From the IMG/VR virus record IMGVR_UViG_3300042923_000725, positions 1 to 36,228 of that record: a DNA stretch of 36,228 nt, one strand, 5' to 3'. A model generated the notes under the pieces. The model searched no databases. It had not been told where the DNA came from and was given only the letters and a program-made list of their open reading frames with translations. Origin of the DNA: a virus. Below, one piece after another: positions 1 through 36,228 of this stretch; position 1 is the stretch's first letter; the number at the start of each line of letters is the position of its first letter. Made by a program: the position numbers and the translations under genes.

Positions 1-127
1 CCAAGGTAATGTCGACTGTACCTTTATCATTGTCGGCACTCGGCCGTGCTGTGGGATTGCAAATCCTTAGACGTAGATCGTCAAGGGTGCGGTGAGAGTA
101 TAGGGTTTGTATCCCTATTTCTAAATT
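1..127. repeat. Terminal duplication, left copy (assembly overlap)
   Basis: Bases 1-127 are identical to 36102-36228. A length of exactly 127 is the largest k-mer commonly used by short-read de Bruijn assemblers, so this is best read as the overlap of a circular contig and not as a biological terminal repeat. Removing one copy leaves a 36101-bp circle in which the last gene (late regulator) runs directly into the region before the first gene. Confidence 0.9.
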
Positions 128-170
128 GCTCTTTGCATCGAGATCATTGCCGTCCCAAGTGATCTCGATG
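34..170 (+). other. Structured non-coding segment, part 2 (leader of the late genes)
   Basis: Continuation across the contig ends. Successive hairpins are visible at 34-51 (GCAC/GTGC core with flanking pairs), 54-66 (GGATT/AATCC, 3-nt loop), 70-82 (GACG/CGTC), 100-118 (ATAGGG/CCCTAT followed by a short T-rich stretch, possible terminator) and 136-170 (CATCGAGATCA with TGATCTCGATG, 11 perfect pairs, 13-nt loop). The last hairpin ends at the first base of the GGAGGG ribosome-binding site (170-175) of the next gene, so its folding could affect translation. No ORF is supported in this stretch. Confidence 0.55.
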
Positions 171-181
171 GAGGGATTGCG

Positions 182-352
182 ATGAAAAAAAGAACAAAGG
201 CACCTGTCGAGAGAGAGCCGCCAAAACAACCAATACAATGCTCCGGATGTATATGGGGAAATTGGGAAGGAGCGAAGCAATTCTGTTCCAAGCAAATTTG
301 CGTGAGGGTTACTGGCGGACAATCGGCTAGGAGGCGTTCACCGTATGCTTGA
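182..352 (+). CDS. Small Cys-rich putative zinc-binding protein
   Basis: 56 residues, start ATG 182 behind GGAGGG at 170-175. The sequence has two cysteine pairs, CSGC (Cys20, Cys23) and CSKQIC (Cys35, Cys40), with a basic N-terminus and an arginine-rich tail, compatible with a small zinc-ribbon nucleic-acid-binding peptide. It is the first gene of the late transcript and overlaps the next gene by 8 bases, so the two are probably translationally coupled. I do not recognise a family; the zinc-binding idea rests only on the spacing of the four cysteines. Confidence 0.6.
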   Translation: MKKRTKAPVEREPPKQPIQCSGCIWGNWEGAKQFCSKQICVRVTGGQSARRRSPYA

Positions 353-485
353 AGATGATGATTTAGGTACAGTCAAAGGCATGGTAGTCGGTTTGCTGCT
401 ATCTACAGCTTTTTGGTATGTGTTCGGTCCGGACATTGTTTCTATTTATATAATCCCAAGCGCTTGGGATTTTGGGAGGTGGTGA
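345..485 (+). CDS. Small single-pass membrane protein
   Basis: 46 residues, ATG 345 with AGGAGG at 329-334. An acidic N-terminus (MLEDDD) precedes a hydrophobic segment at about residues 13-33, so a single membrane pass is likely. It starts inside the end of the previous gene and stops 2 bases before the recombinase start. A perfect 20-bp palindrome (452-471, core CAAGCGCTTG) lies inside its 3' end. Function unknown. Its position at the front of the late operon is unusual for a membrane peptide that is not the holin. Confidence 0.55.
   Translation: MLEDDDLGTVKGMVVGLLLSTAFWYVFGPDIVSIYIIPSAWDFGRW
452..471. repeat. 20-bp perfect palindrome
   Basis: The sequence AATCCCAAGCGCTTGGGATT is its own reverse complement. 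It lies 16 bases before the recombinase start and within the coding end of the small membrane gene. The core CAAGCGCTTGGGA recurs in the terminator-like palindrome at 21928-21965. It could be a hairpin that modulates readthrough or translation of the recombinase gene, or a protein-binding site. Confidence 0.5.
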
Positions 486-487
486 CG

Positions 488-1045
488 ATGAACACCGTTC
501 AACCGATTCGAAAGCCGGAGCTGATCGACGAGATCAAACGGTTTTTGCGTGAACGAAGCGAACGGGACTATTTTTTGTTTGTGATGGGCATAAACATCGG
601 CCTTCGGATTACGGACATGCTCCATTTTCGCGTCAAAGACGTTCGCGGGAAGTACGAAATCCCGATTCGCGAACGCAAGACCGGAAAGGAGAAGATTATT
701 CCGATTAACCCGACGCTGCGCAAGGCGATCACCGAATACACGAAGGATATGGAGCCGAACGATTACCTCTTCCCAAGCCGACAGCGCGACGAGAACAACC
801 TAGTCAAACCGATCACAAGGGAACGGGCATATCAAATTCTTCAAGAAGCTGCCGATCACTTCAAACTTGAGAGAATCGGAACGCACAGCATGCGGAAGAC
901 ATTCGGGTTTCATCTATATGAAAGAACGAAGGATATTGCGCTGCTCATGTACATTTTCAACCATGCAACCGAATCGATTACGATGCGCTACATTGGCAAA
1001 AATCAGGAGTCGTACAGCAAGGCCATGAGCGGATTCGGACTATGA
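488..1045 (+). CDS. Small tyrosine recombinase (XerC/D-like, catalytic domain only)
   Basis: 185 residues from ATG 488, chosen because GGGAGGT at 474-480 is well spaced; a GTG 75 bases upstream has no such site. All tyrosine recombinase signature residues are visible: Arg40 (GLRITD), Lys64 in the beta hairpin (RERKTGKEK), His133-Arg136 (GTHSMRKTFG), His159 (FNHATES) and nucleophile Tyr168 (MRYIG). It has the catalytic domain but lacks the arm-binding domain of lambda-type integrases. It sits in the late operon upstream of HNH and terminase, far from the repressor region, and the phage also carries a serine integrase. A role in dimer resolution, packaging or late recombination is therefore as likely as integration. 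Related small integrases do occur near terminase genes in Firmicutes phages. Confidence 0.9.
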   Translation: MNTVQPIRKPELIDEIKRFLRERSERDYFLFVMGINIGLRITDMLHFRVKDVRGKYEIPIRERKTGKEKIIPINPTLRKAITEYTKDMEPNDYLFPSRQRDENNLVKPITRERAYQILQEAADHFKLERIGTHSMRKTFGFHLYERTKDIALLMYIFNHATESITMRYIGKNQESYSKAMSGFGL

Positions 1046-1071
1046 CTTTCCTTCAAATGTATAGTGTGAAA

Positions 1072-1093
1072 CTCGCCGATGAGCGGAGGCGAG
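1072..1093 (+). other. Hairpin in the recombinase-HNH gap
   Basis: CTCGCC (1072-1077) pairs with GGCGAG (1088-1093) over a 10-nt loop. No T-run follows. The rest of the 271-base gap (1046-1316) is AT-richer than the surroundings and holds only tiny ORFs without ribosome-binding sites. It may contain a promoter or a recombination site, but I see no convincing motif. Confidence 0.3.
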
Positions 1094-1316
1094 AATACTT
1101 GATGCCATTAGGGTTTCGGGCAGCCTGCAAGCTTCACAGATCGTAAGATATGTTAAAGTGGGCATTTATACAGTTTATGCACAAAATCAGGAAATGATGC
1201 GGGAAATAATACGGCAAAAAGGGCGTTTCGGGCTATGCGGAATAAGCTTTCAAAAATAATTTCCAGTACCAAAAACCGTATGAATATTTATACAAGGTAG
1301 TCTGGAGGTGATGAGG

Positions 1317-1631
1317 TTGGGCTCCTCGTTCTACAAATCTACGAAGTGGCGCGAGAAACGGGAGCGAATTCTCCGTCGTGACGAATACTTGTGTCAGGAA
1401 TGCAAGCGTTATGGCAAATCGACACCGGCGCAGACCGTTCACCACATCAACCCTTATGAACGCTGGCCGGAGCTGGCATTGGTGAGCTGGAATCTGATTA
1501 GCTTCTGTAGCTCGTGTCATGACAAGATGCACGATCGCGTAACGAATGAGCTGACCGACGCAGGAAAACGGTGGGCCGAACGCGTTCGTGAAAAATTGGA
1601 AATGCACCTACAGGGCCGGAAGTCGGGGTAA
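1317..1631 (+). CDS. HNH endonuclease, packaging-associated
   Basis: 104 residues from TTG 1317, 8 bases after GGAGG at 1304-1308; ATG 1311 is too close to that site. The fold residues are clear: CQEC (Cys26, Cys29) and CSSCH (Cys64, Cys67) form the zinc site, HH at 42-43 is the catalytic histidine pair, Asn59 is the N, and His68/His72 complete the motif. In HK97-type phages an HNH protein encoded next to terminase is needed for efficient cos cleavage by the terminase holoenzyme (established for HK97 gp74). Its position directly before the small terminase fits that role. Confidence 0.92.
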   Translation: MGSSFYKSTKWREKRERILRRDEYLCQECKRYGKSTPAQTVHHINPYERWPELALVSWNLISFCSSCHDKMHDRVTNELTDAGKRWAERVREKLEMHLQGRKSG

Positions 1632-1733
1632 CCCCCCACCTTCGGCTTTTAGTTTTTGAAGCCTATGGGACCGGCAGGGGGAGCTTTTTCCAATAGAGCG
1701 CCTTTGGGAAATTTTTTTGGGGAGGTGATGGGT
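1632..1733. other. Gap between HNH and small terminase, candidate cos region
   Basis: About 100 gene-less bases with C- and G-runs (ACCCCCCACC at 1631-1640, GGGGG near 1677) followed by T-rich stretches. In cos phages carrying an HNH-terminase cassette the cohesive end site usually lies here. No cleavage position can be read from sequence alone. The end of this gap carries the GGAGGT site (1721-1726) of the small terminase. Confidence 0.3.
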
Positions 1734-2114
1734 ATGGATCAAGAGGCCGACGTCGAGACAACCAAAGGTCAATCCGAAGCGAAAGAGCAGGTCAAAAAGA
1801 AGACGATCGCTGAAATGAAGAAGCTAGGCGTCTATAAGAAGGAGTACAACCGGGCGATTGAGATTTATTCCGAGTTGGTCGCTCAGTATGATATTCTGAC
1901 CAAGCAATTTGAAGAGAGCGACTATGAATACGAAATCGATACGATGCAGGGCGGGAAAAAGAAAGCGCCGATCGTCGCGACGCTCGAAGTGCTGCGCAAG
2001 GATATTTTGGCGTACTCGGATCGGCTGTGTCTCAATCCGAAATCGCAGCCGAGTAGCAATGGGAAGAAGGGTGGGAAATCCAAACTGGCGGCGGCCATCT
2101 CCCAATTAAGATGA
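1734..2114 (+). CDS. terS: Terminase small subunit (P27 family)
   Basis: 126 residues from ATG 1734, 7 bases after GGAGGT; ATG 1728 is only one base from that site. A lysine-rich helical N-terminus is followed by the P27-family pattern of helices ending in the conserved [18 protein letters not shown] region (about residues 83-100) and a basic Gly/Lys/Ser tail. The small subunit recognises the packaging site and regulates the large subunit. Its stop overlaps the large subunit start (ATGA, 2111-2114). Confidence 0.88.
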
Positions 2115-3853
2115 AAAAGCGTCTGAAGAAACAGGCAGACCCCAATCGCGAGATTGTCATGGAGTACGCCCGCAGTATCGCAGAGGGGCGGAAGGTCGCC
2201 TGCAAGGAACTTATTCAAGGGTGTAAGCGATTCTTGAACGATCTGGAGAACCCGGCATATACCTTTGATCCGAAGGAAGCCGAATTCGTCATTGGGATTA
2301 TCGAGACAACCTTCGTTCACGATCAAGGTGAAATGCTGGATGGTACCCCATTGCAGGGCATGCCCTTTCTGCTGGAGCCGTGGCAAAAGTTCATTGTCTA
2401 TAACCTGATCGGGTTTTACAAGGCGGGAATGATCCTTCGACGGTTTACGGAAGCGTTCATATTCATCCCCCGGAAAAACGGGAAGACGCGATTTGTCGCG
2501 GCCCTGGCATGGTCGCTGTCGATCCTCAACGCGAAATCGGGATCGAAGCTATACATCGTGGGGGCTGCGCTGGAACAATCGCTTCAAAGCTTTAAATTCA
2601 TTTTGTTCAATCTGGACGAGCTCGATGAAACGGAAAGCTTCCGCATCCTCGACAACAACCAGGAGCATTCCATTTCCGGAAAGCTGGATGAGGGATCGAT
2701 TTACATCAAGGCGTTAGCGGCCAATCCGGATTCGCAGGACTCGTTGAACTGTAACATCGGGATCGCGGATGAGGTTCACGCTTACAAAAAGCCGAAGCAA
2801 TACAACATCATTAAAGAAGCGATGAAAGCCTACTCCAACAAACTGATGATCGGCATCACGACGGCGGGCGACGACATGACGTCATTCTGTTACCAACGGT
2901 CGACCTACTGTAAAAAGATTTTAAATGGCTCCGTCCGCGACGAGGGCTATTTTGTGTTTATGTGCAAGGCCGACGAGGATGAGAAAGGCGAAGTCAACGA
3001 CTATACCGATCCAATCCAGCACGAGAAAGCCAATCCAAACTATGGAGTCACGATCCGGCCGGAAGATATCCTGAACGATGCGCTACAAGCACAGAATGAT
3101 CCGCAGCAACGAAAGGACTTCTTTGCGAAATCCCTCAACATTTATACGGCGGCGATGCGGGCGTATTTCAATCTGGATGAGTTCCGGAATTCGGATCGTA
3201 AGTACAATTGGACGATCGAGGAGTTGGCTCGTCTGCCAATCGAATGGTTTGGTGGTGCGGATTTATCCAAACTGCACGATCTTACGGCCTCGGCGCTATA
3301 CGGGGAGTATCAGGGCGTTGATATTACCATTACTCACGCTTGGTTCCCAATCGTTGCAGCAGCGAAGAAAGCAGAAGAGGACAACATCCCTTTGTATGGA
3401 TGGAAGGATGACGGATGGCTGGACATGTGCAATAACCCGGTCGTCAATCATGCTGACATCATCAACTGGTTTGTGAAAATGCGCAAGATGGGATTTAAGA
3501 TCAAGCAAGTCGGGCATGACCGAAAATTCGGGGCCGAGTATTTCATCGGGATGAAGACGGCCGGTTTCAAAATTATCGATCAGCCGCAATACTTTTATCT
3601 GAAGTCGCAAGGATTCCGTCGCATCGAAGCCAAAGCGAAGGAAGGCAAGTTCTACTATTTGCATTCCCAGGCGTATGAGTATTGCCTTCAAAACGTGCGG
3701 GCGATCGAGAAGACCGACGACATGATTCAGTATGAAAAAATTACACCCGAACAGCGGATTGACATTTTCGATGCTTCGGTTTTTGGTGCTGTCCGCTTAT
3801 TGGAAAGCATGGATAAATCGACAACCGCAAGCCGCTGGCTGAATGGAGAGTGA
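2111..3853 (+). CDS. terL: Terminase large subunit
   Basis: 580 residues. The N-terminal ATPase carries an atypical Walker A, PRKNGKT (120-126), typical of the Terminase_1 group, and Walker B IADEVHAY (Asp220, Glu221). The C-terminal RNase H-like nuclease has its acidic residues at Asp384 ([10 protein letters not shown]), Asp470 (GHDRKFG) and Asp554 (IDIFDAS). The enzyme translocates DNA into the prohead and cuts it at packaging ends. Full length for the family. Start ATG 2111 is coupled to the small subunit stop, and the stop overlaps the possible portal GTG start. Confidence 0.97.
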
Positions 3854-5052
3854 GAGGATTGAGCAAACGGAAACGAAAAGCAAATCACACCCGAGCGGCC
3901 CCGAGTCCTCCTATGAGCTGGCTACTGACGACCGATGCCTACGATACGCTTTGTACTCCCGGCTATACCCGGTTGTCGGAGAATCCGGAGGTTAGGATGG
4001 CCGTTCACCGTATCGCGGAACTGATTAGCTCCATGACGATCCATCTCATGCGGAATACGGACGATGGGGATGTTCGGGTGCGCAATGAACTGTCGCGTAA
4101 AATCGACATCAATCCATACAGCCTGATGACTCGCAAGGGTTGGGTGTACAACATCGTCAATACACTTATGCTCGCGGGCGATGGAAACAGTGTTGTGTAT
4201 CCCAAGATAAGAAATGGATTGATTGATGACCTTGTTCCCCTTAAACCATCGGGCATAAGTTTTATAGACACGACGGACGCTTACGACGTCATGTATCAAG
4301 GAAAGGTGTACAGCCATGACGAGGTTTTGCATTTCACAATTAACCCCGATCCCGAACGTCCATGGATCGGAACCGGATACCGCGTCGAACTGAAGGATAT
4401 CGTCGATAACTTGAAGCAGGCCAGCAAGACAAAGAAAAGCTTCATGTCCGACAAATGGAAGCCTTCGGTTATTATCTCTGTCGATTCGCTAGCGGGCGAA
4501 TTGCAATCCAAAGAAGGTCGAGACGAGATTCTAAATAAGTACGTTTCGGAGACGAGTGGTGGAAAGCCATGGGTCGTTCCGGCCGAACTGATTAAAGTCG
4601 ATCAAGTCAGGCCGTTATCCCTCAATGACCTCGCGATCAATGACGCGGTTCAAATAGATAAACGAACGGTGGCAGGCATCTTCGGAGTGCCGCCTTTTTT
4701 TGTTGGAGTCGGGGATTTCAAAAAGGACGAATACAACGCGTTCATAAATTCGCGCATCCTGCCGTTGGCTACCGATATCGTCCAGGAACTGACCAGGAAG
4801 CTCCTCTTTGCTCCGGACCTTTATTTCAAGTTCAACCCGCGTTCCCTTTACGCCTACGACCTTAAGGAGCTGGCGGACGTTGGCAGCAATCTTTATGTTC
4901 GCGGACTGTATTTAGGAAACGAAATACGCAATTGGCTTGGAGATTCGCCGCTTGAAGGACTCGATGAGCGCGTCATTCTAGAGAATTACATCCCGGCAGG
5001 AATGATCGGCGATCAAAAAAAGTTGAACCAAGGGGGAGGTGATGAGGATTGA
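3850..5052 (+). CDS. Portal protein (HK97 family)
   Basis: 400 residues, dodecameric vertex through which DNA passes. Family features include the N-terminal [17 protein letters not shown] helix (about residues 37-53), [15 protein letters not shown], and the [11 protein letters not shown] segment near residue 280 typical of Phage_portal (HK97 gp3-like). The GTG at 3850 overlaps the terminase stop by 4 bases. An alternative TTG at 3859 gives a better distance to GGAG at 3845-3848, so the first three residues are uncertain. The stop overlaps the protease TTG start. Confidence 0.95.
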
Positions 5053-5633
5053 GCAGAGACACGCGGCAGACGCGCAGTTTGCAAACTGAACTGAAGACCC
5101 GAGATGCGGACAGCGGCGGCGAACTTACGATTGAAGGATACTTCGCCGTTTTTAACCGGCAAACCGAACTATGGCCGGGAGCGTTCGAGGAAATCCTGCC
5201 CGGGGCTTTTGCGAACTCGATAAAGAACAATGATATCCGGGCGCTTATCAATCACGATTCAACCTTGGTACTCGGCAGGACGAAGAACAGCACGTTGGAG
5301 CTTCGCGAGGACTCCTATGGACTTTGGGGGCGGATTCGGATCAACCCGAATGATACCGACGCTGTGAACCTGTATGAGCGCGTTAGGCGCGGTGATGCCG
5401 ATCAATGTAGTTTTGGGTTCAACATTCCTCCCGGCGGCGAAACGACCGATTATCGCGACGACGGAACGGTGAAATGGACCGTTCGGGAAACGGACACAAA
5501 GGAAATCAGCGTCGTCACATTCCCGGCATACGAAGATACCGGCGTACAAGCCCGTAAAGCGGAGGTCGCCCAGCACAGGGAGCGGCAGTTGCAGCAGCGC
5601 AAACAAAATCTGAAAGCGAGGTTGAAATCGTAA
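5049..5633 (+). CDS. Prohead protease (U35/HK97 gp4-like)
   Basis: 194 residues from TTG 5049, 8 bases after GGGGGAGGT (5032-5040). The catalytic His69 lies in ALINHDS and Ser121 in QCSFGF, followed by the conserved [10 protein letters not shown] segment. The enzyme digests the capsid delta domain during maturation. The C-terminal 20 residues are basic and glutamine-rich, consistent with a self-processed tail. It overlaps the portal by 4 bases and shares one base with the capsid start. Confidence 0.95.
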
Positions 5634-7309
5634 TGGGACTCAAACAAATTATGTTGGCAAAAAAGATCGAGCAGCGGAAGTCGGCGCTTGCTGAATTTTT
5701 GGAGCAGGAGCGCGGGTTTGCAACTCGGTCCGAGCAGTTGGAAAAAGCGATCGAAGAAGCCAATACCGACGAAGAAATAGCGGCGGTAGAAGAAGAAATC
5801 ACTAATCTCGACGCAGACAAGACGGCGCTTGCCGAAAAAAAATCCGCGCTCGAAGGCGAGATCGCGCAGCTCGAAGGCGAGCTGGAGCAGCTTAACGCCA
5901 AGGCTCCAGACAATAACCCGGCTCCAAATCCTGCCCCTACGCCGGATCAAAGAAACCAATTTACAGGAGGCGAAACCAGAATGATCGGATTTTTTCGCAG
6001 TATGCCCTTTGAACAACGCTCGGCGCTCGCAGCACGGAATGAAGTGAAAGAGTTCTTGAACCAGGTGCGTGAACTTGGGCGAGTAGCGCAACAAAGAGCT
6101 GTCACCGGCGCGGAACTGACGATACCGGAAGTAATGCTGAGCCTGATTCGTGACAATTTGCATCGTTACAGCAAGTTAATCAACAAAGTACAGCTTCGTC
6201 CCGTCAAGGGAACAGCACGTCAAAATATCTCCGGTGCCATTCCGGAAGCAATCTGGACAGAGGCATGCGCCACGCTTAACGAACTGGCGATCCTGTTCAA
6301 CCAAATCGAAGTCGACGGCTACAAAGTCGGTGGATTCATCCCGATCTGCAACGCCACGTTGGAAGACAGTGACCTGAACCTTGCTGCCGAAATCTTGGAT
6401 GCCATTGCGCAGGCAATCGGGATTGCTGTCGACAAGGCGATCCTGTACGGAACCGGAAAGAAAATGCCGCTCGGTATCGCGACACGACTGGCGCAAGCAA
6501 CAAAGCCAAGTGACTGGAACGCGAAGGCTCCCGAGTGGACGGATTTGCATACAAGCAACCTGCTGAAAATCAATCCAGCCAGCATGACGGCGGAACAATT
6601 CTTCTCGACGCTCATGCTGAATCTGTCTGTGGCCCGTGCCAACTACAGCAACGGCTCCAAGTTTTGGGCGATGAACACCCAAACCCACGCGCAGCTCATG
6701 GCAAAAATGGTTGTGTTCAACGCGGCGGGCGCACTGGTCGCCAGCATGAACACAACAATGCCACTCGTCGGTGGGGATATCGTAATCTTGGATTTCATTC
6801 CGGACGGCGACATTATCGGCGGGTACGGATCGCTTTACCTTCTGGTCGAGCGTGCGGGCATGCAGCTTGCCCAATCCGAACATGTCCGGTTCATTGAAGA
6901 TCAAACGGTGTTCAAGGGTACGGCGAGATACGATGGAAAACCGGTATTTGGCGAAGCCTTTGTCATCGTCAATATTGCCAACGCTAACCCGACGACTTCT
7001 GTCGCTTTTGCGCCGGATACGGCCAATCCGCAGGACGCCTACTTGTCGGCTTTGTCGTTGGGATCGTTGACGCTTTCCCCAGCCTTTAACCCGGCGACCG
7101 GAACCTATACGACATCGACGACGAATGCCTCGAACACGATCTCGACGACGGCTGCCAAGACTGGCGCAACGGTGGCGATCGATCATGACGGAACACCGGT
7201 AACGAACGGTGCGGCGATTACGTGGACCACGGGTGAAAACACGGTCACGGTTACCGTCACGAATGGCACGACGACGAAAACCTACACGGTCACCGTCACT
7301 AAGTCCTAA
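5633..7309 (+). CDS. Major capsid protein with C-terminal beta-sandwich domain
   Basis: 558 residues. Residues 1-90 are a charged coiled-coil (delta domain/scaffold), 91-116 a Pro/Asn-rich linker, about 117-465 the HK97 fold, and about 468-558 a Thr/Val-rich repeat of the cadherin-like beta-sandwich type, ending in alternating TVTVT strands. HK97 capsid proteins without decoration are usually near 400 residues, so the extra domain probably projects from the shell. A strong internal site (AGGAGG 5965-5970, ATG 5981, Met117) lies in frame exactly at the start of the shell domain and could give a second, delta-less product. Confidence 0.95.
   Translation: MGLKQIMLAKKIEQRKSALAEFLEQERGFATRSEQLEKAIEEANTDEEIAAVEEEITNLDADKTALAEKKSALEGEIAQLEGELEQLNAKAPDNNPAPNPAPTPDQRNQFTGGETRMIGFFRSMPFEQRSALAARNEVKEFLNQVRELGRVAQQRAVTGAELTIPEVMLSLIRDNLHRYSKLINKVQLRPVKGTARQNISGAIPEAIWTEACATLNELAILFNQIEVDGYKVGGFIPICNATLEDSDLNLAAEILDAIAQAIGIAVDKAILYGTGKKMPLGIATRLAQATKPSDWNAKAPEWTDLHTSNLLKINPASMTAEQFFSTLMLNLSVARANYSNGSKFWAMNTQTHAQLMAKMVVFNAAGALVASMNTTMPLVGGDIVILDFIPDGDIIGGYGSLYLLVERAGMQLAQSEHVRFIEDQTVFKGTARYDGKPVFGEAFVIVNIANANPTTSVAFAPDTANPQDAYLSALSLGSLTLSPAFNPATGTYTTSTTNASNTISTTAAKTGATVAIDHDGTPVTNGAAITWTTGENTVTVTVTNGTTTKTYTVTVTKS
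5965..5983 (+). promoter_or_regulatory. Internal ribosome-binding site and in-frame ATG in the capsid gene
   Basis: AGGAGG (5965-5970), 10-base spacer and ATG 5981 (Met117) in the capsid frame. This is as good as the sites used by the neighbouring genes, and it marks the boundary between linker and HK97 fold. The Gly-Gly codons GGA GGC could create it by chance. Confidence 0.4.
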
Positions 7310-7587
7310 TGGATACCGCATTGATTGTTTCGCTCGTCAAGGAGCGGCTCGGCATCCGGTCAGCGGTCAGGGATACGTACCTGACCGCTATTGTCGATGG
7401 TGTTGTGCAGGAGCTTAAGGATGAGAAGGGCGTCACGCTGAAAAGTGATGATGCCAATCACCTTATTTTTTGTGTCGATTATGCCACATGGCGCTATCAG
7501 AGTCGGGATAGCGACGGAGCCATGCCGCGACATCTGCAATTCCGGATGCACAATCTGATTATTCATTCGGGCGGTGGTGAGTCATGA
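7309..7587 (+). CDS. Head-tail connector protein (gp6/gp15-like)
   Basis: 92 residues, start ATG overlapping the capsid stop by one base (TAATG). A small, all-helical protein with the pattern of Phage_connect_1/gp6-type adaptors: LVKERLGIRS near the N-terminus, DTYLTAIVDGVVQEL, then VDYATWRYQSR. It is expected to form the ring below the portal. Position immediately after the capsid gene supports this. The next gene starts within its last codons. Confidence 0.75.
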   Translation: MDTALIVSLVKERLGIRSAVRDTYLTAIVDGVVQELKDEKGVTLKSDDANHLIFCVDYATWRYQSRDSDGAMPRHLQFRMHNLIIHSGGGES

Positions 7588-7910
7588 TGCGATCCGAACG
7601 CTATCGGACTTATGATTACGAGTTGACGCTAATTGCCGAAACGTATGATGAGGACGAAATCGGCAATCAAATTCCCATCGAAACCGAAACGTCCGTCCTA
7701 TGTCGAAAGGAATCGGCTGGAAGAATGGAGTTTTACAACGCGGCCGCTAAGGGGCATCGACCGGAATTTGTATTGGCGGTGCATAAGTTCGAGTACGACG
7801 GACAGAAAACCGTCCAGTTCGAAGGATTGCGTTACTCCGTCATCCGGACATACGACAATGCCGACGATGAAACTGAGCTAACATGCGAAAGGGTGGCGGC
7901 AAATGGCTAA
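7584..7910 (+). CDS. Head closure / head-tail joining protein
   Basis: 108 residues, a beta-rich protein (SVLCRKESAGRMEFYNAAAKG, then FVLAVHKFEYDG) typical of the phage head-tail adaptor family of SPP1 gp16 type. It overlaps the connector by 4 bases and the gp10-like protein by 8. It seals the portal-connector channel and provides the tail docking surface. The assignment rests on gene order plus the size and residue pattern. Confidence 0.75.
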   Translation: MMRSERYRTYDYELTLIAETYDEDEIGNQIPIETETSVLCRKESAGRMEFYNAAAKGHRPEFVLAVHKFEYDGQKTVQFEGLRYSVIRTYDNADDETELTCERVAANG

Positions 7911-8289
7911 TGTCCCTATCGATCGTTTGGCCGAAGCGATCGCGGATGCTGTCCGGGAATATACCGAAGATGTATCCGCAGCCATTGAACGCAAAGTGAA
8001 CGAAACCGCCGAGGCAGTACGCAAGAGTGCGGAAGCGGGCGCTCCGAAAAATACCGGCAAATATGCGAAGGGCTTCAAGGTGACGAAGCAGGATGGAAGC
8101 GGGAGAATGCGGCGAGTCGTCTGGAACAAAAAGGACTATCGCCGCGTCCACTTGCTAGAGTTTGGTCATGCCAAGCGCGGAGGCGGGCGCGTCCGCGCCC
8201 TTCCCCATTTGCGCCCGGCTTACGATAAGCACGGAGCCGACCTTCCCGAAGATATTAAGCGGATCATCCGGAACGGGGGCGGCACATGA
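7903..8289 (+). CDS. HK97 gp10-like tail completion protein
   Basis: 128 residues: an alanine/glutamate-rich N-terminal helix (about residues 5-45), followed by the family hallmark APKNTGKYAKGFKV and a C-terminal LLEFGHAKRGGGRVRALPHLRPAY, in which GH...GG...R..PHL..A is the conserved gp10 pattern. Such proteins sit at the head-tail interface. It is translationally overlapped on both sides (8 bases upstream, 4 downstream). Confidence 0.88.
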   Translation: MANVPIDRLAEAIADAVREYTEDVSAAIERKVNETAEAVRKSAEAGAPKNTGKYAKGFKVTKQDGSGRMRRVVWNKKDYRRVHLLEFGHAKRGGGRVRALPHLRPAYDKHGADLPEDIKRIIRNGGGT

Positions 8290-8618
8290 CACAAGGAGAT
8301 TTGTTTACAGCTCTTAAAACTCTCGGTATGCCGGTCGCCTATGGCGAATTTGAGAGCACACCGCAAAACCCTGCACCGGCTCCCCCATTTATAACGTATC
8401 AGTTTGCCTATTCCGGCGACATGATGGCAGACAATCACAATTACATCGGCATCGGTAATTATCAGGTCGAACTGTATACCGTCAAAAAAGACTTGGCAAA
8501 AGAAAAGCTAGTCGAAGACAAGTTGAAGGAGCTTCGACTTCCATACACCAAAGTCGAAGCGTGGCTGAATGACGAAAAGCTCCGGCAAATCATTTATGAA
8601 ATCCAATTGATCGGATAG
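8286..8618 (+). CDS. Tail terminator-like protein
   Basis: 110 residues. The pattern GMPVAYGEF, PPFITYQF, then NYQVELYTVKKDLAKEKLVEDKL and a late YTKVEAWLNDEKLRQIIYEI is that of the small tail completion/terminator proteins that cap the tail tube in Firmicutes siphoviruses. ATGA overlap with the gp10-like gene; a 14-base gap to the major tail gene. Confidence 0.75.
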   Translation: MTQGDLFTALKTLGMPVAYGEFESTPQNPAPAPPFITYQFAYSGDMMADNHNYIGIGNYQVELYTVKKDLAKEKLVEDKLKELRLPYTKVEAWLNDEKLRQIIYEIQLIG

Positions 8619-8632
8619 AAGGAGGGCAAAGC

Positions 8633-9412
8633 ATGGCGAACAAAGTTACATTTGGTTTGGAACAGGTGCATATTGCATTTGTGGACGACAGCTCGCCGAC
8701 GCAACCGGCATGGGAAACGCCGATTCCGATTCCAGGTGCGGTACGTTATACCCCGACAACGGTCGGTGAAACAAGCACGTTTTATGCAGACAATACGGCG
8801 TATTATGTGAGCAACAGCAATAACGGATATACGTCCGAATTGGAAATGGCCGACGTACCTGACGCCATTAAAGCAAGAATGTTCGGTTGGCAAATCGATA
8901 GTAACGGCATGTTGGTCGAGGTGTCGGACGGCATCGCCGAAAAATTCGCGCTCATGGGTCAAGTTCAAGGAGATCAGCGAAACCGGCGCTTTGTTCACTA
9001 TGATTGTCAAGCCAGCAGGCCAGCCAAAGAACGGACAACGACGACCGAAACGATAACACCGGCCACGGACGTTATTAACCTTGCGATATCGCCGATCTTG
9101 ATTGACGGACGGATGATCGTCAAAGGCGACATGGAACTGTCCGACACGAACACATCAGCATATAATGCCTTTTTCTCTGCCGTAACAAAACCGACATTCG
9201 GCGCGGCCAGCAAAACGGTACTTGCGGGCACGATCGCTTTGGCAAACAGCTTGACCGAAGCAAGCTACACGGTCGACTCGTGGGCGGATCTCCAGTCGAC
9301 GTTGACGTCGGCCACGGCAGTAAATGCAAACGTAAGCGCCGTACAGGCGCAAGTTGATTCGGCCAATAGCGCCCTTGTGGCGGCAATTGCCGGTCTGGTG
9401 GTGGACGTATGA
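8633..9412 (+). CDS. Major tail tube protein with C-terminal FIVAR-like domain
   Basis: 259 residues, ATG 8633 after AAGGAGGG. The N-terminal part (about 1-195) has the beta-rich major tail protein pattern: NKVTFGLEQVHIAFVDD, AVRYTPTTVGETSTFYADN and EKFALMGQVQGDQRNRRFVHYDCQ. Residues about 202-259 read LTEASYTVDSWADLQSTL followed by an alanine-rich helix pair, the pattern of FIVAR domains of Gram-positive surface proteins. About 60 such residues per subunit would decorate the outside of the tail tube. Confidence 0.9.
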   Translation: MANKVTFGLEQVHIAFVDDSSPTQPAWETPIPIPGAVRYTPTTVGETSTFYADNTAYYVSNSNNGYTSELEMADVPDAIKARMFGWQIDSNGMLVEVSDGIAEKFALMGQVQGDQRNRRFVHYDCQASRPAKERTTTTETITPATDVINLAISPILIDGRMIVKGDMELSDTNTSAYNAFFSAVTKPTFGAASKTVLAGTIALANSLTEASYTVDSWADLQSTLTSATAVNANVSAVQAQVDSANSALVAAIAGLVVDV

Positions 9413-9798
9413 GAGAGCTGAAAATCGGGGATCAAGCGGTACGAGTCAGGGCGACGCCTCTGGCTCTTTTGTTTTATAAGCAGGAGTTTCATAGCGACTT
9501 GCTCGGGGATTTGACGAAATTGACCAAACTCCTGAAGAAAGGCGCGAAACCGGATCAAGAGATCGACGAAGATTCTGTCGATCCGACTCAATTGGATTCG
9601 GTAGCGATCCTGCAACTGATATGGGCGATGGCAAAAGCGGACGCTTACGGTAAACCGTTTCCGTCATTTCTGGAATGGCTGTCAAATCTGGATTCCTTCG
9701 ACCTCTCCGACCCTGCTGTGTTGCGCGATGCCTTGGAGGAGGCCGCACACGGCTTTTTTCGTTCCGGAGTCAAACAGGGAGCGCGGAAAGCAAGATGA
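9409..9798 (+). CDS. Tail assembly chaperone, gpG-like
   Basis: 129 residues, ATGA overlap with the major tail gene. It sits between major tail and tape measure, the fixed place of the gpG/gpGT chaperones that hold the tape measure during tail assembly. The N-terminus (RELKIGDQAVRVRATPLALLFYKQEF) and the aspartate-rich middle fit the family. Near its end, codons 9754-9759 are TTT TTT followed by C, a slippery site that would lead ribosomes into the overlapping second frame. Confidence 0.85.
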   Translation: MRELKIGDQAVRVRATPLALLFYKQEFHSDLLGDLTKLTKLLKKGAKPDQEIDEDSVDPTQLDSVAILQLIWAMAKADAYGKPFPSFLEWLSNLDSFDLSDPAVLRDALEEAAHGFFRSGVKQGARKAR

Positions 9799-9985
9799 TT
9801 CGGACACAAGCAAAATCGAAATTAATCTGCTTGCGATTGGCAAAAAGGTCGGACTGAGCTTTGGCGAAATCAACAATCTGCGTGTCAGGGACTTGCTCGA
9901 TTTAGCCCGAGCGTACACGGGAGCCAAGAGCGATGAGCCGAGAGAGGCCAGTCAAGCAGACATCGACGCCTTTTACGGCAGATAG
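9728..9985 (+). CDS. Tail assembly chaperone frameshift extension (gpT-like part)
   Basis: Open frame overlapping the gpG-like gene, in the +1 (equivalently -2) frame. Its downstream portion, INLLAIGKKVGLSFGEINNL and later DLLDLARAYTG...QADIDAFYGR, is characteristic of the T part of Firmicutes chaperones. There is no credible own start: ATG 9728 has no ribosome-binding site. The likely product is a fusion made by slippage on the six Ts at 9754-9759: 117 residues from the first frame plus 74 encoded from 9761, 191 in total. Lambda-type chaperones use -1, so the geometry here is unusual. Confidence 0.75.
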   Translation: MPWRRPHTAFFVPESNRERGKQDDSDTSKIEINLLAIGKKVGLSFGEINNLRVRDLLDLARAYTGAKSDEPREASQADIDAFYGR

Positions 9986-9997
9986 GACGGTGACGGT

Positions 9998-12238
9998 TTG
10001 GCCGAGACAATAAAAGGGATCAACGTCGTGATAGGGTCGGACACGACCGGCCTGTCTGCTGCCCTATCGGACGTAAACAAACGAAGTCGGGACATTCAAT
10101 CCGAGTTGAAGGAAGTCGAACGGCTGCTGAAGTTTGACCCGTCAAACACGGAATTACTTGCCCAAAAGCAAAAGCTGCTCGGAGACGCCGTAGACAATAC
10201 GGCCGAAAAGCTCAATCGTTTACGGGAAGCGCAGAAGCAAGTCGAGGAGCAGTTCAAGCGCGGCGAAATATCCGAAGGCCAGTATCGCGCCTTTCAACGC
10301 GAGGTCGCCAAAACCGAGCAAGAGCTGCGGAGCCTTGAAGGCAGACTCGACGAAACTGGCAAGGCGTTTCAAGGCGCAGGCAAAGACGCCGAAGCAGCAG
10401 CCAACAAGATCAAGCGGGCGGGCGACAGCTTAAAGGGTGTCGGTGAAAAGGCGGCGCTTAGTATCACGGCCCCGATCGTCGGAATCGCGGCTCTTGCAAC
10501 GGAAGGTACGGAAGAGTTCCGGAAATTCACGGCCCGATTAGCGACGAACGCGGAAATGGCCGGGGCCAGCATGGAGGACATGGAAAAATCCCTCCGTGAT
10601 GTTTACGCGGTGACCGGCGAACTGGACTCCGGTGTCGAAGGCTTATCAAACTTGCTCGCTGCCGGATTCAAAGGCGACACCTTCAGCGAAGCGCTCGATG
10701 CGATAACGGGCGCGGCAATCAAGTTTTCTGACACGCTGAAGTTTGAGGGGATCGCTGACGGCTTGCAGGAGACATTGGCGACCGGCGCAGCCATTGGGCC
10801 ATTTGCGGAACTGCTGGAACGGTCAGGCGTCAATCTGGATACGTTTAACGCGGGGCTGACCGAGGCGATCGCCAACGGCCAGCAGCAGCAATACGTCTTG
10901 CAGCAGCTTGCCGATCTCGGCTTGGCCGAAGTCAACGAGGCGTATCGTGAAAACAACAAGGAATTGGTCGAAAACGCAAACGCTCAGTTCGAATTGCAAG
11001 CAGCGCTGTCCGAGTTGGGGGCCATTATACTCCCGATCGTGACGGCAATCGTCGGGGCTGTTGCGGGGCTTGTCGGTTGGTTTAACCAATTGGACAGCGG
11101 GACCAAAACGGCGATACTGACGCTTGTTGGTTTCGGGGCGGCGATTGGACCGATCTTAATCATAATTGGGCAACTCATCACGTCCATCGGGGCCATATCA
11201 AGCGTTTTCGCGGCTGCCGGGGGTGCTTCAGGATTATTTGGCGCGGCACTCGCGGCCATAACCGGTCCGATCGGGATTGCGGTCGCGGCTATTGCCGGGT
11301 TGATTGCGATCTTTGTGTCCTTGTACAAGCACAATGAGGATTTCCGGGTCGGTGTTCAGCGGATTTGGGATCAGATTAAAACTGCTTTCAAGACGGCGCT
11401 TGATGCCATAAAACAGACGGTCGACACCGTGATTCGTGCCGTTACGGGATTCGTCAAATCCGAATTGGATGAATTGAAACAGTTTTGGGATGAAAACGGA
11501 GATGCGATCATTGCGATCGTCAAAGCAACATTCGACCTCATCAAAAACTATATCGACATCCAGCTTGCAGGGATCAAAGCGATTTTTCAGGCTGTATGGC
11601 CAGCCATTGAAGCGGCCGTAAAGATCGCGTGGGAAGGCATCAAATTCGTCATTTCGAGCGCCCTTGACATCATCAAGGGGGTTATTTCGGCTTTTGTGAA
11701 GGTCCTGAAAGGTGACTGGCGCGGAGCTTGGGACGATATTGAAGGGATATTCGAAGACGTTTGGAACAACATCGAAACGTTTTTGAAAAACATCGATTTG
11801 GTGCAGATCGGCAAGGACATCATGCAGGGCTTAATTAACGGCATCACGACGATGATCGGGGCAATCAAATCTGCGGTATCCAACGTCGCCTCGACCGTAA
11901 CAGGTGGCTTAAAAAGTGCACTCGGCATTCAATCCCCCTCCAAAGTGACGCGGCAACTCGGGGAGTATACTGGCGAGGGTTTTGCGATCGGGATCGGAAA
12001 CACTGTCGCGGATGTCCGGCAACAAGCGGCGAATATGGCGGCAGCGACAACTGGTGCGTTGTCCGGGGTTTCGTCGCCCTCCCTCCAGTCCGGGGGGCTA
12101 GGCGGCGGGACGTTCAACTTCGAAGGATTGTTCGCCGGGTCAACCTTTATTGTACGAAACGACAATGACCCTAAAATGATCGCTTTGGAGTTATTCAATT
12201 TGCAACAAAACGCGGTAAGGGGGGCGGCGGTGCGGTGA
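9998..12238 (+). CDS. Tape measure protein
   Basis: 746 residues from TTG 9998. A coiled-coil N-terminal third (about 25-140) has the NKRSRDIQSELKEVERLLKF pattern common in Firmicutes tape measures, followed by hydrophobic stretches (about 340-450, several potential membrane spans) and alternating helices to the C-terminus. It sets tail length and enters the cell envelope with the DNA. At about 1.5 angstrom per residue this predicts a tail near 110 nm (family rule, inference). Its C-terminal GTG-TGA overlap couples it to the distal tail gene. Confidence 0.95.
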   Translation: MAETIKGINVVIGSDTTGLSAALSDVNKRSRDIQSELKEVERLLKFDPSNTELLAQKQKLLGDAVDNTAEKLNRLREAQKQVEEQFKRGEISEGQYRAFQREVAKTEQELRSLEGRLDETGKAFQGAGKDAEAAANKIKRAGDSLKGVGEKAALSITAPIVGIAALATEGTEEFRKFTARLATNAEMAGASMEDMEKSLRDVYAVTGELDSGVEGLSNLLAAGFKGDTFSEALDAITGAAIKFSDTLKFEGIADGLQETLATGAAIGPFAELLERSGVNLDTFNAGLTEAIANGQQQQYVLQQLADLGLAEVNEAYRENNKELVENANAQFELQAALSELGAIILPIVTAIVGAVAGLVGWFNQLDSGTKTAILTLVGFGAAIGPILIIIGQLITSIGAISSVFAAAGGASGLFGAALAAITGPIGIAVAAIAGLIAIFVSLYKHNEDFRVGVQRIWDQIKTAFKTALDAIKQTVDTVIRAVTGFVKSELDELKQFWDENGDAIIAIVKATFDLIKNYIDIQLAGIKAIFQAVWPAIEAAVKIAWEGIKFVISSALDIIKGVISAFVKVLKGDWRGAWDDIEGIFEDVWNNIETFLKNIDLVQIGKDIMQGLINGITTMIGAIKSAVSNVASTVTGGLKSALGIQSPSKVTRQLGEYTGEGFAIGIGNTVADVRQQAANMAAATTGALSGVSSPSLQSGGLGGGTFNFEGLFAGSTFIVRNDNDPKMIALELFNLQQNAVRGAAVR

Positions 12239-13041
12239 TAAACGGCGGTTTCACACTTGGGGGCAAGACGGCCAAAGAGTTAGGCATTATCATGGTAAGC
12301 ACCTCCCGTCGCCCGATCCTTCCGAATACAGTCGATCGCACACTAACGATACCAGGACGCAACGGTGCATGGGATTACGGGGCCGATGTCGGACCGAGGC
12401 AAATACAACTCGATTGTGCTGTCATGCAGCAAAATGCGTACAATTTGCAGAGCACGGTTGAATCCGTGGCCTCTCTTTTGGTTGACGGATTCGGTAAACC
12501 ACGCACCCTTGAACTGGTCTTCGACCTACGTCCTGACCGGTTTTTCAGGGTGCGCTATGTGGGTTCGTTGGACATTGAACGTATTATCGGATTCGGGCGC
12601 TTCACGCTGCCATTGCTGGCGTTTGATCCGTTTGCATATAGCTTGTATAGTGTCGACGAAATCAATGTGGACAGCCCCATTCCAGTCGATACTGACATTT
12701 CCGTAGACGCCACATATGAATTTTCCGTTAACGGCCCCACGACGCTAAACATCGACAACTTCGGCAAACTCTACGTGCAACCGATCATTGAAATCTCGGG
12801 ATCATTCACTACCTTGACCATCACGACAAATGGAAAGACATTGGCCTATAACGCAGCAATATCTGGGCAAACGCTTATTATTGACTGCGATAAATATACA
12901 GCAAAAATCAGTAACACGAATGTGTTGGGTAATGTGTCAGGGGAGTTTCCGGTATTCACCACGGGCAACAATGTTGTAAACATTGGCGGAAGCGGACTGG
13001 ACCTATCGATCACATTCAAATACAGACTTAAGTTTGCGTAA
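12235..13041 (+). CDS. Distal tail protein (Dit, siphovirus tail component)
   Basis: 268 residues from GTG 12235, 4-base overlap with the tape measure stop. It begins with the family pattern GGFTLGGKTAKELGIIMVS, then RTLTIPGRNGAWDYGADVGPR and FRVRYVGSLDIERIIGFGRF, as in SPP1 gp19.1-like proteins, with a C-terminal beta-rich galectin-like part. Dit forms the hexameric hub linking tail tube and adsorption apparatus. Confidence 0.92.
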   Translation: MINGGFTLGGKTAKELGIIMVSTSRRPILPNTVDRTLTIPGRNGAWDYGADVGPRQIQLDCAVMQQNAYNLQSTVESVASLLVDGFGKPRTLELVFDLRPDRFFRVRYVGSLDIERIIGFGRFTLPLLAFDPFAYSLYSVDEINVDSPIPVDTDISVDATYEFSVNGPTTLNIDNFGKLYVQPIIEISGSFTTLTITTNGKTLAYNAAISGQTLIIDCDKYTAKISNTNVLGNVSGEFPVFTTGNNVVNIGGSGLDLSITFKYRLKFA

Positions 13042-13053
13042 GGGGAGCGGACT

Positions 13054-14940
13054 ATGATAAAAGTCTACAACCAATCCATGCAAATCGTCGCCTACCTCGA
13101 AAACGCCTTTGCAATCGGATACGAGACGCCGCTGAATACGATTTGGCCGGCGTCTTTTTCGTTACCGGCCAATGATCCGAAAAACGCTGAATGCTTGCCT
13201 CTGCGCTTCGTGGAGATAGACGACAACGGCGAGCACATCGGACTATTCCGGATCATCCCGACGAGCACGCGGCGAGCGGATGGCGGGGCAACCATTACAT
13301 ATCAATGCGAACATGTCTTGGCGACCCTGTTGGACGACGTGATGTTTCAATACCATACCGTCGGCAATTTAGGCGTGTATACGGTGGACGTGCTCGAATA
13401 CATTCTTGACCGGCAGACCGTGCAACGGTGGCAACTGGGCGACGTGAGCTTCGCCAGACAGTTCGAATACAATTGGGAGAATGAAAACCTATTGTCTGCT
13501 CTATTCAGCGTCCCACGGCCGTTTGTGGACGCGTATATGTGGACGTGGGATACAAGCAGCTATCCATGGACACTCAACCTTGTGGAACCCCCTGCGGGCG
13601 TTGAGGCGTACATCCGATACGGTAAAAACCTTCGCGGCATTACGAAAGAGGTCGACCCTCGGAATTTGTGTACGCGGATATACGGATTGGGGTATGGGGA
13701 AGGGGTCAACCAGCTTAATTTCGCGGAGTTAAACGGCGGTTTTCCTTATTTGGATGCGAACACACAAGCGCTATATGGGGTTGTCTCACAAATATTCGTC
13801 GATCGTCGCATAGAGTATCCGGAAACGCTGCTCGCCCGCTGTCAGGCGATCTTGAACGAGTTGAAGACACCGCGCGTCACATACACCGTCGATGCGGCGG
13901 AACTTTTCGCATTAACCGGCGATCCGATCGATAAATTTCGGACTGGCACGGAAGTACGGGTGATTGATGAGGATTTGGGCATTGATATCGTTGCTCGTGT
14001 GGTCAATGTCGGGAAACGCGATGTTCGCAGCGCTCCAGGTGATGTCAAAATCGAAATCGCCAATCGGGTACAGGATATTGCAACAGCCTTCGCAGACTTA
14101 GATCGTCGTATGCGGATCAACGAGACGTATGCACAAGGGGCGACCAACCTGGATAGTCATGATTTCATGGATAACTGCGATCCGGACCATCCGGCGGTTT
14201 TAAAGTTTTATATCCCCGAAGAAACGGCTCGAATTAATAAGTTGACCCTATCGTATGAGGTCGCAGCATTTCGGGCGTATAGTAAGGCTATAGAGGCAGC
14301 GCCTGCGACCACATCGGGACCGAGTAGCACGACGACAACTGCGAGCGGAGGGGCGACCACATCGGGACCGAGTAGCGCAACGACTACTGCGGGCGGCGGC
14401 GGTGAAACCATCTCGTTTGCTTCAAGAGGTACTATTAACTTCAGCGTCCTAGCTCCTAGTTTTATAAAAGGAAACGGTGAACATAATCACGGAGGTACAA
14501 CAGGGACCATACCAACACAAAGTCCGGATCACGTCCATGGGACATTTGACGCAGGATTCCACGGTCACGATATGTATGATTTCCAACTATCTCTGCCAGA
14601 GCACGATCATGATATGCCTCATACTCATAGTATCGGACCTCATACTCATGGTATGGATCATACGCATGCCATACCTGCTCACACGCACGGTATCGAGTAC
14701 GGGATATTTGAAGGACCAACGCCCACGGCAGTCGAAATCCAGGTTGATGGGAGCTTGATATCCGGGCTCGGGACGAGCGCTCAGGACGTGGACATCATTC
14801 CTCATTTATCGAAGGATGGCGCTGGCAAGGTAACACGTGGCTGGCACGAAATAAAAATAACGCCCAATACTCTTGGGCGCATCGTAGCAAACGTAAACTC
14901 TCAAATCTTTGTTCAATCCCGAGGAGGCGGGGATTACTGA
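13054..14940 (+). CDS. Tail-associated protein with prophage endopeptidase tail domain; His-rich C-terminus
   Basis: 628 residues, ATG 13054 after AGGGGAGCGG. The N-terminal 370 residues match the Tal/prophage-tail family (DNGEHIGLFRIIPTSTRR, TYQCEHVLATLLDD). Residues about 417-449 are two copies of a Thr/Ser/Gly-rich 16-residue repeat (24 bases exact, period 48 bp). Residues about 475-548 carry eight HxH motifs (HNH, HVH, HGH, HDH, then four HTH), a pattern that binds iron in the T4 long tail fibre tip. The tail ends in a beta-rich region. Its stop overlaps the end of the antisense gene by 7 bases. The repeat and His-rich parts are less GC-rich and look inserted. Confidence 0.9.
   Translation: MIKVYNQSMQIVAYLENAFAIGYETPLNTIWPASFSLPANDPKNAECLPLRFVEIDDNGEHIGLFRIIPTSTRRADGGATITYQCEHVLATLLDDVMFQYHTVGNLGVYTVDVLEYILDRQTVQRWQLGDVSFARQFEYNWENENLLSALFSVPRPFVDAYMWTWDTSSYPWTLNLVEPPAGVEAYIRYGKNLRGITKEVDPRNLCTRIYGLGYGEGVNQLNFAELNGGFPYLDANTQALYGVVSQIFVDRRIEYPETLLARCQAILNELKTPRVTYTVDAAELFALTGDPIDKFRTGTEVRVIDEDLGIDIVARVVNVGKRDVRSAPGDVKIEIANRVQDIATAFADLDRRMRINETYAQGATNLDSHDFMDNCDPDHPAVLKFYIPEETARINKLTLSYEVAAFRAYSKAIEAAPATTSGPSSTTTTASGGATTSGPSSATTTAGGGGETISFASRGTINFSVLAPSFIKGNGEHNHGGTTGTIPTQSPDHVHGTFDAGFHGHDMYDFQLSLPEHDHDMPHTHSIGPHTHGMDHTHAIPAHTHGIEYGIFEGPTPTAVEIQVDGSLISGLGTSAQDVDIIPHLSKDGAGKVTRGWHEIKITPNTLGRIVANVNSQIFVQSRGGGDY
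14305..14400 (+). repeat. Two tandem 48-bp repeats in the tail gene
   Basis: 24 identical bases at 14305-14328 and 14353-14376 (GCGACCACATCGGGACCGAG and the next four bases), period 48 bp or 16 codons, encoding a Thr/Ser/Gly linker. The number of copies could vary by slippage without changing frame. Confidence 0.8.
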
Positions 14941-15539
14941 TCGCGCATGTTTTTGTACACGTTGTTCCAATCTGAGATGTTCATATAGACATCAATATCA
15001 CTGCTCTGACTAGTACTGCGATACATTTTTATTTCCCCATAAGTAGTTTTAATAATGTCTGGCTGTTCGATCGTTCCTTTTATGTGTTTGAAGTCGATTG
15101 GCAATCTAGTATCGCCTTTTTGAATCCCGACGAATCCATCTTGTACGAAAGATACGATCAAACCGTCCTTCTCTGCGATTGTTCGCAATGATGCATATTC
15201 TTCTGTAATTGTCATCACATTGTCAACCCCTTTCGGTATTTCGTATGTCGTTCCTCCGACGCTTCCTGCGCCGGTACTGATGCCGTTATCTAACTTAATT
15301 GTACGACTATCGGCATCATATTCCAAGCCAAATCCTAGTAGACCGGCGACTTCGCGGACCGGCAAGTAGGACGTACCGTCGACGACTAGCGGATCGGTGG
15401 CGAGTTTCTTTTCCGACCCGTTCACGATGAAGTTGAACTTTGCGAATACAGCTTGAACCGTATCATTGGTTGCGGCTACTGCTGTTCCGGCCGATCCGAT
15501 TAGGAGGCCAAGAGTGAGAGCGGCCACGGTCTTTTTCAT
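14934..15539 (-). CDS. Secreted stalk-domain protein (copper amine oxidase N-terminal-like), moron
   Basis: 201 residues from ATG 15539 (an upstream in-frame start at 15632 would bury the signal peptide). Residues 1-23 are a clear signal peptide (MKKTVAALTLGLLIG..., cleavage after VAA). Residues about 28-86 form the copper amine oxidase-like/stalk domain (VFAKFNFIVNG, LVVDGTSYLPVREVAGLLG, YDADSRTIKL), common in Paenibacillaceae surface proteins. The rest (about 100-201) is unassigned. The gene lies antisense inside the tail module, with its own extended -10 promoter and GGGAG ribosome-binding site. This is the classical layout of a lysogenic conversion gene expressed from the prophage. Confidence 0.85.
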   Translation of the reverse strand: MKKTVAALTLGLLIGSAGTAVAATNDTVQAVFAKFNFIVNGSEKKLATDPLVVDGTSYLPVREVAGLLGFGLEYDADSRTIKLDNGISTGAGSVGGTTYEIPKGVDNVMTITEEYASLRTIAEKDGLIVSFVQDGFVGIQKGDTRLPIDFKHIKGTIEQPDIIKTTYGEIKMYRSTSQSSDIDVYMNISDWNNVYKNMRDQ

Positions 15540-15566
15540 GAATCTATCAACTCCCTTTTTAATCGC

Positions 15567-15575
15567 AGTATACCA
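15567..15575 (-). promoter_or_regulatory. Extended -10 promoter of the stalk-domain gene
   Basis: Read on the minus strand: TGGTATACT, that is TGn plus TATACT (-10 at 15567-15572). The -35 is poor, as usual for extended -10 promoters. Transcription would start near 15560, leaving about 20 bases of leader. CCGAG/CTCGG (15583-15598) forms a small dyad just upstream and could be an operator. Confidence 0.55.
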
Positions 15576-15655
15576 TATATTACCGAGAACGACCTCGGAT
15601 AGTTTCATCGGGGATATTTTATTTTCCTGCAAAGCGCAGATAGGAGGAATGACCT

Positions 15656-17953
15656 GTGGCAGACATAGAGGTAATCAGAGGCGCGGATAATGGTAATCCG
15701 CCGGATACGCTTAGGCAGATGTATCCAAAAGTCAATCGGAACTTTACTCGATTAAATAACGATGCCGCTGCGGAAAAGCAGGAACGACTTTCTGGGGATG
15801 TCGCATTGGATCAACGGATCGATAATCTAATAATCAATGGCGACAGCGGACCAGAAGCAGCAGACGCAAGGGTTAGTACGCCGAAGGGAGAGACGTTCCC
15901 GGTACTTAAGGATCGCCTGGATGCATCGGAAGAAGATGTCATTGCTTTTCAGTCGGATTATTCGTATCTTGGGGCCGCGAGTCAGTATAGCGTTGATCCA
16001 AGTATCGGGACTTCAGATGCAACGACTTTATTAAATGATTATTTTGCAAGTTTAAAGAGTAAAGGACTAAGATACACAATTTTTGATAAGCCCCATACGT
16101 ATAAAGTATCGGGAACGTTATCAGGAGCTTATGATGTGATCCTTACAGGCATTGCCGGAATAGAGTCGGCCACAAATCTTAATGGAGATGTAAACTACTA
16201 CTTAGGGGTTAACAGCAGCAAAAAGCAATTTAGCGGCAAGATTAATCGGGTCATCTACAACGAAAACGCGTTTAAACAGTTTAGAACGGCATTATCCGAG
16301 ACTCGTGATATTAAGGTTTGCGTTTTCGGTGACAGTATTTCCACAAATGGCGGAGATCGGTTAAATGTATCACCCCTAACAGGGTCGGGTACATTGTTGT
16401 CTCCGGATGGTATTTCTAATTACGACACCTATACAAACCGACTAATTGAACTTTTGACAACTCATTTCCCCAATCAAACATTTGACTTTTATGATAGGGC
16501 CATTGGAGGGGAGGCATTAAGCTCATGGGATGATGACGTTACCTTTGGCGGGGTAACTAAGGCATGGATTGAGCATGTACAGGACACGGGACCGGATTTG
16601 CTAATTATCGGCTTTGGGATGAACCACGATACGTATGCCAAGGCTGCAACATTTGCCTATGATCTTAAACAGGTAATCGATTATATCGAGGCGAATTTTG
16701 CCACAATACCTGACATTGCGATCCTTACAACTCCAAGACCAGCGTACATCCCCGGAGTAAGTGGATGGGGCGATATACAAGGTCAAGCAGCGAGGCAAGC
16801 CGCGGCGGACAGTGCAAGGTCATATGGGTCTAAGCGGGGCTGCTACACCATAGACGTAAATAGGATTTCCAATATCAAGAGGATAGGCAAAGACTTTCTT
16901 CATCCTAATCTTAGTAAGTTAAGTAATTACTACGATTACATTTCGTTAGACGGCGGAGCGGTATCGATTGGTACGAACCAATGGTCCGTGCAAAATGTGA
17001 ACGAGTGGTTGGCTGTGTACAGGAGTTTGAAAAACTTTTCTTTGTATCTGCAACTTCAATTTGATACCGTCACAGCCGACGAGAATTTAGCTATTCATTA
17101 CAATTGGATGTCCAGTATTTTAAATTCAATTATCATTACCCCTAATGCAAGTAGTAACTCCAATAATGGCAGGATACAGAGCTATACGAATGCAGCAGAT
17201 AGCGCAAATTGGACAAGCGATGCAACCACGATGTATAACCATGCATCAGCATTTTCCTTGCAGCGAGTTCGGATTTCAAAACGGGATGACATCCTTGAAA
17301 TCAGTTTAGTGGATGGAACGACCGGCATCGATACTGTTGTGATTCGAGATAAGATAAATGTCTGGAACGCGCCGGGGGCCATTGTTATCATGAAAAACGC
17401 CGGATCAACGATGACTTGTAAGGTGCTGGCGATGGAGGTATTAGAGGACAAATACCAGATGTTTATGCCGACGTTGACAGACAGCGAGATGTATGGAGCG
17501 TATGTCGCAGGAGATTATTCCAAAAAAACTCCATACGGCGGAAATGGCGTTAACCATCCATCATCCATAGGACTTGAAGAGGTGTACGTACCAGCTCTCA
17601 AGGAATTTGTTGAGGATGTGGTTAGAAGCTCGAGTGCGGCGCTGCCTTATGGTGTGAGCGGTGTAATGCAGAAAGACAGAGGGGTTACATTCTTCGGGGT
17701 AGACGGGCATACCGGATACTATTACGCGAACTTAACAACGCCGCAACCTGTCAATGCAACGGGGATGTTAAGGAACAACAGTGGCACATATTACACACGT
17801 AACCGAGAAGTAAAAAACATTGACGATCTGGCCTTATTGGGCGATGAGGAGTTTGCGGCCTATGTATCAGGCGGAGTCGTACAACTACTCATAAAAACAA
17901 GCATCATTGGCGACGGAACAGGTTATGTGTTCACGGGGTATTTCAAAATTTAA
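15656..17953 (+). CDS. Tail fibre/receptor-binding protein with SGNH hydrolase domain
   Basis: 765 residues from GTG 15656, 7 bases after AGGAGG (15643-15648). Residues 1-110 look like a fibre attachment domain. Residues about 218-425 carry the SGNH/GDSL esterase blocks: Ser227 in VFGDSIST, block III GFGMNHD (319-325, Asn323), and Asp413/His416 in KDFLHPN. The C-terminal 300 residues are beta-rich and probably bind the host. The enzyme probably removes acyl groups from a surface polysaccharide during adsorption (inference from the fold and position). A terminator follows directly. Confidence 0.87.
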   Translation: MADIEVIRGADNGNPPDTLRQMYPKVNRNFTRLNNDAAAEKQERLSGDVALDQRIDNLIINGDSGPEAADARVSTPKGETFPVLKDRLDASEEDVIAFQSDYSYLGAASQYSVDPSIGTSDATTLLNDYFASLKSKGLRYTIFDKPHTYKVSGTLSGAYDVILTGIAGIESATNLNGDVNYYLGVNSSKKQFSGKINRVIYNENAFKQFRTALSETRDIKVCVFGDSISTNGGDRLNVSPLTGSGTLLSPDGISNYDTYTNRLIELLTTHFPNQTFDFYDRAIGGEALSSWDDDVTFGGVTKAWIEHVQDTGPDLLIIGFGMNHDTYAKAATFAYDLKQVIDYIEANFATIPDIAILTTPRPAYIPGVSGWGDIQGQAARQAAADSARSYGSKRGCYTIDVNRISNIKRIGKDFLHPNLSKLSNYYDYISLDGGAVSIGTNQWSVQNVNEWLAVYRSLKNFSLYLQLQFDTVTADENLAIHYNWMSSILNSIIITPNASSNSNNGRIQSYTNAADSANWTSDATTMYNHASAFSLQRVRISKRDDILEISLVDGTTGIDTVVIRDKINVWNAPGAIVIMKNAGSTMTCKVLAMEVLEDKYQMFMPTLTDSEMYGAYVAGDYSKKTPYGGNGVNHPSSIGLEEVYVPALKEFVEDVVRSSSAALPYGVSGVMQKDRGVTFFGVDGHTGYYYANLTTPQPVNATGMLRNNSGTYYTRNREVKNIDDLALLGDEEFAAYVSGGVVQLLIKTSIIGDGTGYVFTGYFKI

Positions 17954-17966
17954 AAGTCAGGACTTT

Positions 17967-18001
17967 ACCCCGGATTGATTTTCATCGGGGTTATTTTTTT
18001 T
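17967..18001 (+). terminator. Rho-independent terminator after the tail fibre
   Basis: ACCCCG (17967-17972) pairs with CGGGGT (17986-17991), followed by a run of eight Ts (17994-18001). It separates tail from lysis genes, so lysis either has its own promoter or depends on readthrough or antitermination. Confidence 0.85.
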
Positions 18002-18032
18002 GCCCAAGAGATGGGCAGTGAGGGGTAAGACG

Positions 18033-18491
18033 ATGGGGACAAAGATGGCATTATCAACGATTTGGACGGCTGCCGCTGGCAGTACGGGGAAGGAATTCGC
18101 GTTTGGAGGGATCACTGCTCTTTCTGGCTTACTGGCGTCGGCGCTTGGCGGCTGGGACACGGCGCTTAAGGTGCTTATTGCTCTGATGGTCGCAGACTAT
18201 GTGACAGGCGTCCTCGGGGCGTTCAAAACCAAAACGGTCAATAGTGAAGTCATGTTTTGGGGAGGCGTCCGTAAAGGCGTCTTACTCGGCGTCGTGGCGC
18301 TTGCGGCCATGTGTGATTCGTGGGTAGGAGGCGGAATTCCTATATTCCGTACGTTGGCGATCTATTTTTACGCCGGACGGGAAGGATTGAGCGTCGTCGA
18401 GAATCTTGGTCCTATCGGGGTGTCGCTGCCTCCGGGTTTGGTCAAGTTTTTGGAGCAGCTAAAAACGAAGGGCGAAGGTGAGTCAAAATGA
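18033..18491 (+). CDS. Holin (phage_holin_4 / toxin secretion-phage lysis holin family)
   Basis: 152 residues from ATG 18033, preceded by GAGGGGT; an upstream TTG at 18000 overlaps the terminator. Four hydrophobic segments are visible (about 22-40, 44-63, 80-100, 104-122), with the family motif VADYVTGVLGAFKTKTVNS and the late YFYAGREGLSVVENLGPIGV. It permeabilises the membrane to release the endolysin. ATGA overlap with the amidase gene. Confidence 0.92.
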   Translation: MGTKMALSTIWTAAAGSTGKEFAFGGITALSGLLASALGGWDTALKVLIALMVADYVTGVLGAFKTKTVNSEVMFWGGVRKGVLLGVVALAAMCDSWVGGGIPIFRTLAIYFYAGREGLSVVENLGPIGVSLPPGLVKFLEQLKTKGEGESK

Positions 18492-19258
18492 AAATCGTCA
18501 TCGATGCCGGACATGGCGGTAAAGACCCCGGAGCAGTCGGCAATGGCCTCCGAGAAAAGGATTTGACGCTTACACTCGCGCTGCGGATTGGGGGACTGCT
18601 GGTGGCTCGCGGAGCCGAGGTCCAATATACCAGGATGACAGATGCATTCGTCGAATTGTCGGACCGGGCTACGTTCGCCAATCAGCTCGGGGCCGATTAC
18701 TTCATGTCGGTCCATATCAATGCTGGCGGCGGCACGGGGTTCGAGACGTTCGTCCAGACCGGCTCATCCGGCGCAACGGTCGCCTACCAAAATGTGATTC
18801 ATCGACGCGTAGCGCTGCTTTATTCGCAGGAGGGATTGCCAGACCGTGGGGCAAAACAAACCAATCTTGCCGTGCTCCGTGAGACTCACATGCCCGCGAT
18901 CCTGCTTGAATACGGTTTTATTGATAGCGCCAAGGATGCCGCACGGTTGGCTAATCCTGATTGGATAGAGCGTTTGGCACAAGCGACCTGCGCGGGCGTA
19001 GCGTCGGCGTTTGGATTGCCGGATGCTCCGGACGAATCAACAGCGGAACAAGAGACGACGAAGACTCCGAAGGAAATGATGCAGCTGGAACAATGGCAAT
19101 GGAAGATGCTTGGGGATTCGCTGGACGGTCTGTATCGCAAAGGGCTGTTGGGCGACTACAAATGGGCAGAGAAGGCGTATAAAGGCGAGTTGACGCATAC
19201 GGAACTTGTGTGGCTGAATACGGTCGTTTACGCTCGTCAACAAGGGATAAAGGTGTAG
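18488..19258 (+). CDS. Endolysin: N-acetylmuramoyl-L-alanine amidase (Amidase_3)
   Basis: 256 residues. The catalytic domain (1-180) shows the zinc ligands His9 (DAGHGGKDPGA), Glu23 and His76 (SVHINAG), and the catalytic Glu141 (AILLEYGFID). It cleaves the amide bond between MurNAc and L-alanine. After an acidic linker, residues about 197-256 form a Trp-rich helical C-terminal domain (LEQWQWKMLGDSLDGLYRKG) likely used for wall binding. No signal peptide, so export depends on the holin. Translationally coupled to the holin. Confidence 0.95.
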   Translation: MKIVIDAGHGGKDPGAVGNGLREKDLTLTLALRIGGLLVARGAEVQYTRMTDAFVELSDRATFANQLGADYFMSVHINAGGGTGFETFVQTGSSGATVAYQNVIHRRVALLYSQEGLPDRGAKQTNLAVLRETHMPAILLEYGFIDSAKDAARLANPDWIERLAQATCAGVASAFGLPDAPDESTAEQETTKTPKEMMQLEQWQWKMLGDSLDGLYRKGLLGDYKWAEKAYKGELTHTELVWLNTVVYARQQGIKV

Positions 19259-19297
19259 CGCCATAATCTCAAATCGGATATAATGAAAGCGCAAGAT

Positions 19298-19343
19298 GAC
19301 GGTCGTCCAGCGTGGGCCAACGCGGGCGACCGTCTTCTTTTTG
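19298..19343 (+). terminator. Terminator after the lysis genes
   Basis: GACGGTCG (19298-19305) pairs with CGACCGTC (19327-19334), extended by further GC pairs (GCGT/ACGC), followed by TTCTTTTTG. It ends the late transcript and separates it from the convergent minus-strand genes. A TATAAT at 19279-19284 just upstream has no partner -35 and is not called as a promoter. Confidence 0.85.
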
Positions 19344-19592
19344 TTACTGCACCTCGTCAACCCAATTGCGCGGCCGACCGGATGATCCACGCCGGTCCGT
19401 CATCGCGAACCATTCGTCGTATACCTTGCAGTAAGCCCTATGCAACGCCCGCATTTCGTTGACAATCTGTTCCGCTGGCTCATCCTCGTCGGCCAGTATC
19501 CCGCTGGACTGCTCGACGTACAGCTGCCGCATAGCGATCGGCTCCATGCGAGAGCGAAACAGTGCGGTGTAGTGCGCAATGTCTCCTATCAT
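19344..19592 (-). CDS. Small hypothetical protein, last gene of the minus operon
   Basis: 82 residues, ATG 19592 with a weak AAGGA site. It is rich in acidic and aromatic residues (EQSSGILADEDEPAEQIVNEM, then HRAYCKVYDEWFAMTDRR) and predicted mainly helical. No family recognised. It begins 2 bases after the stop of the preceding minus-strand gene and converges on the lysis terminator. Confidence 0.6.
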   Translation of the reverse strand: MIGDIAHYTALFRSRMEPIAMRQLYVEQSSGILADEDEPAEQIVNEMRALHRAYCKVYDEWFAMTDRRGSSGRPRNWVDEVQ

Positions 19593-19594
19593 GA

Positions 19595-19927
19595 CTAACT
19601 ATCCTTCACTCTTCGCGCGGTCAGAACAGCGTCTGGAGTGGTCAGGTGAAGCCGATTACGTTCGCGGAACTTGCTCTTGGCCGCTACGCCATTCTTTGCC
19701 GCGATTAGACTACGGACTCTATCATTCTTATTGCCTACTTCGAAAACCGGCGACGTTAGCGGCTCCTCTCTAAACGTTCGTACGAGTTCGTCCGCGCTAT
19801 ACATGTCGCGACATATACGTTCGTTACCATCACAGTCGATTATCTTTACGCCGCCGTGGTTTGGTATCTTACGGAGGGTAAACCCGTACCGGGCCGCGTA
19901 ATCTCGGATTTCTTTATCGCTTCGCAT
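19595..19927 (-). CDS. Small hypothetical basic protein
   Basis: 110 residues from the third of three close ATGs (19927), which is the one correctly spaced from GGGAGG. The N-terminal half has a compact pattern (RDYAARYGFTLRKIPNHGGVKIIDCDG), the C-terminal half is basic and Ser/Thr-poor. Function unknown. Part of the six-gene minus operon under the ribbon-helix-helix operator region. Confidence 0.6.
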   Translation of the reverse strand: MRSDKEIRDYAARYGFTLRKIPNHGGVKIIDCDGNERICRDMYSADELVRTFREEPLTSPVFEVGNKNDRVRSLIAAKNGVAAKSKFRERNRLHLTTPDAVLTARRVKDS

Positions 19928-19966
19928 AAACATCATCCCTCCCGTTATGCCCCGTAGGGCCTCTAT

Positions 19967-20143
19967 TTAAGATCCTGTTTCTTTGGCGATATATCGGCAC
20001 ATATCCATAACTTCTACGCCGACGAGATTACGATTTAAAGATTCAGCTAGTAATTGTTCGGCTTGTGTTCTCTTTTTCGCAAGCCCTTGTTCGATGATTT
20101 CGTTAACGAAATTCCGCATCACGTCGGATAGTTCCCGTTTCAT
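19967..20143 (-). CDS. Small helical hypothetical protein
   Basis: 58 residues, ATG 20143 overlapping the stop of the upstream minus gene (ATGA at 20140-20143), which strongly supports translation. The sequence MKRELSDVMRNFVNEIIEQG...AEQLLAESLNRNL is amphipathic helical throughout. No family recognised. Followed by a small GCCC/GGGC hairpin before the next gene. Confidence 0.6.
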   Translation of the reverse strand: MKRELSDVMRNFVNEIIEQGLAKKRTQAEQLLAESLNRNLVGVEVMDMCRYIAKETGS

Positions 20144-20382
20144 TTGGCCGTCATCCTCTCGTGAACCCGTTTGATGGCCTCTTTAGCCTTTGCGATGGAT
20201 TTGTACGTTTCCCCATCGATCCAGTTGAAAGGACTCCCCCACGGGGTTTTTACTGCAAAATATCCATATCCGACTGGATTTTTATAACTTATTGTGCAGC
20301 CCAGGTATTTAACGACTTTGGTTTTCAGCGCGGCGTTGTATCGCTCTCTTTCGATTTTCGCTCGCATTTGTCTTTCCGTCAT
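20140..20382 (-). CDS. Small hypothetical protein
   Basis: 80 residues, ATG 20382 after GGGAGGT. A basic N-terminal helix, a central KYLGCTISYKNPVGYGYFAV strand-rich segment with several aromatic residues, and a C-terminal helix AKAKEAIKRVHERM. No family recognised. Its stop overlaps the next gene's start. Confidence 0.6.
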   Translation of the reverse strand: MTERQMRAKIERERYNAALKTKVVKYLGCTISYKNPVGYGYFAVKTPWGSPFNWIDGETYKSIAKAKEAIKRVHERMTAK

Positions 20383-20410
20383 CCCATATACCTCCCAGCG
20401 TATAAGAGAG

Positions 20411-20428
20411 GGGGCCGTATGAGGCCCC
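20411..20428 (-). other. GC-rich intergenic hairpin
   Basis: GGGGCC (20411-20416) pairs with GGCCCC (20423-20428). Similar hairpins lie between other genes of this minus operon, at 20717-20737 (GGAGGGG/CCCCTCC) and near 19950 (GCCC/GGGC). They lack T-runs on the transcribed strand and may adjust mRNA stability or readthrough. Confidence 0.4.
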
Positions 20429-20435
20429 GCATTGT

Positions 20436-20639
20436 TTATTTGGCTTCAATCGATCCACGGAAGCAGTTCCCCATATAGAGCCACTGCCCGGCAATCTTTG
20501 CAGCCGTGGGGTAAGTCGCCCGCCATTGTCCGTTCTCATCTTCCCGGTGGCTGTAGGGCTCGCCGAGCTGCACGAGGTCGGCTTTATGAGTTGCTGGAGG
20601 CAAGGCGTTTACCCAGTCTTCGACTTGCACCTCCGCCAT
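20436..20639 (-). CDS. Small hypothetical protein
   Basis: 67 residues from ATG 20639, placed 5-6 bases after GGGAG; an upstream GTG (20672) has no site. Acidic start (MAEVQVEDWVNALPP), then a loop-rich region with HREDENGQWRATYPTA and a final LYMGNCFRGSIEAK. No family recognised. Confidence 0.55.
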   Translation of the reverse strand: MAEVQVEDWVNALPPATHKADLVQLGEPYSHREDENGQWRATYPTAAKIAGQWLYMGNCFRGSIEAK

Positions 20640-20716
20640 GATGTCTCCCACTTTCATTTCCACTCTAACCACGCTTCCATCGTTTATTTTCCAAACTCGT
20701 TATGTTAAGATTGGGA

Positions 20717-20737
20717 GGAGGGGCCGTGAACCCCTCC
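20717..20737 (-). other. GC-rich intergenic hairpin
   Basis: GGAGGGG (20717-20723) and CCCCTCC (20731-20737), seven pairs with a 7-nt loop, between the first and second genes of the minus operon. No T-run follows on the minus strand. Confidence 0.4.
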
Positions 20738-20744
20738 AGTTTAA

Positions 20745-20969
20745 TTACTTCTTGCTGGTGCGGCGTTGCTTCTCGACCTGTATTTTCATATACAGTTCGT
20801 AGGCAAGCCGCTCTTTCTCTGTCAGCCCGAATCGATCGTCGATTTGGGCTATTTCGGCGTTGTACTCGGCTTTCGTGATTCTGCCGAGCGCCAAGCGGTT
20901 ACGCTGGTAGCGGACCAAGTGCTCTCGCTTTTCCAGCTTATCAATGATTCTCATTGTTTCGCGCTCCAT
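20745..20969 (-). CDS. Small helical hypothetical protein, first gene of the minus operon
   Basis: 74 residues, ATG 20969 with AGGAGGTG 10 bases upstream. Highly charged and almost entirely helical (IIDKLEKREHLVRYQRNRLALG, then LTEKERLAYELYMKIQVEKQ), coiled-coil-like. It is driven by the promoter whose spacer is occupied by an operator palindrome, so it heads a repressible operon of six small genes that diverges from the ribbon-helix-helix gene. Confidence 0.65.
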   Translation of the reverse strand: MERETMRIIDKLEKREHLVRYQRNRLALGRITKAEYNAEIAQIDDRFGLTEKERLAYELYMKIQVEKQRRTSKK

Positions 20970-21000
20970 CTTTGTTGTTCACCTCCTCTCTACACTTCTA

Positions 21001-21029
21001 ATTATATACTGATATCAGTATATATGCAA
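21001..21029 (-). promoter_or_regulatory. Promoter of the minus operon with embedded operator 1
   Basis: Minus strand: TTGCAT (-35, 21024-21029), 17-bp spacer, TATAAT (-10, 21001-21006). The spacer contains the centre of a perfect 22-bp palindrome (21003-21024, core TACTGATATCAGTA at 21007-21020), so a bound repressor would block polymerase. Confidence 0.7.
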
Positions 21030-21039
21030 GCAAAATATG

Positions 21040-21071
21040 TACTGTTATCAGTATATATTTTGTGTTATAAT
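21040..21071 (+). promoter_or_regulatory. Promoter of the RHH gene with operator 2
   Basis: TATAAT at 21066-21071, with a weak -35 (TGTTAT, 21043-21048) inside TACTGTTATCAGTA (21040-21053), one mismatch from operator 1. The two operators are 33 bp apart, about three helical turns. The arrangement predicts autoregulation by the RHH protein and coordinate repression of both transcripts. Confidence 0.65.
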
Positions 21072-21094
21072 ACCATCATGAGAGGGGCGAGAGT

Positions 21095-21283
21095 ATGGGG
21101 AAGTCATCGACGAGAGCAAAGGATAAATATAACGCTGCAAATTATGATTCCACGCTGCTGCGCTTGCCGAAAGGACATTTGGAAAAAGTGGACGAGGCGG
21201 CAGCAAAAGCCGAGATGAGCAGACAAGCGTTCATTCTTGCGGCTATCAATGAAAAGATGGAACGAGAGGAGGGAGAGGGATGA
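21095..21283 (+). CDS. Ribbon-helix-helix transcriptional regulator
   Basis: 62 residues. Residues about 17-57 fit an Arc/MetJ-type ribbon-helix-helix fold: strand DSTLLRLPKG, helix HLEKVDEAAAKAE, then MSRQAFILAAINEKMERE. A basic N-terminal arm precedes it. Such proteins bind short palindromes as dimers of dimers; two matching palindromes lie just upstream. Its stop overlaps the start of the next gene (ATGA). Confidence 0.82.
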   Translation: MGKSSTRAKDKYNAANYDSTLLRLPKGHLEKVDEAAAKAEMSRQAFILAAINEKMEREEGEG

Positions 21284-21429
21284 CCAAGAAGCAGCGACGA
21301 TCCGGGGTTTGTGACTATATTCGGTCGGGCAATGTGCTTATCCCCGTCTGCTTGATGACGCATGACGAATACATGCGTTTTATCGACGCATACGCCGATG
21401 GTGATATAAAGGTAATTACGTTGCGGTAA
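21280..21429 (+). CDS. Small hypothetical protein downstream of the RHH gene
   Basis: 49 residues (MTKKQRRSGVCDYIRSGNVL...), ATG 21280 overlapping the RHH stop by 4 bases, with GGGAGAGGG just before. Mixed hydrophobic and charged sequence with two cysteines. No family recognised. The tight coupling suggests a co-functional partner of the RHH regulator. Confidence 0.6.
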   Translation: MTKKQRRSGVCDYIRSGNVLIPVCLMTHDEYMRFIDAYADGDIKVITLR

Positions 21430-21451
21430 TCCTCTCTGTTACTTATTTAAG

Positions 21452-21481
21452 TTGCGTAATTTCAGTTGATCGCCGTATAAT
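21452..21481 (+). promoter_or_regulatory. Sigma-A promoter upstream of the LexA box
   Basis: TTGCGT (21452-21457), 18-bp spacer, TATAAT (21476-21481). The LexA box starts 2 bases downstream of the -10, covering the transcription start. Confidence 0.65.
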
Positions 21482-21483
21482 GG

Positions 21484-21495
21484 GAACAAATGTTC
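21484..21495. promoter_or_regulatory. LexA (SOS) box 1
   Basis: GAACAAATGTTC matches the Gram-positive LexA core GAAC-RNRY-GTTC exactly. In 36 kb I found this core only twice, both times at promoters of the lysogeny region. It covers the start site of the 134-residue protein gene, so that gene should be induced by DNA damage. Confidence 0.8.
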
Positions 21496-21512
21496 TCGTT
21501 AGGAGTGATGGT

Positions 21513-21917
21513 GTGCAAACGATAAAACGAGTTCAATTGCCGACCGATCAAGAAATGCAGCTTATTAAAAATTACGTTATTCTTCCGCTTGTGCTCAATG
21601 TTTTCGAGCGAGATAAACAAAAGATCGAAAAGGAACAGTTATTTAAAACGTTTCTGCCCTACGTTGCGATGTTCGATCTAGTCATAAGTAGGATAATGCA
21701 GGATCTAACTCATGTTCGTAAAGAGATGCGGAAGCGAGGCATAAAAGTTTACGATGGCGAGCGGAAGGCTGATAAGCTCACTCACGAATACAAGTGTCGA
21801 GGCTACATGGGTAATTATGAAATGTTATGGAGTACTATCCGTTCTGACGTCGAAATCGTCATGAACCATTATCTTGGCGTGTACGAGAGCGAATTGGTAA
21901 AAGCCGGTCACCTGTGA
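21513..21917 (+). CDS. SOS-controlled protein of unknown function
   Basis: 134 residues from GTG 21513, 7 bases after AGGAG; the ATG at 21480 overlaps the promoter and LexA box and cannot be the start. Predicted helical, with hydrophobic helices around LIKNYVILPLVLNVF and FLPYVAMFDLVISRIMQDL, a basic middle and NYEMLWSTIRSDVEIVMNHYL near the end. No family recognised. It is monocistronic, between its own SOS promoter and a strong palindromic terminator. Candidate roles are inhibition of division or an effect on induction; both are inferences from regulation only. Confidence 0.7.
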   Translation: MQTIKRVQLPTDQEMQLIKNYVILPLVLNVFERDKQKIEKEQLFKTFLPYVAMFDLVISRIMQDLTHVRKEMRKRGIKVYDGERKADKLTHEYKCRGYMGNYEMLWSTIRSDVEIVMNHYLGVYESELVKAGHL

Positions 21918-21927
21918 TATAAATATA

Positions 21928-21965
21928 AAGAACCAAATTCTCAAGCGCTTGGGAATTTGGTTCTT
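21928..21965 (+). terminator. Palindromic terminator (possibly bidirectional)
   Basis: 38 bp with dyad symmetry and one G-U (AAGAACCAAATTC...GAATTTGGTTCTT, core CAAGCGCTTG), only 10 bases after the stop of the SOS-controlled gene. The T-rich flank is short (CTTCCTTT). The core shares 13 bases with the palindrome at 452-471. Confidence 0.65.
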
Positions 21966-22082
21966 CCTTTGTTGTGGAATGACTGTTGCTAATATATAAT
22001 TGGGAAATATAAAGTTATAGGAGTGTGTCAAAATAATGCTCTCTTGTGGGATTGTCGGGCTCCCGAATGTCCTAGTAGAGAA
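21966..22082. other. AT-rich gap at the 3' side of the serine integrase, candidate attP
   Basis: 117 bases without a supported gene. It has promoter-like pieces (TTGCTA, TATAAA) and a small CGGG/CCCG hairpin. The 5' end of the integrase gene overlaps another gene, leaving no room there, so this is the natural place for attP. No inverted-repeat core could be identified by eye. Confidence 0.25.
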
Positions 22083-23540
22083 TCAATTTGCATACCAAGA
22101 TATTTCGGCCGTTTCGCCATTTTCGATCCTGATGGAATGGACAACTTGACGGATTGCGTTCTTCGCCTTAATGCGGTCTATAGAAGTAACATCGCCTAAC
22201 AGCTTCCTTGACGTCTCCTGAACTTTCTGATGCTCGAACGATTGATTGCCTTCCTCAAGCTCATTTAACGTCTGTGTGAGCCTCCTGCGGTCTTCCTCGA
22301 CCTGTTCCGTCGCCCTCTTTAATGCTTCAGCTGTGATCAACTCGTCTGTATAAGCTTCGATTTGTTTTTGCATTTTCCTGTCTAGGCGTTCAATTTTAGC
22401 TATTATTACGTCTTTTTCAAGCGATGGTGCCGCCTTTGGCTTCGCAATCACTAGTTGAAGAGACCCCGGAGCTGCTTGTGCAACTTCTTTGATCCTGGCA
22501 ATAATGAGCAATTCAAGGTCGTCCCGAAAAACGTAATGATAAAAACAAGTCCCTTTCTTCAAATACCCATCGCATACGTATTTGTAATAAGGTGCCTGTT
22601 GATCAGGTCGCTTAGACCGGCTTTGTTGCTTCTTTCCGTTCATGACTGATCCGCAATGCCCGCATCGTATTAACCCCGAAAGCAAATAGGTATCATCACG
22701 AACGTGTCGGCCAATTGACTTCCTGCCTTCAAATTGGCGTTGAATCTCCTCGAAGGTTTCGTTTTCCAAGATCGCGTCATGGTGATCAGTAATTCGAATC
22801 CATTCGCTTTCAGGTCTTTTAAGTATTCGCGTGCCTTGTTTGTAAGTGACATTATAAACAAAGTTGCCTATAAGGGTTTCACGTTTAAGGAGTTCGCGGA
22901 CAATTCGTTCATGCCATTCGTAGCCGCCTTTAGTTTTAATGCCCATCTTGTTTAGGCGCATGGCTATACTACGTCCACCTTCTCCTTTTATGGCCCATTC
23001 AGCCATATTACGGACGATCAGGGATTCTTCGTAATTAATAAACCGTACCCCATCGACAATGTCATACCCATAACACGGACGAGTGATTTCTTTTTCGCCT
23101 TTGCGGGCTAGGGAAAGCATATTATCCCTCACCCTTTCTGCATTTCGTGCTCGTTCAAATTCGGCGACTGCTCCAAGAATTTGGAGCGTAATCCGCCCGG
23201 CTGGTGTTGTCGTATCGAACTTCTCACTAGCGGAAGCAAACTCGCATTGATATTTTTCAAGAAAGTCAATAAGGTTCAAAAGATCAAGAAGCTTACGGCA
23301 TATCCGATCGATTTTGGTTATGATGACGATTTTTCCTTTTCCCTGCTTCGCATCATCCAACAATCGAGTCATAGCTGGTCTTCGCATGTCTTTCGCGCTG
23401 TAACCGTCATCGACATAGAAAATGGGCTCGTCCAACCCATAGGTGATACAATACGCCTTCAGACGTTCTTGCTGTTCGTCCAAGGAATTTCCCTCGACCT
23501 GCTCGTCCGTACTAACCCGGATATAAGCTAATGGCTGCAA
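22083..23540 (-). CDS. int: Large serine recombinase (integrase)
   Basis: 485 residues from TTG 23540, 9 bases after GGGAGG; an ATG at 23573 lies upstream of that site. Catalytic domain: Ser10 in PLAYIRVSTDEQ, YVDDGYSAKDMRRPAM, IITKIDRICRKL and EFERARNAERV. Recombinase domain to about 280, zinc ribbon with cysteines 293, 296, 323 and 332, then a coiled coil (about 365-445). Such enzymes integrate phage DNA unidirectionally between attP and attB and need a directionality factor to excise. It is last in an operon headed by the ImmA-like protease behind a LexA box. Confidence 0.96.
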   Translation of the reverse strand: MQPLAYIRVSTDEQVEGNSLDEQQERLKAYCITYGLDEPIFYVDDGYSAKDMRRPAMTRLLDDAKQGKGKIVIITKIDRICRKLLDLLNLIDFLEKYQCEFASASEKFDTTTPAGRITLQILGAVAEFERARNAERVRDNMLSLARKGEKEITRPCYGYDIVDGVRFINYEESLIVRNMAEWAIKGEGGRSIAMRLNKMGIKTKGGYEWHERIVRELLKRETLIGNFVYNVTYKQGTRILKRPESEWIRITDHHDAILENETFEEIQRQFEGRKSIGRHVRDDTYLLSGLIRCGHCGSVMNGKKQQSRSKRPDQQAPYYKYVCDGYLKKGTCFYHYVFRDDLELLIIARIKEVAQAAPGSLQLVIAKPKAAPSLEKDVIIAKIERLDRKMQKQIEAYTDELITAEALKRATEQVEEDRRRLTQTLNELEEGNQSFEHQKVQETSRKLLGDVTSIDRIKAKNAIRQVVHSIRIENGETAEISWYAN

Positions 23541-23563
23541 AGTCAGAACCCTCCCTAAATGGT

Positions 23564-24013
23564 TTATTTCCATCTGTAATAACGATCAATGTCTTCTAGC
23601 TGCATAATTTCCTCGATATCAGCCATCTGAATAATGAATTGTTCGGCCCGAATATAATGATCGTCAGGTGTTTCAGATCGATCTACAAAAACGCCACGAT
23701 CTTCGAGTTCTTGAATTCGTCGATCGATGTCTTTTTCGAGCCTGTTGATTAAATACGGGAGATAGATGCCGAAGCACGGCCCGATTTGCGCCTCTTTTTC
23801 CGGATTCCGAATCATCTCTCCTTGCGTGATGGTGACAGACATAATATCGTTGTCAAAATCCTCCATGCGATGAAGCTTAAACGGTGATGTTAAAGCAAGG
23901 TAAAAATAGTTCTTGTCCCATGCGATCTTACCGGGTCCAAAGTAAACAACCATCTTCATAGGCGCGAGACTGAACGTCTCTGGGTGTTCTTCAAAATATA
24001 CAGAAACTTTCAT
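23564..24013 (-). CDS. Hypothetical protein between protease and integrase
   Basis: 149 residues from ATG 24013, 8-9 bases after AGGAGG; a TTG at 24019 is too close. An N-terminal beta-rich part (KVSVYFEEHPETFSLAPMKM) and a C-terminal acidic helical part (LEKDIDRRIQELEDRG, ending IEEIMQLEDIDRYYRWK). No family recognised. Located between an ImmA-type protease and the integrase in one operon, so a role as directionality factor or integrase/protease partner is possible but unproven. Confidence 0.65.
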   Translation of the reverse strand: MKVSVYFEEHPETFSLAPMKMVVYFGPGKIAWDKNYFYLALTSPFKLHRMEDFDNDIMSVTITQGEMIRNPEKEAQIGPCFGIYLPYLINRLEKDIDRRIQELEDRGVFVDRSETPDDHYIRAEQFIIQMADIEEIMQLEDIDRYYRWK

Positions 24014-24015
24014 TT

Positions 24016-24633
24016 TCAATTTCCTCCTCTGTTTTCTTCACGGAATTTTCGAGCAAAATCCTCTTGAACTAGCTTGATACGCTCTGCTGTAATCACCACC
24101 TTGGGTTGGGGATGCTTGTAGGATCGATCGATCCGGCCCCAGAAAATGCGATTGCTGATATGAAACAATCGACGTTTAACAAGCGAAATCGGAAGGCAAA
24201 ATGCTTCGGCCAAGTTTTTCTCTAAAATTTGCAGAGTCGGGCTCTGGTCTATGTATTCCTGGATCATGTAAATTGGCATTGAGGCGTACAACTGAAATTG
24301 AGAGGCTTGATTTTCTTGCAGCTCCCTGATTAGTGTCGGCAACTTGTGTTGAATGCCTACATGCTTTAAAGGGTGACATAGTTCATGAAAGAATTTTTCT
24401 CGCGTGGTTTCCTCATCATCCTTTTCATTAAGCAAAATAATGGCATTGTGATAACCGTCTTCGCGATCCTCCCAGTCGGCCATGCATTTCCCGGAATAAT
24501 AATGCACCTGGATGCTAAAAATGCGGGACACCCGGCTGATCTGTAAGTCCATCGCACGATAAAGTCCATTTTCTTGATAGAGGCCATTCAGTTCAATCTC
24601 CAATTCCGATAACTGATATAGGCTAAAATCCAA
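24016..24633 (-). CDS. immA: ImmA/IrrE-type metallopeptidase
   Basis: 205 residues from TTG 24633 after GGGGTG. The zinc protease motif HELCH (83-87) lies in the context REKFFHELCHPLKH, as in the ImmA/IrrE (M78) family; the upstream YHNAIILLNE is also typical. In ICEBs1 of Bacillus subtilis, ImmA cleaves the repressor ImmR to induce the element (established). Here the adjacent repressor gene is the likely substrate. A perfect LexA box lies 17 bases before the start, which would add direct SOS control. Confidence 0.9.
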   Translation of the reverse strand: MDFSLYQLSELEIELNGLYQENGLYRAMDLQISRVSRIFSIQVHYYSGKCMADWEDREDGYHNAIILLNEKDDEETTREKFFHELCHPLKHVGIQHKLPTLIRELQENQASQFQLYASMPIYMIQEYIDQSPTLQILEKNLAEAFCLPISLVKRRLFHISNRIFWGRIDRSYKHPQPKVVITAERIKLVQEDFARKFREENRGGN

Positions 24634-24650
24634 AACATCACCCCATACAG

Positions 24651-24662
24651 GAACATATGTTC
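24651..24662. promoter_or_regulatory. LexA (SOS) box 2 at the immA-int operon
   Basis: GAACATATGTTC, a perfect match to the GAAC-RNRY-GTTC core, immediately upstream of the protease gene on the minus strand. A -10-like TATAGA (minus strand, 24661-24666) abuts it. The repressor terminator lies on the other side, so the operon needs its own promoter here. Confidence 0.8.
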
Positions 24663-24680
24663 TATACTAAGTTAAAAAGA

Positions 24681-24705
24681 AAAGCCCTCGTTGTAGTCGG
24701 GCTTT
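24681..24705 (-). terminator. Terminator between repressor and immA
   Basis: AAAGCCC (24681-24687) pairs with GGGCTTT (24699-24705) over an 11-nt loop. T-rich tracts on both sides (TCTTTTT on the minus strand, ATTTTTGTTTT on the plus) allow termination in either direction. It isolates repressor transcription from the immA-int operon. Confidence 0.85.
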
Positions 24706-24734
24706 ATTTTTGTTTTGATCGGATTACTTAATCA

Positions 24735-25070
24735 TCACCTAGATTTTTTTTCTCTAAGAGTTTTGATAAAAGCATCAGCCAACTCAATTTCTTCTTGGGT
24801 CCAGCCTTTACCGCCATCAAAGTATGCTCGACCCGAATTTGGGTCTGCTTCGGTATACCCGAATTTTTCGAGAAGATCGTTTGGTGTCACACCCTTGAGA
24901 TATTTAGCGAGTATTTTGAGTTTTTCAGGACTGGCCTTATGAGTCCCTGCCTCAAGTCTATTTATAGTCGAATGACTAACTCCAGACTTATCAGCCAACT
25001 CTCTCTGGCTAGAATATCCACTTTCTTCCCTAAGCTTTGCAAAATAAATACCAAATTCTTTCAAATTCAT
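24735..25070 (-). CDS. XRE-family phage repressor (CI/ImmR-like)
   Basis: 111 residues. The helix-turn-helix spans about residues 8-65 (LREESGYSSQRELADKSG, VSHSTINRLEAGTHKASPEKL). The C-terminal 40 residues (GRAYFDGGKGWTQEEIELADAF) are a short dimerisation or protease-sensitive tail. It has no LexA-type autocleavage domain, so induction must act through another protein, consistent with the ImmA-like protease next to it. It diverges from the Cro-like gene across three operators. Confidence 0.9.
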   Translation of the reverse strand: MNLKEFGIYFAKLREESGYSSQRELADKSGVSHSTINRLEAGTHKASPEKLKILAKYLKGVTPNDLLEKFGYTEADPNSGRAYFDGGKGWTQEEIELADAFIKTLREKKSR

Positions 25071-25103
25071 ATGATATCACCTATTGCTTATTTTAACATT
25101 ACT

Positions 25104-25165
25104 GTTTCACGTATGAAACGATAATGTTGTTTCATGCGTGAAATTAATTGTTGCACGAATGATAC
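25104..25165. promoter_or_regulatory. Three repressor operators in the lysis/lysogeny switch
   Basis: O1 GTTTCACGTATGAAAC (25104-25119), O2 GTTTCATGCGTGAAAT (25129-25144) and O3 GTTGCACGAATGATAC (25150-25165) share GTTTCA-N4-TGAAAC, with one mismatch in O2 and two in O3. Spacings are 25 and 21 bp. O3 overlaps the -35 of the rightward promoter and O1 lies near the leftward start region. Confidence 0.8.
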
Positions 25166-25179
25166 GGACATGATATATT
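25151..25179 (+). promoter_or_regulatory. Rightward early promoter
   Basis: TTGCAC (25151-25156), 17-bp spacer, TATATT (25174-25179) with TGA before the -10 (extended -10). O3 covers the -35, so repressor binding shuts the early operon. Confidence 0.7.
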
Positions 25180-25184
25180 GTTTT

Positions 25185-25202
25185 TGTAACAAGCTTGAGA
25201 CA
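25185..25202. repeat. 18-bp inverted repeat, left arm
   Basis: TGTAACAAGCTTGAGACA at 25185-25202 is the exact reverse complement of 25440-25457. Each copy is itself an imperfect palindrome (TGTnnCAAGCTTGnnACA). The left copy lies between promoter and ribosome-binding site of the Cro-like gene. Confidence 0.8.
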
Positions 25203-25219
25203 AGGAGGTGCAAAAATAA

Positions 25220-25528
25220 TTGAGGATTTTGCTTCGAACAGAAGCTCTGGACAACATCCAAAAAGAACTAGGTCTCAATGAGCAGGATTTCGCAGAACAC
25301 CTAGATATATCTAGGGCGCAACTATGGAGGGCTAGGCTAAATCCGGAGGATAAAAGATTTTCGTTAGGTCAAGATTTCATTGCAAAAATACTCGACAAGT
25401 TAAAGAGGCCATTTGAAGAAATATTTTTTTTGGACCAAGTGTCTCAAGCTTGTTACACACCGGTAATTAGGGAGGAAAGGTATGAAAAAAAGGTCCATCA
25501 TCCAAAATCCTTTACGGATCATAAGTGA
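25220..25528 (+). CDS. Cro-like HTH protein
   Basis: 102 residues from TTG 25220 after AAGGAGGTG. A helix-turn-helix is visible at about residues 16-50 (LGLNEQDFAEHLDISRAQLW). It is the first gene rightwards from the switch, where Cro or an antirepressor is expected. Its 3' part contains the right arm of the 18-bp inverted repeat, and it overlaps the next gene by 47 bases. Confidence 0.75.
   Translation: MRILLRTEALDNIQKELGLNEQDFAEHLDISRAQLWRARLNPEDKRFSLGQDFIAKILDKLKRPFEEIFFLDQVSQACYTPVIREERYEKKVHHPKSFTDHK
25440..25457. repeat. 18-bp inverted repeat, right arm
   Basis: Exact reverse complement of 25185-25202, lying inside the coding end of the Cro-like gene. The two arms enclose the ribosome-binding site, start and HTH region (237 bp). 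Confidence 0.8.
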
Positions 25529-25670
25529 AAAGGTTGTGTCGCGATCAAACCCAGACGAGATAATCGGATCGCGTCCAGAAGATTTCCCGCAATTATCTAA
25601 TACATGCAAACTCATCGCAGCCACGATTGAAACAGGAAAGGAATATAGATTGGTAGGCAAATCGAATTGA
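25482..25670 (+). CDS. Small hypothetical protein
   Basis: 62 residues, ATG 25482 after GGGAGG. A basic start (MKKRSIIQNPLRIISEK), then PDEIIGSRPEDFPQLSN and a short C-terminal strand region. It overlaps the Cro-like gene in another frame, which is acceptable given the good ribosome-binding site. No family recognised. Confidence 0.55.
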   Translation: MKKRSIIQNPLRIISEKVVSRSNPDEIIGSRPEDFPQLSNTCKLIAATIETGKEYRLVGKSN

Positions 25671-25691
25671 AGGGAAGGGGGCGAAAGCGGA

Positions 25692-25826
25692 TTGACTGCA
25701 AAGATCAAGGAGTTAAAAGAAACCGAAGATGTCGGAGTCGTCTTGGAGCATTTGAAAAAAGGGTGGCTACTCCATAATGTAGCGAGCCACCTTGATATTT
25801 ATAAGTTTTTACTCATTCGGATTTGA
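25692..25826 (+). CDS. Possible small ORF
   Basis: 44 residues from TTG 25692 behind a G-rich GGGAAGGGG site (MTAKIKELKETEDVGVVLEH..., then LKKGWLLHNVASHL). It overlaps the end of the convergent gene by 14 bases and spans a hairpin (25762-25791), which argues against it. The domain-like pattern VGVVLEHLKKGWLLHNVASHL makes translation plausible. Confidence 0.35.
   Translation: MTAKIKELKETEDVGVVLEHLKKGWLLHNVASHLDIYKFLLIRI
25762..25791 (+). terminator. Hairpin, possible attenuator or terminator
   Basis: GGTGGCT (25762-25768) pairs with AGCCACC (25785-25791). AT-rich sequence follows but there is no clean T-run. It could end the short early transcript before the convergent minus-strand gene. 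Confidence 0.4.
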
Positions 25827-26037
25827 CGGCTGAACTTTTCTCATTTTCTTCTTCTGTGAGCTTATCGATCATCTCTTGCATTATCAAATTCTGGGTTTTC
25901 TTCAAAACGAAAAAGAATTGCGGAGTTCCTTCGATGATAGTATGGCCGTTATCAATTAGCTCCCATCCGGAACTCAGGTGGGCGTTGGCCTCTTCGATCG
26001 ATTCTACTTTTACGATTTTGTTGTTTGGATCGGACAT
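25813..26037 (-). CDS. Small protein of unknown function
   Basis: 74 residues, ATG 26037 after AGGAGATG. The N-terminal segment IVKVESIEEANAHLSSGWELIDNG resembles a small domain found in many bacterial and phage proteins in which a strand is followed by a helix and a GWELI motif; the C-terminus is an acidic helix. It is transcribed against the early operon from its own extended -10 promoter (TGGTAGAAT, minus strand, at 26083-26091), so it may be expressed in the lysogen. Confidence 0.65.
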   Translation of the reverse strand: MSDPNNKIVKVESIEEANAHLSSGWELIDNGHTIIEGTPQFFFVLKKTQNLIMQEMIDKLTEEENEKSSAVKSE

Positions 26038-26082
26038 TTGTTCATCTCCTTTCTGTACGAATGGGTAAATCAGACAATTACT

Positions 26083-26091
26083 ATTCTACCA
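26083..26091 (-). promoter_or_regulatory. Extended -10 promoter for the minus-strand small gene
   Basis: Minus strand TGGTAGAAT: TGn followed by TAGAAT (26083-26088). It lies about 50 bases before the gene start. No convincing -35. Confidence 0.45.
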
Positions 26092-26126
26092 GAAATAGAG
26101 ATCGAGGGAAGGGATAAATAAAGACT

Positions 26127-26159
26127 TCCCGCCGTCGATCAGGGGAATCGACAGCGGGA
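26127..26159. other. Strong hairpin in the 260-bp intergenic region
   Basis: CCCGC-c-GTCGAT pairs with ATCGAC-a-GCGGG plus one outer pair (12 pairs, one mismatch, 7-nt loop). Read leftwards it is followed by T-rich sequence and could terminate minus-strand transcripts. The adjoining 26160-26215 segment resembles, on the minus strand, the 3' end of a tRNA (GGTTCAAACC...TACCA), but does not fold as one. Confidence 0.4.
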
Positions 26160-26261
26160 TCTGGTAGGGGGACAAGCGAGGGTTTGAACCGGGGACGTGG
26201 GAGTGCGAGGGAAAAAATCAACTTGCTTACAACTACATAGTAATCGAGCCCGCCCGGTAAG

Positions 26262-26280
26262 TATAGTGCAAATTATGCAC
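26262..26280 (+). promoter_or_regulatory. Promoter -10 with palindromic operator before the HTH gene
   Basis: TATAGT (26262-26267) is followed at once by GTGCAAATTATGCAC (26266-26280), GTGCA and TGCAC arms around 5 bases. Its position at the start site suggests autoregulation by the downstream HTH protein. The -35 is weak. Confidence 0.45.
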
Positions 26281-26298
26281 ATAAGGAGGGCTGAAAAC

Positions 26299-26586
26299 AT
26301 GGCAAAAGCCAGTACTGGCACGGTATTTCGGTTGTGCAGAGAGCGCGCCGAAATGTCACAAGATGAAGTCGCAGAGAGAATCATGAAAGATCGGTCGATA
26401 GTCTCCCGGATAGATACGGGCGACATCATTCCAGATATCGAAACAGCCGCAGCATATGCATCCGTTACTGGCGGTGAGGACGTAATCCAAGCGTACTATT
26501 TCAATAATCCAGGGCGTCGGGGGGCGCGGACTATGCAGCTGACGCCCAACGCAGGGGGCGGAGCTGCATGGACCGTAAAGAGCTGA
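26299..26586 (+). CDS. HTH-type (XRE) regulator
   Basis: 95 residues from ATG 26299, 8 bases after AAGGAGGG. HTH at about residues 8-57: VFRLCRERAEMSQDEVAERI, SIVSRIDTGDIIPDIETAAAYAS. The C-terminal 30 residues are Gly/Arg/Ala-rich. It begins the early gene block and may be a second early regulator. Overlaps the next tiny gene. Confidence 0.78.
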   Translation: MAKASTGTVFRLCRERAEMSQDEVAERIMKDRSIVSRIDTGDIIPDIETAAAYASVTGGEDVIQAYYFNNPGRRGARTMQLTPNAGGGAAWTVKS

Positions 26587-26666
26587 TCGGAGAGATCATG
26601 ATGATGTTTGTAGCTGTTCCAGTGTTTGGGTTTATAGCGGTGTGCTTGACGGCATTTTTTCAATAA
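26568..26666 (+). CDS. 32-residue single-pass membrane peptide
   Basis: ATG 26568, preceded by GGGGGCGGAG. The sequence is MDRKELIGEIMMMFVAVPVFG followed by a hydrophobic stretch ending in FFQ. Short charged N-terminus then about 22 hydrophobic residues. It overlaps the HTH gene by 19 bases and ends just before the AAGGAGG of the next gene. Confidence 0.45.
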   Translation: MDRKELIGEIMMMFVAVPVFGFIAVCLTAFFQ

Positions 26667-26678
26667 GGAGGCATTGGG

Positions 26679-27029
26679 GTGAACTATCTTAAGATCGGCG
26701 AGGATGGACGGAAAGAGCTGGATTATCAAGCTATCGAGGCATTGACAACCTCGATATTTGCTAAAGGCTTGCTAGACGCACTTAGAAATCGGACGAATAT
26801 TTTCAAAGTGGAAATTCAGGAGCTCGGTGGAGCGACCGGCAAACAGTTTACAGCATTTCGCATCATCATTGGGACGCGATCGGTTCCAACATTTTATTTC
26901 GAAATAACCTACAACCACAACAATGATACCTATTGGATCGATCACGACATTTGCATCCATGATCTTTATAAAATTTCAGACTTTGTAGATCAACACAAAA
27001 AAGAAAAAGCCGCCGTGCTAGGCGACTAG
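26679..27029 (+). CDS. Hypothetical early protein
   Basis: 116 residues from GTG 26679 after AAGGAGG. Mixed alpha/beta: KIGEDGRKELDYQAIEALTTS, then FKVEIQELGG, TAFRIIIGTRSVPTFYFEIT and a final charged helix. No family recognised. Within the early operon. Confidence 0.65.
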   Translation: MNYLKIGEDGRKELDYQAIEALTTSIFAKGLLDALRNRTNIFKVEIQELGGATGKQFTAFRIIIGTRSVPTFYFEITYNHNNDTYWIDHDICIHDLYKISDFVDQHKKEKAAVLGD

Positions 27030-27123
27030 GTTGGCACTCTGGGAAAGCACCTATGGATATTGTAAATCATGGAGAACGGAAAAACAAGAACAAATATTCG
27101 CATTTCGAAGGAGCGATATTATC

Positions 27124-27447
27124 ATGTCAGCCGTCGCAATTCAAATAACACAAGATCACGATTTATTTTCTGACAGGTATTGGAGAGGGCTGTTATACCT
27201 CTTCGGCTCAAACCCCAAGCTTCAGCAATATTTCACTACTTACTTTTTCGACCTTGAGGCTGGCGTCGTGCGGACACTGGAGCTGAAGAAAAGATCGCGT
27301 TCTTGGTCGAACAGCGAACGGTTCCTCCTCGATCTCGCCTGCCATTTGTACAACGAGAATCACAAGGTAAATTTGTCCGACATGGACCTGCTCGATCAAA
27401 GCAACAAAGAGTTGGCTTTGTCGGCAATCAGATTACGCTTTGGATAA
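27124..27447 (+). CDS. Hypothetical early protein
   Basis: 107 residues from ATG 27124 with AAGGAG upstream; an in-frame TTG 31 codons earlier has no site. Residues 40-107 (YFFDLEAGVVRTLELKKRS, SERFLLDLACHLYNENHKVN, LDQSNKELALSAIRLRFG) fit a helical phage accessory protein of unknown function common in Firmicutes phages. Two small hairpins (27464-27482, 27486-27501) follow. Confidence 0.65.
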   Translation: MSAVAIQITQDHDLFSDRYWRGLLYLFGSNPKLQQYFTTYFFDLEAGVVRTLELKKRSRSWSNSERFLLDLACHLYNENHKVNLSDMDLLDQSNKELALSAIRLRFG

Positions 27448-27463
27448 AAATCCGCCTGACGAT

Positions 27464-27501
27464 GACCGGAGGGAAACCGGTCGAAACGCCCGAAGGGGCG
27501 T
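27464..27501 (+). other. Tandem hairpins in an early intergenic gap
   Basis: GACCGG/CCGGTC at 27464-27482 and ACGCCC/GGGCGT at 27486-27501 (4-nt loop). No T-run, so mRNA processing or stability elements are more likely than a terminator. Confidence 0.35.
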
Positions 27502-27540
27502 CGCGGATATCCGCAAATACGAGCAGGGGAGGGAAAACCT

Positions 27541-27753
27541 ATGATACCGAGTGTTGGTAGGATCGTGCATTACCAAAGGCGCGGGTCGGCCGATGGAGTC
27601 CATAAAAGTGAGCCGAGCGCCGCGATCGTAACCGCCGTTGTTGACGCGGAAACTGTCCATCTGTGCGTGTTGAATCCGGAAGGCATGTACTTTAACCGCG
27701 ATGTAAAGCAAGGCGATGAGCCGGGCCAATGGCAATGGCCTCCGAGGGTGTAA
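27541..27753 (+). CDS. Small phage protein (MIPSVGRIVHY type)
   Basis: 70 residues, ATG 27541 after GGGAGGG. It starts with MIPSVGRIVHYQRRG and contains AAIVTAVVDAETVHLCVLNP and a WQWP ending. This layout is very common in phage early regions (a small beta-barrel-like protein of unknown function). It precedes another small KOW-like gene. Confidence 0.7.
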   Translation: MIPSVGRIVHYQRRGSADGVHKSEPSAAIVTAVVDAETVHLCVLNPEGMYFNRDVKQGDEPGQWQWPPRV

Positions 27754-27756
27754 GCC

Positions 27757-28056
27757 ATGCTCACCCTCAAAGGCGATGTCGTCCGGATGAAAAACGGCGT
27801 AACAGGCGAAGTCGTTGAGATTTGGGGCATCGCCCGGACATGGCTTCGATTGCTTACGCCGGACGGCGAAATAAGGGTATTCGAACATGACGTGGACACC
27901 ATCCTTTCTCGCGGGGCGGACAAGCCCAATAGAATATGGGGGAGGGAGGTGAAAACAGACCATGGAGATCAACATCAACGATCTGGCGGGCGGCGCGCTG
28001 GCCGAGAAAGTCAACATCGAGCTGCGCAAGCTGGCCGCAAACGTGTTGGACCCTAA
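27757..28056 (+). CDS. Small KOW/SH3-like protein
   Basis: 99 residues, ATG 27757. The first 60 residues (LTLKGDVVRMKNGVTGEVVE, TWLRLLTPDGEIRVFEHDVD) look like a small SH3/KOW-type barrel. The last 35 residues are low-quality sequence reading through the start of the next gene in another frame (95-base overlap), so the true protein may have lost or gained its tail by a frameshift. Confidence 0.55.
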   Translation: MLTLKGDVVRMKNGVTGEVVEIWGIARTWLRLLTPDGEIRVFEHDVDTILSRGADKPNRIWGREVKTDHGDQHQRSGGRRAGRESQHRAAQAGRKRVGP

Positions 28057-28336
28057 TACGGAATCCAAGGCAACCCGTTCCGTGACCGTCAAAATCACAG
28101 TCAAGCCCAACGAGAAGCGTCAACTCGCTGAGACAGACATTTCCGTCACATCGGCCCTTGCCCCGTCGAAGGGGATTCCGACATCTTTCATCTTCGATTT
28201 TGACAAGGAAGGCAAAGCAGTCGTTAAGGAGCTGGTGACGGACGCCCACGATGTTAACCAAATGGCATTTGACAACAGCGGCGAGGTCATGGACGGTACC
28301 GGGCAAAAAGTAGTCGGACATGGACGGTTTCGGTAA
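27962..28336 (+). CDS. Phage 'replication terminator'-type protein
   Basis: 124 residues, ATG 27962, with GGAGGTG about 10 bases upstream. Pattern MEININDLAGGALAEKVNIE, then DPNTESKATRSVTVKITVKP, DISVTSALAPSKGIPTSFIF. This matches proteins often annotated as replication terminator protein in Bacillales phages; no biochemical role is established for these, and the name should be read as a family label. Confidence 0.7.
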   Translation: MEININDLAGGALAEKVNIELRKLAANVLDPNTESKATRSVTVKITVKPNEKRQLAETDISVTSALAPSKGIPTSFIFDFDKEGKAVVKELVTDAHDVNQMAFDNSGEVMDGTGQKVVGHGRFR

Positions 28337-28365
28337 TCATTCATCTATTATTCGGAGGTTAGCTC

Positions 28366-29082
28366 ATGCTTAAAAATTTTGTGGAATACCTGCTCCAGCT
28401 CGGCAACGTGCGACAAGAGCAAATCGGAAGCCAGATCTTTACGACACAACCGGTCAACCTGATCCGGCAGCCGACCCCGGACGCAATCGTCGTGCGCAAC
28501 CTGTCTGGATTGGTCGATTACCTGAAAAGCAACTACGACAATCAGCCGCCGGTTCTGGTGCATGTGGAAAGCCCGACGACCGTCAACGTCTACAGCACGT
28601 ATAACCGGGACATGCAGCGAAATGTGCTGCTCACGGCAAAGGCGTTGCTTCCTGAAATCCCGTTCAAGCAATTCATGGATGCCGAGCAATTCAACATTCT
28701 GTTGCAGAGCTGCTTTGTTCCGAACGAAGATCGGGCGTCACTTCTGGCCGTTGTCGGCAACATACAAGAGCAAAACGTCGCCACGGTGGGCGATGACGGG
28801 GTGTCGCAGCAGGTGACGGCGAAAACCGGGGTAGCTACGCTCAGTCCCGTACTTGTCCCGAATCCTGTCCACCTAAAGCCATTCCGGACCTTTGTGGAGA
28901 TAGAACAGCCACGGAGTCAATTTATTTTCCGGATGCGGACAGGACCTCAGGCGGCCTTGTTCGAGGCGGACGGCGGCGCTTGGAAACTGGATGCGATCCA
29001 CGCGATCAAGGTCTATTTGCAAAACACATTGATTGTTGAAGGTGAAGAAAAGACTGCCAAGCAATACACCATCATCGGCTAA
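28366..29082 (+). CDS. Phage protein resembling the YfdQ/DUF2303 group
   Basis: 238 residues, ATG 28366 after CGGAGGT. The order of segments (VRNLSGLVDYLKSNYDNQPP, VHVESPTTVNVYS, LPEIPFKQFMDAEQFNILLQ, later SPVLVPNPVHLKPFRTFVEI) follows the layout of the YfdQ/DUF2303 proteins of lambdoid phages, with a central helical insert and a C-terminal beta domain. Function unknown. The assignment is by pattern and could be wrong. Confidence 0.6.
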   Translation: MLKNFVEYLLQLGNVRQEQIGSQIFTTQPVNLIRQPTPDAIVVRNLSGLVDYLKSNYDNQPPVLVHVESPTTVNVYSTYNRDMQRNVLLTAKALLPEIPFKQFMDAEQFNILLQSCFVPNEDRASLLAVVGNIQEQNVATVGDDGVSQQVTAKTGVATLSPVLVPNPVHLKPFRTFVEIEQPRSQFIFRMRTGPQAALFEADGGAWKLDAIHAIKVYLQNTLIVEGEEKTAKQYTIIG

Positions 29083-29144
29083 CGCTTGTTCCATTCGCGG
29101 GCCGGAGCGATCCGGCCCTGAATCTTCCCAAGGAGGGACCGAAC

Positions 29145-29474
29145 ATGTTGCAGCAAGCATTGCAAAGACTCACGCAAGAGATCGGCGACAATGGCAAGGA
29201 CGACTACGTAAGATTCGTCGGTGCTGAATTAATGAAGTATGTGCGCGAAAACCCGGATCGGGCCGATTTGTTTTTGGCCGAGGGGAAAACGATATCCGGA
29301 AGCTTGTCGGAACTGCGCAAGGCAGCTGAAAAGAAAAAAACGGGAAATTCGGCCGTTATCGCGCCGGACGAAGGCATGGCGATCATCTTGGAATACTTCG
29401 GCGTACCTCGGCAGCCGGTCGTTCCGGAGCCGGTCGCGGTTGGATTCAGTGTTAGTGTGGACGATTTGCTATGA
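29145..29474 (+). CDS. PcfK / AcrIIA9-like protein
   Basis: 109 residues, ATG 29145 after AAGGAGG. N-terminal helices carry ENPDRADLFLAEGKTISGSL; the C-terminal segment AVIAPDEGMAIILEYFGV is the conserved feature of the PcfK-like family to which the Cas9 inhibitor AcrIIA9 belongs. It is immediately followed, with an ATGA overlap, by a PcfJ-like gene, the same partnership as on plasmid pCF10. Anti-CRISPR activity is a family-based possibility, not shown here; a replication-related role is equally plausible. Confidence 0.6.
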   Translation: MLQQALQRLTQEIGDNGKDDYVRFVGAELMKYVRENPDRADLFLAEGKTISGSLSELRKAAEKKKTGNSAVIAPDEGMAIILEYFGVPRQPVVPEPVAVGFSVSVDDLL

Positions 29475-31081
29475 CGAAGCTTGACATAGTTCAATTCAAC
29501 GCTCATTTTCGTCCGGAGATCGGCAAGAAGCTTCGGGACTACGTGCGTAATCATGTGCTGGATCATTTGCGCTTCGTGTTTTACCGTCGTATGGGCAAGA
29601 CGTCGATTTACTGCGGGTTCTGCTCTAATTGCAAACAAGAGTATACATTTCGTGAAAGCTTTACGCCAAAACATGGTGCAAAATGGCGGTGTGAAAAATG
29701 CCGATCAAAGGTGCTATTGCACAGTATGGGCCGGGGGCGTGGGAAACTGAAAGACCGCGCCTATGTGATTTGGTACGAGAAATCAGCAATTGACCGGAAT
29801 GCAATCGTGGCGACAGGGTACAAGGTCGAAATTGACTTTAAAGGTCGGATGGACGCCGACATTGCTTTTGAACCGGCGACACGCTATCTATTCCAGCACG
29901 GTCAAGGCGCGCAAATGGCGATGCGAGAACATCGCATATCAGGCGCATTCTACAACACGGCTATATACTTCTACAATGATTGGTTTTTAAAGAAAGAGCC
30001 GGTAACGATCGTAGGCCGATATACTTTCACCGCTTATTCCCAGCAGGTTAAACAAAGCATGGATACCGCGGTAAAAGGTACGCCATTCGAAAAAACTCAT
30101 TGGCAGAACTTCTATACCGACGATCGTGATGCGATCTACATTTTCGCAACGATAGCCAAATATCCGTTTGTTGAGTATCTGGTCAAGACGGGTATGGGCG
30201 AGATCGCACATAAGTTGATTCGCGGCGATTCTCTCCATTATTGCCTCAATCTAAGAGGCAAAACGTTTGAATCGATCGTCGGCCTTTCCAAACAAGAATT
30301 TCGTACATGGCAGCAATCCTGCAAGATGCTTACAGCCGAAACGCTCCGGGCTTATAAATGGTGCAGAGACAAAGCCGAGCGTATTTCTTGGGAACAAGCC
30401 GAACGATTCGGCCCAGTGATAGCCAGCGACTACAACTATAAGAAGATTCAAGATATCCTTCGCCACGTACCGGAAAAACGGTTTATCCGCTACGTCGAAA
30501 ACCAGTTTCAAAAGGATAAGGCTCATTTTGATAAGAGTTGTGATATCCGAGTCGAGGATATTGTAACGTCGTACCGCGACTACCTGGACGAAGCGCAGGA
30601 GTTAGGTATGGATTTGATGGCAGAAGCCGTACTGTACCCAAATCTGTTGCGTGTCGCGCATCATAAAACGACCTCACAGGTAAAAATCAAGCAAAACCCG
30701 ATCGTCGATAAAAAAATTAAGGCGATACAACCGAATCTTTCAGCATTCTGGTACGAAACCGATCAGCTATTGATCCGTCCTATCTCGAATGCAGGCGAGT
30801 TATTCGCAGAAGGTGCATATTTGCAACATTGCGTCGGCCGATACGGCGACAACTATGCAAACGGACAAATTGTTCTTTTGGTAGTGCGTCGTCAATCCGA
30901 TCCGGATACACCGAACTACACGGCAGAGATCGTAAATGGTCGCCTAATCCAGTGTCGCGGACTCAAAAATAAGGCAATGACCACAGATGTCAAAGCATTT
31001 ATGGATGAATTCATGAGCATGCTTCAGTCACGCCTCATACGGCGAGGAAAATCGAAACAGAAACAGGAGGCCGTTGTATGA
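29471..31081 (+). CDS. PcfJ-domain protein with N-terminal zinc ribbon
   Basis: 536 residues, start coupled to the previous stop. Zinc ribbon at about 48-77 (CGFCSNC, then CEKC). The PcfJ core at about 444-520 shows YLQHCVGRYGDNYANGQ, IVLLVVRRQSDPDTPNYTAE and GRLIQCRGLKNKAM. PcfJ was named on an enterococcal conjugative plasmid, and its role is unknown; proteins of this type are frequent in Firmicutes phages. Its stop overlaps the DUF3102 gene start. Confidence 0.87.
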   Translation: MTKLDIVQFNAHFRPEIGKKLRDYVRNHVLDHLRFVFYRRMGKTSIYCGFCSNCKQEYTFRESFTPKHGAKWRCEKCRSKVLLHSMGRGRGKLKDRAYVIWYEKSAIDRNAIVATGYKVEIDFKGRMDADIAFEPATRYLFQHGQGAQMAMREHRISGAFYNTAIYFYNDWFLKKEPVTIVGRYTFTAYSQQVKQSMDTAVKGTPFEKTHWQNFYTDDRDAIYIFATIAKYPFVEYLVKTGMGEIAHKLIRGDSLHYCLNLRGKTFESIVGLSKQEFRTWQQSCKMLTAETLRAYKWCRDKAERISWEQAERFGPVIASDYNYKKIQDILRHVPEKRFIRYVENQFQKDKAHFDKSCDIRVEDIVTSYRDYLDEAQELGMDLMAEAVLYPNLLRVAHHKTTSQVKIKQNPIVDKKIKAIQPNLSAFWYETDQLLIRPISNAGELFAEGAYLQHCVGRYGDNYANGQIVLLVVRRQSDPDTPNYTAEIVNGRLIQCRGLKNKAMTTDVKAFMDEFMSMLQSRLIRRGKSKQKQEAVV

Positions 31082-32130
31082 CCAAATCAAAGGGGACTGC
31101 GGTAGTTGTGCCAGCAGCCGAAACAACCGTTGTAATACGGACGCCGGAGGCAATCGCCGCTGAGATCCGTTTCATCGATGCCCAAGCCCGGCAACACGTA
31201 GCGCATTCAGCATTGGAGATCGGGAAAAGGTTGACCGAGGTCAAGGAGCAAATTCCCCATGGCGAGTGGGGGGTGTGGCTGCAAACGAACGTCAACTACA
31301 GCCAATCGACGGCCAACAACTTTATGCGATTGGCCGAGAAATACGCCGGTTCCCCGGAACTCACGAATTTGTTGAGCTACAGTCAGGCAGTTGCCTTGCT
31401 TGCTGTTTCGGACGACGAACGGGAACAGTTCGTCGCTGACAACAATGTTGCCGAAATGTCCAGCCGCGAGCTTGCGGCGGCTATCAAGGAGAAAAAAGAG
31501 CTTGAAAAACGGCTCGAAGAGGAGCAGAAACACCAGGAAGAACAGAAGAAGCAATACGACGAATGGGCCGCGAAGAAAGGTGAAGAACTGAAGCGCCTGA
31601 AGGAACAGCAGGAGACTGAAGCAGCCAAGCGCCAAGAGCAAGAACAGGAGCTCGCTGCATTGCAGCTTGAATTGGACAAAGCCAAGGCTACTGACGATGA
31701 CAAGGCCGTTGCAAAGATGAAGTCCGAGCTTCGCAAGGCCGAAAAGGCTAAGTCGGAGCAGGAACAAAAGGTCGCCGCGCTTCAAAAGATGGTTAACGAC
31801 CATCGGGAGGCGTCCGAAAAGGAATTGGCCGAACGGATCAAGCAGCGAGAAAAAGAGCTGTCCGAACAAGCTGAAAATGACAAAAAGGCCGCTTTGGAGC
31901 AGGCTGACAAGGAAAAGCAGACCATGAAAGCGGAAATGGACAAGCTGAATCAACAGCTCGCCCGGAGCAATAACGAATCGTTTTTGCGGGCAAAGCTCGC
32001 CATCGATCAGATTGTGAAGGATGGCGACGCGCTCGTGAAGGCGATCGCAGCGGTCCCGGAGGCGGACGAGCAAGCCAAGCTGAAAGCGGCCGCTGCCAAG
32101 ATCATGGAGCAGCTTCGCTCGGCGCTATGA
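31078..32130 (+). CDS. DUF3102 coiled-coil protein
   Basis: 350 residues, ATGA overlap with the PcfJ gene. Residues about 30-105 form the DUF3102 region (HSALEIGKRLTEVKEQIPHG, WGVWLQTNVNYSQSTANNFM), seen in plasmid and phage DNA-related proteins. Residues about 135-300 are a long Glu/Lys/Gln coiled coil; the C-terminus is a short helical bundle. Probably structural or DNA-organising in replication (inference). Confidence 0.82.
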   Translation: MTKSKGTAVVVPAAETTVVIRTPEAIAAEIRFIDAQARQHVAHSALEIGKRLTEVKEQIPHGEWGVWLQTNVNYSQSTANNFMRLAEKYAGSPELTNLLSYSQAVALLAVSDDEREQFVADNNVAEMSSRELAAAIKEKKELEKRLEEEQKHQEEQKKQYDEWAAKKGEELKRLKEQQETEAAKRQEQEQELAALQLELDKAKATDDDKAVAKMKSELRKAEKAKSEQEQKVAALQKMVNDHREASEKELAERIKQREKELSEQAENDKKAALEQADKEKQTMKAEMDKLNQQLARSNNESFLRAKLAIDQIVKDGDALVKAIAAVPEADEQAKLKAAAAKIMEQLRSAL

Positions 32131-32131
32131 T

Positions 32132-32455
32132 ATGTTTTTCTTCTTCTTTTTCGAGGAAGATCGGGAACGATACAAACCCGGTACGGTGTGTCGGGTTATC
32201 GGGGATGAACGAAAAGAAGGTATGGAAGTTGTCATACATCAAGTCTATTCCCGTCCTAATGGACTATCCCTATGGTGCTATGAAAACAAGCCGGTGGGTT
32301 ATCGAATCAACCGGCGAGGCGAAAAGGTAATAGATTTCGATCCGGCTTGCGTCATGTCTCCCTACTCGCCGGAAAACCTGGAGCTGACGGAAGAGATTCC
32401 GGTTCAAGACGGGGGATGGGGAGCCAGATACAGACACGGAAGGACATGGAGGTGA
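32132..32455 (+). CDS. Small hypothetical protein
   Basis: 107 residues, ATG 32132 only 1 base after the previous stop, so probably coupled. The N-terminus MFFFFFFEEDRERYKPGTVC has six consecutive phenylalanines, then a beta-rich part (RVIGDERKEGMEVVIHQV) and GEKVIDFDPACVMSPYSPEN. No family recognised. Confidence 0.6.
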   Translation: MFFFFFFEEDRERYKPGTVCRVIGDERKEGMEVVIHQVYSRPNGLSLWCYENKPVGYRINRRGEKVIDFDPACVMSPYSPENLELTEEIPVQDGGWGARYRHGRTWR

Positions 32456-32459
32456 TCTT

Positions 32460-33332
32460 GTGTCCGAAAGCTTTCCTTTCCCGATCTACTCCGGACTGTT
32501 GGAGCCAAAACACTATAACACCATCGGACAAGCTGTATGGCTATTTTTATGGCTAGTCAGCTCCACTACCAAGGAAATTGAACGGGACGGGGTAATGTGG
32601 GGAGTGGTGCTTGGCAATAAGCCGATAAAGGTTTCTGAGCTAGAGAAGGAATTCGGCGTTACGGACAAAACGGTTCGTTCTTGGATCAAGACACTTGAGA
32701 AACATAACTACATAAAGGTCACAAGAGCACCGTATGGACTAATCTTCACCATTCGAAATAGCAAAAAATACGTCGGAAGAACGGTAGAAAATAACCGAAC
32801 AGGAACGGTAGAAAACGACCGATCTAAGGAGGGAGAACGGAAGAATTTTACCGATCCAACGGAAGAAAACTACCGATCTAATAAAGATATTACAGAAGAT
32901 CCTGTTGTTATTATAGAGCCTGCTGAAATCTTGAAGAGAGCTGTGGCGATCGAAAAGCACTTCCTCATTCGTCGAGGTAAAGGTTCCAGCATCAGTGTCA
33001 ACGATTTCGAAGAGGTCAAGAAACTTGTAGCTAAGGGCATACCAGTCGAGATCGTTATGGACAGCATCGACAAAACTTTCGCGGAGTACAAGCCGAACCA
33101 TGAGAAAGACGAGATTCGAACCGTGTCCTACTGCATACCTCGTTGCTATAACGAGTGGGCTAAAAATAAGGTAGATGAATCCATAACTGGTGCGGTGCCG
33201 CACGTGCCAGTCGCCATTGGATCGACGCCTAAGCTAACGAAGCAGCAGCAGGAAATCGCAGAACTGGAAAGATTCATCGAGGAGGAGCGCCGTGGAAATC
33301 GTGGAGATCGCAGAACTGTACAAACTCATTAA
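32460..33332 (+). CDS. Replication initiator with winged-helix domain (SPP1 G38P / DnaD-like role)
   Basis: 290 residues from GTG 32460 after GGAGGTG. Residues about 20-100 are a winged-helix DNA-binding domain (AVWLFLWLVSS, KVSELEKEFGVTDKTVRSWI, EKHNYIKVTRAPYG). Residues about 103-145 are an acidic, Asn/Arg-rich linker whose codons contain four iterons; about 150-240 is a helical domain (KRAVAIEKHFLIRRGKGSS). In SPP1 the origin-binding protein gene (38), loader (39) and helicase (40) follow each other and the origin lies in gene 38; the same order is seen here. Confidence 0.82.
   Translation: MSESFPFPIYSGLLEPKHYNTIGQAVWLFLWLVSSTTKEIERDGVMWGVVLGNKPIKVSELEKEFGVTDKTVRSWIKTLEKHNYIKVTRAPYGLIFTIRNSKKYVGRTVENNRTGTVENDRSKEGERKNFTDPTEENYRSNKDITEDPVVIIEPAEILKRAVAIEKHFLIRRGKGSSISVNDFEEVKKLVAKGIPVEIVMDSIDKTFAEYKPNHEKDEIRTVSYCIPRCYNEWAKNKVDESITGAVPHVPVAIGSTPKLTKQQQEIAELERFIEEERRGNRGDRRTVQTH
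32780..32876. other. Four iterons inside the initiator gene: probable replication origin
   Basis: Four 19-bp repeats at 32780-32798, 32804-32822, 32836-32854 and 32858-32876 share AACGG(T/A)AGAA and ACCGA, e.g. AACGGTAGAAAACGACCGA. The first two contain CGGT-N8-ACCG dyads. Offsets are 24, 32 and 22 bp. An AT-rich stretch (32877-32930) follows and could be the unwinding element. Confidence 0.75.
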
Positions 33333-33639
33333 AAAGCATTATCCCTTTTTCGATGCCTCTCTCGCTAAGGTTCGAGAGGATTATCAATACCTCAAAAACT
33401 TCCCGGCAGATGCAGCTCGGAAGAATATCGATCAACATATTTTGACCGAGACAGTTACGCCAGGAATTGCGCACATTCGGGGCAAGCTCGGGGAGCAGAT
33501 GGACAGTCAGCGCAGCAAAGAGCAAGCAGCTGCTTACGAGGCCCAAATAGAGGAATGGTCGAAAGTAGACAGTCCGCCTCCTGCGGGATTTTGGGAGAGC
33601 ATGCGGGCGAAACTGAGGGGTGAAAGCACACATGAATGA
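33292..33639 (+). CDS. Helicase loader (G39P-like)
   Basis: 115 residues from GTG 33292 after GAGGAGG. Residues 1-65 (ELYKLIKKHYPFFDASLAKV, YQYLKNFPADAARKNIDQHI, VTPGIAHIRG) fit the SPP1 G39P family, the loader and inhibitor of the phage hexameric helicase; the C-terminal half is a flexible acidic tail that in G39P contacts the helicase. It overlaps the initiator end by 41 bases and the helicase start by 8. Confidence 0.82.
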   Translation: MEIVEIAELYKLIKKHYPFFDASLAKVREDYQYLKNFPADAARKNIDQHILTETVTPGIAHIRGKLGEQMDSQRSKEQAAAYEAQIEEWSKVDSPPPAGFWESMRAKLRGESTHE

Positions 33640-34984
33640 AATCGATCGTTCTTTGGGCTATATCCAACCTCCGACAAACATTCCTGCTGAACAAGCTGTT
33701 TTAGGAGCCGTTTTGCTTGAATCCGAAGCGATTGAACTTGCAAAAGAACGGTTGATCGGTGGAGAGTTTTTCCACCAAGGACACGGCCGTATATTCAGGG
33801 CAATGAAAAAAATAAGTGAAGAAGGCAGGCCGGTCGATCTCGTTACACTTTCGAGTCAATTGGCAAAGTCGGAAGAGTTAGAGGGGATTGGAGGCGTAGA
33901 ATATCTCGGCGAACTTGCCAAACATGTTCCCACGGCTGAAAACATTTCACACTATATAGACCTCGTTGAAGAAGCATTCTTAAAACGAGAGGCGATCAAT
34001 ACCACGTACAACCTGTTACAGAAAGCAGCCGAACAGCAGGATATAAAAGGATTCGTCGCGATGGCGGAGACGGCCGTGTCCAAGCTTTCGGATCAGGCCG
34101 CACCAGTGAAAGAATTCCTTAGTATTCGTGAAGTGCTTATGGATGTCTGGAACGATACCGAGCGATTATATATTAATCGACATGCATATCGAGGAGTAAC
34201 CGGAATTCGCTCCTGCTTCGACGATTTGGATGTCATGACTTCGGGATTCCAAGGCGGCGACCTTATTATTGTGGCTGCTCGTCCGTCAGTTGGAAAAACG
34301 ACCTTTGCATTAAACATCGCTCAAAATGTGGGCATCAAGGTAGGCGAAGGTGTTGCAGTCTTTTCGCTTGAGATGTCTGCACCCCAAATTGTCAAGAAGA
34401 TGGTTTCCGCCGAAGGAAACATCGACGCAAACCGCATGCGGACCGGCCATTTCGAGGGCGATGATTGGGAACGGATGTCTATGGCCGTCGGCAAACTGTC
34501 CGAGGCGGACATTTATATCGACGACACGCCGGGCATAACCGTGACCGAGATCCGCGCCAAGTGCAGAAGATTGGCCAAAGCTGGCAAGCTGGGATTGATC
34601 GTCATCGATTACCTTCAACTCATTCAGAGCAGCTCGAGGGGATCCAACCGGCAAGAAGAGGTTTCAGCCATATCACGGACCCTCAAGCAGCTAGCCCGCG
34701 AGTTGAATGTACCGGTGATTGCCTTGTCTCAGCTCAGTCGTGGTGTCGAGCAACGCCAGGATAAGCGCCCGATGATGTCGGATTTGAGGGAATCCGGTTC
34801 GATCGAGCAGGACGCAGATATCGTCGCCTTCTTGTACCGGGACGACTACTACGACAAAGAGTCGGAGAAGAAGAACATTATCGAGATCATCATTTCTAAG
34901 CAACGGAACGGACCGGTCGGAACGGTGGAGTTGGCCTTCCTGAAAAACTACAACAAATTTGCCTCGCTGGATCGGACCGGCTAA
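33632..34984 (+). CDS. dnaB: Replicative DNA helicase (DnaB-like)
   Basis: 450 residues from ATG 33632, 9 bases after GAGGGGTG; an upstream GTG at 33620 is less well placed. N-terminal DnaB domain (IPAEQAVLGAVLLESEAI), linker helix, RecA-type ATPase with Walker A ARPSVGKTTF (216-225), IVIDYLQL and the C-terminal ISKQRNGPVGTVELAFL. Full length. It unwinds the phage origin with the loader and initiator encoded just upstream. Confidence 0.96.
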   Translation: MNEIDRSLGYIQPPTNIPAEQAVLGAVLLESEAIELAKERLIGGEFFHQGHGRIFRAMKKISEEGRPVDLVTLSSQLAKSEELEGIGGVEYLGELAKHVPTAENISHYIDLVEEAFLKREAINTTYNLLQKAAEQQDIKGFVAMAETAVSKLSDQAAPVKEFLSIREVLMDVWNDTERLYINRHAYRGVTGIRSCFDDLDVMTSGFQGGDLIIVAARPSVGKTTFALNIAQNVGIKVGEGVAVFSLEMSAPQIVKKMVSAEGNIDANRMRTGHFEGDDWERMSMAVGKLSEADIYIDDTPGITVTEIRAKCRRLAKAGKLGLIVIDYLQLIQSSSRGSNRQEEVSAISRTLKQLARELNVPVIALSQLSRGVEQRQDKRPMMSDLRESGSIEQDADIVAFLYRDDYYDKESEKKNIIEIIISKQRNGPVGTVELAFLKNYNKFASLDRTG

Positions 34985-35265
34985 TGAACAAGCCCATACA
35001 CCCCAAAGCTGTCCAGATGATAGAAGATGCGCTGGTGCCAATCATCAAGCGAGGCAGACCGATCGAACGTTTGCAAATGTATGTCAGCCGGGAATCGAAG
35101 CTGGCCGAGCACACCACGATTCAGACTGCTTTCGGAGAACTGCGAATAAAGCTGGGCGAGTACGTACCCAAAGGATATTCGTACATCATGGAAGATCCAG
35201 GTATACCAGGTCGAGGATTTGGGTGGGTATCCAAGCCGACCAGCGCAGTGGCATCCAATCAATGA
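34984..35265 (+). CDS. Small hypothetical protein after the helicase
   Basis: 93 residues, ATG overlapping the helicase stop by one base (TAATG). An N-terminal helical part (HPKAVQMIEDALVPIIKRG), then VSRESKLAEHTTIQTAFGEL and a Gly/Pro-rich region (EDPGIPGRGFGWV). No family recognised; its coupling suggests a replication-related accessory role. Confidence 0.65.
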   Translation: MNKPIHPKAVQMIEDALVPIIKRGRPIERLQMYVSRESKLAEHTTIQTAFGELRIKLGEYVPKGYSYIMEDPGIPGRGFGWVSKPTSAVASNQ

Positions 35266-35298
35266 TAAGGCTGTGAAACATAGGGGAGGGAATGAACG

Positions 35299-35553
35299 AT
35301 GGATGAATCGAAATGGAAGAAGGAGCAGGTATGGGTTGCTCGTAATGAACACGGAATTATTGTACGAGTATCGGAAACGCCTCCGGGGTCATGGAAAATC
35401 GGGGAAGATTCACAACCTTGTGAAGAAGAAGTAGACCAGGTTGAAATGATTGAGATTCTATCCGCAAGTAATGATATGATGGCAGAATTCATTCAGTCGC
35501 AAAAACTGACGGGGAGATATCAGAAGTTCATGGAGAGTTGGGGGAAGGATTGA
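35299..35553 (+). CDS. Small acidic hypothetical protein
   Basis: 84 residues, ATG 35299 after GGGAGGG at 35283-35289. WKKEQVWVARNEHGIIVRVS resembles a small strand-turn module, followed by an acidic helical tail (EEEVDQVEMIEILSASNDMM). No family recognised. Confidence 0.6.
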   Translation: MDESKWKKEQVWVARNEHGIIVRVSETPPGSWKIGEDSQPCEEEVDQVEMIEILSASNDMMAEFIQSQKLTGRYQKFMESWGKD

Positions 35554-35562
35554 AAATAACGT

Positions 35563-35608
35563 ATTCGCCCACGCTTTAACCTTGGCGGGATCTAATCCGT
35601 GGGCGAAT
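35563..35608 (+). other. 10-bp inverted repeat before the late regulator
   Basis: ATTCGCCCAC (35563-35572) and GTGGGCGAAT (35599-35608), perfect arms around 26 bases, between the early operon end and the late regulator gene. No T-run. It could attenuate transcription into the regulator or be an operator. Confidence 0.5.
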
Positions 35609-35656
35609 GTATGTTCCTACACCGAATATCATACCACACAGGGGACGGTGGGGGAA

Positions 35657-36016
35657 ATGATTTCAGTGTTGGAATTTTTGCCGCAAGCAAACGAGGAAGA
35701 ATTCGAACTGACGAAATACCATTTAGAGAACTACCAGGATTACAAGGAGTTCATTAAAGAGCTGGAGGGTAAGCAGCTTACCAACAAACAGATAAAAAGT
35801 TATGACGAATGGGTGTATTTAACGGAAAACATAGAGAGAGCCGTCCGTTTAATCAAAAAGAAGGATATCAGAAATCTAGTGGAATTGCGATACCTTAAGG
35901 GGTTGGAGCATAAAACGATTGTCCTTCGTTTTAACGACATCGATCCATCCACGATCGATAGGAGAATGAATAGAGGCATTCAATGCATTGCGAACACGCT
36001 TAAATTCCTCGCTTAA
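35657..36016 (+). CDS. ArpU/RinA-type late transcription regulator
   Basis: 119 residues from ATG 35657 after GTGGGGG; an upstream in-frame TTG (35582) lies inside the inverted repeat. The C-terminal half (EWVYLTENIERAVRLIKKKD, LVELRYLKGLEHKTIVLRFN, IDPSTIDRRMNRGIQCI) resembles sigma region 4, as in ArpU and RinA proteins that switch on phage late genes. As the last gene before the late operon on the circle, it is the expected activator of morphogenesis genes. Confidence 0.85.
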   Translation: MISVLEFLPQANEEEFELTKYHLENYQDYKEFIKELEGKQLTNKQIKSYDEWVYLTENIERAVRLIKKKDIRNLVELRYLKGLEHKTIVLRFNDIDPSTIDRRMNRGIQCIANTLKFLA

Positions 36017-36040
36017 AAATGCGGGTAAAATGCAGGCATG

Positions 36041-36123
36041 ACGCATCACGAATGCGTGTAATACCGGGGTACAGTTGACTTACAGGTTGCTCATAGAGCA
36101 ACCAAGGTAATGTCGACTGTACC
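36041..36123 (+). other. Structured non-coding segment, part 1
   Basis: This gene-less stretch follows the late regulator. ACGCAT and ATGCGT pair at 36041-36057 with a 5-nt loop. A larger two-tier structure follows: the arms 36068-36079 and 36112-36123 pair over 12 bp with a single G-U, and enclose GGTTGCTC/GAGCAACC (36085-36092 with 36096-36103, 3-nt loop). No T-run follows, so it does not look like a plain terminator. Together with the hairpins at 34-170 it forms a continuous folded region once the contig is circularised. A weak -10-like TAAAAT lies upstream at 36026-36031. Confidence 0.6.
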
Positions 36124-36228
36124 TTTATCATTGTCGGCACTCGGCCGTGCTGTGGGATTGCAAATCCTTAGACGTAGATCGTCAAGGGTGCGGTGAGAGT
36201 ATAGGGTTTGTATCCCTATTTCTAAATT
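36102..36228. repeat. Terminal duplication, right copy (assembly overlap)
   Basis: Exact copy of bases 1-127. It shows that the molecule was assembled as circular: either an excised circular prophage, or packaged DNA whose physical ends were joined or permuted. The cut falls inside the structured non-coding region upstream of the late genes. Confidence 0.9.

What the first reader, a model, noticed from the sequence alone, without database searches (positions are those of the whole stretch)
24651..24662. LexA box directly controls the ImmA protease-integrase operon
A perfect GAAC-RNRY-GTTC core lies between the repressor terminator and the immA-like gene. The same transcript would carry the protease, an unknown 149-residue protein and the serine integrase. 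In ICEBs1, RecA-dependent induction acts through ImmA, and the trigger is not understood to be LexA binding at immA. Here the phage appears to have placed the anti-repressor and integrase directly under host SOS control: DNA damage raises protease (destroying a repressor that lacks its own autocleavage domain) and integrase (for excision) together.
Basis: partly seen in the sequence, partly recalled or inferred. Interest (0 to 1): 0.75.

Follow-up and report, generated by a model that had tools for sequence, protein, structure and literature searches.

The report
SOS switch on phage repressor-cutting protease
The phage carries a binding site for the host's DNA-damage repressor, LexA, right in front of the operon for a repressor-cutting protease and the integrase, and 231 of 245 related protease genes from Bacilli prophages carry the same kind of site, which gives a simple testable answer to how DNA damage wakes this class of prophage.

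Summary
GGAACATATGTTCT lies at 24650-24663, between a terminator (24674-24705) and the TTG start (24633) of an ImmA-like M78 protease gene. That gene overlaps an orphan ORF, which overlaps a serine integrase. One such 12-mer per 36 kb is near chance, but comparison settles function. Of 245 distinct immA-like loci (distant relatives, mostly 18-45% identical), 231 carry GAACATAYRTTC with at most 2 mismatches within 75 nt upstream of the start; none of 245 in-gene control stretches does. Box identity is 84% against 34% in flanks. The commonest variant, GAACATACATTC, is the reverse complement of the recA operator, near-invariant in 29 of 29 Paenibacillaceae genomes. In a general sample of M78 proteases, 4 of 4 members of this subfamily have the box and 0 of 25 others do. 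The PBSX xre-xkdA locus has the same layout, and a paper already lists xkdA as LexA/SOS-regulated, so the kind is not wholly new. What is new is that it looks like the rule for a whole anti-repressor subfamily, distinct from ICEBs1-style immR-immA operons. LexA binding and repressor cleavage were not tested. Novelty: new variant of a known kind.

The parts
24650..24663 (-). LexA-type operator (SOS box) GAACATATGTTC core, starting 29 nt upstream of the immA start
   Evidence: same class of sequence as host recA and lexA operators
24674..24705 (-). intrinsic terminator of the repressor gene (stem AAAGCCC/GGGCTTT, 11-nt loop, T tract), separating repressor from immA
   Evidence: a perfect-stem terminator precedes the box in 106 of 175 non-redundant relatives vs 0 of 175 shuffles
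24016..24633 (-). immA-like anti-repressor metalloprotease (205 aa, Peptidase_M78, HExxH kept, TTG start)
   Evidence: PF06114 E 2.3e-8; phrog_87; H83, E84, H87 invariant in 36 relatives
23564..24019 (-). conserved orphan partner ORF (149-151 aa), overlaps the immA end
   Evidence: no Pfam, PHROG or NCBIfam hit; in 55 of 125 loci with at least 500 nt downstream; AF2 pLDDT 91, no PDB or BFVD match
22083..23573 (-). large serine integrase, overlaps the partner ORF; last gene of the operon
   Evidence: Resolvase, Recombinase, Zn_ribbon_recom; phrog_95
24735..25070 (-). XRE-family repressor (111 aa), HTH only, no S24 domain; likely ImmA substrate (inference)
25103..25164 (.). three copies of a TGTTTCACGTATGAAA-like repeat: likely the repressor's own operators, unlike the LexA box
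25220..25528 (+). divergent Xre-like (cro-type) regulator, start of the rightward genes
21483..21496 (+). second LexA-type box GGAACAAATGTTCT directly after TATAAT (21476-21481)
   Evidence: LexA-type box found in front of 12 of 17 homologous genes
21513..21917 (+). probable second SOS-controlled gene (134 aa, phrog_34234, function unknown)

Best explanation
The site is a host LexA operator that represses the immA-ORF-int operon in the lysogen. After DNA damage RecA triggers LexA self-cleavage, immA is derepressed, and the protease cleaves the small XRE repressor, which has no autocleavage domain; this opens the divergent early genes, while integrase from the same transcript is available for excision. 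Shown here by sequence: the operator, its position, its conservation across 245 loci, its match to host recA and lexA operators, the terminator that separates repressor and immA, and the operon overlap. Inferred: LexA binding, SOS induction, cleavage of this repressor, and the use of integrase for excision.
For: 231 of 245 immA loci carry the box with at most 2 mismatches to GAACATAYRTTC within 75 nt upstream, 0 of 245 in the within-gene control. Box identity is 84% vs 34% in flanks among 175 non-redundant loci. The commonest variant equals the reverse complement of the recA operator CGAATGTATGTTCG, seen in 29 of 29 host genomes with at most one base changed; the lexA promoters carry CGAAC-N4-GTTTG arrays. 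The box stays when the integrase changes type and when the repressor diverges (mean XRE identity 31%). The repressor's own operators have another sequence. In a general M78 sample, 4 of 4 subfamily members have the box and 0 of 25 others, Fisher 4e-5. The PBSX xre-xkdA locus has the same arrangement, and xkdA is listed as lexA/SOS and 17.8 in the expression table of PMC3896406. In Listeria, phi10403S induction needs the metalloprotease MpaR, and its excision under mitomycin C requires the SOS response, as a noncleavable LexA blocks it (PMC6872733).
Against: No LexA binding or induction data for this site. No consensus promoter was found between terminator and start; only TAYRTT inside the box could serve as a -10. 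A group of relatives has a degraded right half (GAACATACGATC, GAACATACGTGC), which should bind LexA weakly. The window is an isolated virus record, so its own host LexA is not known. LexA repression of int would hamper integration after infection unless another promoter exists.
Confidence: 0.85

Rival explanations
1. The palindrome is an operator for the phage's own XRE repressor or another phage regulator, not for LexA.
For: Phage repressors often bind short palindromes near their own genes, and the inner ATA of the box is strongly conserved whereas the inner bases of the lexA operators vary.
Against: The repressor's own repeats are TGTTTCACGTATGAAA-like. XRE repressors next to these boxes share only 31% identity on average while the box stays 84% identical. 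The sequence matches host recA and lexA operators.
Confidence: 0.07
2. LexA binds, but as a roadblock or second brake on leaky read-through from the repressor gene; ImmA is mainly activated after translation, as in ICEBs1, and derepression only raises its level.
For: No clear promoter between terminator and box. In ICEBs1 activation needs the RecA-dependent response or RapI acting through ImmA (PMC11841131), and Listeria MpaR cleaves more after mitomycin C (PMC6872733).
Against: Terminator, box and ribosome binding site keep a near-fixed spacing across 175 loci, as expected of a dedicated promoter. Relatives in which immA directly follows the repressor (Listeria phages LWP01 and FHC174-PLM34) lack the box.
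Confidence: 0.3
3. Chance palindrome without function.
For: About 0.55 GAAC-N4-GTTC sites are expected per 36 kb and two were found; with one mismatch allowed 14 of 100 shuffles reach the observed count.
Against: Position and conservation over 245 loci exclude chance as an explanation of the site at immA.
Confidence: 0.01

Closest known systems
Bacillus PBSX element: xre - xkdA
   Same: HTH repressor, terminator, LexA-type box (AGAACATACGTTCG), then an M78 protease 30% identical to the window's; xkdA is listed in the LexA/SOS regulon
   Different: No partner ORF or integrase downstream in the B. velezensis copy; PBSX is a defective element; the window's unit also carries partner ORF and serine integrase
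ICEBs1 ImmR-ImmA
   Same: XRE repressor without autocleavage domain plus ImmA-type protease; RecA-dependent induction
   Different: [quoted passage not shown] Here immA has its own LexA box and lies behind a terminator
Coliphage 186 Tum, N15 AntC, Salmonella Gifsy anti-repressors
   Same: Anti-repressor gene placed under host SOS/LexA control; same logic
   Different: Those anti-repressors bind or displace the repressor; here a metalloprotease is expected to cleave it. Bacilli, not enterobacteria
Listeria monocin MpaR / A118-like phages
   Same: M78 metalloprotease cleaves CI-like repressors after DNA damage; excision under mitomycin C needs LexA cleavage (PMC6872733)
   Different: No LexA operator at mpaR is described in the passages read; two Listeria phages tested here lack a box at their immA
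Tectivirus GIL01 of Bacillus thuringiensis
   Same: Phage uses host LexA boxes in a Gram-positive host
   Different: LexA itself is the lysogeny repressor (with gp7); no protease anti-repressor

Membership tests
LexA operator (Firmicutes SOS box) | matches CGAAC-N4-GTTCG type and the operators of host recA/lexA | tested here: met
   perfect GAAC-N4-GTTC core; window flanks G/T; relatives' commonest form equals the recA operator
LexA operator (Firmicutes SOS box) | located just upstream of the controlled gene and conserved there | tested here: met
   231 of 245 loci, mostly 28-45 nt before the start
LexA operator (Firmicutes SOS box) | bound by LexA in vitro and derepressed by DNA damage | not testable with these tools
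   needs gel shift and reporter assays
ImmA/IrrE (M78, COG2856) anti-repressor protease | Peptidase_M78 domain with HExxH | tested here: met
ImmA/IrrE (M78, COG2856) anti-repressor protease | paired with an XRE repressor that lacks an S24 domain | tested here: met
ImmA/IrrE (M78, COG2856) anti-repressor protease | cleaves that repressor | not testable with these tools
   inferred from ICEBs1, Listeria and Deinococcus precedents
ICEBs1-type immR-immA operon | repressor and protease genes co-transcribed as one operon | tested here: not met
   by sequence: terminator at 24674-24705 and a separate LexA box between the genes; transcripts not measured
PBSX-type xre-xkdA module | repressor, terminator, LexA box, XkdA-type protease in that order | tested here: met
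   (hhalign 100% probability)
186 Tum-like LexA-controlled anti-repressors | anti-repressor gene directly repressed by LexA | tested here: inconclusive
   operator shown by sequence only; protein of another type (works like, not a member)

The most novel reading that the evidence does not exclude
ImmA-type prophage control in Bacilli splits into two classes: an XkdA/PBSX-type subfamily in which the signal is simply LexA derepression of the protease gene from a recA-like operator, often with a conserved orphan partner protein, and an ICEBs1-type class activated after translation. This would answer, for the first class, the open question of how DNA damage activates these proteases.
Probability: 0.6. 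Interest if true: 0.75.

Novelty: new variant of a known kind. Interest (0 to 1): 0.68.

Why it matters
[quoted passage not shown] A LexA operator conserved at 94% of 245 such genes gives a direct, testable answer for one large subfamily of Bacilli prophages, and a simple sequence rule (terminator, GAACATAYRTTC, ribosome binding site, immA) to tell SOS-transcribed from post-translationally activated systems. The match to the recA operator suggests, but does not show, that prophage induction is tuned to the timing of recA.

Tried and rejected
Whole host genome: G000 is only the 36-kb virus record, so host LexA could not be read; relatives' hosts were used instead. Counting CGAAC-type sites genome-wide is uninformative: the reversed control pattern gave more hits. 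Close-relative scans with single proteins found only 1-3 loci; the profile A1 gave the survey. The consensus promoter scan found no sigma-70 promoter at immA; TAYRTT in the box is the only -10 candidate that leaves the ribosome binding site in the transcript, not proven. The box in L032 is an unrelated double SOS box. Structure search of the partner ORF gave no match. PDB sequence search with the partner gave only chance-level hits. Phage and plasmid collections hold few relatives of this ImmA. A script error stopped the per-column XRE listing after the identity figures were printed.

Full report
The site. GAACATATGTTC lies at 24651-24662. Read on the minus strand, the order is: repressor gene (24735-25070, HTH only), terminator (stem AAAGCCC/GGGCTTT and T tract, 24705-24674), 11 nt, the box, ribosome binding site GGGGTGA, TTG start of an M78 protease (24633), then a 149-151 aa ORF overlapping the protease end, then a serine integrase overlapping that ORF. 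One GAAC-N4-GTTC per 36 kb is near chance, so the sequence alone would not carry the claim.

Comparison. The nearest relative found at first (Paenibacillus, 42% protein identity) carries CGAACATACGTTCC in front of the same gene. In L033 the repressor is close to the window's (75% over the first 76 residues, 62% over the whole alignment) and the box CGAACATACGTTTG and an immA-like gene follow, but the integrase is of the tyrosine type: the box travels with immA, not with the integrase. In 30 Paenibacillaceae loci, 29 have a site 26-61 nt upstream. A profile of 36 relatives (A1) was used on viral contigs and on 400 genomes of the class; with fetched stretches this gave 245 distinct loci. A LexA-type core lies at -75..-12 in 204; with at most two mismatches to GAACATAYRTTC in the upstream 75 nt, 231; in a 75-nt stretch inside the genes, 0. 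Among 175 loci with flanks under 70% identical, flank identity averages 34% and box identity 84% (the box figure is helped by the pattern used to choose sites), and the layout terminator - box - ribosome binding site is conserved.

Is it LexA? In 29 of 29 host genomes the recA promoter carries CGAATGTATGTTCG with at most one base changed; its reverse complement, CGAACATACATTCG, contains the commonest immA variant (GAACATACATTC, 53 loci). lexA promoters of the same genomes carry arrays of CGAAC-N4-GTTTG. The repressor's own repeats, TGTTTCACGTATGAAA and two relatives at 25103-25164, are different, and the XRE proteins next to these boxes share 31% identity on average, so the box is unlikely to be their operator.

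Which proteases? In a sample of the best M78 matches of the class, the four that belong to the A1 subfamily have the box (at most 1 mismatch) and 25 others, among them short proteases of about 145-170 aa and long proteins of about 380-440 aa, do not (Fisher 4e-5). Two Listeria phages with immA directly behind the repressor and a pBS32-like plasmid lack it, although their proteins score 72-105 bits against A1, so the boundary is not sharp by score alone.

Relation to known systems. The PBSX locus of a Bacillus velezensis replicon (xre next to an ImmA/IrrE protease, with XtrA, sigma factor, amidase and Rap/PhrA neighbours) has AGAACATACGTTCG between the xre terminator and the protease; the protease is 30% identical to the window's. 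PMC3896406 lists xkdA under lexA/SOS with a value of 17.84 in its expression table. So LexA control of an XkdA-type protease has a precedent. In the papers read, ImmA activation is described as RecA-dependent or as of unclear mechanism (PMC7907104, PMC10233336, PMC11841131, PMC12637031), and no paper found states LexA control as the trigger for this class. The library holds open-licence papers only, so a statement in a subscription journal could be missed; the primary B. subtilis LexA regulon paper was not read.

Mechanism. Most likely LexA holds the immA operon silent; SOS derepresses it; ImmA cleaves the HTH-only repressor; integrase made from the same transcript serves excision. Binding, induction and cleavage are inferred. 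A promoter was not identified: TAYRTT inside the box has the T, A and final T of a -10 element in 78% of loci and is the only such position that leaves the ribosome binding site in the transcript, but no -35 is evident. An open problem is integration after infection if LexA also silences int.

Partner ORF. The 149-aa protein has relatives in 55 of 125 loci with enough downstream sequence, a confident predicted fold (pLDDT 91) and no match among solved or viral predicted structures. In four loci (L177-L180) its place is taken by an S24-like protein of about 140 aa (the LexA C-terminal domain family), seemingly without the catalytic serine as read by eye. Both facts suggest, without proof, a role in sensing or tuning the protease.

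Verdict.

Noticed in passing
window 21476-21917: Second SOS box GGAACAAATGTTCT just after TATAAT, in front of a 134-aa gene (GTG 21513) of phrog_34234; homologs in 102 of 105 Paenibacillaceae genomes and in P. larvae phages Tripp and Heath, 12 of 17 checked with a LexA-type box; some appear to follow a YolD-like gene.
   Followed up: partly
window 23564-24019: Conserved orphan partner of ImmA with a confident predicted fold and no structural relative.
   Followed up: partly
L177-L180 (partner ORFs, e.g. L177:4425-4841:-): Behind immA sits a stand-alone S24-like (LexA C-terminal domain) protein that seems to lack the catalytic serine, instead of the usual partner.
   Followed up: no
L030:3629-6473: Relative of the window's serine integrase behind a LexA-type box CGAACATACGTTCT that leads an HTH - exonuclease with BRCT - integrase unit without immA.
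   Followed up: no
L314, L317, L324-L326, L331, L333, L335, L336: Group of immA loci whose box has a degraded right half (GAACATACGATC, or GAACACACGATC in L331), often followed at once by a TATAAT-like hexamer; weak LexA site or another binder.
   Followed up: no
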